Program-made: the position numbers and the translations under genes
Shown: positions 1 to 52,519 of the stretch, in pieces
How positions within the stretch are numbered: position 1 is the stretch's first letter
Layout: every line of letters begins with the position of its first letter
NCBI GenBank assembly: GCA_902557145.1
Contig: CACDYZ010000009.1
Coordinates: 1 to 52,519 of the forward strand
Direction: 5' to 3'
Source of the DNA: an uncultured Alphaproteobacteria bacterium
GTDB lineage: Bacteria > Pseudomonadota > Alphaproteobacteria > HIMB59
DNA length: 52,519 bases
The notes under the pieces: generated by a model
Told to the model about the DNA's origin: nothing
What the model saw: only the letters and a program-made list of their open reading frames with translations
The model's database searches: none

Positions 1-2
1 AT

Positions 3-266
3 AATTCTGCACGGTTAAGCAAAATTTCAAATTTTTTATTATCAGGAAGTTTTGACTCTCTTCTTAAGAAAGCAGATAGTGATCATTGGTATAATACTGA
101 TTATATTCACCCGTGTAGTATTAAAGATTTTAAGAAGTTAGCTGAAAATTTAGATCTTAAAATAATTTCAACTTTTGATGTTATTAATCAAAGAAAATTT
201 GAGAATGGCAAAATACCTTCAAACCTCTTTTGTAAGGAAGTTTTGTTCCATATTACTGATGAATAG
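3..266 (+). CDS. metW: Methionine biosynthesis protein MetW, C-terminal part (cut by window edge)
   Basis: An open frame enters from the left edge (frame 3) and stops at TAG 264-266, giving about 87 residues. The segment HWYNTDYIHPCSIKDFKKL and the closing NLF..EVLFHI match the C-terminal pattern of MetW (WYDTPNIH.CTIRDF.. and NL..E.AVF), a SAM-methyltransferase-fold protein that is normally the partner of the homoserine acyltransferase MetX. The N-terminal SAM-binding part and any metX lie outside the window. The next gene starts inside its last codons (ATG at 259). A generic class I methyltransferase C-terminus is the alternative. Confidence 0.72.
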   Translation, partial: NSARLSKISNFLLSGSFDSLLKKADSDHWYNTDYIHPCSIKDFKKLAENLDLKIISTFDVINQRKFENGKIPSNLFCKEVLFHITDE

Positions 267-618
267 TAAAAGAAATATAATTTTTGTTTATAACGCCAAA
301 GGTGGGAAGTGGAATTATATTCTCGATACAGTTCATAAATATGCTTCTCCAAGTACTTATGAGTGTAATTTGTGTAAAATTACTCATGATTTAAAAATGA
401 AAGAAGCTTGGAGAGAATTTATTGAAAGTTCTCCACATCATTTTAAGTTTTTACATTTAGAAGAATTAGAAGAATATAATCTTTTAAATTATAAAAATGA
501 CTTACCTATTTGTGTTGAAGAAAATTGTGGTGAATACAAAATATTAATCAATAAAGAACAAATGAATAAGTATAAAGATGAATTTGAGTTAATTAATATT
601 TTAGAAAAAATATTATAA
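259..618 (+). CDS. Conserved small protein of unknown function with a CNLC motif
   Basis: I chose the ATG at 259 (119 aa), which overlaps the metW stop, over an in-frame ATG at 175 that would lie inside metW. The protein begins with a strand-like hydrophobic segment (NIIFVYNAKGG) and carries SPSTYECNLCKITH at about residues 31-44, so it has a Cys-x-x-Cys pair that could bind metal or form a disulfide. It resembles a family of roughly 120-150 aa conserved hypothetical proteins with YNAxSG and YxCNLCxLT motifs. Function is unknown. It converges on the TauE gene, and the two stops share the palindrome TTATAA at 613-618. Confidence 0.7.
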   Translation: MNSKRNIIFVYNAKGGKWNYILDTVHKYASPSTYECNLCKITHDLKMKEAWREFIESSPHHFKFLHLEELEEYNLLNYKNDLPICVEENCGEYKILINKEQMNKYKDEFELINILEKIL

Positions 619-1362
619 GCCCATTATTCCTAGATAAATTAATCTCATTGATCCTATTACTACAAAAATATTAATGATCATAAAAAAAGAATTGTCTGAA
701 AGCTTACTGTTCATCCAGTGTCCTAAAATTACTCCTATAACAGCAATTGGTGAAAAAATAAGATAATTATATAATTTCTCAAAATCTAATATTTCTAAGT
801 AAAAATAAGGAACTAATTTAAATAAGTTTATTAAAGCAATAGAAAAAACAACGCCAGCAACAAATTGAATTTTTTTGTTATAGATTGACATAAAATAAAT
901 ATTTAATGGTAATCCTCCAGAGTGAAGAACAAAACTAGTAAATCCTGCTAATGCACCCCAAAAGGATTTACTCCCATAAAAAGGTATTTTTTTTATCTTG
1001 GTGTCCACGATCAAATAATTTAATACAACGTATAATAATGAGATCGCGCCTATAAAAATACTTATCATAGATAAATTAATAAATTTAAACAAGATTGTAC
1101 CAGCAACTACCCCCAATAAAGAGTAAGGTGCTATTGACCATAAAATTTTATATTCAAAATATTTTCTATTTAAATACAAAGCAATTACATCGCATACTAT
1201 TAACATTGGCATCAAAATGGCTATTGCTGTTAATGGGCCGTAAGTTATAGATAATAAAGTTACTGAAATTAAAGCCAACCCTCCTCCAGAGAATCCAGAT
1301 TTTGATATTGCAAACAATAAAATAGAGAATGAAACGATTATATAATAACTAAGATCTAACAA
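613..1362 (-). CDS. TauE/SafE-family membrane transporter (sulfite/organic anion exporter family)
   Basis: The 249-aa protein has about eight predicted membrane segments. The start ISKSGFSGGGLALISV is the glycine-rich first half-repeat typical of TauE/SafE (former DUF81), and a second half-repeat appears around residue 140 (GALAGFTSFVLHSGG). Members export sulfite, sulfoacetate or related anions; the substrate here cannot be read from sequence. The start is TTG (1360-1362 on the minus strand) and length is normal for the family. It stands alone, facing away from the methyltransferase region upstream. Confidence 0.85.
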   Translation of the reverse strand: MLDLSYYIIVSFSILLFAISKSGFSGGGLALISVTLLSITYGPLTAIAILMPMLIVCDVIALYLNRKYFEYKILWSIAPYSLLGVVAGTILFKFINLSMISIFIGAISLLYVVLNYLIVDTKIKKIPFYGSKSFWGALAGFTSFVLHSGGLPLNIYFMSIYNKKIQFVAGVVFSIALINLFKLVPYFYLEILDFEKLYNYLIFSPIAVIGVILGHWMNSKLSDNSFFMIINIFVVIGSMRLIYLGIMGL

Positions 1363-1403
1363 AGATTAATTCTATCTTTTTAAAAATTAAATATGAATAA
1401 TTT

Positions 1404-2111
1404 TTAAGTTGCTACAAAACTTTTAATTGGTATTTTTTTTTGTTTTTTAGTGCTTTTTGCATAGACAATCTTTTTACAAACACAAATCATTAAACCTCCC
1501 ATATACGGGAACAAAAAATCACCTATTTTTTCAATTGTTTGATGTGATTTATAATTTAAATAATGGTCCCATGGTGGGAAATGTAGAAATGATTTTCTAT
1601 AATCAAGAACTAGAAAATCTTGTATCAGTGATTTAAATTGTTTAATCGAGTATGATCTACCAAATCCAAAAGGATTATTATCATACCTAGTCCATATCCC
1701 TGATCTTCTGGGTATAATTGTTAAAAAAAGCCCATTTGGCTTAAGAATTCTCCATATTTCCTCAATACTACTTTGGGGTTTATCAACAAATTCAAGTAAA
1801 TGTGTAGATATCACAACATCTACTGAGCTTGGATCCAAAGGTAAGAAATATTCATGAATAATTTGATGATCGAAATCATATTTCTCTTTGACATTACCAT
1901 CTAAAAATTCTGGCTGCATTGCAGATATTTGTAAATTTTTATTTTGTTTATTTAAAAAAGAAAGGTAGGGATTTGTGTATCCATATCCACAGACAACACT
2001 GTCATTGATAGAATTTAAATGGCTGTATAATTGATGACGAATATTCCGTTTAACAAGTGTGCCTAACTTTGATTGGTAAAAACTGTAAATATCTGATGCG
2101 TTAATATCCAT
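1404..2111 (-). CDS. Class I SAM-dependent methyltransferase next to gloB
   Basis: The 235-aa protein shows VVCGYGYTNPYL (motif I region, residues about 40-51), SVDVVISTHLLEFVDKPQSSIEEIWRIL-type motifs (split here: VDVVISTHLLEFV and EIWRILKPNGLFL) and PRRSGIWTRYDNNPFGFGRS, a signature of the methyltransferases that sit divergently beside gloB in many Alphaproteobacteria. The target is unknown. It is divergent from gloB with a 40-nt gap that must hold both promoters. The start is ATG at 2111. Confidence 0.82.
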   Translation of the reverse strand: MDINASDIYSFYQSKLGTLVKRNIRHQLYSHLNSINDSVVCGYGYTNPYLSFLNKQNKNLQISAMQPEFLDGNVKEKYDFDHQIIHEYFLPLDPSSVDVVISTHLLEFVDKPQSSIEEIWRILKPNGLFLTIIPRRSGIWTRYDNNPFGFGRSYSIKQFKSLIQDFLVLDYRKSFLHFPPWDHYLNYKSHQTIEKIGDFLFPYMGGLMICVCKKIVYAKSTKKQKKIPIKSFVAT

Positions 2112-2151
2112 AGTTGTATTTTAACTAGATTTACTTAACATTCTATTTCTT

Positions 2152-2913
2152 ATGCAAAAACCTAATGTGTATTTATTTCCCCAATTAAACGATAATTATG
2201 GATATTTAATAAAAAATCCTCATGAAACTAAAGGGGTGCTAGTAGACCCCTCTGATCTGAGTATGTGTTTGAAAATTCTTGAACTGAATGACTGCGTAGC
2301 AAGTCATATTTTAATTACCCATCATCATGATGATCATATAGCTGCTGTGGGTGAGATTAAATCAAAATTTAATTCTTTAGTCATAGGATATAAAAATGAC
2401 TCTAAAATTCCTAAACCAGATAAAGAAGTTGTAGATCATGAGACTTTTGAGATATTAGGAAATGAATATAAAGTTATTCATACTCCAGGTCATACACTTC
2501 AACATATAAATTTCTTTATGCCTCAACATAATATTTTATTTTCTGGAGATACTCTTTTTAGCATAGGTTGTGGGAGAATGTTTGAGGGAACACCTGAAGT
2601 TTTTTGGGACAGTTTGTACAAAATCAAACAATTACCAAAGGATACAAAAATATATTGTGGACATGAATATACTTTGGCAAATGTTAATTTTGCTTTAAGC
2701 ATTGATCCTAATAACAAGGAACTTCAAAAGTATTCTAAGTGGACTTCTCATCAAGAAAATGAACTCCGCCCAACAATACCTACAATGCTCTCAGATCAAT
2801 TACTGTGTAATCCATTTCTAAGGTGCGATGAGGATCAATTTATGAAACTTTATGAGTCTCAAAACGCAATAGAAGTTTTTGCTAAAATGCGGTCTGCAAA
2901 GGATAATTTTTAG
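2152..2913 (+). CDS. gloB: Hydroxyacylglutathione hydrolase (glyoxalase II)
   Basis: This 253-aa metallo-beta-lactamase-fold enzyme hydrolyses S-lactoylglutathione to lactate and glutathione, the second step of methylglyoxal detoxification. Visible motifs are THHHDDH at about residues 58-64 (binuclear metal site), HTPGHT with the metal-binding His near 110, FSGDTLFS.GCGR with Asp near 130, and YCGHEYT near 170. The C-terminal helical domain with RPTIPTML..E-type sequence is the substrate-binding region of GloB. Length is standard. The start is ATG at 2152 directly after the divergent promoter gap. Confidence 0.95.
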   Translation: MQKPNVYLFPQLNDNYGYLIKNPHETKGVLVDPSDLSMCLKILELNDCVASHILITHHHDDHIAAVGEIKSKFNSLVIGYKNDSKIPKPDKEVVDHETFEILGNEYKVIHTPGHTLQHINFFMPQHNILFSGDTLFSIGCGRMFEGTPEVFWDSLYKIKQLPKDTKIYCGHEYTLANVNFALSIDPNNKELQKYSKWTSHQENELRPTIPTMLSDQLLCNPFLRCDEDQFMKLYESQNAIEVFAKMRSAKDNF

Positions 2914-2966
2914 TAATTTATTTTAATCTTGGTGTTTTAGGTAAATGTGCTAATTTTAAATTAATA

Positions 2967-3212
2967 ATGAAAGACGCATTTCAATTAGATAATGATATAA
3001 CTGATGCTTTTCAAAAAAAGCAGATGGACAAAGTATGCTCTTTGTACTACGAAGCAGCAAATTACTTTGAAGACAAAGCTGATATTGAAGCAGCTTGTTT
3101 CTTTTACACACAAGCATTGGTAATGGCTTTAGAAGAAAATCATGATCTTAAAGAAAAAATTATTTATAAACTTGAAAAATACGGTCGAAGTAAAGACGCA
3201 ACCTTAAACTAA
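2967..3212 (+). CDS. Small alpha-helical protein (TPR-like), unknown function
   Basis: The 81-aa acidic protein starts with ATG at 2967, 54 nt after gloB and 11 nt before ung. The sequence DKVCSLYYEAANYFEDKADIEAACFF..QALVMAL (in two pieces) looks like two consecutive tetratricopeptide-like helix pairs, with A/Y/A spacing at small-residue positions. No catalytic motif is visible. Its place between gloB and ung suggests co-transcription only. Confidence 0.62.
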   Translation: MKDAFQLDNDITDAFQKKQMDKVCSLYYEAANYFEDKADIEAACFFYTQALVMALEENHDLKEKIIYKLEKYGRSKDATLN

Positions 3213-3223
3213 TATACACCTGA

Positions 3224-3901
3224 GTGGAAAAACCTACCATTCAACTCCCTGAAACATGGCTTAATCATTTAAAAGATGAGTTTGACCAAGACTATATGGT
3301 CAATCTCAAAAAAAAACTTTTAGAATTAAAACAAAACAAAATTGTTTACTATCCTCCAGGAAGACAAATTTTTAATGCTTTTAATTTAACGCCTCTAAAT
3401 AATGTAAAAGTAGTTATTTTAGGTCAAGATCCCTATCATGGCCCTGGTCAAGCTCACGGACTTAGTTTTTCTGTCCCAGACTCTGTCAAACCTCCGCCCT
3501 CTCTTATAAATATTTATAAAGAATTACAGGATGATTTAAAAAAAGAAGTTAATTTTAATAATGGCAACCTAGAAAATTGGGCCAAACAGGGTGTATTTTT
3601 GTTAAATACAACATTAACGGTGGAGAGATCAAAACCCCTTTCACATCAGAAAATTGGCTGGGATATTTTTACTAATAAAGTCATTTCTGTAATTAGTAAT
3701 GAATTAGAAAATATCGTTTTCATATTGTGGGGATCATTTGCTCAATCAAAAAAAGAGTATATTGATTCGAGTAAACATCTAATTTTAATTGCACCTCATC
3801 CATCTCCTTTATCCGCTCATCGCGGTTTTTTTGGAAGCAAACCTTTTTCTAAGACAAATGCCTTTCTTAAATCAAAACAAATTGATATGGTTGAGTGGTA
3901 A
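3224..3901 (+). CDS. ung: Uracil-DNA glycosylase, family 1
   Basis: The 225-aa enzyme removes uracil from DNA to start base-excision repair. Motif A GQDPYHGPGQAHGLSFSV (residues about 67-84) carries the catalytic Asp and the uracil-binding Tyr. Later comes NTTLTV with the uracil-selective Asn, and near the end HPSPLSAHRGF, the DNA-intercalation loop with the catalytic His. These are the complete family 1 set, and the length is normal. The start codon is GTG at 3224; no better in-frame start lies downstream before motif A. Confidence 0.95.
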   Translation: MEKPTIQLPETWLNHLKDEFDQDYMVNLKKKLLELKQNKIVYYPPGRQIFNAFNLTPLNNVKVVILGQDPYHGPGQAHGLSFSVPDSVKPPPSLINIYKELQDDLKKEVNFNNGNLENWAKQGVFLLNTTLTVERSKPLSHQKIGWDIFTNKVISVISNELENIVFILWGSFAQSKKEYIDSSKHLILIAPHPSPLSAHRGFFGSKPFSKTNAFLKSKQIDMVEW

Positions 3902-4317
3902 TGAAGTCTAACGTTGAAAATTTTGTTGGTTTTGTAGAAAAAGCAGTAATTGGTGTCATTTTAGTAGCTACGATAACTGCCATTCTCTTTGAAATACTGA
4001 GAATGATAGACGTACAATATGTAGAATTAGCTGATTTACTTCTATTATTTATCTACGTTGAGGTAATCGGAATGGTAAGAGTTTATTATGTGTCTAATCG
4101 AGTGAGAATGACTTATCCCTTATTTATTGCTATTACCGCTTTATCAAGACTTATTATACTTCAAGGTAAAGACTCAAATCCTGAACTTCTTTTATACGAA
4201 GCTGGTGCCATAGTCTTAGTAGCTATTGCAGTCATAATTCTTCGACTAAGATATGTACCGATACTTCGTCCTGTAGAAGATGTCGATGAAATTAAACCTA
4301 GAAATATAAAAAAGTAA
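3901..4317 (+). CDS. PsiE-family (phosphate-starvation-inducible) membrane protein
   Basis: The protein of about 138 aa starts at ATG 3901, which overlaps the ung stop (TAATG); an in-frame GTG two codons earlier is less likely. Four hydrophobic segments are visible: KAVIGVILVATITAILFEIL, LADLLLLFIYVEVIGMV, PLFIAITALSRLIIL and AGAIVLVAIAVIILRL. The pattern FIYVEV and the PLFIAITAL..R region are those of the PsiE family, which is linked to phosphate starvation in E. coli with no known biochemical activity. It is translationally coupled to ung. Confidence 0.8.
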   Translation: MKSNVENFVGFVEKAVIGVILVATITAILFEILRMIDVQYVELADLLLLFIYVEVIGMVRVYYVSNRVRMTYPLFIAITALSRLIILQGKDSNPELLLYEAGAIVLVAIAVIILRLRYVPILRPVEDVDEIKPRNIKK

Positions 4318-4322
4318 TAACA

Positions 4323-5303
4323 TTGAAAAAGATAGCAGTTATTGGAACTGGGCTTAGTGCGCTTTCTTTAGCCTACCACCTACCTGCTCTGGATATAACT
4401 TTTTTTGAAAAATCTTGGAGGCCTGGGGGTAGAATAAGTACTAGAAAGCATAATCAATATGCTTTCGATCATGGCGCACATTATTTAAAATTAGATCATG
4501 GTATTATAGGTCTTAATGAATACTTAAATAAAATTGATGCGATTAAAATTTTAAAAGGGCAATTTTGTTCAAATATTTCACAAAATTCACCCATTGAAGA
4601 TAAAGAAATTATAGTGGGGAAAGAGGGGAATGAATCAATTCCAATTAACATTCATAAATCACTTCACTATCCAACTTATTTTTCAAAGCAAATAACTAGT
4701 ATTGAGACTATAAATAAGGAATATTATCTAATTGCAGGTGAAGAGAAATTTGGACCATTTGATTATATTTTTTGCAGCATGCCATTTGAACAGTCTAAGA
4801 CGCTATTAGAAAAATATATCGATTATAGTGACATGCCTGACATCGAGTTTGATGCTATTTGGACCATCATGGTGGCATTTAATAAGCGACTTGGTGTTCC
4901 ATTTCAATTTGGATATCACTTAACACCAGAAATAAGTTTCTTAATGAACCAGAATTTTAAACATGAATTTTTTAATGAGGAGTGCTGGGTTATAAATATG
5001 AGAGCAGAGTGGACTAAAGAATATTATAATATAGAAAACTATGTGCTCGAAGATTATGTGATTAATAAGATGAAACAGTCTTTTCAATCTGATGCTGGTG
5101 CAGTATTTAAAAAATCACACAGATGGAGGTATTCTTATACTAAAAAAAGTTTAAGGGATATTAAGTCAAAAAGATATATTGGGTCTATTGATCGTCGTTT
5201 GTATTCCTTTGGTGACTGGTGTGAAGGTCCAAGTATGCAAGATGCTTGGCTTTCAGGTAAAAAATTAGCTCAGGACTTTACAGAAAATAGCCTAAAACAT
5301 TAG
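4323..5303 (+). CDS. Renalase-like FAD-dependent oxidoreductase
   Basis: The 326-aa protein starts at TTG 4323, 5 nt after the PsiE-like gene. N-terminal IAVIGTGLSALSLAYHL is a dinucleotide-binding Rossmann motif, followed by FFEKSWRPGGRISTR, the R-x-G-G-R motif of amine-oxidase/renalase-type flavoproteins, and FDHGAHYL. The C-terminal YSFGDWCEGPSMQDAWLSG gives the second FAD-contact region. This fits bacterial renalase-like NAD(P)/FAD proteins of about 320 aa; the actual substrate (dihydronicotinamide isomers, amines) cannot be decided. Confidence 0.82.
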   Translation: MKKIAVIGTGLSALSLAYHLPALDITFFEKSWRPGGRISTRKHNQYAFDHGAHYLKLDHGIIGLNEYLNKIDAIKILKGQFCSNISQNSPIEDKEIIVGKEGNESIPINIHKSLHYPTYFSKQITSIETINKEYYLIAGEEKFGPFDYIFCSMPFEQSKTLLEKYIDYSDMPDIEFDAIWTIMVAFNKRLGVPFQFGYHLTPEISFLMNQNFKHEFFNEECWVINMRAEWTKEYYNIENYVLEDYVINKMKQSFQSDAGAVFKKSHRWRYSYTKKSLRDIKSKRYIGSIDRRLYSFGDWCEGPSMQDAWLSGKKLAQDFTENSLKH

Positions 5304-5321
5304 TGTTTATATGAATTTTGC

Positions 5322-5347
5322 CTCAGCTAATGTTGCTGAGAATTTTT
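5322..5347 (+). terminator. Rho-independent terminator after the FAD oxidoreductase gene
   Basis: CTCAGC (5322-5327) pairs with GCTGAG (5335-5340) around a 7-nt loop and is followed by AATTTTTATT. It lies 18 nt after the plus-strand stop and overlaps the last codons of the opposing small gene. Confidence 0.6.
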
Positions 5348-5542
5348 ATTATAAATTTTTTTCCAATTCAAATAGTCATTATCATTTAGCATAAATCTCA
5401 TCAGATTTTTTACGTCATTTTTATCAATTCTATACTGGGTATTGATTGCGCCATAGGGGATCTCATCGTTATGAGCTAAAAATTTTATATGATCTAACTC
5501 ATATGGAGTTAAATATTTCATTAAACTATGAATACTGGACAT
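5327..5542 (-). CDS. DUF2805-like small protein
   Basis: The 71-aa protein contains LTPYELDHIKFLAHNDEIPY and later NDVKNLMRFMLNDNDYLNWKK. This layout matches the TIGR03643/DUF2805 family, which is common in marine bacteria and looks like a helix-turn-helix-like all-helical fold. Function is unknown. The ATG is at 5542. It stands alone, and its 3' end overlaps the terminator of the facing gene. Confidence 0.62.
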   Translation of the reverse strand: MSSIHSLMKYLTPYELDHIKFLAHNDEIPYGAINTQYRIDKNDVKNLMRFMLNDNDYLNWKKIYNKNSQQH

Positions 5543-5644
5543 AAGAAAAAATTATATAAAAAGAATAGAATTGTCTAGTGACTCAAATATTTGCCGCCAA
5601 AATTAATTAAATAATCTTTTTTCTGAATTGTGTTACAAATAAAT

Positions 5645-5863
5645 TTAAAATACTTTTATATTTGAACCAAAGTTTCCATTATTTACAAGAAACATAAAAA
5701 ACACAAAACTTCCCAGAAATACAAATACAGATAAAATTGAAATAATTTTATAGTAGAGTTTTTTAGATTTACTTAACTCATCTCCATCAATAGCTATATA
5801 ATTACCAACAAAATAAGAGACAATAAAGATTGCTATAAATGCCAATATAAAACTAATATTCAT
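5645..5863 (-). CDS. Small two-helix membrane protein, unknown
   Basis: A 72-aa protein with two strong hydrophobic stretches (FILAFIAIFIVSYFVGNYI and ISILSVFVFLGSFVFFMFLV) separated by a short Lys/Asp-rich loop. No family recognised. It ends 102 nt from the DUF2805-like gene and starts 20 nt after the stop of the next small membrane gene; both are on the minus strand and may be co-transcribed. Confidence 0.5.
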   Translation of the reverse strand: MNISFILAFIAIFIVSYFVGNYIAIDGDELSKSKKLYYKIISILSVFVFLGSFVFFMFLVNNGNFGSNIKVF

Positions 5864-5883
5864 AATTCTAAATTTTTAACTGA

Positions 5884-6081
5884 TTAATCCATAAAAACAA
5901 CATATCCAAATGCCACAATTATCATACAGTATATAAATAGCGTCTGTTTATTATTGATCCTTTTGTTTAGTCTTATTTTTTTTTGATCAATTAGATAAAT
6001 AAGTAAGAAGTAAAGAGGTACGCCCCATAGGTTGATGAGAATATGTGCCCATATGGGCATTTCGATAAATTTATCTAACAT
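5884..6081 (-). CDS. Small two-helix membrane protein, unknown
   Basis: A 65-aa protein with two hydrophobic segments (AHILINLWGVPLYFLLIYLI and LFIYCMIIVAFGYVVF) joined by a basic loop (DQKKIRLNKRINNK), consistent with a cytoplasmic loop and both ends outside. No family recognised. It is divergent from the secreted-protein gene at 6123. Confidence 0.5.
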   Translation of the reverse strand: MLDKFIEMPIWAHILINLWGVPLYFLLIYLIDQKKIRLNKRINNKQTLFIYCMIIVAFGYVVFMD

Positions 6082-6122
6082 TTATTATTTTTAAAGTATC
6101 ATTATTGTTATAAAAAAAACTT

Positions 6123-6482
6123 ATGAAATTTATAATTTTATTCATTCTTACATTTACTTTTTGTGTTCAGGCACAATCTGATGAACTGATTTGTAATAAG
6201 ATATTTAATGAAATTACTGAAAAATCTCCCATTAAAAATACCTCTCCAAGTGTCATTGAATTAGAAATTAAAGATAATATTCTGAAATCTTTCATTTGGG
6301 ACTCACAAAAAATTGAAATGCATTTTGAAATACTTTTTGATCATGATTTTGACTTAAAAATTGGATCCAAAGGCTATTCAGACATAAATAATGCAGTTTT
6401 TTTTGAATTAGACAAAGATGATGGATATTTGTATCAATATTTAAAAAGTGGTGTGAGCTACAAATGTTCAGCTAGTAAATGA
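6123..6482 (+). CDS. Small secreted protein, unknown function
   Basis: The 119-aa protein begins with a clear signal peptide (MKFIILFILTFTFCVQAQS, likely cleavage after AQS or AQA-type site). The mature part has two Cys (ELIC near residue 24, SYKCSASK at the end) that could form one disulfide, and a beta-rich composition (EIKDNILKSFIW, MHFEILFD). No family recognised. It resembles in style the secreted proteins of the island at 10-12 kb but lacks their shared motif. Confidence 0.55.
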   Translation: MKFIILFILTFTFCVQAQSDELICNKIFNEITEKSPIKNTSPSVIELEIKDNILKSFIWDSQKIEMHFEILFDHDFDLKIGSKGYSDINNAVFFELDKDDGYLYQYLKSGVSYKCSASK

Positions 6483-6502
6483 AAATTTGAGACGTAAAAA
6501 TT

Positions 6503-6898
6503 TTATAAAGTATTAAATGCTAATAAATCATCTAATTTATCACAATTACCATAAAAAGTTGTTTTTACACTAGTACTATTAGGGAAAAAAATATTTCTCT
6601 CATAACGATAGATATTTTTATAAAGGATTAATGTATTAAAAGAAAAATCAGTCTCAATTCTAAAATGATAACTCACTTTATCCTCTCCCATGTAGTCATA
6701 ATTTAAATCTTGATAACTCTCTTTAAGAAAAGATAATTCTTTATTAAAAGTATATTTAAATTCACTGATATTAGACTCTTCAAAATTTATAAATTTATCA
6801 TCAACATAATCAATTAAGGAATTTTCTTCACATATTAATTTAATATTTTTGCCAAATACTAGTGAAGGAATAAATATTAAAATATAAATTAGCTTCAT
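6503..6898 (-). CDS. Small secreted protein, unknown function
   Basis: The 131-aa protein has a signal peptide (MKLIYILIFIPSLVFGKNI) and a mature region with two Cys (LICEENS and GNCDKLDDLLAF). The layout of signal peptide, IKLICEENS, beta-rich middle and C-terminal Cys loosely parallels the island secreted proteins, but the GTE motif is absent. It ends 20 nt from the convergent gene at 6123-6482 and starts 2 nt after the stop of the upstream 95-aa gene, so the two are probably co-transcribed. Confidence 0.55.
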   Translation of the reverse strand: MKLIYILIFIPSLVFGKNIKLICEENSLIDYVDDKFINFEESNISEFKYTFNKELSFLKESYQDLNYDYMGEDKVSYHFRIETDFSFNTLILYKNIYRYERNIFFPNSTSVKTTFYGNCDKLDDLLAFNTL

Positions 6899-6900
6899 AG

Positions 6901-7188
6901 TTAATCCATTATACTTGCTTTAAATCCATACTCAGAGATAGCTTTTTTTCGAAAAAATCCTTCAATTTTAATCATTGTCATAAAGTCATTGGCACATTTA
7001 AGAAGAGCTTTGAATGGCTTTGCAGATCCCTTGCAGCTTACGTCTTTTCCATTTGCGTCATGAGTTTCACCGCAGGCACAGGTGTATTTAATAGACCCGT
7101 AACCATTAAGTCTAAGTAAGTGGGCTGCTTGTAAAGGGTTGTTTTTTAGTTTTTCTCTAACTTCAGCTTTGCTGGTTAATATCTCCAT
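6901..7188 (-). CDS. Small Cys-containing protein, unknown function
   Basis: A 95-aa soluble protein. It contains IKYTCACGETHDANG..VSCKGSAKPFKALLKC, with four Cys in about 35 residues (C-x-C ... C ... C), which may bind a metal ion. The N-terminal part (EVREKLKNNPLQAAHLLRL) is helical. No family recognised. It sits 18 nt downstream of a possible 28-aa membrane microprotein. Confidence 0.55.
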   Translation of the reverse strand: MEILTSKAEVREKLKNNPLQAAHLLRLNGYGSIKYTCACGETHDANGKDVSCKGSAKPFKALLKCANDFMTMIKIEGFFRKKAISEYGFKASIMD

Positions 7189-7206
7189 TTAGGATATTGA
7201 TTTTAT

Positions 7207-7293
7207 TTAATCCCCTCTCATTATCCACATAAAAAATGTGGCTAAGAGAATAAGAGATATAGTCAAATCTATCCAAAGAGTTCCAGTGAACAT
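7207..7293 (-). CDS. Possible 28-aa single-span membrane microprotein
   Basis: ATG at 7293, stop at 7207-7209. The peptide MFTGTLWIDLTISLILLATF runs into FMWIMRGD: one hydrophobic helix with a short charged end. It lies in the otherwise empty gap between two minus-strand genes, 6 nt after one and 18 nt before the next, which is operon-like spacing. The evidence is only the open frame, spacing and hydrophobicity. Confidence 0.3.
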   Translation of the reverse strand: MFTGTLWIDLTISLILLATFFMWIMRGD

Positions 7294-7299
7294 ATAATT

Positions 7300-7491
7300 T
7301 TAATTCTCACTTGGAAGGGCATTTTCTTCTCTCATCAAGATGGGTCTACCGTCATGCGCTGTATTTAGAGGGATAATTTTACCCTGATATCTGACACACA
7401 GAGTGGGAGCATTTCTTACTTCGTCTCCTAAATTAACCTCTAAATCAACAATGATTAATTCTGCGCTATCCAGTATTTTCAATATTTTCAT
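7300..7491 (-). CDS. Small beta-rich protein, unknown function
   Basis: A 63-aa soluble protein: MKILKILDSAELIIVDLEVN followed by APTLCVRYQGKIIPLNTAHD. It looks like a small beta-sheet protein with a single Cys. No family recognised. It is the first gene of a likely minus-strand group ending at 6503; the gap to the Cys-rich gene at 7586 is about 95 nt. Confidence 0.45.
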   Translation of the reverse strand: MKILKILDSAELIIVDLEVNLGDEVRNAPTLCVRYQGKIIPLNTAHDGRPILMREENALPSEN

Positions 7492-7585
7492 AAATTTAGT
7501 TCTCCAATACTACTTTTTATGTTCAAAGTAATATTTAGATCTTACCTAGATAATTTAAGGATATATAATGGCTTAAAAGTACTGA

Positions 7586-7771
7586 CTAATTTTCTACGCA
7601 GACATCTTTAATAACTGGTGTATTAGTGCATTCAACACATTTAGTAATTTGAACTACACATCCATCAGCTAGCTGAGATACTTCAACCTCTTTGTTACAT
7701 TTAGAACAAATTGATGAAACAGATAAGTCACACTTTGGGCATGATATTGTTTGTAAATTTTCCATTGCCAT
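7586..7771 (-). CDS. Small zinc-ribbon-like protein
   Basis: A 61-aa protein (59 aa if the second ATG at 7765 is used) with three CxxC pairs: CPKC (about 11-14), CSKC (about 22-25) and CVEC (about 45-48), plus a late single Cys. This spacing is typical of a zinc ribbon or rubredoxin-like knuckle. Function is unknown. It is divergent from the DUF985 cupin with a 136-nt AT-rich gap that must hold both promoters. Confidence 0.55.
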   Translation of the reverse strand: MAMENLQTISCPKCDLSVSSICSKCNKEVEVSQLADGCVVQITKCVECTNTPVIKDVCVEN

Positions 7772-7907
7772 TTTTACTGTTATAATACATTTTTAGATGA
7801 AAAATGAAATACATTCCTAAAAAGTAAAAAAAGATAATAAATACAATGTTTTTATATAACTATTTTTAATTTTATGGAATAAATCTAAGAATATACCCAT
7901 TAAATAG

Positions 7908-8315
7908 ATGAACTTAGTAAAATCACTTATTGAAAATCATAATATGATACCCCACCCAGAGGGAGGGCATTTCGTCGAAGTCTATAAAAATAAGGATGTT
8001 AGTCACATATATTTTTTGCTAGAGGAACATGAACATTCCCATTGGCATCGAATAACCAAAAACGAAACAATACACTTTTATACAGGAAGCCCCTTGAATA
8101 TATTTACATCAAAAAATGGTGAGGAATTTGAGATAAATACAATTGGATCTCAAAATAAGTATATGTTCACTATTGAAAAGAATACTTGGTTTGCAATGAA
8201 ATCAACTGGATCGTTTAGTTTAATTGGATGTACAGTAGCCCCAGCATTTGAATTTGAGGATTTAGAGCTTGCCCCAAAAAATTGGAAGCCGACAAAATTT
8301 AATCAGGAATTATGA
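7908..8315 (+). CDS. Cupin of the DUF985 family
   Basis: The 135-aa protein carries HPEGGHFVEVYK near the start and SHIYFLLEEHEHSHWHRITKNE in the middle (quoted in part: EHSHWHRI), the metal-binding cupin motif of DUF985. The FYTGSPLNIF and VAPAFEFEDLELA segments near the end are also characteristic. The fold is known from structural genomics; no reaction is established. The start is ATG at 7908 and the length is usual or slightly short. Confidence 0.85.
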   Translation: MNLVKSLIENHNMIPHPEGGHFVEVYKNKDVSHIYFLLEEHEHSHWHRITKNETIHFYTGSPLNIFTSKNGEEFEINTIGSQNKYMFTIEKNTWFAMKSTGSFSLIGCTVAPAFEFEDLELAPKNWKPTKFNQEL

Positions 8316-8330
8316 TAGAAAGATTATAGA

Positions 8331-8519
8331 TTGAACGCTGAATTCATTGTAAATACATTTTGGTTTCTTTCAATATTCACAGCAGCGATTTACATATTAA
8401 AAAAGAGGTATGTTAAGAAAAAAGAGTTTTCTTTGATTAATAAAGTTTTCAAATTAAGTTTATCTTTAACAATAATATTTTGTGTTATTAGTTTATATAT
8501 TATGCTTACAAATTATTAA
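8331..8519 (+). CDS. Small two-helix membrane protein, unknown
   Basis: A 62-aa open frame starting with TTG at 8331, 15 nt after the cupin. It has two hydrophobic stretches (NTFWFLSIFTAAIYIL and FKLSLSLTIIFCVISLYIM) separated by a strongly basic loop (KKRYVKKKEF). No family recognised. Spacing suggests co-transcription with the cupin. Confidence 0.42.
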   Translation: MNAEFIVNTFWFLSIFTAAIYILKKRYVKKKEFSLINKVFKLSLSLTIIFCVISLYIMLTNY

Positions 8520-8563
8520 AATAATTGCTAATCAAAAATTATTATGATCAATTTTTTACAATT

Positions 8564-8833
8564 CTACTCCTCCAAGACAATTACTTCTTGAGATTCAAAA
8601 TCAACACCAGCATTTGATCTTAGATTTTCAATTTCTGGATCTTTAATAGCCTCTTGCATTTTCTCCATCGATTCGACTTCAATAACTTGGTAAACCTTAT
8701 TTTCATCACCCTTAGGATGACCCCAAGCTAAAACTTTCAAGCCATGTTTATCTCTTAAAGCATCTGCGCTGACAAAAGCATCTCTCCACTTTGGGTAGCC
8801 CTCTGTTATTTTTGCACTTATAATTATTTTCAT
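8564..8833 (-). CDS. Small alpha/beta-barrel-like protein (DUF3764-like), unknown function
   Basis: An 89-aa soluble protein. The pattern is a first strand (MKIIISAKI), then WRDAFVSADALRDKHGLKVL, DENKVYQVIEVESMEKMQEA and GVDFESQEVIVL. It matches the dimeric ferredoxin-like fold of DUF3764/ABM-type proteins. The start ATG is preceded by a strong ribosome-binding site, AGGAGGAG. No pathway context; it is the last gene before the tRNA-Ala island. Confidence 0.6.
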   Translation of the reverse strand: MKIIISAKITEGYPKWRDAFVSADALRDKHGLKVLAWGHPKGDENKVYQVIEVESMEKMQEAIKDPEIENLRSNAGVDFESQEVIVLEE

Positions 8834-8881
8834 ATTCTCCTCCTAAAATTTTAATTTAACATATAAAAAAAGGTACATACA

Positions 8882-8897
8882 CCCCCATGAATGGGGG
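8882..8897. other. Perfect short inverted repeat
   Basis: CCCCCAT followed by GA and ATGGGGG forms a 7-bp hairpin with a 2-nt loop between the 89-aa gene and the tRNA half. It lacks a T-tract on either strand, so it is not an ordinary intrinsic terminator. Confidence 0.35.
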
Positions 8898-8930
8898 CAT
8901 CACAAAGGTATCACAACTAATAAAAAATTA

Positions 8931-8959
8931 TTGTTTCAACTACCTTGCTATACTAGTAT
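8931..8959 (+). promoter_or_regulatory. Candidate original promoter of the interrupted tRNA-Ala
   Basis: TTGTTT (8931-8936) and TAGTAT (8954-8959) are separated by 17 nt and would start RNA about 35 nt before the tRNA half at 9001. It would now make only a truncated tRNA. Inference from consensus only. Confidence 0.3.
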
Positions 8960-9000
8960 CTCTATTGAAAAATTGTTGAGAATAAATGCTTAAACAATAG

Positions 9001-9041
9001 GGGGCCATAGCTCAGCTGGGAGAGCGCTACGCTGGCAGCGT
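9001..9041 (+). repeat. 5' half of tRNA-Ala(GGC), left attachment site (att) of the island
   Basis: The 41 nt are identical to the first 41 nt of the complete tRNA-Ala at 13667-13707: acceptor strand, D arm, anticodon loop and the first three bases of the 3' anticodon stem. After base 9041 the sequence leaves the tRNA completely. The copies are in the same orientation. This is the outer scar of a site-specific integration in the anticodon-loop region. Confidence 0.88.
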
Positions 9042-9114
9042 TTCGGATTAATTCTGTAAATTAAATTATCTAATATTATCAATCTTTTTTTTATTTATTT
9101 TTTCATAGTTTTAA

Positions 9115-9261
9115 AAATTCTTTAAGAAAAACGTCGGTGAAGCATCGGTTGATTTTATAGCAAATGATGAAGTTGAACTTGATCCATCAATTATCTCTAT
9201 AGACCACCTTACTGTTATAAAGTCTGGAATTAGTGAGTTTAAAAAAACTGAACTGAACTAA
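9115..9261 (+). pseudogene. Possible gene remnant at the left island end
   Basis: An open frame of 48 codons without any usual start codon ends at TAA 9259-9261. Its composition is protein-like (VGEASVDFIANDEVELD, then SIISIDHLTVIKSG and FKKTELN), unlike the surrounding AT-rich spacer, and it overlaps the left ACGTCGGT repeats. It may be the 3' end of a gene lost by deletion or replaced on integration. No family recognised. Confidence 0.28.
9131..9149 (+). repeat. Left pair of short direct repeats (candidate integrase arm sites)
   Basis: ACGTCGGT (9131-9138) and GCATCGGT (9142-9149) are spaced 11 nt start to start. The flanks (TTCTTTAAGAAAA before, TGATTTTA after) resemble those of the right-hand pair at 13593-13611. 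The 11-bp period places both on one DNA face, as expected for integrase arm-type sites. Confidence 0.5.
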
Positions 9262-9343
9262 CCTTGTGTGTGTTGTTGGGGTCTAGTTCTCTTACTCATA
9301 TCTTTCTCGGCCCCTAACCTATAATTATCAGGGTTTTTAAATT

Positions 9344-10492
9344 TTATTCGTCCACTAATTTGTAAAATCTATTCCATACAACGCTAGTAATTTTACCTAC
9401 GTCTCTAATACTTTTATTCTTTTTTAGTAAATCTAGTTTTTTTTGAATCTCTTCAGTTATTAAAAAAATGAATATTTCAGAGTCTTTAGATTTCATATCT
9501 ACTACGATTCTACCTAATTTTGAGTTAGATGAATTAATATAGATATTATCTCCCTTAGATGAGTTATCTTCTCTAAATAGTGGTTGTAAATTTGAATAAT
9601 GAAAAGCAACCTTTTGAACATCAATATCTTTAATATCAAAATTAATATGAAAATAGTTTAAGGGAATAATATGGTCTATATCCCATAATTTTCTATTATC
9701 CCAAGACATACCTTTTTGAAATTTCTTTTCTAAATACTCTTTTAAAAAAAATGGATCACATCCAACTAATTCTTGTGTAAAAGTTTGTTTTTTAACAGAA
9801 GCGGGTCTTAAAAAATCTCTAACCCTAGTTGCCAATCTAACCATCATTTGTTTTTCTGGAATTGATTTAATTTTAAGACTTCGTCTTTTTTCTATTGCCT
9901 TACCCTTATCAGTTTTTCTAAATAATCTATTACGATTTTTGATCTCCTCTTTATTTTCTTGATAATACTTTTTAGAAAAAACCCTTTGCTTTCTATTAAT
10001 CTCTTCTCTATTTTCTTCTCTATAAATTTTATCTCGTTTTAAAATTTCATCTTTATTTTTTTCATACCATTGTTTACTTTTTTCTTTGATTGATTCCTTA
10101 TTATTTTCTCTGTAAGCCCAGATTTTGTCTTGATTATTTTCACGCCATTTCTTTCCATCTTCTTTAATTTTTTCTTTGTTGGATTCACGATAAGCTTTAT
10201 AATAAGCCTTTAGTTTTTCTTCATTGGCTTCTCGGTAAGCCTTATTATAAGCTCTCTTTTCTTCTACATTCTTTCCCTTATTAGCGTCATTCCATTTTTT
10301 AGAGAGAGCATTTCTCTTTTCTTTATTTTCTTGATGATAGACTCTTCTTTTTTCTTTTATTTTTTCTAAATTGTTTTCTATATATAGTTTCTGGTAAGCC
10401 CTTCTTTTAGCTTTTGTTTCTTCATTGTCTTTATTAGCTAAGTAATATTTTCTTCTATAAGCTTTTGCTTTTTCTGGATCTTTATATGCCAT
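9344..10492 (-). CDS. Repeat-rich HNH endonuclease-like protein
   Basis: The 382-aa protein has two parts. Residues about 8-205 are a highly charged helical region made of a dozen or so imperfect 13-17-residue repeats of the type YRExNKEKIKE. Residues about 245-315 form an HNH/His-Me-like nuclease: WDIDHIIPL (D271, D273, H274), then HYSNLQPLFREDN (N301) and SSKG (K313), the DH...N...K pattern of phage-type HNH enzymes. The C-terminus (IRDVGKITSVVWNRFYK) could be a small DNA-binding helix pair. Proteins like this occur in phages and mobile elements. It is the last gene of the island's minus-strand row. Roles in self-mobility, defence or DNA processing are possible. Confidence 0.75.
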   Translation of the reverse strand: MAYKDPEKAKAYRRKYYLANKDNEETKAKRRAYQKLYIENNLEKIKEKRRVYHQENKEKRNALSKKWNDANKGKNVEEKRAYNKAYREANEEKLKAYYKAYRESNKEKIKEDGKKWRENNQDKIWAYRENNKESIKEKSKQWYEKNKDEILKRDKIYREENREEINRKQRVFSKKYYQENKEEIKNRNRLFRKTDKGKAIEKRRSLKIKSIPEKQMMVRLATRVRDFLRPASVKKQTFTQELVGCDPFFLKEYLEKKFQKGMSWDNRKLWDIDHIIPLNYFHINFDIKDIDVQKVAFHYSNLQPLFREDNSSKGDNIYINSSNSKLGRIVVDMKSKDSEIFIFLITEEIQKKLDLLKKNKSIRDVGKITSVVWNRFYKLVDE

Positions 10493-10538
10493 TAGTCCAA
10501 CTCGCTAAAAGAGTTTTCATTTTTATTTATTATAAAGT

Positions 10539-10952
10539 TTACCTATTAGTACAAACAACATTGGGGTGCTTTGCGGTTCCATAATTACGACAGTATTGAG
10601 TTGGTTGATAATATTTTCCTGAACCAGTAAGTGAGTCTAAAAAGTTACCAAAAGCATCCATTCTTCTTCGAAAATCTTCCTTCTCATCTCTTTTCTTTTG
10701 GTATTCAAATTGCTCTTTAAGAAGTTTGTTTTGGGTGGCTAAACTACTATTACTATTACTATTGCTAGAACTATTGTTTGCAGATTGTTGTTCTATTCCT
10801 TTTTCTTTTTTAAAAAAATCCATAACACATTCAGCAAAATCTTCTGTACCTGCAGTAAAGCCAATATCAGAACATACTTTTTTATGTGGTTCTAAATCAT
10901 TAGCATTCAGTAAAATGGGACAAAGTAAGAGTATTAATAGTAACTTTTTCAT
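10539..10952 (-). CDS. Small secreted protein with N-proximal GTE motif
   Basis: The 137-aa protein starts at ATG 10952, overlapping the upstream stop (TAATG); a TTG 21 nt earlier is less likely. It has a signal peptide (MKKLLLILLLCPILLNAND), then KVCSDIGFTAGTEDFAECV, a version of the motif that ends the three upstream genes, then an Asn/Ser linker (NNSSSNSNSNSS), a charged coiled coil (LLKEQFEYQKKRDEKEDFRRR) and a Cys-containing tail (YCRNYG..NVVCTNR). Short lipoprotein-like or periplasmic proteins with CxxIGFxxGT..F..CV are common in marine Alphaproteobacteria; function is unknown. Confidence 0.62.
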   Translation of the reverse strand: MKKLLLILLLCPILLNANDLEPHKKVCSDIGFTAGTEDFAECVMDFFKKEKGIEQQSANNSSSNSNSNSSLATQNKLLKEQFEYQKKRDEKEDFRRRMDAFGNFLDSLTGSGKYYQPTQYCRNYGTAKHPNVVCTNR

Positions 10953-11022
10953 TAGCTTAATTCTAACACACAATTTTTAAGGCCTTCTGTACCTTTTTTA
11001 AATCCCAAATCTAAGCATTGAT
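10951..11022 (-). repeat. 72-nt coding repeat, copy A
   Basis: It encodes the last 22 residues, stop codon and following ATG of the 10952-11413 gene. It differs from copy B (11412-11483) at three positions and from copy C (11882-11953) at four. Each copy joins one gene's end to the next gene's start. Confidence 0.85.
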
Positions 11023-11413
11023 CTATTTTGTAACTAGGTTCTTTTTGTTTTAAGAAGATTTGATACTCAGGTTCTGTAATGCAATACCAATAAATAACTC
11101 CAATATCCATATAATGATACATTTTATTAGTTTTGGAATTAAAAACAAATTTTACATCAGGGTCAACTGGTTCAGGAAACCCAGTTGCCTCATAAATATC
11201 ACCATCTTTAGTATAGGATACTGTATCTCCCTTTTTGAAAGTTTTATTAGTATGGTTTAATTCAAAATAATAAATATATGGAACTTTACTAGGATCTTCA
11301 TGTTTAGACATCCCTGTAGCAGTCAACATTCCTTCATTTTTACAGTAATACTTTTCTACATTTCCCCAACTCAAACTCGGGATAAATAGTAATACTGTTA
11401 AAAATATTTTCAT
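10952..11413 (-). CDS. Small secreted protein with C-terminal GTE motif (array member 3)
   Basis: The 153-aa protein has a signal peptide (MKIFLTVLLFIPSLSWGNV), a mature domain with Cys in YYCKNEG and WYCITEPEY, the array-typical ELNHTNKTFKKGD, and the C-terminal motif CLDLGFKKGTEGLKNCV. The start ATG overlaps the upstream stop (TAATG), and its own stop overlaps the next ATG, so translation is coupled through the array. The body differs strongly from its neighbours while the last 22 residues are identical to them. No known family for the body. Confidence 0.65.
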   Translation of the reverse strand: MKIFLTVLLFIPSLSWGNVEKYYCKNEGMLTATGMSKHEDPSKVPYIYYFELNHTNKTFKKGDTVSYTKDGDIYEATGFPEPVDPDVKFVFNSKTNKMYHYMDIGVIYWYCITEPEYQIFLKQKEPSYKIDQCLDLGFKKGTEGLKNCVLELS

Positions 11414-11483
11414 TAGCTTAATTCTAACACACAGTTTTTAAGGCCTTCTGTTCCCTTTTTAAATCCCAAATCTAAGCATTGAT
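11412..11483 (-). repeat. 72-nt coding repeat, copy B
   Basis: It encodes the identical C-terminal 22 residues and stop of the 11413-11904 gene plus the ATG of the next gene. It differs from copy A by three substitutions, all inside the coding part. Confidence 0.85.
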
Positions 11484-11904
11484 TTATTAAATCATTGTTA
11501 TCTTTAGAAGACTCAAGTTTGCAATGAAATTCTACAATTGTTACTGGATCAAACCACATCCACGTTTTTCTAATTGGATTTTCATTAAGAAAAAAATTTC
11601 TCTCTTGTAAACCTGAGGAACTCTCTCTTGATATAGATAAAACCTGCCCATTATTTTTTGTAGAAAAGTTATGTTCAAAGCTAAATTTATCTGGATTTGG
11701 AAAACCATAAAATTGTTTAACAGTTCCTTTACTATGATTAAATATATATTTTCTATTGCCAAACATTGCATCTACAGCTTTGCCGTCAATAGTTGCTTTT
11801 ACATTTTCGCAAAAATATGTGCTTTCAATATTCCCCCAACTCAATGTTGGAAAAAACACAAACAATAAAAAAAGTTTACTAATTAGCTTAATTCTAATAC
11901 ACAA
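11413..11904 (-). CDS. Small secreted protein with C-terminal GTE motif (array member 2), start codon altered
   Basis: The mature body (YFCENVKATIDGK ... RKYIFNHSKGT ... VEFHCKLESS) is followed by the same C-terminal motif as its neighbours. The only in-frame conventional start is TTG at 11904, inside the upstream gene. At the position where the sister genes have ATG (TAATG overlap) this gene has ATT (11881-11883), so it either uses ATT or the upstream TTG. From the ATT the sequence is a normal signal peptide (SKLFLLFVFFPTLSWGNI). The true length is therefore 156 or 163 aa. Confidence 0.58.
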   Translation of the reverse strand: MCIRIKLISKLFLLFVFFPTLSWGNIESTYFCENVKATIDGKAVDAMFGNRKYIFNHSKGTVKQFYGFPNPDKFSFEHNFSTKNNGQVLSISRESSSGLQERNFFLNENPIRKTWMWFDPVTIVEFHCKLESSKDNNDLINQCLDLGFKKGTEGLKNCVLELS

Positions 11905-11953
11905 TTTTTAAGACCTTCTGTACCTTTTTTAAATCCTAAATCTAAACATTGAT
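11882..11953 (-). repeat. 72-nt coding repeat, copy C
   Basis: It encodes the C-terminal 22 residues and stop of the 11883-12368 gene. It has four substitutions relative to copy A, and the base just outside turns the following ATG into ATT. Confidence 0.85.
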
Positions 11954-12368
11954 TTACTGTATCAATCGGCTCTTTTTCTTTAAAGATACTTTTATATTTA
12001 GCTTCTGGAATGCACTTATCTACAAAAGTAATATCAGAATGTTTACTAAAATGAGCTATGATACTAGTATCATCTTTACTTTGTATAATTTCTGATTTTA
12101 CTAATTCATCCTCTACAATATAAGAAGTTCCTTTTTTTTTAAATGTAATGGCTTCGTCGAGTAAAATACCTGTATCCGTACTAAAAGTGACAAAGGTTTT
12201 GTTGGAATGATTTAGCTCATAAAAAGTTGGGTATGGATCTTCTTTACTGTATTCATATGTAGTTGTTACACCATCCTCTGTCGTCATCCATAAATAACAG
12301 TAATGCCTTTCAATATTCCCCGCCCAACTCAAAATAGGTAATAACAATAGAGCTAAGAGGGTTTTCAT
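11883..12368 (-). CDS. Small secreted protein with C-terminal GTE motif (array member 1)
   Basis: The 161-aa protein is the first of the array; ATG at 12368. It has a signal peptide (MKTLLALLLLPILSWAGNI), HYCYLWM, FYELNHSNKTFVTF, DKCIPEAKYK and the shared C-terminus CLDLGFKKGTEGLKNCV. The ELNHSNKTF segment shows that array members share an ancestor beyond the C-terminal tag. It starts 3 nt after the stop of the zinc-ribbon microprotein, implying one transcript. Confidence 0.65.
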   Translation of the reverse strand: MKTLLALLLLPILSWAGNIERHYCYLWMTTEDGVTTTYEYSKEDPYPTFYELNHSNKTFVTFSTDTGILLDEAITFKKKGTSYIVEDELVKSEIIQSKDDTSIIAHFSKHSDITFVDKCIPEAKYKSIFKEKEPIDTVNQCLDLGFKKGTEGLKNCVLELS

Positions 12369-12371
12369 ACA

Positions 12372-12551
12372 TTAATGATAGCCAACATAATCAATGTTCT
12401 CAATATAGATTTCTCTTCTACAGTCTAAGCAAATATGAACCTCAATATGTTTCCATTTCTCTAAAACATCTGAAGCTTCACCACATTTCTCACATTTTCT
12501 TTGTTGTGGTTTTAACTCTTTCTCATCAAATTCACCGTTCCACCAACCCAT
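12372..12551 (-). CDS. Zinc-ribbon microprotein (59 aa)
   Basis: ATG at 12551, stop at 12372-12374. It begins MGWWNGEFDEKELKPQQRKC and contains KCEKCGEASDVLEKW followed by HICLDCRREIY, so two CxxC pairs about 25 residues apart, a classic zinc-ribbon layout. It lies between the integrase and the secreted array, 3 nt before the array and 32 nt after the integrase stop. It could be the island's small DNA-binding regulator or excisionase substitute; that is inference. Confidence 0.6.
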   Translation of the reverse strand: MGWWNGEFDEKELKPQQRKCEKCGEASDVLEKWKHIEVHICLDCRREIYIENIDYVGYH

Positions 12552-12583
12552 AGCGAAACTATAATAAACTTCGCTACGGTTAT

Positions 12584-13567
12584 CTATCTGGTCCCTAATA
12601 AAGTTGTGGATTGAAATTTTTGATCTTTCAATACGTTCTGTGGTTTCATATGACAGTATCTTAATAGTAATCTTAAATCTCTATGACCACTAATTATTTG
12701 TAACTGCATAGGGGATAGACCCATCTCACCAAACTGGGTTAATGCGTAATGTCTTAAATCATGCATACGTAAGTTCTTGATCCCCCATTTCTTAACAAAC
12801 TTTTCCCACTCCCTACGTACATATCTAGCCGTAAACCCCCACTCCAAAGATTTATATAAAATATCTCTAGCAATATTTGTTAGTGGTATAATTCTTTGAT
12901 AACCATTCTTAGTATTCTCTTTTGGTAGAGTTAATAATCTGTTTTCAAAATCCACATGTTCTTTTTTGATCTGTAAACACTCCCCACGTCTCACTCCAGT
13001 TTCCATTAATACAATTACAAAATCTTTAATTGGATAGTCTTGTGTAGTAATAGTTATAACTTCATCTTTAGTTAGAACTCTATCTCTTGCATTATTGAAA
13101 GTAGGCCTTCTTAATCTAGTTAATGGATTATCCATACGATAACCCCAGTCTTTAATAGCCACGTTAAACATACAAGATACAACATCCATTTCTCTTTTGA
13201 ATGTAGATGGTTTCACTTCTTCCAATCTTTTATCCCGATATTGTGTAAAGTGGATAGTATCTAAATCAGCTAATTTACTTTTGGAATATCTAAATTTTCT
13301 TATAAAAGCTTTAAGTATTCTCTCATCATTAGCCCTATTACCTTTACGTCTTAAATATTCTTTAACAAATAATTCTCCAAGATTTTCTAAATTAATACGC
13401 TTAACTATTGTGTAGTCTCTTGAAGTATTAACTAATCTATTTTCTATTTCGGTTTTCTTAATCCAACTTTCTGCATCTTTTCTACTGACAAAGTTTTTTC
13501 TATGTATGACTGAATTAACTTGAACCTTGGCTTCATAAAGTTCATTTCGTCTTCTGTATATTCCCAT
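12584..13567 (-). CDS. Tyrosine site-specific recombinase (integrase)
   Basis: The 327-aa protein has an N-terminal arm-binding-like region (MGIYRRRNELYEAKV; residues 1-50), a helical core-binding domain (about 55-155) and a catalytic domain. Catalytic residues visible are R193 in ETGVRRGE, H269-x-x-R272 in MHDLRHYALT, H295 in ISGHRDLRL and the nucleophile Y304 in RYCHM. This is a complete active-site set, so the enzyme is probably functional. It lies 100 nt from the intact tRNA-Ala, as expected for the integrase of an element inserted there. ATG at 13567 just beside the right ACGTCGGT repeats, so autoregulation by binding is plausible. Confidence 0.92.
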   Translation of the reverse strand: MGIYRRRNELYEAKVQVNSVIHRKNFVSRKDAESWIKKTEIENRLVNTSRDYTIVKRINLENLGELFVKEYLRRKGNRANDERILKAFIRKFRYSKSKLADLDTIHFTQYRDKRLEEVKPSTFKREMDVVSCMFNVAIKDWGYRMDNPLTRLRRPTFNNARDRVLTKDEVITITTQDYPIKDFVIVLMETGVRRGECLQIKKEHVDFENRLLTLPKENTKNGYQRIIPLTNIARDILYKSLEWGFTARYVRREWEKFVKKWGIKNLRMHDLRHYALTQFGEMGLSPMQLQIISGHRDLRLLLRYCHMKPQNVLKDQKFQSTTLLGTR

Positions 13568-13592
13568 TTAAAATTACCTTTCTTTCTTAAAA

Positions 13593-13611
13593 ACGTCGGT
13601 AAAACGTCGGT
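13593..13611 (+). repeat. Right pair of short direct repeats (candidate integrase arm sites)
   Basis: Two exact ACGTCGGT copies (13593-13600, 13604-13611), 11 nt apart, between the integrase start and the tRNA. The wider block (about 13580-13617) resembles the left block at about 9118-9158. Confidence 0.55.
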
Positions 13612-13619
13612 AATTTTAT

Positions 13620-13647
13620 TTGTGATTAACTCCCAATGTTCTATTAT
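13620..13647 (+). promoter_or_regulatory. Candidate promoter of the intact tRNA-Ala, carried by the island
   Basis: TTGTGA (13620-13625) and TATTAT (13642-13647) are 16 nt apart and followed by a GC-rich GCCC, as in stable-RNA promoter discriminators. RNA would start about 12 nt before the tRNA. The sequence lies inside the island, so the element would supply both promoter and 5' half. Confidence 0.4.
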
Positions 13648-13666
13648 GCCCTACTATCAACGGCAT

Positions 13667-13742
13667 GGGGCCATAGCTCAGCTGGGAGAGCGCTACGCTG
13701 GCAGCGTAGAGGTCAGGGGTTCGATCCCCCTTGGCTCCACCA
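13667..13742 (+). tRNA. tRNA-Ala (GGC anticodon)
   Basis: The 76 nt fold as a full cloverleaf. The acceptor GGGGCCA pairs with TGGCTCC and includes the G3:U70 wobble that defines alanine tRNAs. The anticodon stem CTACG/CGTAG encloses loop CTGGCAG with anticodon GGC; the T arm contains GGTTCGATC. Discriminator A and an encoded CCA end at 13742. The 5' 41 nt are duplicated at 9001-9041. This is the reconstituted copy, whose 3' half belongs to the original chromosome. Confidence 0.96.
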
Positions 13743-13863
13743 TAGTCTTAATTTTTTTAATCTATAAAAAATAGAAATTAATTTATTTATTTATTTAAGA
13801 CGATCCTTTTTTGTCACATTAAAGGTTCTTGGTTCACAAATTTATTAATATATTCTTATCGAA

Positions 13864-14073
13864 ATGAATGAGGGTGCTTTAAATAAACTTTTTTCACTAG
13901 AATTTTTAGGCACGTGGATAATTACTTTAATAATAATTGCCTTTATAGCCTATGCATCATACAAAATATTTAATATTATTTTCAGATCAGAAATATATTT
14001 TAAAAAATCTGCAATTAGTTATTTTCTGATAGGAATATTTATATTTGGTTTTGCAATCTATTTTTATAACTGA
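13864..14073 (+). CDS. Small two-helix membrane protein, unknown
   Basis: A 69-aa protein, ATG at 13864. It has two hydrophobic segments (TWIITLIIIAFIAYASYKI and SYFLIGIFIFGFAIYFY) with a short loop (RSEIYFKKS). No family recognised. It is the first gene outside the island and converges on the peroxiredoxin-like gene with an 11-nt gap. Confidence 0.5.
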   Translation: MNEGALNKLFSLEFLGTWIITLIIIAFIAYASYKIFNIIFRSEIYFKKSAISYFLIGIFIFGFAIYFYN

Positions 14074-14084
14074 TTATTAAAATT

Positions 14085-14621
14085 TTAGGCTATTGAAAAT
14101 GCCTTAATTTTATCAAAAGGCATGTGATCAGCAATATCACTTTTGCCATAATACACGTCCTCAACGATCCCATCCTGGTTAATTAGAATATCAACCGGAA
14201 CAATATCTACATACCCTTTAAACTGAACAGGTAAATAACCTTTTATTCCAGCTAAAAAAAATTTATGAACTTTAAAAATAAAAGCAGAGAAGAGTTTTCC
14301 ATAAGATCTCTCAACATCATATTTTTTAAAATATTCAAAATTTTCATCTGCAAGAATAGTAAAGGGCAAATTATGTCTATCCATATTTTTCTTTAAAAAA
14401 TCAACTGGTGCATGAAAGATCCCTACCATGGTAAAATTTTCTCCAAATTCTTGATATTTTTTTACAAACTCATTAATTCTTAAATTACAAACAGCACAAG
14501 AAGCGTGTCTATAAAAAGTTAATAATACTTTTTTACCTTTTGTACTAGAAAGTTTAAATATATTCCCGTAAGAGTCAGGTAATTCTATATCTTCTATTTT
14601 ATCACCTATATTAATTTTCAT
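14085..14621 (-). CDS. Peroxiredoxin-like (AhpC/TSA family) thioredoxin-fold protein
   Basis: The 178-aa protein has GDKIEDIELPDSYGNIFKLS, then KKVLLTFYRHASCAVCNLRI, in which SCAVC (Cys near 42 and 45) corresponds to the redox site of the peroxiredoxin-like 2 / AhpC-TSA-like group rather than the TPVCT of classical peroxiredoxins. FTILADENFEYFKKYDV matches the family's central part, and DILINQDGIVEDVYYG its C-terminal strands. It probably reduces peroxides or disulfides; no reductase partner is nearby. ATG at 14621. Confidence 0.8.
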   Translation of the reverse strand: MKINIGDKIEDIELPDSYGNIFKLSSTKGKKVLLTFYRHASCAVCNLRINEFVKKYQEFGENFTMVGIFHAPVDFLKKNMDRHNLPFTILADENFEYFKKYDVERSYGKLFSAFIFKVHKFFLAGIKGYLPVQFKGYVDIVPVDILINQDGIVEDVYYGKSDIADHMPFDKIKAFSIA

Positions 14622-14734
14622 AAATTTGCTCCTCTCGTATAGAAATTTCTAATAATGATAAAGCATAATTTTAATTTTATGATATGCAAAATAATCAAGT
14701 TAATCATTAAAATTAGAAATTACTTAATAGTATA

Positions 14735-14761
14735 AAAGCCTGTAGTTCTCCTACAGGCTTT
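14735..14761 (-). terminator. Rho-independent terminator of the dhaKL-ABC operon
   Basis: A perfect 11-bp stem AAAGCCTGTAG (14735-14745) / CTACAGGCTTT (14751-14761) with a 5-nt loop. On the minus strand it follows the dhaK stop by 8 nt and the stem ends in a T-run. It may act on both strands. Confidence 0.8.
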
Positions 14762-14769
14762 ATAAATTT

Positions 14770-15762
14770 TTAGACACCCCATCTCATAGCCGCTGTGTGA
14801 ACAGAGGAGTCCCAATGCTTAACAAGCTCTTCATCAAGTTTAGTAAGGGTAATTGAAGCTCCTTGCATTTCAAGAGAAGTACAATAATTTCCAACCAAAG
14901 ACCTTGAAATCTTTATATTTTTTTTATCTAACATATTTTTAGCATTATCATAAATTAGGTATAACTCTGTTAAAGGAGTTCCGCCCATACCATTCACAAA
15001 TAATAATATTTCTTCGTTAGCCTCGGGTTTTAAATCCTCATTAATTGCTTCCAATAATTCATTTGTAATTTCTTGAGCAGATTTCATTTTATCTCTTCTT
15101 CTTCCAGGTTCACCATGAATCCCTACCCCAAATTCCATTTCATCATCACCAATATCAAAGTTTGGTTTTCCTGCTGCTGGAACTGTACAGCTTGAGAAGG
15201 CAACTCCCATAGATCCTGAATTTTTATTCACCTTATCTCCTAAAGCTTTGCACTCATGTAAGCTACCTCCATGCTCTGCTAAAGAACCAACTATTTTTTC
15301 AACGACAACAGTGGCAGCAACACCTCTTCTACCAGTTGTAAATGAAGAGTCTTCAACAGCAACATCATCATTTGTTAATACAGACTCATTGGGGCCTTGC
15401 ATCATTTCAGCAGCCATTTGAAAATTCATAACATCACCTGAGTAATTTTTAACAATAAAAAGGACACCTGCTCCACTATCTACTTTTTCAGCAGCAGCTA
15501 ACATTTGATCTGGTGTCGGTGATGAGAATACAAATCCTGGGCAAGCTGCATCGAGCATTCCGTGTCCAACTAATCCACCATGCATTGGCTCGTGACCACT
15601 GCCTCCTCCACTTATCAAAGCTACTTTTCCCTCTTTTGTGGGAGTGGCTCTGGTTATAAAATTTGGATCGTAATGACAACTAACAATGTCTTGGTGTGCA
15701 GCACCAAAACCTTGTAGGCTCTCCTTTAAAAAGTCATCTGCTGAATTCATAAATTTTTTCAT
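14770..15762 (-). CDS. dhaK: Dihydroxyacetone kinase subunit DhaK (or related ketose kinase)
   Basis: The 330-aa protein binds dihydroxyacetone covalently as a hemiaminal. SGGGSGHEPMHGGLVGHGM (about 51-69) is the substrate/phosphate-binding loop, and H216 in GVGIHGEPGRRR corresponds to the catalytic His of E. coli DhaK. Length and order of motifs are standard. It is followed upstream by dhaL (9-nt gap) at the 3' end of an ABC transporter operon. No PTS-type DhaM is in the window, so the pair may be ATP-dependent, or may act on tetruloses such as erythrulose, as DhaK homologues do in some Alphaproteobacteria. Confidence 0.92.
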   Translation of the reverse strand: MKKFMNSADDFLKESLQGFGAAHQDIVSCHYDPNFITRATPTKEGKVALISGGGSGHEPMHGGLVGHGMLDAACPGFVFSSPTPDQMLAAAEKVDSGAGVLFIVKNYSGDVMNFQMAAEMMQGPNESVLTNDDVAVEDSSFTTGRRGVAATVVVEKIVGSLAEHGGSLHECKALGDKVNKNSGSMGVAFSSCTVPAAGKPNFDIGDDEMEFGVGIHGEPGRRRDKMKSAQEITNELLEAINEDLKPEANEEILLFVNGMGGTPLTELYLIYDNAKNMLDKKNIKISRSLVGNYCTSLEMQGASITLTKLDEELVKHWDSSVHTAAMRWGV

Positions 15763-15771
15763 AGTTTCCTC

Positions 15772-16401
15772 CTAACTATTTATAACTGACTCACAGACAG
15801 TTTTTATCATTAATTGTGAAGACCGGGCGCCAGGATCAATATGGCCCTTTGCTCGCTCCCCTAAAAAAGAAGCCCTACCTTTTGTAGCCAAGAGATCTTT
15901 TGTCGAAAACATCCCTTTTTCCGCTATTTCTATGGCCTCTTTTAGTATTTCTTTAAGATCTTTATCGTCCTCAACACCTTTTTTGAGGCAATTAGAGACA
16001 GGTATTAAAACATCCATCATTGTTTTTTCTCCCACATCAGCTTTACCTCTTTGTTTGACAGCTTCCACACCCTCTGCAAAAATTTCTATAGCTTTTTTAT
16101 AATCAACACCCTCATCAATAGCATCACCTTTAGCCATAGTCATAAATAAAGTTCCAAATAAAGCTCCTGATGAACCGCCTATGCCAGAAAGGACCTTCAT
16201 CGCAATTTGATTTAATGCCTTAGACATTATTAAATCTTTTATAGTTGGTTCTAATTCTATAACGAGTTTAATTCCTCTTTGAATATTAAAAATATGATCA
16301 CCGTCACCTATTTCTTGATCTAATTTTTCAATTTCAGAGGAATTATCATTAATAACAACCTGAATTTTCTTTGCAGTTTCGATAAGAAAATCTACACTCA
16401 T
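15772..16401 (-). CDS. dhaL: Dihydroxyacetone kinase subunit DhaL (nucleotide-binding)
   Basis: The 209-aa helical-barrel protein contains LDQEIGDGDHIFNI (residues about 27-40), whose Asp residues coordinate the Mg-nucleotide, and GGSSGALFGTLF and DPGARSS, the other nucleotide-site segments. It transfers phosphate to the DhaK-bound substrate. Its start overlaps the upstream ATPase stop by 4 nt (ATGA), so the kinase is translated together with the transporter. Confidence 0.92.
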   Translation of the reverse strand: MSVDFLIETAKKIQVVINDNSSEIEKLDQEIGDGDHIFNIQRGIKLVIELEPTIKDLIMSKALNQIAMKVLSGIGGSSGALFGTLFMTMAKGDAIDEGVDYKKAIEIFAEGVEAVKQRGKADVGEKTMMDVLIPVSNCLKKGVEDDKDLKEILKEAIEIAEKGMFSTKDLLATKGRASFLGERAKGHIDPGARSSQLMIKTVCESVINS

Positions 16402-17408
16402 TGAACACTCACTCCTTGGTCGTTAAAAAATAGAACTTTACTATTATCGATGGCAAAATTTATTTCATCTCCACGTTCTCCTTGAAATAATCCTTGATAT
16501 AAAGATAAAATTTCTAAACCATTATATTCTAACTCCACTACTGTTTCAGCTCCTAAGGACTCAATTGTTTTAATAGAACCGATAAGCTCTCCTTGACCTA
16601 ATTTAATATGCTCAGGTCTTAATCCTAATTGACTAGCCTGATTTGGCGACGAGGTATTGATTGAAGATTTATCTAAAATGTTAATCTTAGGGGATCCTAG
16701 TCTGTTTGCTACATAAATAGATTTAGGATTATTATATATTTCTTCAGGTGTTCCTATTTGGGCTATCTTTCCATTTTCCAAAACACCAATTTGATCAGCC
16801 ATAGTTGTGGCCTCAGCTTGATCGTGAGTTACATAAAGAATAGTTGAGCCTAAGTTTAACTGAATTTTTTTTAACTCTACCCTTAAACTTTCACGAAGTT
16901 TTGCATCTAGAGAAGATAGTGGTTCGTCCATCAAATAAATACTTGGATTTCTAACCAAAGCTCTACCAATTGCAACTCTTTGCATTTCACCACCCGATAA
17001 CTCTGTTGCTTTGTTATTTAATTTTCCAGAAATCTTCAACATTTCCGCTATTTTTGTGACTTTTTCATTAATTTCAGACTCTGGGAGTTTTCTTAAAGGA
17101 GATCGAAGTGGGAAAGCTAAATTGTCATATACTTTGTAGTGTGGGTATAAGGAATACTGTTGAAAGACAAACGCTGTGTCCCTTGCGGCTGGCTGAGCCT
17201 CAGAAACATCCTCATCATCAAAAAAAATTTTTCCTTGATCTATTTTTTCAAGACCTGCAATTGATCTAAGCGTTGTTGTCTTCCCCGCACCTGTTGGTCC
17301 GAGTAAAATAAAAAACTCACCATCTTTTACTGTAAAGCTTATGTCATCTAAAGCTTTGATTGTTTTATCGTATATTTTTGTAATATTTTGTAATTCTACC
17401 TTAGACAT
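16398..17408 (-). CDS. CUT1 sugar/polyol ABC transporter ATP-binding protein (MalK/UgpC type)
   Basis: The 336-aa ATPase has Walker A GPTGAGKTT (about 37-45), Q-loop FVFQQYSLYPH, signature LSGGEMQR, Walker B YLMDEPLSSLD, H-loop VTHDQAEA and a C-terminal regulatory TOBE/OB region (LGLRPEHIKLGQ). It is one of two tandem ATPases for a single importer, as in the rhizobial glycerol transporter GlpSTPQV. Stop/start share ATGA with both neighbours. Confidence 0.9.
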   Translation of the reverse strand: MSKVELQNITKIYDKTIKALDDISFTVKDGEFFILLGPTGAGKTTTLRSIAGLEKIDQGKIFFDDEDVSEAQPAARDTAFVFQQYSLYPHYKVYDNLAFPLRSPLRKLPESEINEKVTKIAEMLKISGKLNNKATELSGGEMQRVAIGRALVRNPSIYLMDEPLSSLDAKLRESLRVELKKIQLNLGSTILYVTHDQAEATTMADQIGVLENGKIAQIGTPEEIYNNPKSIYVANRLGSPKINILDKSSINTSSPNQASQLGLRPEHIKLGQGELIGSIKTIESLGAETVVELEYNGLEILSLYQGLFQGERGDEINFAIDNSKVLFFNDQGVSVQ

Positions 17409-18490
17409 TAACTCATAAACTCACTTTGAAGTGCCATATCATTTGATCCATCAAAAATTATTTGATTATTATTCAGTGTATCAAATTGAATTTGCTCATT
17501 AATTTTAACTTGCGTGTCACTATCTACTCTTATCTTTATATTTCCTAGCTGAGTTTCAACAGTGAGTATTTTTCTTGAACCTAAATACTCAACACCGAAG
17601 ATATTTCCTTTTACTCCATTTTCGGATACTAACCTTAAATTTTCAGGTCTTACTCCTAAAAAATTTTCATTTGAATTTGTACCTTCTCTTTGTTCAGGTA
17701 TTTTTAAAGAAGAGTCTAGTAATTTGATACTTGATTGATTTGGAGTAATTTTTTCTTTAATTGGGATAAAATTCATACCCGGTGATCCAATAAAATTTGC
17801 TACAAATTTAGTTTTTGGCTTATTATAAATAATTTTTGGGGAGTCGGCTTGTAAAACCTCTCCTTCATTCATTACTGCTATTCGATCTGCCATTGACATT
17901 GCTTCTTGTTGGTCATGTGTTACGTAAACTGTAGTGGCATCTATATCATCATGAAGTTTTCTAAGTTCTAAACACATTAATTCTCTAAATTCAGCATCAA
18001 GTGTGCCTAAAGGCTCATCCATTAAAAATGCTTTAGGTCTTCGAACAAGCGCTCTACCTAAAGCAACTCGTTGACGATCTCCTCCAGCTAATGAGGATAC
18101 TTTTGATTTTAATAAATGATCAATTCTTAATAGCTTTGCGGCTTCCATAACCTTTGCATCAACCTCTGTTTTGGAAAACTTTTGCATTTTAAGAGGAAAA
18201 GCTAGGTTATTTCTAACATTCATGTGTGGATATAAGGCAAAAAGCTGAAAAACAAAGGCTATATCACGTTGAGAAGCTCTCAAATAACCTACATCCTCTT
18301 TATCAAGTAATATGTTCCCTGAGGTTGGTAGTTCTAATCCAGCTATCATCCTTAGAGTTGTCGTTTTCCCACAACCTGAGGGACCTAGTAGCACAAAGAA
18401 TTCTTTATTTTCAATTACAAGATTAGAGTTTTTTACTGCAACAAAGTCACCAAAAGATTTATGTAAATTTTTAATTTCTATCTCTGCCAT
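17408..18490 (-). CDS. CUT1 sugar/polyol ABC transporter ATP-binding protein, second copy
   Basis: The 360-aa protein is read from ATG 18490 (MAEIEIKNLHKSF). A 49-codon in-frame extension upstream overlaps the membrane-protein gene and has no ATPase features. Walker A GPSGCGKTT, Q-loop FVFQLFALYPH, Walker B FLMDEPLGTLD and H-loop VTHDQQEA are intact. The signature is LAGGDRQR instead of the usual LSGGQQQR, a substitution that may make this the weaker site of an asymmetric ATPase pair. It has a C-terminal TOBE-like part (GVRPENLRLV). Confidence 0.88.
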   Translation of the reverse strand: MAEIEIKNLHKSFGDFVAVKNSNLVIENKEFFVLLGPSGCGKTTTLRMIAGLELPTSGNILLDKEDVGYLRASQRDIAFVFQLFALYPHMNVRNNLAFPLKMQKFSKTEVDAKVMEAAKLLRIDHLLKSKVSSLAGGDRQRVALGRALVRRPKAFLMDEPLGTLDAEFRELMCLELRKLHDDIDATTVYVTHDQQEAMSMADRIAVMNEGEVLQADSPKIIYNKPKTKFVANFIGSPGMNFIPIKEKITPNQSSIKLLDSSLKIPEQREGTNSNENFLGVRPENLRLVSENGVKGNIFGVEYLGSRKILTVETQLGNIKIRVDSDTQVKINEQIQFDTLNNNQIIFDGSNDMALQSEFMS

Positions 18491-18492
18491 GG

Positions 18493-18684
18493 CTAATCTG
18501 GAAAATGACTTGTGATAACAAATCCTATGGTCCCAATAAGAATTACAATAAAGGAATAGGTATACATCCACATTGCAAAAGGTTGCATTAACATAAAAAC
18601 TCCCACCAAAATCAAAACAGTAGATGCATTTTCCCAAATAGATCTTCTGAATATTCTTCTTAATAAACTTTTTTTCTCACTCAT
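18493..18684 (-). CDS. Small membrane protein of the ABC importer operon
   Basis: The 63-aa protein has a basic N-terminus (SEKKSLLRRIFRRSIWENAS) and two hydrophobic helices (VLILVGVFMLMQPFAMWM and YSFIVILIGTIGFVIT). It starts at the stop of the permease gene (overlap 1 nt) and ends 2 nt before the second ATPase. A small membrane protein at this point also occurs in rhizobial glycerol transporter operons (there a DUF2160 protein), suggesting an accessory part of the importer. Homology to DUF2160 is not evident by eye. Confidence 0.68.
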   Translation of the reverse strand: MSEKKSLLRRIFRRSIWENASTVLILVGVFMLMQPFAMWMYTYSFIVILIGTIGFVITSHFPD

Positions 18685-19631
18685 TATTTTCTTACTGCTC
18701 CAAATGTTATACCTCTGAGTAAATGTTTTCTTAGCACCACAGTAAATATCATTACAGGTATTAAAAACAAAGTTGTGCCTGCCCCTATAGCGGGCCAGTC
18801 TAAACCTCCCTCTCCTATTATAGTAGGAATGAATGGTGGAGCTGTTTGGGCATTAAATTGTGTAAGTAAAACGGCAAATGCATATTCATTCCAAGAAAAA
18901 ATCATGCAAAAAATAGCAGTGGCGGCAATACCTGTGGTTGCCTGTGGAAGCACTACCTTAAAAAATGCCTGCATTCGAGAATATCCATCAATCATGGCTG
19001 CCTCTTCATACTCCCTTGGTATTTCATCCATGAAACCTTTTAATAACCATACAGATAAACTTAAGTTTACAACCGTATATAAAATTATCATTCCTACATG
19101 GGTATCTCCTAAACCAAGTTTCCTATACATTATGAAAATTGGAACAGCCACAGCTATGGGAGGAAACATTCTTGTCGACAAAATAAAAAATAATAAGTCA
19201 TCCTTTAAAGGAACTTTAAATCTTGACAATGCATATGCTGCAAGGGAACCTAAAAATACAGAAAAGAATGTAGCTCCAAATCCGATAATCAAAGAATTAG
19301 AATATCTTGGTAAGAATTTAGAAGGTCCTGTTATTACCATCTCTCTACTTCTGACTAATTCCTCGTACCAGGTTTCAGGCGGCGGAAGAGAGTCTAAATA
19401 ATCCTTAGGTTGTCTTGAACGGTTTGTAAAAAGATTAACATAGCCCTCTAATGATGGCTCAAAAAAAACCTCAGGAGGATATGAGATAGCACTATCAACA
19501 CTTTTAAAGCTTGTTGCTACCATCCAGGAGATTGGAATAAGTGTAACAACCATATACACAATAATAATTGTGGCTGCTAATTTTCTTGAAAATCCACTAG
19601 CTTCTGAGGGTGATCTTGAAGTATCCATCAT
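18684..19631 (-). CDS. CUT1 ABC transporter permease (MalG type)
   Basis: The 315-aa inner-membrane protein has six main hydrophobic segments. The coupling motif EYEEAAMIDGYSRMQAFFKVV..P is the EAA loop (EAAx3Gx9IxLP) that contacts the ATPase. An N-terminal helix is followed by a periplasmic loop rich in Pro (DSLPPPETWYEELVR), and the C-terminus LLRGITFGAVRK is typical of MalG-like subunits. It overlaps the upstream permease by 4 nt. Confidence 0.9.
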   Translation of the reverse strand: MMDTSRSPSEASGFSRKLAATIIIVYMVVTLIPISWMVATSFKSVDSAISYPPEVFFEPSLEGYVNLFTNRSRQPKDYLDSLPPPETWYEELVRSREMVITGPSKFLPRYSNSLIIGFGATFFSVFLGSLAAYALSRFKVPLKDDLLFFILSTRMFPPIAVAVPIFIMYRKLGLGDTHVGMIILYTVVNLSLSVWLLKGFMDEIPREYEEAAMIDGYSRMQAFFKVVLPQATTGIAATAIFCMIFSWNEYAFAVLLTQFNAQTAPPFIPTIIGEGGLDWPAIGAGTTLFLIPVMIFTVVLRKHLLRGITFGAVRK

Positions 19632-20530
19632 CTATCCTTGATTTTATTCATCACTTTCACATAGACGTTTCCAAAACCAAATATTGTTACAAACAATATA
19701 ACCGCAAATGCTGAACTATATCCCGTCTTCCATTTCTCAAATGCTTCTCGTTTTAAATTAATTGATGCCAACTCTGTTGCCGATCCAGGACCACCAGAAG
19801 TAAGCTCAGCGACTAAATCGAACATTTTGAAATTTTCAATACCTCTGAAAAGAAGGGCAAGTAATAAAAAAGGGAGAACAGAAGGTAAGGTGATATGAAT
19901 AAATTGTTGCCATTTACTAGCTCTATCGACTTCTGCAGCTTCATAAAGGTAGTTAGGAATTGACCTTAAACCGGCAAGACAGATAAGCATCGTAAAGGGT
20001 GTCCACATCCATGTATCAACAATGACAATAGACCATGGAGCCAACGTACTTGAGCCAATCATATCAAAAATACCAAAATCATAGAAAAAGTTCACGACGT
20101 AATTAAATAATCCAACTTGTGGGTTATATAAGTACGTCCAAAATACTCCAACAACTGCAGGTGATAACATCATAGGTAAAACAATAAGTGTTGTTAGTAG
20201 TTCATTGCCTTTAAATTTTTTATTTAGAAGTAATGCTAATCCTAAACCAATCAACGCTTGTATAACTAATGTCCAACAAACAAAATGGGCAGTTATTTGC
20301 ATCTTTTCCCAAATCTCTTCTTTTCCTAGAATTTTTTTGTAATTTTTTAATCCAACAAATTTTACTTCTCTTCCAATCTTGTTAGCGTAGAAGTTTGTAA
20401 AAGACATTCTTATGGCATAGATGAGTGGATATATGTTAATAGCAAGAAGTAAAATTAATGTCGGTGCTATAAAAATCCAAGCAATAGCCTTATCGGACAA
20501 TCCCTTAAACTTTTTAACAGCACTTTTCAT
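19628..20530 (-). CDS. CUT1 ABC transporter permease (MalF type)
   Basis: The 300-aa protein has an N-terminal helix (AIAWIFIAPTLILLLAINIY), then PLIYAIRMSFTNFYANKIG, and the EAA coupling loop LYEAAEVDRASKWQQFIHITLP. It lies 64 nt downstream of the binding-protein gene, separated by a hairpin that probably lowers permease expression relative to the binding protein. Confidence 0.9.
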   Translation of the reverse strand: MKSAVKKFKGLSDKAIAWIFIAPTLILLLAINIYPLIYAIRMSFTNFYANKIGREVKFVGLKNYKKILGKEEIWEKMQITAHFVCWTLVIQALIGLGLALLLNKKFKGNELLTTLIVLPMMLSPAVVGVFWTYLYNPQVGLFNYVVNFFYDFGIFDMIGSSTLAPWSIVIVDTWMWTPFTMLICLAGLRSIPNYLYEAAEVDRASKWQQFIHITLPSVLPFLLLALLFRGIENFKMFDLVAELTSGGPGSATELASINLKREAFEKWKTGYSSAFAVILFVTIFGFGNVYVKVMNKIKDR

Positions 20531-20554
20531 ATTTCTAATTTAGGTATGGGTGAA

Positions 20555-20576
20555 AGGGTGGGAATAAACCCACCCT
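20555..20576 (-). promoter_or_regulatory. Intergenic hairpin between binding protein and permease genes
   Basis: AGGGTGGG (20555-20562) pairs with CCCACCCT (20569-20576), loop of 6 nt. On the minus transcript it follows the binding-protein stop. It lacks a good trailing T-run on the minus strand, so mRNA 3'-end protection or partial attenuation, as in malE-malF-type operons, is more likely than full termination. Confidence 0.6.
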
Positions 20577-20594
20577 AAAAAATATATTTACTGA

Positions 20595-21905
20595 TTAAAT
20601 TTTACCGTCGTCTTCGAAGACTTCAGTCCAATCATCAATAATTTTGTCAAGTGCTTCTTTTGCAGAGCCTTTTCCATTCACAACGTAGTCATGAATTCTC
20701 TCCTGCATAGGTAGCATCAACTCAACAAATGTTGGTTCTTGCCAAAAGTCTTTGACTATGCCCATAGAGTCAAGAAAGCCTTGAGCGTACACAGCTGAGT
20801 CAACAAAATCAGGGGATCCTAAAACATCCATATGACATGAATATCCACCTAAATCCCACCATTTTTGTTGAATATCAGGTTTTGCAAACCACTTCATATA
20901 TTCCAACGCTAAATCTTGTTTGTCAGAGTATTTTACAACTGAAATACCTTGTCCTCCAAGTGTAGCTGCGCATACATTTTGACATGGGTTTGCAAAGAAA
21001 CCAGAAACTCTTCCATCGCTGTCTTCTTTAGAAACACCAGGCCAGAAAGCATACCAGTTCATTTGGAATGCGACTTGTCCTGATTTATACGCGTCAAGAT
21101 TTGCTACCATGTAGGCATCTGAATGTCCTGGAGGTGCACAATCTTCGTACATTTTTCTATAAAATTCAACAGCCTCAACTGAAGCATCAGAATTAAAGTA
21201 GCCATCCATATCATAAGCTTTGTCTGGATTTTCGTATTGCATACCCCAAGCGTACATAGCTGCTGTAACACCCATAGTAATACCTTCAGAACCACGCTCT
21301 GTGTTAATTGCAGCACCATATCTTACCTGGCCGTCAATTTCTCTTCCTTGGAAGAAAGTACACATATCATAAAGTTCATCCCAAGTCTTTGGAACACCTA
21401 GATCATAACCGTGTTTACCTTTGAACTCTGCTTGTAGTTCTGGTCTATCAAACCAATCTTTTCTGTAAGCCCAAGCCAGAGCATCACCCATTGCTGGTAA
21501 GGCATAATAATTTGGTGAACCTTTAGGCCATGTGGAATATGCGTAAACAGTTGCAGGGTTAAAATCATCCATTGAAATACCGTTAGCATCAAAGAAATCA
21601 TTTAACTTTACATAGTGACCATATTCAGCACCTTGTCCAATCCATTGAGAGTCTCCGATCAACAAATCAAATGTTTTACCTTGGTTGTTTAATTCGTTTA
21701 ACATTCTCTCTGCAAAATTTGGCCATGGCACAAATTCGAAGTTCATTTCAACACCCGTCTCTGCAGTAAACTCTTTACTTAATTCCTGAAGTGCATTAGC
21801 TGGATCCCAAGCGGCCCAACCGAGAGTCAACGACTCTGATTTTGCATTTAAAGAAAAAAGTAAGGCAAAAACAGGAACTAGAAATACAGATAGTATTTTC
21901 TTCAT
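20595..21905 (-). CDS. CUT1 ABC transporter periplasmic substrate-binding protein
   Basis: The 436-aa protein begins with a signal peptide (MKKILSVFLVPVFALLFSLN, cleavage near AKSES) and has the family 1 pattern LTLGWAAWDPANALQELSKE, FDLLIGDSQWIGQGAE and PKTWDELYDMCTFF. Aromatic residues abound in the presumed binding cleft, as in carbohydrate-binding members. It is the first gene of the operon; the start is preceded by GAGGAGG-type ribosome-binding sequence. The ligand cannot be read from sequence; a polyol, glycerol-like compound or sugar fits the DhaKL context. Confidence 0.9.
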   Translation of the reverse strand: MKKILSVFLVPVFALLFSLNAKSESLTLGWAAWDPANALQELSKEFTAETGVEMNFEFVPWPNFAERMLNELNNQGKTFDLLIGDSQWIGQGAEYGHYVKLNDFFDANGISMDDFNPATVYAYSTWPKGSPNYYALPAMGDALAWAYRKDWFDRPELQAEFKGKHGYDLGVPKTWDELYDMCTFFQGREIDGQVRYGAAINTERGSEGITMGVTAAMYAWGMQYENPDKAYDMDGYFNSDASVEAVEFYRKMYEDCAPPGHSDAYMVANLDAYKSGQVAFQMNWYAFWPGVSKEDSDGRVSGFFANPCQNVCAATLGGQGISVVKYSDKQDLALEYMKWFAKPDIQQKWWDLGGYSCHMDVLGSPDFVDSAVYAQGFLDSMGIVKDFWQEPTFVELMLPMQERIHDYVVNGKGSAKEALDKIIDDWTEVFEDDGKI

Positions 21906-22043
21906 GTTATTTCCTCCTCAGTTCAATAACTATTAGCTAATTATACAAGTTTTTTGATTAATGATATATGTTGATTTTACATGGGTTTTAAGCTGTTTGA
22001 AAAAGCAATATACTATAATAATATGACTTTGGGGGATAGGTGA
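21906..22043. promoter_or_regulatory. Divergent regulatory region between the ABC operon and the isomerase/dehydrogenase pair
   Basis: The 138-nt gap contains a minus-strand -10-like TATAAT (21940-21945), a plus-strand TATAAT (22014-22019) and a perfect palindrome ATTAGCTAAT (21932-21941) overlapping the minus -10 element. The last could be an operator. No recognisable regulator gene is adjacent. Confidence 0.4.
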
Positions 22044-23099
22044 ATGACAGGAATTAAGGGTCCAGCTATATTTTTAGCTCAGTTTGCAGGAGATGAAGCA
22101 CCATTTAACAGTTTAGAGAATATTTCTAAGTGGGCTAGTGATTTAGGTTATATTGGAGTTCAGATACCTAGTTGGGATAATAAGTTATTTGATTTAAAAA
22201 AGGCTTCGGAAAGTAAAGATTACTGTGATGAAGTTAAAGGCATATTATCAAACCACAATTTATCTTTAACTGAGTTGTCTACACACCTTCAAGGCCAACT
22301 TGTAGCTGTTCACCCTGCTTACGACACTGCTTTTGATGGGTTTGCTGCTTCTGAAGTAAGAGGAAATCCACAAGAAAGACAAAAATGGGCAGTCCAGCAA
22401 CTCATGATGGCTGCCAAAGCTTCTAAAAATTTAGGTCTAACTGATCACGTTACATTTTCAGGTGCATTAGCTTGGCCTTATGTCTATCCATGGCCTCAAC
22501 GACCTGCTGGACTAATTGAAACTGCATTCGATGAGCTTGCTAGCAGATGGACTCCTATACTAAATCAATTTGAGGAGTGCGGAATTAATTTATGTTATGA
22601 AATTCATCCTGGTGAGGATTTACATGATGGAATTACTTTTGAAATGTTTTTAGAGCGTGTAGGGAATCACAATCGATGTAATATGCTGTATGACCCCAGT
22701 CATTATGTGCTTCAACATTTGGACTATTTACAAAATATAGATATTTATCACGAGAAAATTAAAATGTTTCATGTCAAAGATGCAGAACTTAACCCTACTG
22801 GAAGACAAGGTGTTTATAGTGGTTTTCAAACTTGGAAAAATCGAGCTGGTCGCTTTAGATCATTAGGAGATGGTCAGGTAGATTTTAAATCTATTTTTTC
22901 AAAATTAACTACATACGGGTTTGAAGGATGGGCTGTTTTAGAGTGGGAATGCGCTCTCAAACATCCAGAGGATGGTGCTAGAGAGGGATCACAATTTATT
23001 AAAGATCATATTATTAGAGTTACCGAAAAAGCATTTGATGATTTTGCCGACTCAGGAACAGATGAGACAGCTAACAAAAAGATGTTAGGAATTGAATAA
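22044..23099 (+). CDS. Sugar phosphate isomerase/epimerase (xylose-isomerase-like TIM barrel)
   Basis: The 351-aa protein follows the AP-endonuclease-2/IolE-type TIM-barrel pattern: LGYIGVQIPSWDNK at the N-terminus, a metal-ligand Glu in CYEIHPGEDL (about 190), then YDPSHYVLQ with Asp/His, HVKDAEL with His and WAVLEWECALK with the last Glu. These are usually epimerases, isomerases or dehydratases of sugars and inositols. It is coupled to the Gfo/Idh/MocA gene (2-nt gap) and divergent from the ABC importer. This pairing often works through a 3-keto-sugar intermediate. Confidence 0.88.
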   Translation: MTGIKGPAIFLAQFAGDEAPFNSLENISKWASDLGYIGVQIPSWDNKLFDLKKASESKDYCDEVKGILSNHNLSLTELSTHLQGQLVAVHPAYDTAFDGFAASEVRGNPQERQKWAVQQLMMAAKASKNLGLTDHVTFSGALAWPYVYPWPQRPAGLIETAFDELASRWTPILNQFEECGINLCYEIHPGEDLHDGITFEMFLERVGNHNRCNMLYDPSHYVLQHLDYLQNIDIYHEKIKMFHVKDAELNPTGRQGVYSGFQTWKNRAGRFRSLGDGQVDFKSIFSKLTTYGFEGWAVLEWECALKHPEDGAREGSQFIKDHIIRVTEKAFDDFADSGTDETANKKMLGIE

Positions 23100-23101
23100 A
23101 A

Positions 23102-24256
23102 ATGCCTCAAAAAATTAGACTTGGAATGGTGGGTGGCGGTCAAGGAGCCTTCATTGGGGCTGTTCACAGAATTGCTTCAAGAATTGATGATAGATATGAG
23201 CTTTTAGCTGGAGCATTTTCCTCAAATGCGGAAAAAGCTATCGCTTCTGGTCAAGAAATTGGAATTGATGAGGACAGAAATTATAAAAATTTTAATGAGA
23301 TGATTGAGGCTGAGAGTTCTAGAGAAGATAAAATTGAAGCCGTTGCCATCGTTACTCCTAACCATATGCATCACCCTATTGCTATGGCTTTCATGAACAA
23401 AGGATTTAACATTATTTGTGATAAGCCCCTAGCGATGAACCTTAAACAGTGTGAAGAGCTTGTTCAAAGTAAAATAGATAATGATGTATTATTCGCTCTG
23501 ACTCACAATTACACTGGTTACCCAATGATACGCAATGCCAGAGCTTTATGTCATAACGGAGATCTTGGAAAAATTAGAGTTATTCAAGCTGAGTATGCTC
23601 AAGATTGGTTAACAGAAGATCTAGAAAATAAAATAAATGATGGGGGGAACAAACAAGCGTCTTGGAGAACTGACCCCAGTCAATCAGGGGCTGGAGGATG
23701 CATTGGTGATATAGGCACTCATGCTTATAACTTAATTAGATATGTCACTGGTCTTGATACACAAGAGATCTCTGCTGAATTAACATCTTTTGTTCCTGGA
23801 AGAAATTTAGATGATAACGCACAAATTTCTCTTCGTTTTAAAGAGGGCGCTAAAGGAACAATATGGTCTTCTCAAATAGCACCAGGAAATGAAAATCATT
23901 TGCAAATTAGAATTTATGGTGAAAAAGCAGGACTTGAATGGTGTCAGGAAGATCCTAACTATCTTTACTTTACAAAATATGGGGAACCTAAACAAAAAAT
24001 TACAAGAGGTGGAGCAGGTGCGCTCAATGTATCTAATGAAGTAACTCGTATTCCTCCTGGACATCCTGAAGGATATTTAGAGGGATTTGCTAATATCTAT
24101 ACAGATGTTGCGAACGCATTAATAGATAAGAAAAATGGTACATTTAACCCCGACAATCATCAATTCCCAAGCGTAGAGGATGGTCTTGAGGGTATTAAAT
24201 TTATAGAAAGATCCATCGCATCAAGCTCGTCAAATTCTAGCTGGGTAAATTTTTAG
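23102..24256 (+). CDS. Gfo/Idh/MocA-family NAD(P)-dependent sugar dehydrogenase
   Basis: The 384-aa protein has an N-terminal Rossmann motif LGMVGGGQGAFIGAVHR, then VTPNHMHHPIA, and CDKPLAMNL, the (E/D)KP motif with the catalytic Lys. GCIGDIGTHAYNLIRYVTG contributes the second catalytic Asp/His. The C-terminal sheet ends with FPSVEDGLEGIKFIE, usual in the family. It probably oxidises a sugar or polyol made available by the adjacent importer. Its stop (24254-24256) directly abuts the opposing stop at 24257. Confidence 0.9.
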   Translation: MPQKIRLGMVGGGQGAFIGAVHRIASRIDDRYELLAGAFSSNAEKAIASGQEIGIDEDRNYKNFNEMIEAESSREDKIEAVAIVTPNHMHHPIAMAFMNKGFNIICDKPLAMNLKQCEELVQSKIDNDVLFALTHNYTGYPMIRNARALCHNGDLGKIRVIQAEYAQDWLTEDLENKINDGGNKQASWRTDPSQSGAGGCIGDIGTHAYNLIRYVTGLDTQEISAELTSFVPGRNLDDNAQISLRFKEGAKGTIWSSQIAPGNENHLQIRIYGEKAGLEWCQEDPNYLYFTKYGEPKQKITRGGAGALNVSNEVTRIPPGHPEGYLEGFANIYTDVANALIDKKNGTFNPDNHQFPSVEDGLEGIKFIERSIASSSSNSSWVNF

Positions 24257-25210
24257 TTAGTTCCAGTTTAATAATTTTCGAGTTGACCAGTAATCTTCTG
24301 TAGACAAAGCAAACGAATCTAAAGATGGAATTTCTAAATCTTTTTTTTTAATACACTTTAAGTTTGTATCAAGCTGAGTGATTGTAGAGGCACCTGTAAG
24401 ACAGATTTTAATAAATGGTAATTGATAGACCCACAAATAAGACAATTCTTCTAAGTTTAAATTAACACTCTTTGCTATAGTGACTAATTCAATTAATTCA
24501 TTTTGATGAAATTTTTTATTAGCATTAGTAAGTCTTCCATTTGAAAAAATTTCTTTCGCTATAATATTAATTTTATTTTCTGAAGCATTTTTTAAAATTG
24601 CTGTGCAAGATTGATCAAAAATATTAATAGTTGTTTGAAGAAAAGTGAATAATTTAGTCTTTTCATTAATTTTCAAAAATTTTTCTATTGTTATTTCCTG
24701 ATCTGGTCCACTAGTAGAAATTCCTATCTCAATTCCTTTTTTTTTCATCTCCTCAAGTTCTTTTAATACTGTAGGGTCGTCTAAAACAGGACTGTCATTT
24801 GTTACAGAATGAATTTGATATAGATCTATACTTTTTCCCAAGTTTAATCTTGTTTCAATCCATTGCTCTTTTAAAAATTTTAAAGAATGGTCTTTTCTTT
24901 CATGGGTTTTAGCATCTACCTCCCAATTAGCTAGATATTCATAGCCCCATTTGGAACCAACAAATCCATCAAACTGCGATTGTTCTCTAATCCAGTTTGA
25001 TAAAAATTGTTCAGACTCTCCGTACACTCTTGCTACATCAAAATATTTTATTCCATTGCTGTAGGCATAGTCTAATACATCATGACAGTGTGTTTGCATA
25101 TTTTCTCTCGTTTTATTGGGTCCAAGATCACCATCGTGACCTATATTAATGTAACCAGGCCTACCTAAAGAGGCCAAGCCTAGCCCGATTTTATTGTCTA
25201 ATTTAAACAA
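24257..25210 (-). CDS. Aldo/keto reductase
   Basis: The 317-aa TIM-barrel oxidoreductase shows the tetrad regions KYFDVARVYGESE (Asp and Tyr), FVGSKWGYEY (Lys) and DLYQIHSVTND (His). NADPH-binding residues are expected in the C-terminal part (CLTGASTITQLDTNLKC). The substrate is probably a sugar or aldehyde. It is the last gene of a minus-strand operon and overlaps the HAD gene by 8 nt. Confidence 0.88.
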   Translation of the reverse strand: MFKLDNKIGLGLASLGRPGYINIGHDGDLGPNKTRENMQTHCHDVLDYAYSNGIKYFDVARVYGESEQFLSNWIREQSQFDGFVGSKWGYEYLANWEVDAKTHERKDHSLKFLKEQWIETRLNLGKSIDLYQIHSVTNDSPVLDDPTVLKELEEMKKKGIEIGISTSGPDQEITIEKFLKINEKTKLFTFLQTTINIFDQSCTAILKNASENKINIIAKEIFSNGRLTNANKKFHQNELIELVTIAKSVNLNLEELSYLWVYQLPFIKICLTGASTITQLDTNLKCIKKKDLEIPSLDSFALSTEDYWSTRKLLNWN

Positions 25211-25808
25211 ATAAATATTTACTGATTTCTGATTTTATTAAAGATGGATCTGTTAAATGAATTGTTTGAAAACCTAATTCTTTTGCAGCTTCGATATTTT
25301 CTTCACGATCATCTATAAAAAGAGTTTCAGAACTGACTAAATCAAACCTTGTAATAGCTAGTTCATATATTTTTGGGTCAGGCTTTACTAAGAATTCTCT
25401 TCCAGAAATAATTTTACCATCAAATTCTTTTAAAAAAGGGTATTGATCTTCCATACCTTCATAAGTTTCATCTGACCAATTAGACAATACATAACATGGG
25501 TGCCCCAGAGATTTAATCTTTTTAAATATATCAATAGAATCTTGGTAGGAACCATTAACCATATTTCTATGATTTGGATAATAGAGTTTTATTTCTCTCT
25601 CATAGTCAGGAAACTTTTGAACAGCCTCAGAAACGGCAATATCTATTTTAACGCCAGCATCACACCTTGTATCAAGATGAGGAAATGCTATTTCATTTAT
25701 GAAATAATTAAATTTATTATCATCAAGTATTATTTTTTTAAACACATGGTGGGGGCTCCAGTCAAAAAAAACATTACCCAAGTCAAATAAAAATTTATTT
25801 ACTTTCAT
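25203..25808 (-). CDS. HAD-family phosphatase (YihX-like)
   Basis: Read from ATG 25808 (201 aa), because the upstream in-frame start is a TTG inside the xylA stop region. HAD motif I is FLFDLGNVFFDW, motif II VLSNWSDET (Ser/Thr region), motif III KPDPKIYELA with Lys, motif IV FIDDREENIEAAKELG. Members dephosphorylate sugar phosphates such as glucose-1-phosphate, consistent with neighbouring xylose isomerase and aldo/keto reductase. Confidence 0.88.
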   Translation of the reverse strand: MKVNKFLFDLGNVFFDWSPHHVFKKIILDDNKFNYFINEIAFPHLDTRCDAGVKIDIAVSEAVQKFPDYEREIKLYYPNHRNMVNGSYQDSIDIFKKIKSLGHPCYVLSNWSDETYEGMEDQYPFLKEFDGKIISGREFLVKPDPKIYELAITRFDLVSSETLFIDDREENIEAAKELGFQTIHLTDPSLIKSEISKYLFV

Positions 25809-25812
25809 AGTT

Positions 25813-27120
25813 TTACTCAACAAATGAGTTGATTAGATTTTCAAGATATTCTTGTCTACCAGATTTAGGATTTGGATTAATATTTTCCTTAATGACTTTA
25901 TTATGAATATCCTCTAATGATAATTTATTCATCAGTTCAGAATTTTCATTCCAAGACTCATATCTTTGTTTTAAAAAAGTTTCATAGCTTCCATCGTTTA
26001 TCATTTTTTCAACAGCAATAAGTGTTCTAGCACATGTATCCATGGAGCCAATGTGAGCATAAAAAAGATCCTCTGGGTCAATGGATTGTCTTCTAATCTT
26101 AGCGTCCATGTTAAGTCCCCCTGTTGAAAAACCCCCGTACTTAAAAATGTAATAAAAAGGCAATACAAGTTCTTCAACATTGTTTGGGAATTGATCAGTA
26201 TCCCATCCAACTAAATAATCACCTCTATTAATGTCAACACTCCCAAGAATATTATTGGAAAGAGCGTAGGCTATCTCATGTTCAAAAGAGTGTTTAGCCA
26301 AAATAGCGTGATTTTGCTCAATATTTAGTTTGAATTCTTTCTCGAGACCGTATTTTTGGAGAAATGCAAAAACATTTGCAGAGTCAAAATCATACTGGTG
26401 TTTAGTTGGTTCATGAGGTTTAGGTTCAATCAAAAGTAAACCTTTGAAACCAATTTTATGCTTATGTTCAGCTACCATATTCAAAAATCTACCTAGCTGG
26501 TCATATTCTTGTTTCATATTCGTATTGAGAATTGTTTCATAACCCTCTCTACCTCCCCACAAAACATAGTTTTGGCCCCCAAGAAATTGAGTATTTTCTA
26601 AACACATCTTCACTTGAGCAGCAGCATATTGAAAAACTTCAGGATCAGGATTAGTGGCAGCTCCTGACATATACCTTCGATGACTAAAAAGATTAGCAGT
26701 TCCCCAAAGAAGTTTAACCTTACTAGTTTCTAATTTTTTTGAAATTTCATCAACTATGGTTTTTTGTAACTTCTCTGTTTCTGAAAAATTATCTCCTTCA
26801 GGAGCTACGTCGACATCGTGAAAACAAAAAAAAGGGATTCCTAATTTTTCAAAAAAACTAAAAGCATTATTTAGTTTATCTTTTGCTTGCTCTAATTTAT
26901 CCCCGGACTCCATCCATGGACGAAGAAAAGTCTGGCCTCCAAAAGGATCTCCTCCCGGCCAGTTAAATGTATGCCAGTAACATACTGCCATACGTAGATG
27001 TTCTTCGAGTGTTTTTCCTAAAATTTTTCTATCTGATTGATAATATTTAAACGCGAGAGGGTTTTTTGAGTCTTTACCTTCAAATTTAATCGATGGAATA
27101 TCTTTAAAATAGTCAGACAT
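25813..27120 (-). CDS. xylA: Xylose isomerase
   Basis: The 435-aa enzyme interconverts D-xylose and D-xylulose. Signatures are [11 protein letters not shown] (catalytic His with Asp), [18 protein letters not shown] (metal-ligand Glu and Lys), [17 protein letters not shown] (metal Glu and His) and [20 protein letters not shown] (metal Asp). Length matches the longer class II enzymes of about 440 aa. No xylulose kinase or xylose transporter is adjacent. Instead it lies inside the amidohydrolase operon, 3 nt after the lactonase-like gene, which is unusual. Confidence 0.94.
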
Positions 27121-27123
27121 TAA

Positions 27124-28065
27124 TTAATCATAATAAAACATTGGAGCTTTTTTAAACTCTTGCCAAGCATGAGGATCATGACCTGTAACAATCAAGGCAT
27201 CTTTTTCTTTTGCAACCTTTTTTAATTTTTTAACAGAATTTACAACATCTACAGCTGAACAAACTAGACCAGGAAGCGTTAAGTTATTCCAATGATCCAT
27301 TGTGTATGCAGCATCAATAGTTAAAAGAACGTATCCGGAATTAGTTAAATTAACCAAGAAGGATTGATGTCCTGGTGCGTGTCCAGGTGTAAAAATTAGT
27401 ATTATCGATCCATCTCCATATAAATCGTAAAAATCATCATTTTTATCTCTTAGAAATTTCCAGTTTATTCCTGGCTTATCAAAATCTTTTCTAATATAGG
27501 CCGGTTTTGAAAACCAGTCAGGATTGAAAGCATAATCATATTCCTTTTGCTGAACTATGTGTGTTGCGTTTGGAAACCTTCCAACACCACCTGAATGATC
27601 GAGGTGAAGATGAGAATGCAGGACATACCTAATGCCTGCTGGGTTTACACCAATAGAGTTTAGTTGATCAATACAGTTTTCGCTTTTTCCCATGATTGGG
27701 TCATAAGCTGCAACTACTGAGCCCCAGTGAGCATGCTTATCCTCACTTACTTCTTTTGCATTTCCACCGTCAATAACAACATCACCTTTTGGGTGCCTAA
27801 TTAAAAACCATGGCACTGGAATTTCGAAGTCCTCGTTTGATTGGTTCATTTTAATATATTTCATTTTTGTTTTTAAAACGCCAGTTTGAAACATATATAG
27901 CTTTATATCAGAAGAGGCTTGAGAGTTAGTTAGATGTCGATGTTCTTGTTTGGATTTTTCTATAGCATCTTTAATAGAATATTCATCTTTTTTTAGGTCA
28001 GTTTTTTTGTTAGCAATGATTTTATCAAATTGATCTAAATCAGATTTCTTATAACTTTCACTCAT
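27124..28065 (-). CDS. Metallo-beta-lactamase-fold hydrolase (N-acyl homoserine lactonase / AttM-like)
   Basis: The 313-aa protein has the metal motif HSHLHLDHSGG (HxHxDH, about 150-160), FTPGHAPGHQS, TIDAAYTMDHW and VTGHDPHAW. PWFLIRHPKGDVVIDGGN is typical of the AHL-lactonase/AttM-AiiB group. An N-terminal extension of about 55 polar residues precedes the fold. In this operon it may open a lactone or hydrolyse an amide/ester intermediate rather than quench quorum signals. Confidence 0.85.
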   Translation of the reverse strand: MSESYKKSDLDQFDKIIANKKTDLKKDEYSIKDAIEKSKQEHRHLTNSQASSDIKLYMFQTGVLKTKMKYIKMNQSNEDFEIPVPWFLIRHPKGDVVIDGGNAKEVSEDKHAHWGSVVAAYDPIMGKSENCIDQLNSIGVNPAGIRYVLHSHLHLDHSGGVGRFPNATHIVQQKEYDYAFNPDWFSKPAYIRKDFDKPGINWKFLRDKNDDFYDLYGDGSIILIFTPGHAPGHQSFLVNLTNSGYVLLTIDAAYTMDHWNNLTLPGLVCSAVDVVNSVKKLKKVAKEKDALIVTGHDPHAWQEFKKAPMFYYD

Positions 28066-28072
28066 TTTTTAC

Positions 28073-28348
28073 TTATTTAAATTCTATCTCAATAAATTTG
28101 TAAATAAAATCATTGTTATTTAAAACGTTGTGGTTAACTCCTTTTTCTCGAAAGTAAGAGCCGCCTTTAGTTAGTTTTGATATTGTTTCTTGTCCATCAT
28201 GGTTCACAATTTTAAGCTCCCCATCAAGTAAGGGTACTACGACATAGTCATATTCATGGACATGTTGACCAGTCTCATCACCCACTTCAAATGACCATTC
28301 TGTAACACGTGTTTTTTGATTATCAATCATGACATTGGCTTTAGCCAT
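28073..28348 (-). CDS. Single-domain cupin
   Basis: The 91-aa protein has GQHVHEYDYVVVPLLDGELK and later GVNHNVLNN, the two cupin motifs with His metal ligands. Small cupins like this often bind metal or act as accessory isomerases. It is encoded 7 nt before the lactonase-like gene and 4 nt after the small-subunit-like gene. Confidence 0.78.
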   Translation of the reverse strand: MAKANVMIDNQKTRVTEWSFEVGDETGQHVHEYDYVVVPLLDGELKIVNHDGQETISKLTKGGSYFREKGVNHNVLNNNDFIYKFIEIEFK

Positions 28349-28352
28349 GTCT

Positions 28353-28730
28353 TTAAATATTTCTACAAGGTACGCCCTCAGCTTTTTCAGCCTTGAGAGC
28401 TTCAGCAGCTTCGGTTGCTTCTTTAACAGAGTTAAAAACTAGATTAGGAAAGAGCACAAATGGTTTAGCTCTATCAGCACTAAGTTGCCCAACACACCAA
28501 GTTTTATTGGGTTCGATACACATTACCATGTACGTTCCTGGAATTGGTCCATAATGTCGATTATTAAGAGCAAACAAACACTCTGCCATGTCGTTTAGTT
28601 TGTCTACATCTAAATTTTGAAGAGCTTTCTTTTCTAATTCGTTTAAGGGAGTATCTAGCGCACCAAGAGTTTCTTTACCCCATGGTATTTCCTGCATATT
28701 TTCTTTTTTCACTTTACGGTAACGGTCCAT
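28353..28730 (-). CDS. Second DMFase small-subunit-like protein
   Basis: The 125-aa protein is not annotated by any obvious motif. Its C-terminal half (YMVMCIEPNKTWCVGQLSA, RAKPFVLF, FNSVKEATEAAEAL) aligns by spacing with the small subunit encoded upstream (FVTVCLRRHEDYRIGITTG, RGEPVEIL, YSSEEACEHAIFL): Cys, aromatic, Ile/Val-Gly, Arg..Pro, then S-x-x-E-A. I infer a paralogue of the DMFase alpha subunit. It starts 17 nt inside the end of the large-subunit gene, so synthesis is coupled. Confidence 0.6.
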   Translation of the reverse strand: MDRYRKVKKENMQEIPWGKETLGALDTPLNELEKKALQNLDVDKLNDMAECLFALNNRHYGPIPGTYMVMCIEPNKTWCVGQLSADRAKPFVLFPNLVFNSVKEATEAAEALKAEKAEGVPCRNI

Positions 28731-31068
28731 CTTTTAAAAAACCTTTAAGAGTATTTTCCATAATTTTAGAGACGTTATTGTTATAGTTATTATGTGAAAG
28801 ACTTCCGCACCATGCAAGTGAGCCAGGTGCAAACATAGCTCCATTATTTGGTGTTTTGTAATAAATCATATCTGCACGCACCATTGGGTTTTCGTGTCCA
28901 CCGCCATAATAACCTCTTACGGCAAAATGTATCTCTTCATTAACTTGGAGCATCATATTTGAATGATCCTGTGATCTAGCGAGATAATAGGCATTATGTG
29001 GGGTACCAAACTCTAAATCATAACGATCTAGTTCTAATCCTGCTGCACCACCTCCAACAAGACCAAAATCACCAATAACTTCATCAGCTCCAATTCCTTC
29101 AAATATCCAAGAGCACTCAGGTTTGAAACTATCCTCTTCTCGCTTGTAATATGAGGAAACATCAAAACCATATGATGTAAAGGTTAGTCCACATACCTTA
29201 GATGGTATTCTTCCTCTTGCTCTCCACATACCTCCGTATTTACCGTCAAATGCATTATTGTATTCTCCAGGATTAGAGGTCCACGCCCTTGTCCCAGCCT
29301 CACCTTTTCTAACTTCTGTTATGTTTGAATTATCAGGATGGTATTCGCTGATCCAATAAAAACCATCGGAACCTAGGTAAAAACATCTTCCACCCTGCAT
29401 TTGATAAGACTCAAGTGCATCCATATATTTTTCTGATGAGTACTCAGGATGGCTTCCGGTTAACACTACTTTATATCTGTTAAGTAAATTAATTCCTTCG
29501 TGTTCAAGATCTTCGTCTGTTAGTACGTCAAAATCAAAACCTTTTTCTTCAAGCCAGTCCGTCAAATGTAAATCAGCATTCAGCTGCCACAATGATGGTG
29601 AAAGCCAATGTCTATATTTTGGTCTCATATTTAATATAGGTCTCAATCTTGATGATATTGACACACCGTGGCCATCAGAGTGAAGAGAATAAGTTGATAG
29701 TCCATATTCTCTGTGCTCATTTAGATATAAGTCTGCTGGTTCTAAGACTGGCACTTTACCTGCTAATAACTGTGCCACCACCGAGTTAGTTCCAAGGTTG
29801 TCATTTGAGTAAGCCATATAACTATTTGTTGGGAGAAGGAACAATACTTTTGCTGTAGCTGTGCCCTTAGGTGGCTTAACACAAAAAGGAATATAATCTT
29901 CAAATTCAGATTCTTCTCTTCCATCAACTCTGAGTCTTGCAGCATAAACTCCGCTTTTTAAACCTTCTGGAATTTTTAGAGTGAAATCAACATCCCATCT
30001 GGCGTCATCGATATCATCATCATGAAAATGGATTGCTCCATATTCTTCAGGTTTGTGGTGAAATACCATCTCATCTGCTGTCCAATTATGTCCTGTCATA
30101 CCTCTATTAGGCATATTAATAATGAAACCGTGGTGATTATTTGGCGAAGTATCAACAATTTTTGTTGATGAAATACTTTTCCCGATATTTGCGTGAAAAT
30201 CCCAAGCACCTACAACAGTTGATCTTACTGTGGTGTTACACTCATCATAACTTGAGGCTAATGTCTCTATTTCTGCCTTGGTCAGCGCAATATTTGATAG
30301 TCTTGGACGGTCTATTTTTCCATTAAAGCAAAGTGTTTGTTCTGGTAATTCAATTGGATGTAAAACTTCTTTAAAGTGTCCTCCAGATATATGTCGATCA
30401 GATCGATTATGAAGTGTCGAAGCTGCTATTAAAAGTGGAGAGTCATTTGCAGCAGGAACAACAGAGCTAGTCGTTTCAATAATAGCTGAGGTTTCTTCAA
30501 TAGGGTTAAGTATTGCCATTCCCAAACCACCATTCGTTGATGTCACTCTTGGTTCTTGATGAAGTGTAAGTCTTCTGGTTTTAGCGTCAAAAGTAGCAAT
30601 CACTAAATACCAGACTTTTCTTAGAAGTTTTTTTTCAGATGATATTCTAGTTACTTGGGAACCATCTCCTATTTCAACTGATAAACATCCCTGGTCGTCA
30701 ACAAATAAGCCAAATCCTTTTTTATCTTCTTCATTAAATTTTGTAAAAATTCCTTGTCTACCTTTGTCTGGTGTGGTGGGAAAGATATAAGCTTGCATAG
30801 TGAAGCTCTCAATATTTAAATTATCATGTTGGGGTATCACTATATATGACCCACCATGTATTCTTTGATTTTTACCTTGGTAATTACCGTTACAAGATGC
30901 ATCAATTTCTGCCTCTTTGTAACCTGGACCTTCTGGATTAGTATCTCCGTGAATTAATCTTACAAGTTGAACTTCATAGCTATCATTATTTTCAGCATTG
31001 ATATAAAATTTAACTTCCTCACCTGGGTGAGCAGAATATTTATCACTATATCCAGTAATTTTTAACAT
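28714..31068 (-). CDS. N,N-dimethylformamidase-type amidohydrolase, large (beta) subunit
   Basis: The 784-aa protein matches the DMFase beta family. Residues about 60-290 form a concanavalin/LamG-like sheet region (WYLVIATFDAKTRRLTLH). The catalytic part starts near 400. The mononuclear iron ligands known for DMFase (two Tyr and one Glu) most likely correspond to Y417 in PTNSYMAY, Y460 in EYGLSTYSLHSDG and E590 in RKGEAGTRAW. DMFase cleaves dimethylformamide to dimethylamine and formate, but no amine-oxidising genes are here, so another amide may be the natural substrate. The start overlaps the small-subunit stop (TAATG). Confidence 0.86.
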   Translation of the reverse strand: MLKITGYSDKYSAHPGEEVKFYINAENNDSYEVQLVRLIHGDTNPEGPGYKEAEIDASCNGNYQGKNQRIHGGSYIVIPQHDNLNIESFTMQAYIFPTTPDKGRQGIFTKFNEEDKKGFGLFVDDQGCLSVEIGDGSQVTRISSEKKLLRKVWYLVIATFDAKTRRLTLHQEPRVTSTNGGLGMAILNPIEETSAIIETTSSVVPAANDSPLLIAASTLHNRSDRHISGGHFKEVLHPIELPEQTLCFNGKIDRPRLSNIALTKAEIETLASSYDECNTTVRSTVVGAWDFHANIGKSISSTKIVDTSPNNHHGFIINMPNRGMTGHNWTADEMVFHHKPEEYGAIHFHDDDIDDARWDVDFTLKIPEGLKSGVYAARLRVDGREESEFEDYIPFCVKPPKGTATAKVLFLLPTNSYMAYSNDNLGTNSVVAQLLAGKVPVLEPADLYLNEHREYGLSTYSLHSDGHGVSISSRLRPILNMRPKYRHWLSPSLWQLNADLHLTDWLEEKGFDFDVLTDEDLEHEGINLLNRYKVVLTGSHPEYSSEKYMDALESYQMQGGRCFYLGSDGFYWISEYHPDNSNITEVRKGEAGTRAWTSNPGEYNNAFDGKYGGMWRARGRIPSKVCGLTFTSYGFDVSSYYKREEDSFKPECSWIFEGIGADEVIGDFGLVGGGAAGLELDRYDLEFGTPHNAYYLARSQDHSNMMLQVNEEIHFAVRGYYGGGHENPMVRADMIYYKTPNNGAMFAPGSLAWCGSLSHNNYNNNVSKIMENTLKGFLKDGPLP

Positions 31069-31496
31069 TATTCTTCTCCACTATACTCCTCTAGTAATCT
31101 ATTAATTCTTTTTAAAAAAATTGCATGCTCACAAGCTTCTTCAGAAGAATATGAGTCTTCTAAAATTTCGACAGGTTCACCTCTAACACCTGTTGTAATT
31201 CCTATTCTATAATCTTCATGTCTTCTTAAACATACAGTAACAAAACCATTTTCTTTACTACCTCTTCTTAATTTATCAAGTAAAGTCTGAAGATCCTGGC
31301 TGTGTTGAATAACACCATGATCTTTTGTAGCGGCTCTTCCAATTGGGGTCGCACGGTGTTCTTCAATTAATGATTTTAATTTTTGAGGATCACGTAGCAT
31401 TTTAAGAATGTATTTTTTTGTTATGAAGCTATCAGTATGCTTGTGGCCTTTGTTGAGCTGAACATTGGACGGGTGTTTATAACTGTAATCAGACAT
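31068..31496 (-). CDS. N,N-dimethylformamidase-type amidohydrolase, small (alpha) subunit
   Basis: The 142-aa protein directly precedes and is coupled to the large subunit. It shows ATPIGRAATKDHGVIQHSQD, LLDKLRRGSKENG, FVTVCLRRHEDYRIGITTGV and EEACEHAIFLKRI, the pattern of DMFase small subunits (usually about 130 aa). In the known enzyme it joins the large subunit as alpha2beta2. It is the first gene of an eight-gene operon; a candidate operator lies 41 nt upstream. Confidence 0.76.
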   Translation of the reverse strand: MSDYSYKHPSNVQLNKGHKHTDSFITKKYILKMLRDPQKLKSLIEEHRATPIGRAATKDHGVIQHSQDLQTLLDKLRRGSKENGFVTVCLRRHEDYRIGITTGVRGEPVEILEDSYSSEEACEHAIFLKRINRLLEEYSGEE

Positions 31497-31536
31497 CGAA
31501 TTATTTTAAATCTTGTTTCCCCTTCAAGCAGTTTTT

Positions 31537-31555
31537 TGTTTCATTATCTGAAACA
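31537..31555 (-). promoter_or_regulatory. Candidate operator upstream of the amidohydrolase operon
   Basis: TGTTTCA-TTATC-TGAAACA: perfect 7-bp arms and a 5-nt spacer, in the 107-nt gap before the small-subunit gene. The preceding TTTT and both arms recur before the rhodopsin gene (37736-37754). TetR-family-like symmetry; the regulator is unknown. Confidence 0.5.
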
Positions 31556-31603
31556 GAATACGTATAAATGCTATATTTATTCATATATATATGGGTTTTA
31601 TCA

Positions 31604-33658
31604 TCATAATGCGTAGACCGAAAGTATTACTGTTGCCACAGCTAAACCAATTAAAATCAATGGCCAACCATACCCTCCTCCCATTCTATCTATGTAATTG
31701 CCTTGTTCCTCAACATCATCGGGTGAAAGATATTCATCTCCATTCAAAATCGGCTTTTTAGGTAATGTCGATAAATCCATTTTATTTGCCAAGAACCAAA
31801 TCATAAAGACACCTGCAGCCCACCAAATAATTTGATAAGCCCATAATGATGGCACGCCCATCACCCATTGATCATAACTTTGATCAGATGTTCCAAAAAT
31901 TAAATTACCGAAAATAAGACCAGGTCCTATGGAGAAAAAAGCCCAAATTAGAAAAAAAACATATGCCAATGATTTAATTTTTTTTCTAGAGGGGTGAATG
32001 CCCATATGTAAGTTTAAGAAATCATGAAAGCTTTTCCTATGATCTTTATCAAGATCATTGCTTGAAAATATTGATGATAAAAAGCAAACGATTACATTGA
32101 AAAATAATCCCCATAGTCCAGAGTAAATTGTTAAGGGCCATCTTCCCCATGGGAGTGAATTACCTGTTAATTTTTGTCCAAAAGTTTCCGCTAGAATTAC
32201 AAAAAACAATCCTGTAATTAAACCAAGTATTGCGCCTCCTTTAGTTATCCAAGGGAACCATAACATACCAAGAAGAACAGGAAATAATTGAAATCCAAAT
32301 GCTATTGCTAAACTCCCTAAGAGAATTAGTGAAGTTTCAAAATATGTTGCAAGATATAATGCAGCTAAACTAATTAATAACATAGCTAGTCTAGCTACTA
32401 GTAATTCTCTTTTCCATGTTGGTTTAGAGTCTATGTAAGGTCGGTATAAATCTCTTGCAACCATACTTCCTGATGTCATTATGAAAGCTGAAAGTGTTGA
32501 CTGAAGAGCAGCGATTATACAAATTGCTAAAAATCCAACAATGATTGGAGATATTGAACTAAAACTCTCTATAAAAACTAAAACTAAATTTGATATGTTT
32601 TGCAAACTTATCTCAGGAAAGATTTGTTTTATTGCAAATCCATTAGCATTAATAATATTGTTAGCTCCAAGTAAGTGAGCACCAACTGCTAACAAAGGCA
32701 CAAAAATAAACAAAAATATACCCACTACTGCCCCAGAGCCCCATACCTGATAAAAATAAAATGATCTTGGTGATTTTACAGAGTAGCTCCACATTGAAAA
32801 TGTTGGTGAAAGAACAATACCCATATAAGAAAGAGTAAAAGACAAGATCATCACAGAAGTCCATGGACCTCCAGAGGGGTTATTTTTACCTATTCCGGCT
32901 ATCCATTGAATTACTCCAGGGACGTTGAAATATCCTGACATATCGCCCCCACCATAGCCATTTGTTTTTCCCCAAGCTCCTAAAGAAATAAAACTGTTTG
33001 CAATAGATAAATCCTCAAAAAAGTCTAATCCACCAAGAAAGTTAAAAGCACCAACACCAATTGCAAGAAAAAGAACAAAAAATAACCATGATTGCAAAAC
33101 TCCAACACTCACCATTGGCTTAAAGCCACCCGATACAACATAAAAAAGAACAACAGCAGTTAAGGCCCACATTGCAGAGTCTCTAGTAATTTCACCTCCA
33201 CTAATAAATTCAACTACGTTACCAGTGGAACCCATGATTATTCCTAAAAATGGAACAGCAAAAAATAATCCAATAATTAAAACAACAACTCTTAATGTAT
33301 TACTTTGATAATATTTAAAATACATTTCACCTGGTGTAATGAAGTTATACTTCCTGCTTAACATCCATTGACGTTTAAAAAATAATATGCTTCCAAGTGG
33401 GATAGTTATTACAATGGCTGCAGTAGCAAGAAAAGAATATCCATCAGCATGGACCAAAGATGGAAAAGATATAATAGTAATACCTGCAAACGTTGCTACG
33501 GTTGCAGAAAAAAAGAATACCCAAGGTGATATACTTCTATCAGCTAAATAGTATGCCTCTGGTGTTTTATTTTTTCTTAGAGTTCTTGCACCCCAAAAAA
33601 GACAAAAGCTAATATAAAGTAAAAGAAAGAAAAAAAACCAATATAGATTAGCGACCAT
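31604..33658 (-). CDS. Sodium:solute symporter (SSS family)
   Basis: The 684-aa inner-membrane protein has about 14 hydrophobic segments. ARTLRKNKTPEAYYLADRSI near the start (EAYYLADRS) and the core ATFAGITIISFPSLVHADGY fit the SSS pattern, as do AALQSTLSAFIMTSGSMVARDLYRP (in part: LSAFIMTSGSMVARDLY) with the conserved Ser/Thr around sodium site 2. Likely imports an organic solute by Na+ symport. Its place after a hydrolase and before the amidohydrolase operon suggests it feeds substrates to them. The specificity is not readable. Confidence 0.88.
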   Translation of the reverse strand: MVANLYWFFFFLLLYISFCLFWGARTLRKNKTPEAYYLADRSISPWVFFFSATVATFAGITIISFPSLVHADGYSFLATAAIVITIPLGSILFFKRQWMLSRKYNFITPGEMYFKYYQSNTLRVVVLIIGLFFAVPFLGIIMGSTGNVVEFISGGEITRDSAMWALTAVVLFYVVSGGFKPMVSVGVLQSWLFFVLFLAIGVGAFNFLGGLDFFEDLSIANSFISLGAWGKTNGYGGGDMSGYFNVPGVIQWIAGIGKNNPSGGPWTSVMILSFTLSYMGIVLSPTFSMWSYSVKSPRSFYFYQVWGSGAVVGIFLFIFVPLLAVGAHLLGANNIINANGFAIKQIFPEISLQNISNLVLVFIESFSSISPIIVGFLAICIIAALQSTLSAFIMTSGSMVARDLYRPYIDSKPTWKRELLVARLAMLLISLAALYLATYFETSLILLGSLAIAFGFQLFPVLLGMLWFPWITKGGAILGLITGLFFVILAETFGQKLTGNSLPWGRWPLTIYSGLWGLFFNVIVCFLSSIFSSNDLDKDHRKSFHDFLNLHMGIHPSRKKIKSLAYVFFLIWAFFSIGPGLIFGNLIFGTSDQSYDQWVMGVPSLWAYQIIWWAAGVFMIWFLANKMDLSTLPKKPILNGDEYLSPDDVEEQGNYIDRMGGGYGWPLILIGLAVATVILSVYAL

Positions 33659-33672
33659 AATTCAGTTTTGAA

Positions 33673-34536
33673 TTAAGATTTGAAGTCAGTCTTTTCCTTA
33701 ATTATTCTGAGTGCTTCTTGTAGGTATACTCTAAAAACTTCATGATTTTCACTCATTGGAAAATGACCAATATCTCTCATTTCAATATAAACGCCTCCTT
33801 TAATTTGTCTTGCCGTATCTTCGGTTGCTTCAGGTGGTGTTAAATAGTCGTATGTTCCAGTTAACATTATTACAGGACATTTATGGCCATCAATATTTTG
33901 AAGTTCATCTCTTAGATCGTGATCGACAGAGTAAAAGTGAAGATCGCCTTTGAATGCTTCCGATCCTTGTGTGTAGTAATGCCAAGTAAGCCATCTATCC
34001 ATATCTGGGGATTGTGGGGCCATTAAATCCCAAACTCCGCTACCGCAAACTTGAGCTGCATTTGCATGTGGATGTCTCCACCAATCAATATAAAAGCCTG
34101 GTGAATAATGCGCTGCCTCGACGGGGATAACTGCTTTAAATTTATTTGGATATTTTAGAGCTAATTGAAGTGCAACATTTCCTCCAAAAGATGAACCCAT
34201 AAATATTGGGTTATCAAGATCCAACGCCTTACATAGTTCAATAATAAAATTACAATAGTGATCGGCAGTTAATTTATACTCTTCTTTCCACCATTCTGTA
34301 TTATGCGGTGGATCTGATTTACCATGCCTAGGAAGGTCATAAGCAATTACTTGATAGTTTTGAGTAATTTCTTCGTCTTCTAATAAGCCTCTCCATTGAT
34401 GATTATGGCAACCGGCAGTGTGCTGACAAATTAATGGCGTACCTTTTCCATTTGAGAGATAAAAAACTTTATACTGTTGACCGTCTACTTCAATTGTAAC
34501 ATATCTACCTATGGGGTCGTGATGCTTTACTGCCAT
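33673..34536 (-). CDS. Alpha/beta hydrolase
   Basis: The 287-aa protein has the nucleophile elbow FMGSSFGGNVALQLAL (Ser near 117), oxyanion region CQHTAGCHNHQWRGLL, acid residue GTYDYLTPPEAT (Asp) and base IGHFPMSEN (His). This is a complete triad. The cap region with WWRHPHANAAQVCGSGVWD is not typical of a family I can name. It probably hydrolyses an ester, lactone or amide. It is encoded 14 nt before the symporter. Confidence 0.88.
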   Translation of the reverse strand: MAVKHHDPIGRYVTIEVDGQQYKVFYLSNGKGTPLICQHTAGCHNHQWRGLLEDEEITQNYQVIAYDLPRHGKSDPPHNTEWWKEEYKLTADHYCNFIIELCKALDLDNPIFMGSSFGGNVALQLALKYPNKFKAVIPVEAAHYSPGFYIDWWRHPHANAAQVCGSGVWDLMAPQSPDMDRWLTWHYYTQGSEAFKGDLHFYSVDHDLRDELQNIDGHKCPVIMLTGTYDYLTPPEATEDTARQIKGGVYIEMRDIGHFPMSENHEVFRVYLQEALRIIKEKTDFKS

Positions 34537-34561
34537 TGATTGATCCTTTCTAAATTAAATA

Positions 34562-34951
34562 TCATACTGGCACTCCTGATTGTCTTAATAGCTCAAACTG
34601 TACAGTGAAGTTTCTTAAATTTTGCATTAAGACTAAATGGTTTCCTTCTATCTTTAAATCTTCTCTAAATGATGCTGCATAAATACCATGAAACATTGGT
34701 TTTGGAATTGGCTTTGCGAATTCTCTCCATGTTTGTTCGGAAGCTCTTAAAGCAAAGTCATAAGGATCAAGTCCACCAGGGTTGGTATTTATATTTTTAA
34801 CTTTACCATCATGCATTTCTATTATTACCTTTGCACTCCCCATATCAAATAGAAAAGAGCAAGTGTAGTACTTTGCCATTGCTTTGATCGTTTCATCTTT
34901 TTCTGTAAGCTCTTTATATTTTTTTGCCCAAGATTTTATATCCATACTCAT
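34562..34951 (-). CDS. SCP2 sterol-carrier-like domain protein
   Basis: The 129-aa protein is SCP2-like. TCSFLFDMGSAKVIIEMHDG is the central sheet, followed by DPYDFALRASEQTWREFAKP and PMFHGIYAASFREDLKIEGN, the pattern DF.l..s...W.....g..d....gklkieGd of bacterial SCP2 domains. Such domains bind hydrophobic ligands. It lies 9 nt after flotillin and 25 nt before the hydrolase gene. Confidence 0.7.
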   Translation of the reverse strand: MSMDIKSWAKKYKELTEKDETIKAMAKYYTCSFLFDMGSAKVIIEMHDGKVKNINTNPGGLDPYDFALRASEQTWREFAKPIPKPMFHGIYAASFREDLKIEGNHLVLMQNLRNFTVQFELLRQSGVPV

Positions 34952-34960
34952 TTTTCTAAC

Positions 34961-36949
34961 CTATTTCTTTTTTGGATTTTTTTTTGCATCTTCATCAAAT
35001 CTCATATGTTTGTCTTTTTTAGGATCATCGTAGTCACCTAAAATATTTCTTATGTTACTCGCTTCTCCTGGAGACATTCCTATTTCCTTCAACAAGCTAT
35101 CCAAGAATGGCTGCTGTGCTCTGTATCTTAGGGCAGAGTTAACGACGTTGTCGGCTAATGAGCCTTTCTTAGAGTAACCCCCAGATGATGCTGATGAACC
35201 TTCAGTACTGCCACCACCTTCAGCAGAACCACCGCCTTGGCTAAAACCAGGAAGGCCATTCACATCTACTACTTTTATGGAGTCAATATTTTGCATAGGT
35301 CTTACCCATTCTCTTATAATACCCTCAATCTTTTCGGCTAATTTTTGTCTTAAGGCGCTTCTTCGACTTGCATCGCTTCTTGCATTTTCAGCTTCATTAA
35401 GAGCTTTTTTACCTGCAGCTTCAATTTCATATCTAATTTTCGCCGCCATAGAGGCTAATTTCTCACGTTCTGCATTTTTACTCGCATCAATTACACCTAA
35501 AGCTTTTGCCTTTTCAGCCTGTTCTACGTCACGAATAGTGTTTACTTTTTCTTCAGCTTCAACTGCTTTAGCTCTTGCATTTTCTTCTTCCATCTTGGTC
35601 TTTAACACTGATTTAGATTTTTCAAGAACTTCTAATTGTTTTTGTTTCTCCTCAATTTCAATTCTTTTAGCTTTTTCGATGTCTAGGACTCTGGTCTCTT
35701 GTTCAGCTGAAATCTTAAATGCATCAACATTTTTTTGTTGAGCGGTTTTAGCATTCTTAATTTGTTCTTCAGCCATGATATATGCCTCTTCAGACTCGTA
35801 TCTTTTTCTTGCCTCTTCTTTAGCAGTCTGAGCTTTTTCTTCAGCTAGTTTGATGTCTACTGAACGTTGTTTTTCTAACCTGCTAAATTCAACATCTCTC
35901 TCTAATTCAAGTATTGTTTTTTCAGTTTCGATATCTTTTTGCTTAATTTCTATAGAAGTTTGTTGTCTAAACTCATTTTGTTCTTTTCTTCTTTTTTCAA
36001 TTTCTTGAATAAGCATAGTCTCTTGAAGACTCTTTTCCATTTCAACAAAATCTTTTTTACTGATTTTTGCAATCTCAACATCTTTCTCAGATGCAATTTC
36101 TGCCAACTCTGACTCTTTCTCTTTATCGGCTTTTGTTTTAATTGTTTCAGTATTTTCGATTGCTCTTTGTTGCTCAATCTCTCGTTTTTGTTGGTACTTA
36201 GAAAACTCCTCTTCTTTTTCAATCTCAAGTGTTTGTTTGATGGATTGAAGATTTTTATTTCTAATACTCACTTCGGTATCTTTTTCAATATCGTTTCTTT
36301 TCTTTTTTCTAGACTGAGTGAATTCTGTTATTTGAGTCAAACCCTCTGCATCAAAAGTATTCGAAGGATCAAAAACACTTACTGGAGCCTGGTTCAAAGA
36401 TGTAAGTGATACAGTCTCAAGCTCTAATCCTGTGTGTTTGATAGCTTCCTCTACGTGGGTTGCAACTTTTTTTATGTACTCAGAACGATTTTCTTGAATT
36501 TCATCTAAGCTCATTTTTGCGGCGACAACACCTAATCCATCAACAAATCTTCCTTGAACTAGGTCTTTTAGGTGATCAGGTTCTAAGGTCCTTTTTCCAA
36601 GTGTTTGGGCAGCTATTGATACTGCCTCAGTAGTAGGTGCAACTCTGACATAAAATTCTGCGGTTACTTCTGCACGCATTCTGTTCTTTGTGATAAAAGA
36701 TTTTCCACCATTTCTTTGGACTTCGATGCATAAAGTCTTCATGCCTACAGATGTGATATTGTGAATTATAGGTAGAACAAAGGCACCACCACTTATCACG
36801 ACTCTCTCACCTCCCATACCTGTTCTAACAAACGCTATTTCTTTTGAGGAGCGCCTGTATAGCCAGTGAAGTAAGTAAACTATAATTGCTATTGCTAGAG
36901 CTATTAAAATTATAACTGCAATAATATCTGCACCACTAGTAATGTTCAT
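34961..36949 (-). CDS. Flotillin-like SPFH-domain membrane protein
   Basis: The 662-aa protein has one N-terminal membrane helix (ADIIAVIILIALAIAIIVYL), an SPFH/PHB domain at about 35-200 (FVRTGMGGERVVISGGAFVL, EVTAEFYVRV, QGRFVDGLGVVAAKMSLDEI), then a very long Glu/Lys coiled coil (about 205-530) with AxEKExE-type heptads, and a Gly/Ser-rich segment (about 575-600) before a polar tail. This is a complete flotillin. Flotillins organise membrane microdomains and oligomeric complexes. Unusually it follows a rhodopsin in the same operon (27-nt gap), and no NfeD-like partner is present. Confidence 0.92.
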   Translation of the reverse strand: MNITSGADIIAVIILIALAIAIIVYLLHWLYRRSSKEIAFVRTGMGGERVVISGGAFVLPIIHNITSVGMKTLCIEVQRNGGKSFITKNRMRAEVTAEFYVRVAPTTEAVSIAAQTLGKRTLEPDHLKDLVQGRFVDGLGVVAAKMSLDEIQENRSEYIKKVATHVEEAIKHTGLELETVSLTSLNQAPVSVFDPSNTFDAEGLTQITEFTQSRKKKRNDIEKDTEVSIRNKNLQSIKQTLEIEKEEEFSKYQQKREIEQQRAIENTETIKTKADKEKESELAEIASEKDVEIAKISKKDFVEMEKSLQETMLIQEIEKRRKEQNEFRQQTSIEIKQKDIETEKTILELERDVEFSRLEKQRSVDIKLAEEKAQTAKEEARKRYESEEAYIMAEEQIKNAKTAQQKNVDAFKISAEQETRVLDIEKAKRIEIEEKQKQLEVLEKSKSVLKTKMEEENARAKAVEAEEKVNTIRDVEQAEKAKALGVIDASKNAEREKLASMAAKIRYEIEAAGKKALNEAENARSDASRRSALRQKLAEKIEGIIREWVRPMQNIDSIKVVDVNGLPGFSQGGGSAEGGGSTEGSSASSGGYSKKGSLADNVVNSALRYRAQQPFLDSLLKEIGMSPGEASNIRNILGDYDDPKKDKHMRFDEDAKKNPKKK

Positions 36950-36976
36950 ACCTGTATATCACCTCCTAAATCGATG

Positions 36977-37678
36977 TTACTGTCCATTTACTCTCATGTC
37001 CTGTATTGCTGCTTTGTAAATTATAAGACCAAAAACGATCTTATTTAAAAAATCTGCTAAATTGTAAATTATATTAACGCTGTTTGGGTCGATGCCACCA
37101 CCTAAGTGTTCAATAAAATATCCCATTGGATAAATTGCCCAACCTATTGTAATTATTAATCTATTGGAGAAGAAAACCATTTGAATACTCTCATTTCCAC
37201 ATCTTGCATTTGCTCTGCCAGCTTCTCCAACATAAAGTTCACCTAAGATGTATAACCAACCAACTAACCAAACAATAAATCCGAGAGTTTTACTCATATA
37301 CCCTGCTGCACCTAAAAATCCTGCTACTACAAAAACAAGTGTGCCTACTAACAATCTCCAAAACATTCCTTGTTTGACTTTTACAACCGACATTAGCATC
37401 GCGTAAAAAATTAGAACGAGCATTGGGAAGTTTAAAAACCAATCAATGTATCTTAAAAGGGTTGGAGCTGTTCCACTTACAACCCATAAATTTTTAATGA
37501 AAAAATAGTGAATAGATGACATCAAACAGACTACCGCAATCATAGTCATGGGTGTGTGAAACCTTGGACTTACTTTACTTCTCTCGAAAAAAAAGAAAAG
37601 CGTGGCCCCTATCATACCCACTGATATTAACCAAAAAGACCCCCCTACAATATCGTAGGGAAGAAGCATCTTATTCAT
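36977..37678 (-). CDS. Microbial (proteo)rhodopsin with unusual D-N-I triad
   Basis: The 233-aa seven-helix protein binds retinal through K213 (in YNLADFLNKIVFG). R76-Y-I-D79 and D209 form the counter-ion set, and H57 corresponds to the proteorhodopsin His that partners with the acceptor Asp. By alignment with green proteorhodopsin, positions 97, 101 and 108 are D79, N83 and I90; the usual proton donor Glu and the Thr are replaced. The tuning position is L87, suggesting green absorption. Lack of a donor predicts a slow photocycle or sensory role rather than fast pumping. No retinal-synthesis genes are in the window. It is the first gene of a rhodopsin, flotillin, SCP2, hydrolase, symporter operon. 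Confidence 0.93.
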   Translation of the reverse strand: MNKMLLPYDIVGGSFWLISVGMIGATLFFFFERSKVSPRFHTPMTMIAVVCLMSSIHYFFIKNLWVVSGTAPTLLRYIDWFLNFPMLVLIFYAMLMSVVKVKQGMFWRLLVGTLVFVVAGFLGAAGYMSKTLGFIVWLVGWLYILGELYVGEAGRANARCGNESIQMVFFSNRLIITIGWAIYPMGYFIEHLGGGIDPNSVNIIYNLADFLNKIVFGLIIYKAAIQDMRVNGQ

Positions 37679-37735
37679 TTAAATCTATTCCTCTTATTAC
37701 TATATTAACCATGTAATTCGCTTAATAATAATTTT

Positions 37736-37754
37736 TGTTTCATATATTGAAATA
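37736..37754 (-). promoter_or_regulatory. Candidate operator upstream of the rhodopsin operon
   Basis: TGTTTCA-TATAT-TGAAATA: six of seven arm positions pair. Together with the preceding TTTT it repeats the element at 31533-31555 (shared TTTTTGTTTCAT and TGAAA). It lies 58 nt upstream of the rhodopsin ATG. A common regulator of both operons is inferred. Confidence 0.48.
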
Positions 37755-37796
37755 AATATTCATTTGTAAAATTAAAATAGTTGTTGATAGATATCA

Positions 37797-39188
37797 TCAA
37801 ATTTGCTCCCTGATATGAGGAGCTCTGGAATAAAGAGCAACTAGAGGTAGTATTAACAATCCAAAAATGAATTGTTGACCCTCAAAACTTAAACCTAATC
37901 CTGCCAAAAAGGTGCTAATTACCTGTAATGCAAGAACACCTATAACAGTAAAACCATAGCCTCCGTATCCTCCCAGTAAAGAAGTGCCCCCAACAGCCAC
38001 TGCTGCAACAGTTAAAAAGAGATACTGATCTCCAACGCCTATAAAGCCTCCTCCACTCCAACCAAGAAGCATCGCCCCTGTTGCAGCGGATGTAAATCCA
38101 CTAATAACAAAAACTCCAACCCAATATGCTCTTTCAGATATAGACAATCTATCAGCTGATAGCCTTTTACCTCCAACCGCATATAAATTTCTTCCCCATT
38201 TAGTGTGTCTCAAACCAACAATTAATAAAATAGAGACAAGAATCCAAATTAAAATTACAGGAGGTATAGGTAAACCAAAAAACTTTCCGTTTAATGAAGC
38301 GAGATTCTTTAACCATTCTGGTACGACACCAAAAACTGTACCTCCAGTAACAGTTGGAAGTGAAACTAATATTTGAACTCCGCCCACTACCATAAAGCCA
38401 ACACCAAGTGTGACTATTAAAGATTGTCCTTGCAGATTAAAACTAATAAGTCCATTAAACAGTCCGACTAAAGTTCCAAATGCCAGTATTACAATGAATG
38501 CAAGCCATGGTGGAACTCCCAGAGAAATTAGTGACATTAAACCTAGATTTGTAGCGCCTATTAAAAATGGAATTGATAAGTCAAGGCCACCTAACATTAC
38601 AACAAGTGTTTGGCCAATTGTTGCCAAGCCTAGAAATGAGGCGAAGACTAACATTGACTTTATATTCTGTAGAGAAAGAAAACCATCTATGGAAACTGAG
38701 CCAATAATAAAAAGACCAACTAAAACAGCAACGCCAATGATGACACTTTTGTTAATATTTAAAAACTTATACGCAATAAAAGCTAATATTAAAAATCCTA
38801 ATAAAATAATTGCCGAGACAACAGTTCTTCCAGAAAAGAAACCTGGAACAAGAAAACATAGAAGAATAAACAATCCCAATAACAATAAAAATCCAGTAAC
38901 TGCTATCCAATTTCTAGCTATTAAGTCCCAAAATAAACTTCTTTTGTTTATTGTTTCTGTTTCGTCAATGCTCGAGACATTTGTGTCTTTTTCTTCAGAG
39001 GTATAAGACCATCTAACTAGAAAAAAGTGCCATCCCCAAAGGACTATTGCAACAACTGCTACTGAATAAAATGCAACTTGTATCCAATCAGTTCTGTCAA
39101 CATACCCAAGGACAGCTGTGCCTATACCTGCTGCAAGTGCAAAAAATATTCCAAGGCCTTTTAAAAAATTATGAGTTCTCTTTTCCAT
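37797..39188 (-). CDS. CUT2 (ribose-type) ABC transporter permease with extra N-terminal region
   Basis: The 463-aa protein has the RbsC-type core from about residue 165 (FLGLATIGQTLVVMLGGLDL, GTLVGLFNGLISFNLQGQ, GGTSLLGGYGGYGFTVIGVL). An additional N-terminal part of about 160 residues has four hydrophobic helices and a polar loop (TSEEKDTNVSSIDETETINK); normal RbsC-type permeases are about 320-340 aa. It is the last gene of the minus operon, 4 nt after the larger permease. It probably forms a heterodimeric channel with that permease. Confidence 0.86.
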   Translation of the reverse strand: MEKRTHNFLKGLGIFFALAAGIGTAVLGYVDRTDWIQVAFYSVAVVAIVLWGWHFFLVRWSYTSEEKDTNVSSIDETETINKRSLFWDLIARNWIAVTGFLLLLGLFILLCFLVPGFFSGRTVVSAIILLGFLILAFIAYKFLNINKSVIIGVAVLVGLFIIGSVSIDGFLSLQNIKSMLVFASFLGLATIGQTLVVMLGGLDLSIPFLIGATNLGLMSLISLGVPPWLAFIVILAFGTLVGLFNGLISFNLQGQSLIVTLGVGFMVVGGVQILVSLPTVTGGTVFGVVPEWLKNLASLNGKFFGLPIPPVILIWILVSILLIVGLRHTKWGRNLYAVGGKRLSADRLSISERAYWVGVFVISGFTSAATGAMLLGWSGGGFIGVGDQYLFLTVAAVAVGGTSLLGGYGGYGFTVIGVLALQVISTFLAGLGLSFEGQQFIFGLLILPLVALYSRAPHIREQI

Positions 39189-39192
39189 TTAT

Positions 39193-41466
39193 CTAAACTT
39201 TTCTATCCTCTGATAACCCTCCCCATTTTTCAAGTCCTTCTTGAGATTTCAATTTTACTTTATAAACACTAAATGCTTGCCAAATTAATGGTGAAATTGC
39301 AATACCAATCGCAGTTATTAAAATCATTTTCCAATAAGGGTAACCGATTGCAAAAAACATTGCAGACCATGTTAAAGCGCCAATACTTAAAATTGGAATA
39401 TAGGGTTTAAAAGTACTAAAATTTATTCTTCCTCTCATAGTTAAATATGTAAAAAATTGAAAAATAAATATTGCGAATATAATAAGTGCTGCTTCTTTTA
39501 ACCAACTAATATTTTCAGATATAAACACTCCGCGTGTGGGACTATTATAAGAAACTGAGGACGTATCTCCCACTATTAATTCTGTAATTATTGGTGAGTA
39601 ATATCTACTACCATCATCAGAAATTATTGTTCCAGAAGGAGAGGCTAAAAAATAAACTGCAATTATTGCCAACAATCCAAGAAAAACAATAAAGACATTA
39701 TTAAGATTTACTTGAGAGAATAATGTAGGTGCGGTAAGTAAAAAAAGAAGGAAACAAATAAGTATGACAGCGTATCCGTCTATGCCAAAGAAACTTTGTC
39801 TATTAGACTCTATTCCATAATAAGATATTGCAGCAAAGACAACTATAGAGATAGCAATTGCGAACAACACAAGTGTTTGTGTTTTGATTTCACTTCTAAA
39901 TCTAGGCATTGCAATAATAACTATTGCAGATGTAAAAAAAACTATCCCGCCTAAAGTTGCGATAGCATATGCCATTCCAACCAAAACACTAGAAGATGAG
40001 GAGAAGTCTGGTAAACCAGCTCCTACTCGTAGATATTCTGATGTAAAATATTGTGGCGCATAATTGAGTATGTATTGTAAATTTGTTCCTAAGTCTGCAT
40101 TGACTAAGTATACCTCTCTTGTACCACTCCAAACACATCCAAAGAAAATAACTATTGAAGCAATTATAAAAGATACTGTTGGACCATCCCTATGTTTAAC
40201 TAGTAAATAGACTAAATAAATTAATGCAGCTATGCCTATTGCGATGAACATCCAAACAGTTGAGTTACCGCCCTCTGAACAAGCTTTACCTGTAATTAAG
40301 CAGTCACTTCCTGACTCGAGAGCCTTTTCAAAAATTTCTGCATCCTTAGATTTACCACCAAAACCTCCAACTGTTCCTCTTGTGACCTGGTCGTACTTCA
40401 TATGAATTAAAACTGCAGTGGCGCTCAGTGTGCCTATAATAAAAAATACAAATACAGATAAATTTTTAAAAGCTTTTTGGATGTAAGGGAGGGCTATAAG
40501 TATTAATAGTGAAGCTACTAAAACAGCTCCATAAGAGAGATCAGTAACAAAGCTCTGGAATCTTTCAAATCTGAATGTTGATAAAATGAAATTGATTAAA
40601 TAAATATTTACAGATCCTAAAATAGCTCCAAAAGCTCCTCCTCTTCCACCAATTAAACTGGAACCACCCAAAACTAAAGCGGTTACTGCCATAAGGGTAT
40701 AAGTAGTGCCTTGTGTAGGATCTCCAGATCCAATGAGGCCGGTAAACGCAATTGCAGCAAGAGCAGCATAGACCCCACCTATTATATGTGCCCCTATTCT
40801 AACTAGATAAATTCTAACTCCACTTGTATAAGCTGATTTCTCATCTGAACCCATTAATTTCAAATGTTGCCAATATGCTGTATGTGTTAAGGCATACCAA
40901 ATTAGAGTAGAAAAAATTAATAATATAAGGACAGGTTGAACAACTTCCGTACCAGCACTCCAAGAAAGCATCCATTCAGGTGCTCTTCCACCGGGTCTCG
41001 GAAGTATTACAAGATTTATACCTGAGAATGCCAAAAACATGCTTAATGCAACGATTATTGGTTGCACTCTGATAAAAATCACAATTAGTGCATATAAAAA
41101 TTGATAAATCACACCTATGGCAAGTGCACAGATAAAGTAGGCAACAGGGGATTGGATATATCCCGCCGCATAAAGTTGAATTGTAGTGACATTAATAAAC
41201 CCAATTAAAGGTCCAATAGATAGGTCAACTGTGACTCTCCCCGCTAAAGCCAGAGCTGTAAGTGCATATGTAGCTAAAATCAATGGTGTTGAAACCATAA
41301 TAGCTGTTCCTATACCCGAACCAGAAATTATTTGAGGGCCTCTTATGATCGCAAATACCATTAGGGCAAAAAATATAAATATAGGTACGATTAAGTATTT
41401 TGTGGACTGAGGATCAGAACCAGGAATTTGAGAGGGTTTTATTGATGTAATTAATTGATTAACCAT
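39193..41466 (-). CDS. CUT2 ABC transporter permease with very long membrane C-terminus
   Basis: The 757-aa protein has an RbsC-type permease core at about 45-335 (ALTALALAGRVTVDLSIGPL, GGSSLIGGRGGAFGAILGSV). A further 420 residues follow with about nine more hydrophobic helices and two hydrophilic loops: one with two Cys (SGSDCLITGKACSEGGNS), one Ser-rich (GLPDFSSSSSVLVG). Family members are usually half this length. No known domain is recognised in the tail; it may be a fused membrane module or accessory receptor. It is encoded 6 nt after the biotin carboxylase gene. Confidence 0.82.
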   Translation of the reverse strand: MVNQLITSIKPSQIPGSDPQSTKYLIVPIFIFFALMVFAIIRGPQIISGSGIGTAIMVSTPLILATYALTALALAGRVTVDLSIGPLIGFINVTTIQLYAAGYIQSPVAYFICALAIGVIYQFLYALIVIFIRVQPIIVALSMFLAFSGINLVILPRPGGRAPEWMLSWSAGTEVVQPVLILLIFSTLIWYALTHTAYWQHLKLMGSDEKSAYTSGVRIYLVRIGAHIIGGVYAALAAIAFTGLIGSGDPTQGTTYTLMAVTALVLGGSSLIGGRGGAFGAILGSVNIYLINFILSTFRFERFQSFVTDLSYGAVLVASLLILIALPYIQKAFKNLSVFVFFIIGTLSATAVLIHMKYDQVTRGTVGGFGGKSKDAEIFEKALESGSDCLITGKACSEGGNSTVWMFIAIGIAALIYLVYLLVKHRDGPTVSFIIASIVIFFGCVWSGTREVYLVNADLGTNLQYILNYAPQYFTSEYLRVGAGLPDFSSSSSVLVGMAYAIATLGGIVFFTSAIVIIAMPRFRSEIKTQTLVLFAIAISIVVFAAISYYGIESNRQSFFGIDGYAVILICFLLFLLTAPTLFSQVNLNNVFIVFLGLLAIIAVYFLASPSGTIISDDGSRYYSPIITELIVGDTSSVSYNSPTRGVFISENISWLKEAALIIFAIFIFQFFTYLTMRGRINFSTFKPYIPILSIGALTWSAMFFAIGYPYWKMILITAIGIAISPLIWQAFSVYKVKLKSQEGLEKWGGLSEDRKV

Positions 41467-41472
41467 TTTTGT

Positions 41473-42975
41473 TTAATCGAAATAAACGACTTTAATTCCT
41501 CCCGTTTCAGTCTCAGATCTATTATTCACAATTTTTAATTTATCTGTCTCAACAATTTTAATTCTTTTTTTGTCTATAGCAACTTCAGATAATGTATTTT
41601 TATCAGAAATAATCTTACTAGTTAGAGTGTTTAAATTATTTTCGATATACTTAGTATTATGCGTGCCATTTATAAAATTTTTATCTTTCAATAAACTTAT
41701 TAAGAAGGGAATATTTGTTTTAATCCCTTTAAGGACAATTTTTTCTAAAAAATTTATTAATTTACTGACTGCGTCCTCTCGAACTAAGTCATGAGATATG
41801 ATTTTGCCTATCATAGGATCATAATAAAAACTTACTTCATCATTTTCATCATATCCCCAATCTAATCTAATGCCATTTGGTACTTTTGGAAAAGTTAATT
41901 TAGAAATTTTACCTGGAGATGGTAAAAAGTTTTTACTAGGATCTTCTGCGTAAACTCTACATTCAATAGAGTGACCATATATAGAAATCTTTTCTTGTTT
42001 TAAAAATTTATTTTTTCTATTAAAAGCAAAATTTATTTGCATAGAAACTAAATCATTGTTTGTAACTAACTCTGTGACTGGATGTTCTACTTGTATCCTT
42101 GTGTTCATTTCAAGAAAATAATATTTTTTTTGTTCCACATCAAAAATAAATTCTACTGTGCCTGCTCCTTGATATTTGACATCAGATGAGAGCTTAACAG
42201 CAGCATTGGCCATACTTTCAATTAGGGTTCTATCTATTTCAGGTGCCGGAGACTCCTCGATAATTTTTTGATATCTTCTTTGCATTGAGCAATCTCTCTC
42301 ATAAAGATGAACTGCTCCTTTGTCTCCAAAACCAAATATCTGAATTTCTATGTGACGAGCATTCGTAATAAATTTTTCTATAAATACATCTCCATTTCCA
42401 AAAGATTTTTCAGCCAAATTACTTGTTTTTTCGATTGATTTTGAAAGACCTTTATAATTTTGAACCACACTCATACCTATACCACCTCCACCTGCACTTG
42501 ATTTAACGAGCAGAGGATATCCAATGTTTTCGCACTTATTTTTTAAATCATCACTGTTAAGTTTTGTAATATTAGAAATACCAGGGCATATTGGAATATT
42601 AGATTTAAGTGCCAGTTCACGAGCTATGTCCTTATTGCCCATTGATTTAATTAGATTTGGTTTTGGGCCGATCCATACAATATTTTTATCAATTACTTGT
42701 TGGGCAAAATTTTCATTTTCAGACAAAAAACCAAATCCAGGATGAATTGCATCTACTTTTAATTTCATAGCTACATCCATAATTTTTTGGACAGACAAAT
42801 AACTTTCTTGAGCCTTACTTGGACCAAGATAATGAGCTTCATCAGCTAGTCTTACATGTTTGGAATTTTTATCTGCATCCGAATAAACTGCTACAGATTT
42901 GTGTCCTAAGATTTTGCAGCTTTTAATAATACGTATTGCTATTTCTCCACGATTAGCGATTAGTATCTTTTTCAT
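41473..42975 (-). CDS. Biotin carboxylase subunit (AccC-like), part of a Pxp-associated system
   Basis: The 500-aa protein starts with KKILIANRGEIAIRIIKSC, the hallmark of biotin carboxylases. It then has HPGFGFLSEN, the ATP-grasp glycine loop SSAGGGGIGM, ERDCSMQRRYQKIIEE and EMNTRIQVEHPVTE with catalytic Glu/Arg residues. It uses ATP and bicarbonate to carboxylate biotin on a carrier protein; the carrier is probably the 72-aa BCCP at 49110. It has no C-terminal BCCP or transferase domain. It overlaps the pxpA gene by 4 nt, so it belongs to this module and is unlikely to be the cell's only AccC. Confidence 0.92.
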   Translation of the reverse strand: MKKILIANRGEIAIRIIKSCKILGHKSVAVYSDADKNSKHVRLADEAHYLGPSKAQESYLSVQKIMDVAMKLKVDAIHPGFGFLSENENFAQQVIDKNIVWIGPKPNLIKSMGNKDIARELALKSNIPICPGISNITKLNSDDLKNKCENIGYPLLVKSSAGGGGIGMSVVQNYKGLSKSIEKTSNLAEKSFGNGDVFIEKFITNARHIEIQIFGFGDKGAVHLYERDCSMQRRYQKIIEESPAPEIDRTLIESMANAAVKLSSDVKYQGAGTVEFIFDVEQKKYYFLEMNTRIQVEHPVTELVTNNDLVSMQINFAFNRKNKFLKQEKISIYGHSIECRVYAEDPSKNFLPSPGKISKLTFPKVPNGIRLDWGYDENDEVSFYYDPMIGKIISHDLVREDAVSKLINFLEKIVLKGIKTNIPFLISLLKDKNFINGTHNTKYIENNLNTLTSKIISDKNTLSEVAIDKKRIKIVETDKLKIVNNRSETETGGIKVVYFD

Positions 42976-43757
42976 TTCTTATCAATTATATACGGCATTT
43001 TTGAATGGTTGCCGTTTGTTGACTTTTCACTAGAATTTTTTTTTGATGAAATGTTATCTCTCAAGGCTTTAAGTATCTCAATTGCATTAGGTGTATCGGA
43101 ATGCACACAAATTGTTTCACATCCCACATCAACATCGTTTCCTTGAATTGTTTGAACTTTATTTTCTTTAATGGCTCGCATACATCTCTCTACAGCACGG
43201 TCTGTTGGATAATATTGATTTCGGCCTTTTGCGATTACAAGATATCCTGTCTCGTCATATTCAAGATCTGAATAAAATTCTCCATAAAACTTTACTCCTC
43301 TCTCTTTATAAACTTTTTCATGGAACGTGTTGACCATCCCAAAAATTCCAACATTAAAAATTTCAGCTGCATCAGCTATACCATTTGCAACATCCTCCTC
43401 TTTTGCAGATACTCCATATAATGAACCGTGAGGTTTAATGTGATTCAACGGCATATCAAATTCATCTAAGAATGCTTTAATGGCACCTGTTTGATACATA
43501 ACCAAATTTTTAATTTCCTCTCGCTTCATTTTCATTGGTCTTCGACCAAAACCCACTAAATCAGGGTAAGCAGGGTGAGAGCCAACTTTTACATTATATT
43601 TCTTTGCAAGTTCGACTGTTTTTCTCATAGTATTTGGGTCTGAGGCGTGAAAGCCACAAGCCACATTAGCGGCATCTATAAATGGCATTATTTCTTCATC
43701 ATCAGCAAACGAGTAAATACCAAAGCCTTCTCCCATATCGCAGTTCAAATCGACCAT
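42972..43757 (-). CDS. pxpA: 5-oxoprolinase subunit PxpA (LamB/YcsF family)
   Basis: The 261-aa protein begins VDLNCDMGEGFGIYSFADDE and continues with AANVACGFHASDP, KVGSHPAYPDLVGFGRRPM and HIKPHGSLYG, the hallmark of the LamB/YcsF family. In E. coli-type enzymes PxpA works with PxpB and PxpC to hydrolyse 5-oxoproline to glutamate using ATP. The last 25 residues (SSKKNSSEKSTNGNHSK...) are a polar low-complexity tail beyond the usual C-terminus. It is the first gene of the minus operon, divergent from the binding-protein gene. Confidence 0.92.
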   Translation of the reverse strand: MVDLNCDMGEGFGIYSFADDEEIMPFIDAANVACGFHASDPNTMRKTVELAKKYNVKVGSHPAYPDLVGFGRRPMKMKREEIKNLVMYQTGAIKAFLDEFDMPLNHIKPHGSLYGVSAKEEDVANGIADAAEIFNVGIFGMVNTFHEKVYKERGVKFYGEFYSDLEYDETGYLVIAKGRNQYYPTDRAVERCMRAIKENKVQTIQGNDVDVGCETICVHSDTPNAIEILKALRDNISSKKNSSEKSTNGNHSKMPYIIDKK

Positions 43758-43905
43758 ACTTATTAAAATTCCTTCTCATGACTAATTTACAGAAAATAAG
43801 GCTTTTATGTGAAAATCTTTTCCACATGTTGGAACAATTTTGATAACTTTTTTGATAATTTAGATATTATAATATTACTTATATATAAGTAAGGAGGATA
43901 AAACT
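43758..43905. promoter_or_regulatory. Shared divergent control region of the two Pxp/ABC operons
   Basis: The 148-nt gap contains an inverted repeat TTCCA-N5-TGGAA (43820-43834), TTGATA elements and a TATAAT-like stretch near 43868, and a perfect 18-bp palindrome TTACTTATATATAAGTAA (43875-43892) touching a strong ribosome-binding site AAGGAGG (43891-43897) of the binding-protein gene. Either repeat could be an operator serving both directions. Confidence 0.5.
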
Positions 43906-45066
43906 ATGACATTGCTTAAAAAGTTCATAGCTATTTTAGCTGTTAGTTTTGTTGGTGTTGCAGGTAACTTAAATGCAGACATCCTAGACGAAATTCCAGC
44001 TGACATAAGAGACTTCGTTTATAATCCTGACTTTATGGATCCCAACCAGCCACTTGGCGAAAGTGTTTACAGAGATTGGAAAAGTGATAGACCGCTTCCT
44101 TGGACTATTGGTTATGCAAGCTCTTACGCAGGTAATCTATGGAGAAAAGGTGTGATGGAGAGATTGTATGGTGACTACTTACCTAAAATGAAGGAAGCAG
44201 GTATTCTTAACGATATCGTTGTTACCCAATCGAACCTGAAAGACGCAGTTCAAATTCAACAAATGAGACAGTTGACTGATCAAGGAGTTGATGGATTAAT
44301 AGTCTGTTGCTCAAATCCTGTCGCTTTAAATCCTACAATTGAATATGCATATGGAAAAGGTGTTCCAACTGCATCAATGACAGGTTATTTAACTTCAGAG
44401 TATGCAATCAGCACATCAGTTAATTATAAATTAACGGGTTATTATATAGCTTCATGGTTAGCAGAGACCATTGGTGGAGAAGGTAACGTTGTAATCATGG
44501 AAGGAATTCCAGGAACATCAGCATCCGACTCACAGCACCAAGGTATGTTAGACGGTTTTGCGGAATACCCAGACATTACAGTTGTTGCAGAAATTGCACA
44601 TATGTGGACTCCACAAATAGCACAAGCCGAACTACAAAAGTGGCTATCAGCTAACACAACACAAGTTGATGGTTTTGCGGTTCAGTCTTCAGGTGAGTCA
44701 GGAGCACTTAACGCTCTCGAGTCATCAGGTAGACCTATGGTGCCAATGGCTTTAGGTGGAGAAATCGGAGCATTCTGTTACTGGAGAAATAATCCAGACT
44801 TCATCGATAGAGCTGTCTATGCATGGCCTCCAGGAGATGATGCAGAATTTGCAATGAATGTTCTTTTAAGAACTATGAAAGGTCAGGGTCTAAAAATCCA
44901 ATCTATCCTAGTTCCTCCATATGAAGAAGATGTAGAGACTATTCAGTCTTTTGTTCCTGAAGATTGTGACAGAAACTCAAGTGAGTTTAGAACTGTTGGA
45001 ATTGAAAACTGGGCAAGTGATGAATATCTTAATAATTTCTTCGATAATGGTGAGGCATTACTATAA
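43906..45066 (+). CDS. CUT2 (ribose-type) ABC transporter substrate-binding protein
   Basis: The 386-aa protein has a signal peptide (MTLLKKFIAILAVSFVGVAG, cleavage near NLNA) and a periplasmic-binding type 1 fold: WTIGYASSYAGNLWRKGVME, QQMRQLTDQGVDGLIVCCSN, GNVVIMEGIPGTSASDSQ and VDGFAVQSSGESGALNALES. It is related to sugar-binding proteins of the RbsB group but longer. The ligand is unknown and need not be a sugar given the Pxp enzymes around it. It has the strongest ribosome-binding site in the module, as usual for binding proteins. Confidence 0.88.
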   Translation: MTLLKKFIAILAVSFVGVAGNLNADILDEIPADIRDFVYNPDFMDPNQPLGESVYRDWKSDRPLPWTIGYASSYAGNLWRKGVMERLYGDYLPKMKEAGILNDIVVTQSNLKDAVQIQQMRQLTDQGVDGLIVCCSNPVALNPTIEYAYGKGVPTASMTGYLTSEYAISTSVNYKLTGYYIASWLAETIGGEGNVVIMEGIPGTSASDSQHQGMLDGFAEYPDITVVAEIAHMWTPQIAQAELQKWLSANTTQVDGFAVQSSGESGALNALESSGRPMVPMALGGEIGAFCYWRNNPDFIDRAVYAWPPGDDAEFAMNVLLRTMKGQGLKIQSILVPPYEEDVETIQSFVPEDCDRNSSEFRTVGIENWASDEYLNNFFDNGEALL

Positions 45067-45085
45067 TTTAGTTTATTAGTAATTA

Positions 45086-46870
45086 ATGAATGAAGAAAAA
45101 AATCAAGACAGCGCCCCAGAAAAAAATGGGGCGCAGTCAAACTCCTCTAAAGTTGGGGGAGACATTTACGTTCAAGATGCCACTAAATCCTTTGGTGTAA
45201 CAAAAGCCTTAAACGGGGTAAATTTCAAAGCTAATTTTGGTGAGATACACGCAATCGTTGGAGGTAACGGGTGTGGTAAAAGCACTTTAGCAAAAGTAAT
45301 ATCTGGAGTTTTACCTTTAGATAAAGGTAAGGTTTCAATTATGGGTCAGTCCCCAAATTCACCAATAGAGGCTCAAAGAGCTGGAATAGCAACTGTTTTT
45401 CAAGAAGTAATGATTGCTGAAGAAGCAACTGTTTATGAAAACCTATTCATTGGATACGATAGTTTTTTTGGTAAAAAATTAGCCCACCGAGAAAGAGTTG
45501 AGAAAGCAGCTTCTATAATGTTAGAGCTAGCCGGAGAGTTTGTTGATCCCTACACTATTGCGAGCCAATTATCACTGGGTATGAAAGCATGGATTACGAT
45601 TGGTCGAGCCTTTTTGAGAAACCCAAAAGTTTTAATTCTAGATGAGTCTTCAGCTGCTCTAGACTTTGACTCAACCGAAAGACTTTTTGCAAAGATGAGA
45701 GCCTTAAGAGATGAAGGTGCTGCAATTTTTATTGTGACTCATAGAATTGCAGAGTTAGTAAGAATAAGTGATCGTGCAACAGTTATGAGAGACGGTATAG
45801 ATGTTGGTGTACTTGCTGGTGATGAAATTACTGAAAAAAATTTATTAGGATTAATGACAGGTGACAAAAAAATATCTACTGCATCCGAAATCAAAGCAAC
45901 CCCCCCGGATTCTGTATCTGATGAAATTGTTCTCTCATCAAAAGACCTTAAAGTTTGGGAGACTGGAAATGATATTAATTTTAATTTACCCAAAGGAGAA
46001 ATACTTGGGGTAACAGGACTTGATGGACAAGGACAAGATAATTTTGTTAAAGCCCTTGCTGGCATAGACCAACCAATTAGCGGTGATGTAATAGTTAAAC
46101 AATCTGATGAAGAAAGAGAAAGAACGAAAAAAGATTATACAAGAGTTGAAAATTTATTAGATGCAAAAAAAAGTGGAATTGGGTATGTCTCTGGTGACAG
46201 AAAAAAAGAAGGAATTTTTCCAAACATGAGTATCTATGAAAATATGGTTATCCCTTTATACAAGGGCAAGCAAGCTAAGACCTCTGGGGGCTTTATTGGT
46301 TTTATAAAATGGATGGAATTAAACGGGATTTTTGATTGGGAGGTAGAGAGACTAAGCATCAAAACTGGCCCAAAAAATAATCTAATTACATCTTTGAGTG
46401 GGGGAAATCAGCAAAAAGTAATGATAGCTCGGGCATTTACAACCACTCCTAAAATTTTAATTCTTAATGATCCTGCTAGAGGAATTGATGTTGGGGCAAA
46501 GAGAGATTTATACAAACACTTAAGGAATTTTGTAAATGATGGAGGAACAGCTATTTTCTTATCTAGTGAACTAGAGGAATTTATTGGTTTATGCCATAGA
46601 GTATTAGTTTTTAGAGACGGTAGTATCTTTGAAACTTTTGAAAAAGACGATATTAATCCAAACACTATACTTGAAGGGATGTTTGGCCATACCAAAAAAA
46701 ATACAAATGGAAGTTCAACCTCAGTTTCTAACGATACAAAAGTATCGAAAAGCAATAATCTCCAAAATAATCACAATGTTCAAAAGGTATCAAAACCCTC
46801 TAATGTTCAAGTCGTAGACTTCAGTAAAAAATTAGACCAAAAAGATAAAATTAAAATTAAATATTTTTAG
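45086..46870 (+). CDS. CUT2 ABC transporter double ATP-binding protein (RbsA/XylG type)
   Basis: The 594-aa protein holds two ATPase domains. The first has Walker A GGNGCGKST (59-67), a degenerate signature LSLGMKAW and Walker B LILDESSAALD. The second has a degenerate Walker A (TGLDGQGQDN), signature LSGGNQQK and ILNDPARGID, the usual RbsA asymmetry. Both ends carry polar low-complexity extensions: a 20-residue N-terminus and about 55 C-terminal residues (NTNGSSTSVSNDTKVSKS...) absent from normal RbsA. It lies 19 nt after the binding protein and serves the permeases of the opposite operon. Confidence 0.9.
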   Translation: MNEEKNQDSAPEKNGAQSNSSKVGGDIYVQDATKSFGVTKALNGVNFKANFGEIHAIVGGNGCGKSTLAKVISGVLPLDKGKVSIMGQSPNSPIEAQRAGIATVFQEVMIAEEATVYENLFIGYDSFFGKKLAHRERVEKAASIMLELAGEFVDPYTIASQLSLGMKAWITIGRAFLRNPKVLILDESSAALDFDSTERLFAKMRALRDEGAAIFIVTHRIAELVRISDRATVMRDGIDVGVLAGDEITEKNLLGLMTGDKKISTASEIKATPPDSVSDEIVLSSKDLKVWETGNDINFNLPKGEILGVTGLDGQGQDNFVKALAGIDQPISGDVIVKQSDEERERTKKDYTRVENLLDAKKSGIGYVSGDRKKEGIFPNMSIYENMVIPLYKGKQAKTSGGFIGFIKWMELNGIFDWEVERLSIKTGPKNNLITSLSGGNQQKVMIARAFTTTPKILILNDPARGIDVGAKRDLYKHLRNFVNDGGTAIFLSSELEEFIGLCHRVLVFRDGSIFETFEKDDINPNTILEGMFGHTKKNTNGSSTSVSNDTKVSKSNNLQNNHNVQKVSKPSNVQVVDFSKKLDQKDKIKIKYF

Positions 46871-46875
46871 GCTAA

Positions 46876-48138
46876 ATGGTTCAAGAATATAAAAATTCAG
46901 ATTTAGATCTATTCCAAAAAATTAATATCCAAGACCCAAAGGATAATTTTGTAAATAAAAAGAAAAGAATTAAATCTTCAAATGCTGATAAAAAATTAGG
47001 TTTCAATTATGCACTTCAAGATGTAAATAATTTTAAAAATATAGAGAACACATTAACTAATGATAAATCAAAAAAAAATGAGAGTGTTTTTTTTAATCAA
47101 ATTGATGTGGATGACTACAGTGGTTTTAAAGATATGTATCCCCATAATATATCTTTAGAACAGACAACCAAAAAAAAATTATCTGTAAAAAAACACCTTA
47201 ATGAAGATGGAACTTATCCTTCTTTTGATCAAGATATTATTACAGCCAATAAAACAAAAGTATTTAATGGTATTTATGATGAACCAAAATTTTTACCCGG
47301 TGGAGATAAATACTTATTAATTGAGTTTGGTAATATTATGAATCTAGAGTTAAATTTTAAAGCACAAGGTTTATCAAAATTAATTGAACAAGCGAAAATT
47401 AATGGGGTTTATGAAACGTTACCATGCTTTGCGTCCATGATCGTTCACTACAATCCCGATGAAATTGGATATACAGATCTTATAAAAGAACTTAAATCTT
47501 TAGTAAAAGAATTCAAAGATAATGACGATACTATTGTAAATAGCAGACTTTTTCACTTCCCTACTGTCTATTTAGACAAATGGACAAAAGAAGCAATTGA
47601 GGATTATATTTCAAAAATAGCTCTAAAAAAGTCTGATCCTGAATTTATTGTCGAATTAAATAATTTAGATAATGTTGACCATTTTGTGAGAGTTCACTCT
47701 GGTACAGAATATTGGGTCGCGTCTCTTGGGTTTTGGCCAGGTCTACCTTTCACTATGCCTTTAGATCCCCGATGTAAGTTAACAGCGCCTAAGTACAACC
47801 CTCCAAGAACTTGGACACCAAAAGGAACTGTTGGCATGGGCGGGTCATCAACTGCAATATATCCAGACCGTCTTCCAGGTGGATATCAGATATTTGGTCG
47901 AACTCCAGTTCCAATATGGGATCCAGAAAAAAACTTTGATGTGTTCAAAGATAGTATTTGTTTATTTAGACCTGGAGACAGAATTAAATTTATACCTTGT
48001 GATTATGATGAGTTCGAGATGATCGAAAAAAAAGTTAAAGAGAAAACATATAAATATGACCTCATTGATGAGCACAAATTTTCAATAAAAAAATATAAAC
48101 AATGGCTAACACAATTAAACCATAATAAGAAATTTTAA
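46876..48138 (+). CDS. pxpB: PxpB-like protein (AHS1 / KipI family) with long N-terminal extension
   Basis: The C-terminal 280 residues are an AHS1 domain: KYLLIEFGNIMNLELN, HFPTVYLDKWTKEA, VHSGTEYWVASLGFWPGLPF, LTAPKYNPPRTWTPKGTVGM (in part), then YPDRLPGGYQIFGRTPVPIW and FRPGDRIKFIP. The 420-aa length exceeds usual PxpB (about 220-240 aa). The first 75 residues are Lys/Asn-rich low complexity and residues about 76-140 (YPHNISLEQTTKKKL) form a further linker. AHS1 also forms half of the carboxyltransferase of urea amidolyase. Next to PxpC (no gap) and the BCCP. Confidence 0.88.
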   Translation: MVQEYKNSDLDLFQKINIQDPKDNFVNKKKRIKSSNADKKLGFNYALQDVNNFKNIENTLTNDKSKKNESVFFNQIDVDDYSGFKDMYPHNISLEQTTKKKLSVKKHLNEDGTYPSFDQDIITANKTKVFNGIYDEPKFLPGGDKYLLIEFGNIMNLELNFKAQGLSKLIEQAKINGVYETLPCFASMIVHYNPDEIGYTDLIKELKSLVKEFKDNDDTIVNSRLFHFPTVYLDKWTKEAIEDYISKIALKKSDPEFIVELNNLDNVDHFVRVHSGTEYWVASLGFWPGLPFTMPLDPRCKLTAPKYNPPRTWTPKGTVGMGGSSTAIYPDRLPGGYQIFGRTPVPIWDPEKNFDVFKDSICLFRPGDRIKFIPCDYDEFEMIEKKVKEKTYKYDLIDEHKFSIKKYKQWLTQLNHNKKF

Positions 48139-49107
48139 ATGTTTGAAGTTATAAAACCAGGTTTAGAAACATCTGTTCAAGATTACCCAGGAAGAATTGG
48201 ATTTCTAAATCAAGGTTTCCCCCCTTCTGGACCTATGGACAGTTGGTCTTTTAGGCTTGCAAATCTTCTTGTAGGGAACCATGAAAATTCGGGTGCACTT
48301 GAGTGTCAGTATACAGGCCCTACTCTTAAATTTGAAAAAGATCATGTTATTTCAATTTGTGGCGCAGATATGCAACCAAAAATTGATGGGAGGTCTATTC
48401 CAATGTGGGAAAGTATAATGGTGAAATCTAATCAAACTCTTGAACTTGGTTTTACTGTTACTGGTGCCCGATCCTATATTGCTTTTTCGGGAGGCATTGA
48501 CTCAGAAAAATGGTTGGGTTCTCAATCGACATTTCATAAAGCTGGTGTTGGAGGAATTGATGGTTATGCTTTAAAAGAAAGTCAAAAAATTTCACTTGGT
48601 AACTCAAAAGGAAAAATTGGAAGAAAGATAAGAGCTGAATCTATCCCAGACATTACTAATTCAGGCGTATGGGAGATTGAGGTAGTCAGGGGACCAAATG
48701 ATGATTGGCTAGATAATGCTGGTTATGAAACATTTTTAAAAGCTGATTGGAAACTTCAAGCCAGAAGTGACAGAACAGGGTTTAGACTTGATGGGCCTTC
48801 ACTTAGTTTTAACGAAAAAGCGACAAATAAATCACCTGAGCATGGTTATGAACCCTCAAATATTATAGATCAAGGATACCCTATTGGTGGCATAAATCTC
48901 GCAGGTCAAACACCTATTATCCTTGTAAATGATGGTCCAAGCATGGGGGGATTTATAGTTCCCTTTACGGTTCCCTCAGCCTCTTTTTGGAAACTAGGTC
49001 AAGCAAAACCAAATGAAAAATTTAAATTTAAAGAAATAAGTGTGCTAGAAGCTCAAGAAATGAGATCTGAGCAAACCTCTCTTTGCTCAATGGGAAGTAT
49101 TATTTAA
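48139..49107 (+). CDS. pxpC: PxpC (AHS2 / KipA family; biotin-dependent carboxyltransferase-like)
   Basis: The 322-aa protein shows FEVIKPGLETSVQDYPGRIG, GPMDSWSFRLANLLVGN, ALECQYTGPTLKF, YIAFSGGID, ARSDRTGFRLDGP and PVGG-like GYPIGGINLAGQTPIILV. These are the full AHS2 pattern, homologous to the carboxyltransferase part of urea amidolyase. With PxpA and PxpB it forms 5-oxoprolinase in many bacteria. The ATG begins directly after the pxpB stop, with no gap. Confidence 0.93.
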   Translation: MFEVIKPGLETSVQDYPGRIGFLNQGFPPSGPMDSWSFRLANLLVGNHENSGALECQYTGPTLKFEKDHVISICGADMQPKIDGRSIPMWESIMVKSNQTLELGFTVTGARSYIAFSGGIDSEKWLGSQSTFHKAGVGGIDGYALKESQKISLGNSKGKIGRKIRAESIPDITNSGVWEIEVVRGPNDDWLDNAGYETFLKADWKLQARSDRTGFRLDGPSLSFNEKATNKSPEHGYEPSNIIDQGYPIGGINLAGQTPIILVNDGPSMGGFIVPFTVPSASFWKLGQAKPNEKFKFKEISVLEAQEMRSEQTSLCSMGSII

Positions 49108-49109
49108 CA

Positions 49110-49328
49110 ATGACCACTGAAGTTTTGACCTCTGTGCCTGGGAACATATGGAAAGTGCTAGTCGAAGTTGGTGACGAAGTGAACGAGGGAGATGTTTTAT
49201 TTATTATGGAAGTAATGAAATCAGAGGTAAATCATAATGCTCCAGTAAGTGGAACTATTTCTCAGGTCAATATCAGTAATGATCAAGAGGGAGTTAATCC
49301 AGGTACTGTAGCTGTAGTAATTGAATAA
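49110..49328 (+). CDS. Biotin carboxyl carrier protein (BCCP)
   Basis: The 72-aa protein is read from ATG 49110, two bases after the pxpC stop; an in-frame TTG further upstream would lie inside pxpC. It is a single biotinyl domain: VPGNIWKVLVEVGDEVNEGD, then FIMEVMKSEVNHNAPVSG with the biotin Lys at residue 37 (VMKS instead of the usual AMKM), and SQVNISNDQEGVNPG. It should carry biotin between the biotin carboxylase at 41473 and the AHS1/AHS2 pair. Its presence in this operon is the main argument for a biotin-dependent activity. Confidence 0.88.
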   Translation: MTTEVLTSVPGNIWKVLVEVGDEVNEGDVLFIMEVMKSEVNHNAPVSGTISQVNISNDQEGVNPGTVAVVIE

Positions 49329-49943
49329 ATGAGCAATATTCCTTTATTATATAATGGTCCCACATCTCCATTTGGTAGAAAATGTAAAGTCGCTGCTTTA
49401 GTCTTGGAAATTGAACATGAAGAAGAGAAAATAAATATTTATAAATCCAGATTTCTTGATGAGTTTAATCCATTGAGACAGGTCCCAACCCTAATAGTTG
49501 GAAATATGACAATTACTGATAGTGATAATATTTGTTTATACTTTGATAGTATCTCAAAACGAAAGTCTATTTATCCAAATGAACGATACTGGGAATGCAT
49601 GACGATGATTAGTATTTCTAATGGAATAATGGAAAATGCAGTAAGTCGATATATAGAAACATCAGCGATACCAGAAGATGAGCAAAGAGCCAAATCAATT
49701 GAAAGATACGAGAAAAAAATTTTAAGATCTATTCAATGGATTGAAAATAAATTTGATGAATTTGTTAGTGATCATCTTACAATTGACCAGATATCGGTTG
49801 CTTGCGCGTTAGACTATACTTCGCTGAGACTTAATAGTAACTGGGGTGAGAACAATCCTAAACTAAAAACATGGCTTGAAAGATTAACTGAGAATAATTT
49901 TATGAAATCTACCTTACCGGGGGAAAGTTTTAAATATGAATAA
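49329..49943 (+). CDS. Glutathione S-transferase family protein
   Basis: The 204-aa protein has an N-terminal thioredoxin-like domain with NGPTSPFGRKCKVAALVLEI, FNPLRQVPTLIVGNM (cis-Pro before Thr) and TDSDNICLYFD (glutathione-binding Asp/Ser region), followed by an all-helical C-terminal domain. Ser in TSPFGRK is the probable catalytic residue. It begins 1 nt after the BCCP stop in the same operon. Its role in the module is unknown; GST genes are common companions of catabolic operons. Confidence 0.85.
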   Translation: MSNIPLLYNGPTSPFGRKCKVAALVLEIEHEEEKINIYKSRFLDEFNPLRQVPTLIVGNMTITDSDNICLYFDSISKRKSIYPNERYWECMTMISISNGIMENAVSRYIETSAIPEDEQRAKSIERYEKKILRSIQWIENKFDEFVSDHLTIDQISVACALDYTSLRLNSNWGENNPKLKTWLERLTENNFMKSTLPGESFKYE

Positions 49944-49967
49944 AAGCTTTAGAAAATATTTTAACAA

Positions 49968-50477
49968 ATGATACATTATTCAATGATGAGATTATTAGCG
50001 GTACTATTTGTATTTGTTTTATTAGCGCCCTTATCTGGTAAAGCTGAGTATGAAATGCATATACCTAATTGCACCCAAAAAGGCGTTGAAAATTGTGGTG
50101 GTTTTTTGTTTGATAATGAAACTGGCGATGTCTTGTTTTGTGGGTCTGAAAGTTGCATTGACTTAAAGCTGCCAAAATCTTGGAAATCTAAACAAAGTGA
50201 TAAACAATCAAAACAAGATCAAATAATTGAAATGCTATCAAATATTCAAGTAGGAACAGTAACTTCAAGTGTTCAAAATATTGAACCCTCTTCAAACCAA
50301 GTAGTTGAAGAAAAAGTAGTGAAATCAGAGGATATAAAAGAAGAGAAAAAAGAGTCAAAAAAAGAAGAGAAAAAAATTGAAAAATGTGACAAAGAAAAGA
50401 AAAGTTTGTGTAAAGGTTCTGGTGGAATGCAGCTCGGTGGAACAGGTATGAAACTTAAAAAGCCATCTAAAAAATAA
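49968..50477 (+). CDS. Secreted Lys/Glu-rich protein, unknown function
   Basis: A protein of 164-169 aa; the ATG at 49983 (MMRLLAVLFVFVLLAPLSGK) may be preferable to the one at 49968. After the signal peptide comes a small Cys-containing part with four Cys (PNCTQKGVENCGG, LFCGSESCID), a linker and a highly charged Lys/Glu segment (about 105-150), and a Cys/Gly/Lys-rich tail (KKSLCKGSGGMQLGGTGMKL). No family recognised. It is 24 nt after the GST-like gene and may be the end of the operon or a separate gene. Confidence 0.58.
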   Translation: MIHYSMMRLLAVLFVFVLLAPLSGKAEYEMHIPNCTQKGVENCGGFLFDNETGDVLFCGSESCIDLKLPKSWKSKQSDKQSKQDQIIEMLSNIQVGTVTSSVQNIEPSSNQVVEEKVVKSEDIKEEKKESKKEEKKIEKCDKEKKSLCKGSGGMQLGGTGMKLKKPSKK

Positions 50478-50478
50478 T

Positions 50479-50706
50479 TTGAGAAAAAATAAAAAAAGAG
50501 AAATTACTGCCCTTTTCTTGATAAGAGAAAAGCTTGCGTTAGATTTATCAAATGAAATTAGTATGCACAAAGAGGAGGCATATGAGATCGTTGATTTTTC
50601 TTTTCAATTAAGTGACAAACTTCCCTCTACTTATGAAGAGTTGAAATCTGAAATTAAGGCTTACATTATTATAAATATGTTATCTTTGGTTACTAAATTC
50701 CACTAG
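50479..50706 (+). CDS. Small protein, unknown function
   Basis: A 75-aa open frame starting TTG at 50479, 1 nt after the preceding stop. The sequence (NKKREITALFLIREKLALDL, SMHKEEAYEIVDFSFQLSDK) is amphipathic helical. Its 3' end overlaps the opposing gene's stop by 14 nt. Codon composition is protein-like, but there is no family support. Confidence 0.38.
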   Translation: MRKNKKREITALFLIREKLALDLSNEISMHKEEAYEIVDFSFQLSDKLPSTYEELKSEIKAYIIINMLSLVTKFH

Positions 50707-51286
50707 TGTCAATTTCTTTTACTTGTGTAGTTTGACCCTTATCCTCTAATAAGAAATCATATTTTTTGTTCTCATTTATCATGTAGGAATTATCACTCAG
50801 TATAATATCCATCCTTCTGTTATTGAAACTATAGTCGCAAGTAACAGAAAAAATTAACTTGTTATCATCTTTGATGCTATCGAGGTAAATTTCCCAAGTT
50901 GTTTTACTCTTAAGTTTATTTGGAAACTGTTTTACTTCAGTAGAATATTCATCAGAATTTTTATTTTGAAAAGATTTTATAAATTGACTTTGTATATCCA
51001 AGCATTCTACAGGATTTAATTGAAGTAATTTATTTGAGCCGTGTATTTCATAAATATTTCCAGTTTTGGTGGCTTTAATAACATAGTTTTTAAGATATTT
51101 GTTTGAGATCAAAACTCTTTCTTCTTGAATTGATATGCTTTCAATTATTTCTTTTTTAAACTTTATGTCCCCGTCATTTTCATACTTAAATATATTGTCA
51201 TATAACTTATAACCAAAAAGATCTATAGCATGAGAATTAAGAGAAATTAGCAACAAAGAGAGGCTTAATGACAAAATCTTTATCAT
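50693..51286 (-). CDS. Secreted protein, unknown function
   Basis: The 197-aa protein has a signal peptide (MIKILSLSLSLLLISLNSHA, cleavage at SHA) followed by IDLFGYKLYDNIFKYEND. The mature part is beta-rich (KTTWEIYLDSIKDDNKLIFS, VTCDYSFNNRRMDIILS) with two Cys that may pair. No family recognised. It starts 19 nt after the stop of the 149-aa gene, and both follow the ParA gene on the minus strand. Confidence 0.55.
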   Translation of the reverse strand: MIKILSLSLSLLLISLNSHAIDLFGYKLYDNIFKYENDGDIKFKKEIIESISIQEERVLISNKYLKNYVIKATKTGNIYEIHGSNKLLQLNPVECLDIQSQFIKSFQNKNSDEYSTEVKQFPNKLKSKTTWEIYLDSIKDDNKLIFSVTCDYSFNNRRMDIILSDNSYMINENKKYDFLLEDKGQTTQVKEIDTSGI

Positions 51287-51305
51287 AGATCATTGTAACA
51301 TTGAT

Positions 51306-51755
51306 TTAGTTCTTTGTAATTGTATTGAGTGGATAAGGAACATCTTTTATTGAAAAATTTTGACAATATTCAATTCCCTCTAATAATTTATCCCATAAAA
51401 CTTTTGTCTCATTTTCTAAAATAGGCATAAGAAATGATGCTAGACTTAGAAACCACAATTTAAAAGAGTCCTTGGAAATTCTATCTAAATCAGAATTGAT
51501 TATTTGAGAAAATGTATCTTTCCATTGATGCAATAATAATGTTGCCTCATCCTTTGATAAATCTTTAGGGGAAATAAAATATTTTTTTTGAACTGTTGAT
51601 TTATCTTGCTCTAAAATTGAAAATTTAAATTGATAGGCACTATCAAGTATCATAGCTCGTTCTTGACTATCATTTATCTCAATCCAACTGATAAAACCTT
51701 TTAATAAACTTGAACTAATATTTTCTAGCTGCTCATAGTCAATATTATTGTTCAT
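51306..51755 (-). CDS. Helical protein of unknown function downstream of parA
   Basis: The 149-aa soluble, mostly helical protein reads MNNNIDYEQLENISSSLLKG, ERAMILDSAYQFKFSILEQD and KLWFLSLASFLMPILENETK. No family or catalytic motif is visible. It begins 16 nt after the ParA stop, so it is probably co-transcribed and could be a ParA partner or cargo adaptor; that is inference from position alone. No ParB-like motif is present. Confidence 0.5.
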   Translation of the reverse strand: MNNNIDYEQLENISSSLLKGFISWIEINDSQERAMILDSAYQFKFSILEQDKSTVQKKYFISPKDLSKDEATLLLHQWKDTFSQIINSDLDRISKDSFKLWFLSLASFLMPILENETKVLWDKLLEGIEYCQNFSIKDVPYPLNTITKN

Positions 51756-51771
51756 AGTGGTAACTTAAAAA

Positions 51772-52410
51772 TTATATATTGAGAAATGATTTAATTTCCT
51801 TAGCTAGAGCCAACATTTCCAAACAACCTTTTCCAGTTCTTTGTTTTTCAACAACTGTGAGACCAAGGCCCATAGAGGAAACAAAAATTTGTCTATTACC
51901 TAAAATAGTTTTTGCTTTTTTGACTTTCATGCGATCAACAAATTTTATTGCTTCATGAATTAATTTTGATTTGGCATTTGCTCTATTGATTAAAATTAAA
52001 ATTTCCTTTTTTTCACGTTTTGCTAGCTCAATAATTGACTCCGTTGCCCAAAAATCTACTTGTGAAGGAGAAATTGGAATAACTACTAAATCTGCTATTT
52101 CAATTGCGGGCCTGCCATCCGCGTCTATCTTGGGTGGGGTATCTATTATGACTATGTCTGATTTTTGCTTAAGAGATTTAGCTTCATATTGAGCACCCCA
52201 TAGACTTGCAGTTTTAAATTCGATTGTATTCTTGTCTTTGAGTTTATCTTTTCTCATAAGATACCACTTACCCAAACTACCTTGCGGGTCAGTATCTAAA
52301 ATGACGGTGGAAAGATTGTGTTTAATTGAAAAAACAGTCGCTAAATTAGCTGCGATTGTTGTTTTTCCAGAACCACCTTTTTGCTGAGCGATGGTAATTA
52401 CTTTAGACAC
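51772..52410 (-). CDS. ParA-family ATPase (orphan)
   Basis: The 212-aa protein begins VITIAQQKGGSGKTTIAANL, the deviant Walker A KGGxGKT with the signature Lys of the ParA/MinD group. LDTDPQGSL follows, then VIIDTPPKIDAD (Walker B-like), and later IADLVVIPISPSQVDFWATE. It is a short ParA without an N-terminal HTH. No parB or parS is adjacent, so a positioning ATPase for another cargo is possible, as for short orphan ParAs in other Alphaproteobacteria. ATG at 52410; the 109 nt to the window end show nothing further. Confidence 0.88.
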   Translation of the reverse strand: MSKVITIAQQKGGSGKTTIAANLATVFSIKHNLSTVILDTDPQGSLGKWYLMRKDKLKDKNTIEFKTASLWGAQYEAKSLKQKSDIVIIDTPPKIDADGRPAIEIADLVVIPISPSQVDFWATESIIELAKREKKEILILINRANAKSKLIHEAIKFVDRMKVKKAKTILGNRQIFVSSMGLGLTVVEKQRTGKGCLEMLALAKEIKSFLNI

Positions 52411-52519
52411 AATCTAAGTATAAAAATATAAATTTTATAAGAAAGCCTTATTTAAAAAATCCTGTGGGTTTATTTAATTCAATAAAATGAGGATATTTTT
52501 AATAGAAATAAACCGCACA

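Follow-up and report, generated by a model that had tools for sequence, protein, structure and literature searches.

Exported-protein genes with shared ends in a small tRNA-borne island of a HIMB59 marine bacterium, and a signal-peptide DNA block common to many differing genes of its genus

Why should consecutive genes for exported proteins keep almost the same DNA at their ends when their middles have diverged? The question is raised by four genes, here called A to D, in a stretch of 52,519 nucleotides that was analysed as a whole and is referred to as the window. The original prediction described a modular, exported, fast-diverging family with constant ends on a mobile island, and the att repeats, integrase and empty sites reported below bear this out. 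In the present study, we consider it probable, with a likelihood of roughly two in three for the explanation as a whole, that tRNA-borne elements exchange the bodies of exported proteins behind a constant in-frame signal-peptide module. The HIMB59 (AEGEAN-169) lineage would then possess many small elements at tRNA genes with genes for Sec-exported proteins as their cargo, and the array would belong to one of them.

Regarding the array itself, all four genes are encoded on the reverse strand, and the exported proteins B (10952-11413), C (11413-11904) and D (11883-12368) all end in the same 22 residues (QCLDLGFKKGTEGLKNCVLELS), as had been claimed. These tags are encoded at 10955-11020, 11416-11481 and 11886-11951, respectively, and the three to four differences previously given for their DNA are correct for B and C (3) and for B and D (4), but not for C and D (7). 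The seven variable columns of the tag are all synonymous (P about 1e-5 were the changes random), which indicates purifying selection on the tag peptide. The repeat was also described as running from the tag through the stop codon into the next start, and it does so from C to B and from B to A, whereas the copy in D is followed by ATTAGT, so that the start codon of C is uncertain, being either a TTG inside D or a non-ATG codon (ATT). The fourth gene, A (10539-10949), encodes an exported protein with a variant of the tag motif (CSDIGFTAGTEDFAEC, 10827-10874, reverse strand) directly after the signal peptide, in agreement with the N-terminal position ascribed to it, followed by a Q/N-rich coiled-coil-like region. 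The four copies in the window are the only ones of the motif in this genome. Comparisons of B, C and D with Pfam and NCBIfam revealed no family match and no sorting-domain model, and searches of the window cargo against Pfam, NCBIfam and PHROGs returned nothing useful.

The simplest history for such an array is ordinary tandem duplication, in which B, C and D are paralogues with a fast-evolving middle and with the tag and signal peptide as the most constrained parts. Their bodies had been regarded as strongly diverged, which holds for C, whereas those of B and D are clearly homologous after removal of head and tag (alignment score z = 11.9, about 31% identity) and thus partly represent one paralogous family; simple tandem duplication therefore explains part of the array, and the exclusively synonymous changes in the tag are what purifying selection predicts under this history. 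The body of C is at most weakly related to the others (z = 2.2 to B and 0.5 to D, also without head and tag), which is not expected among such paralogues. The divergence of tag and body, which the original prediction had set against each other, differs at the synonymous sites of B and D, which are saturated in the bodies (pS 0.86) and unsaturated in the tag (pS 0.32), such that the ends look younger than the middles. Moreover, the DNA of the head, namely, the 5' end that encodes the signal peptide, also stands in relatives before bodies of polysaccharide lyases, alginate lyases, a hydrolase and FG-GAP proteins, which do not form one paralogous family. Plain paralogy in which the ends are constrained can account for B and D but does not explain the genus-wide head described below, and we regard it as an unlikely explanation of the whole.

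The array lies within a 4.67-kb island that is inserted in tRNA-Ala(GGC). The intact tRNA gene (13667-13742, forward strand, detected by ARAGORN) forms one border, and a displaced 41-nt 5' fragment of it at the other (9001-9041, forward strand) is an exact copy of 13667-13707. A tyrosine integrase (12584-13567, reverse strand; Pfam PF00589, E 7e-19; PHROG 1, E 2e-42) adjoins the tRNA, and its relatives at 34-38% identity are found in tRNA-linked regions of three genomes (G051, G003 and G029). When the outer flanks are joined across the island, they match contiguously in two genomes, at 94% over 175 nt in G010 and at 96% over 177 nt in G015, which represent empty sites. The island is suggested to have entered tRNA-Ala(GGC) by integrase-mediated recombination across the 5' half of this gene, as part of the explanation that we prefer. 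Near its two ends, a subterminal repeat (9118-9149, forward strand, ending in ACGTCGGTGAAGCATCGGT) and its partner (13580-13611, forward strand, AACGTCGGTAAAACGTCGGT) share 81% identity and are candidate arm sites for the integrase; positions 13601-13649, which overlap the latter, are kept upstream of tRNA-Ala in a further genome (G014).

Besides the array and the integrase, the island carries two other genes on the reverse strand. One (9344-10492) encodes an HNH or endonuclease VII-like protein (PHROG 1035, endonuclease VII, E 4e-4; weak Pfam HNH match) with a long, repetitive N-terminal region rich in Lys, Glu and Asn, and positions 9537-9793 of its DNA share 72% identity with a gene in a tRNA-Met element of G037. 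That element (L093, G037:C11, about 3256-9800) also carries an integrase. The other gene, Z (12372-12551), encodes a 59-aa zinc-ribbon-like protein and lies 3 nt upstream of D; copies at 90-100% identity occur in G013, G038, G034 and G026 on contigs near a gene with the signal-peptide module. In one of the genomes with an empty site (L095, G010:C2, 7672-10608), 3' of this tRNA-Ala, a motif-bearing lipoprotein gene stands beside a polysaccharide-lyase-like gene with the signal-peptide module, and no att repeat was detectable there.

A search for relatives of B returned many matches that were confined to the signal peptide. These matches trace to a DNA block of approximately 50 nt, which encodes the signal peptide MKTLLALLLLIPSLSWG and is near-identical among relatives (ATGAAAACCCTCTTAGCTCTATTGTTATTAATCCCTAGTTTGAGTTGGGG). 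The relatives belong to the HIMB59 (AEGEAN-169) lineage, and the single-cell genome AG-891-G06, which bears the module, has been listed as HIMB59 (PMC10734472). Within the genus, 62 copies were counted in 31 of the 52 genomes with the 3' part of the module allowing 3 mismatches, against none with a reversed control. A related exact pattern matched 36 stretches across approximately 85,000 species, 33 of which are titled Alphaproteobacteria or 'Pelagibacteraceae' single-cell genomes and one more is an alphaproteobacterial MAG, while the other two, from Companilactobacillus and Saprospiraceae, are isolated; the pattern was not found in viral contigs. An assembly artefact was considered and rejected because the module opens ORFs in frame in many independent single-cell genomes, the core flanks of which are intact, as well as in one independent MAG.

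The 60 bodies behind the module fall into 28 BLASTP clusters, the representatives of which share 84% DNA identity over the 51-nt head, but only 32% over the 40 nt before and the 19 nt after it. The module is sharply bordered by the ATG at one side and by the signal-peptidase site at the other. Codon choice within it is fixed position by position; for example, codon 4 is CTC in 21 of the 28 representatives, although CTC accounts for 5% of Leu codons, whereas the core gene dhaK of two module-bearing species uses the same codon at only 32% of shared Leu residues. It follows that the DNA block itself, and not the peptide alone, is shared by descent. Head distances are equal within and between genomes (0.177 and 0.183), which implies that the module has been mixed across the genus; no concerted evolution of the head within genomes was seen and, since the variants do not cluster by genome, there is no direct sign of recent intragenomic conversion. 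The cassette border of the original prediction therefore needs to be moved: constant end pieces exist, but the more widespread one is the head and not the tail.

The window itself is a peripheral member of this system, because no module copy within 3 mismatches exists in its genome, the variant in D contains an indel and the heads of B and C are more diverged from the module than that of D. In D (12318-12368, reverse strand), the first 30 nt are identical to the HIMB59 consensus module and are followed by the small indel, while the head of B (11364-11413, reverse strand) is a diverged relative that matches module copies elsewhere at about 75-84% DNA identity.

The module is linked to tRNA genes. 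A tRNA gene was located within 5 kb at all 15 head loci of six genomes, for which at most 25% was expected (P about 7e-10), and several head loci sit between an intact tRNA and its displaced fragment with no integrase among the ORFs. The integrase-less mini-islands in which the module is often found span 1.2-2.7 kb: tRNA-Arg harbours units of 1.27 and 1.3 kb, and the others are a tandem pair measuring 1.2 and 1.4 kb, a 2.3-kb unit with three head genes, a 2.3-kb unit at tRNA-Gly and a 2.7-kb unit at tRNA-Asp. Allelic turnover is seen at one tRNA-Arg site, where the core flanks are 95-97% identical between genomes and the cargo differs, and where the shared sequence stops close to the final base of the head. 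Bare head remnants without a body also occur, one of which continues into 19 nt of the start of a tRNA-Ala.

Considering its DNA-level conservation and sharp ends, the block may be viewed as a site-specific recombination site of an integron-like kind, read by an integrase and encoding a signal peptide only incidentally, and the bare remnants as well as the module copies that flank cargo as direct repeats in G040 are in line with this concept. We nevertheless consider it very improbable. The module contains no hairpin or inverted repeat and folds no better than its shuffles (z about +1.1 to +1.3), it is found in sense orientation as the start of an ORF, and no recombinase common to the head loci was found.

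Further elements were observed at tRNA genes. Next to tRNA-Thr on contig 1 of AG-917-M08 (L129/L138, about 7.8-9.1 kb), a pair of cargo genes lies between two directly oriented bare modules, each of which has a GTGTAATTTCTGTACAC repeat nearby. Within a tRNA-Asp island (L128), a pair of 45-nt direct repeats (CAAATTTGATGAATTTAATGCGAAATTAAT, 1748-1792 and 3272-3316) is nested and flanks a dienelactone-hydrolase-like head gene. Two 6.1-kb elements with related integrases (L088, 5115-11278; L089, 6368-12563) lie between two complete copies of tRNA-Gly, and an additional 53-nt tRNA fragment is present at 5188-5240 of the latter. An 8.9-kb tRNA-Arg(TCT) element (L096, G013:C4, 5165-14095), the integrase of which differs from that in the window, carries two genes with the signal-peptide module, excisionase-like and replication-like genes (recognised by eye) and a zinc-ribbon protein identical to Z.

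Regarding the bodies, Pfam recognised polysaccharide lyases (5), alginate lyases (2), FG-GAP proteins (2), a dienelactone hydrolase (1) and a MORN protein (1) among the representatives. The toxins or surface decoys that had been proposed are not what these recognisable sister bodies suggest, and a PADLOC search of the module proteins gave no convincing match to a defence family. Many small bodies contain one early and one late cysteine, and may constitute one fast-diverging family that BLASTP cannot join. For one such body, a small beta barrel was modelled (pLDDT 65), the PDB neighbours of which include 5hal (Z 9.7), avidins (Z 8.4), Brucella PliC (Z 7.9) and PhiA (Z 7.7); these scores are too close together for a function to be assigned, and a viral-structure search of the same body gave no match at E <= 0.001. 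The comparison with PliC/MliC, which concerns this sister body only, thus leaves PliC tied with the avidins. Overall, the variable bodies are likely to serve envelope or extracellular functions under fast turnover, as glycan lyases in some islands and as small cysteine-paired beta proteins in others.

These data bear on the possibility that the island is a phage satellite, PICMI- or tycheposon-like, the exported proteins of which act in the envelope as anti-phage or superinfection-exclusion factors, such as lysozyme-inhibitor-like beta barrels. Its small size, tRNA att site, integrase and HNH gene would suit a satellite, as would the excisionase-like and replication-like genes of the sister island L096 and the resemblance of the barrel to the peptidoglycan-hydrolase inhibitors PliC and PhiA. 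However, no AlpA, primase or capsid gene was detected among the ORFs of the window island with Pfam, NCBIfam and PHROGs, and relatives of the cargo in viruses were not found: B has none in IMG/VR and one weak, irrelevant match among phage genomes, and relatives of the integrase were also not found in IMG/VR. Many sister bodies are glycan lyases, and PADLOC gave no convincing defence match. PliC scores no higher than avidins and other barrels, and a Z near 8 may reflect a common fold only. We consider this origin possible but rather unlikely.

The tag motif, C-x3-GF-x2-GT-x5-C, is also found beyond the window. It is rare within the genus (4 of 52 genomes). In a sample of 240 genomes from the class, 28 contained it, compared with 10 for a control pattern that was out of frame by one base. 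On reading of the translations, roughly 15 occurrences look genuine, and encode short exported proteins or lipoproteins that are otherwise unrelated. The window and these alphaproteobacterial proteins have in common the motif, its spacing, the exported context and a placement near either terminus; elsewhere, however, the motif occurs in single genes, whereas the window has three protein-identical copies as a C-terminal tag in one operon. In those proteins, it directly follows the signal, lies mid-protein or precedes the C-terminus by 6-18 residues, which does not accord with the preferentially C-terminal location for which a test had been proposed. A dedicated C-terminal sorting or anchoring signal is also not supported, as no sorting domain of Pfam or NCBIfam was found, and the curated LPXTG, PEP-CTERM and Por-type models did not match B, C or D. 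No family in Pfam, NCBIfam or PHROG covers the motif; it is a widespread exported module, still without a name, for which a family model would be worthwhile.

The model of D, although of low confidence (pLDDT 53), shows a beta body and a C-terminal helical hairpin (135-148/150-160), in which the tag region reaches a pLDDT of about 73-75 and the cysteines at 141 and 156 are distributed one per helix. On this model, the tag is probably a helical hairpin closed by a disulfide that the two cysteines would form. The PDB neighbours of the D model (up to Z 5.4) come from a model too poor to interpret. The tag may also be a partner-binding domain that joins B, C and D to protein A in a periplasmic complex. 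In one genome (L091, G045), a 1.2-kb unit at tRNA-Arg consists only of a tagged gene, with a signal peptide of its own that differs from the module, and an A-like gene downstream, which is the order of B and A in the window; this recurrence as a two-gene mini-island, together with the presence of the motif in both partners and purifying selection on the tag protein sequence, is consistent with binding. Since the motif is also found in single lipoproteins without a partner, we consider such a complex possible but rather unlikely.

Returning to the explanation that we prefer, the exchange of bodies behind the module, the constant 5' piece would be the signal-peptide DNA block of approximately 50 nt, present genus-wide on many unrelated bodies, and the constant 3' piece would be the tag, added only locally in this island. 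Near-identical short DNA ends most likely anchor homologous or short-homology recombination, and a crossover inside the head would yield a product that is still in frame and exported. Bodies could therefore be replaced, duplicated or lost with the export signal always intact and in frame, and integrase-bearing islands may also act in trans to move those mini-islands that have tRNA fragments at their ends but no integrase. The products of the cargo are presumed to act outside the cytoplasm. The island with its att and empty sites, the conservation of the tag, and the module with its borders, tRNA linkage and allelic turnover are observed, whereas we infer the recombination mechanism, the mobilisation in trans, the disulfide and the biological role. 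We know of no recombinase that acts at the module, which counts against an exchange of bodies, as does the possibility that some of the body clusters are a single fast-diverging family, and excision was not seen for any element. In a bolder form, the block would be the recombination anchor of a genus-wide 'signal-peptide cassette' system at tRNA sites, in which integrase-less mini-islands add new bodies to a secretion signal that stays in frame; we advance this form tentatively, at clearly less than even odds.

Few mobile elements are generally attributed to streamlined ocean bacteria. If the exchange of bodies is correct, an abundant marine clade would diversify its exported proteins in a compact manner at tRNA sites while keeping the export signal constant, and a cassette system in the bolder sense would amount to a natural device by which a streamlined ocean bacterium shuffles the domains of its secretome. 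Owing to its constancy, the head DNA provides a ready-made probe for fast-changing exported genes in metagenomes, which makes the drivers of secretome turnover in open-ocean bacteria directly testable.

Compared with known systems, tRNA islands, integrase-less att-flanked elements and signal sequences shared by variable secreted proteins are each known. Their combination, together with a signal-peptide block that is conserved as DNA and confined to a single marine clade, was not encountered in the literature searched, nor was a relevant paper on a signal peptide shared by unrelated island proteins; the search was incomplete, and this is weak evidence of novelty. Integron gene cassettes are not supported as a model, as an attC-type hairpin is absent and the module does not fold better than shuffles. 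The defining genes of the PICMI satellites of Vibrionaceae encode an integrase, AlpA, a primase and Fis, and their site is fis (PMC10803314). They resemble the present elements as very small marine islands with an integrase and accessory cargo, but the window island has only the integrase of this set and its site is tRNA-Ala, not fis.

In the mobile, sequence-variable mosaics of phytoplasmas, a conserved signal sequence is common to differing secreted proteins. Their SVM signal family (PMC3743221, PMC8401217) gave no match at E <= 0.01 when 35 proteins, from the window or with the module, were scanned with Pfam. The bacteria are unrelated and, in contrast to the mosaics, conservation here is at the DNA level, with sharp borders and at tRNA sites. 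CIME-type elements are flanked by att sites, have no integrase and share a single tRNA or tmRNA site as tandem copies. Such elements and islands mobilised in trans (PMC5704250), and the ssrA islands of Dehalococcoides (PMC3146451), have been described. The present units differ from CIMEs in their size, down to 1.2 kb with 1-3 genes, and in often starting with the same DNA-conserved signal peptide.

The closest setting is that of tRNA-borne integrative islands, or tycheposons, of Prochlorococcus and Methylophilaceae (PMC10872708, citing Hackl et al., 2023). On the part of that account used here, duplication of a tRNA att site, a tyrosine recombinase, variable cargo and streamlined marine hosts are shared features, whereas the window island is only 4.7 kb, carries exported-protein cargo with shared ends and recombined over the 5' part of the tRNA, and other islands of the present set are entirely without an integrase. 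The tRNA border and tyrosine recombinase of tycheposons are both present in the window island, which, like tRNA-integrated islands in general, has a direct repeat of part of the tRNA at both ends, a restored tRNA, an integrase and an empty site in relatives.
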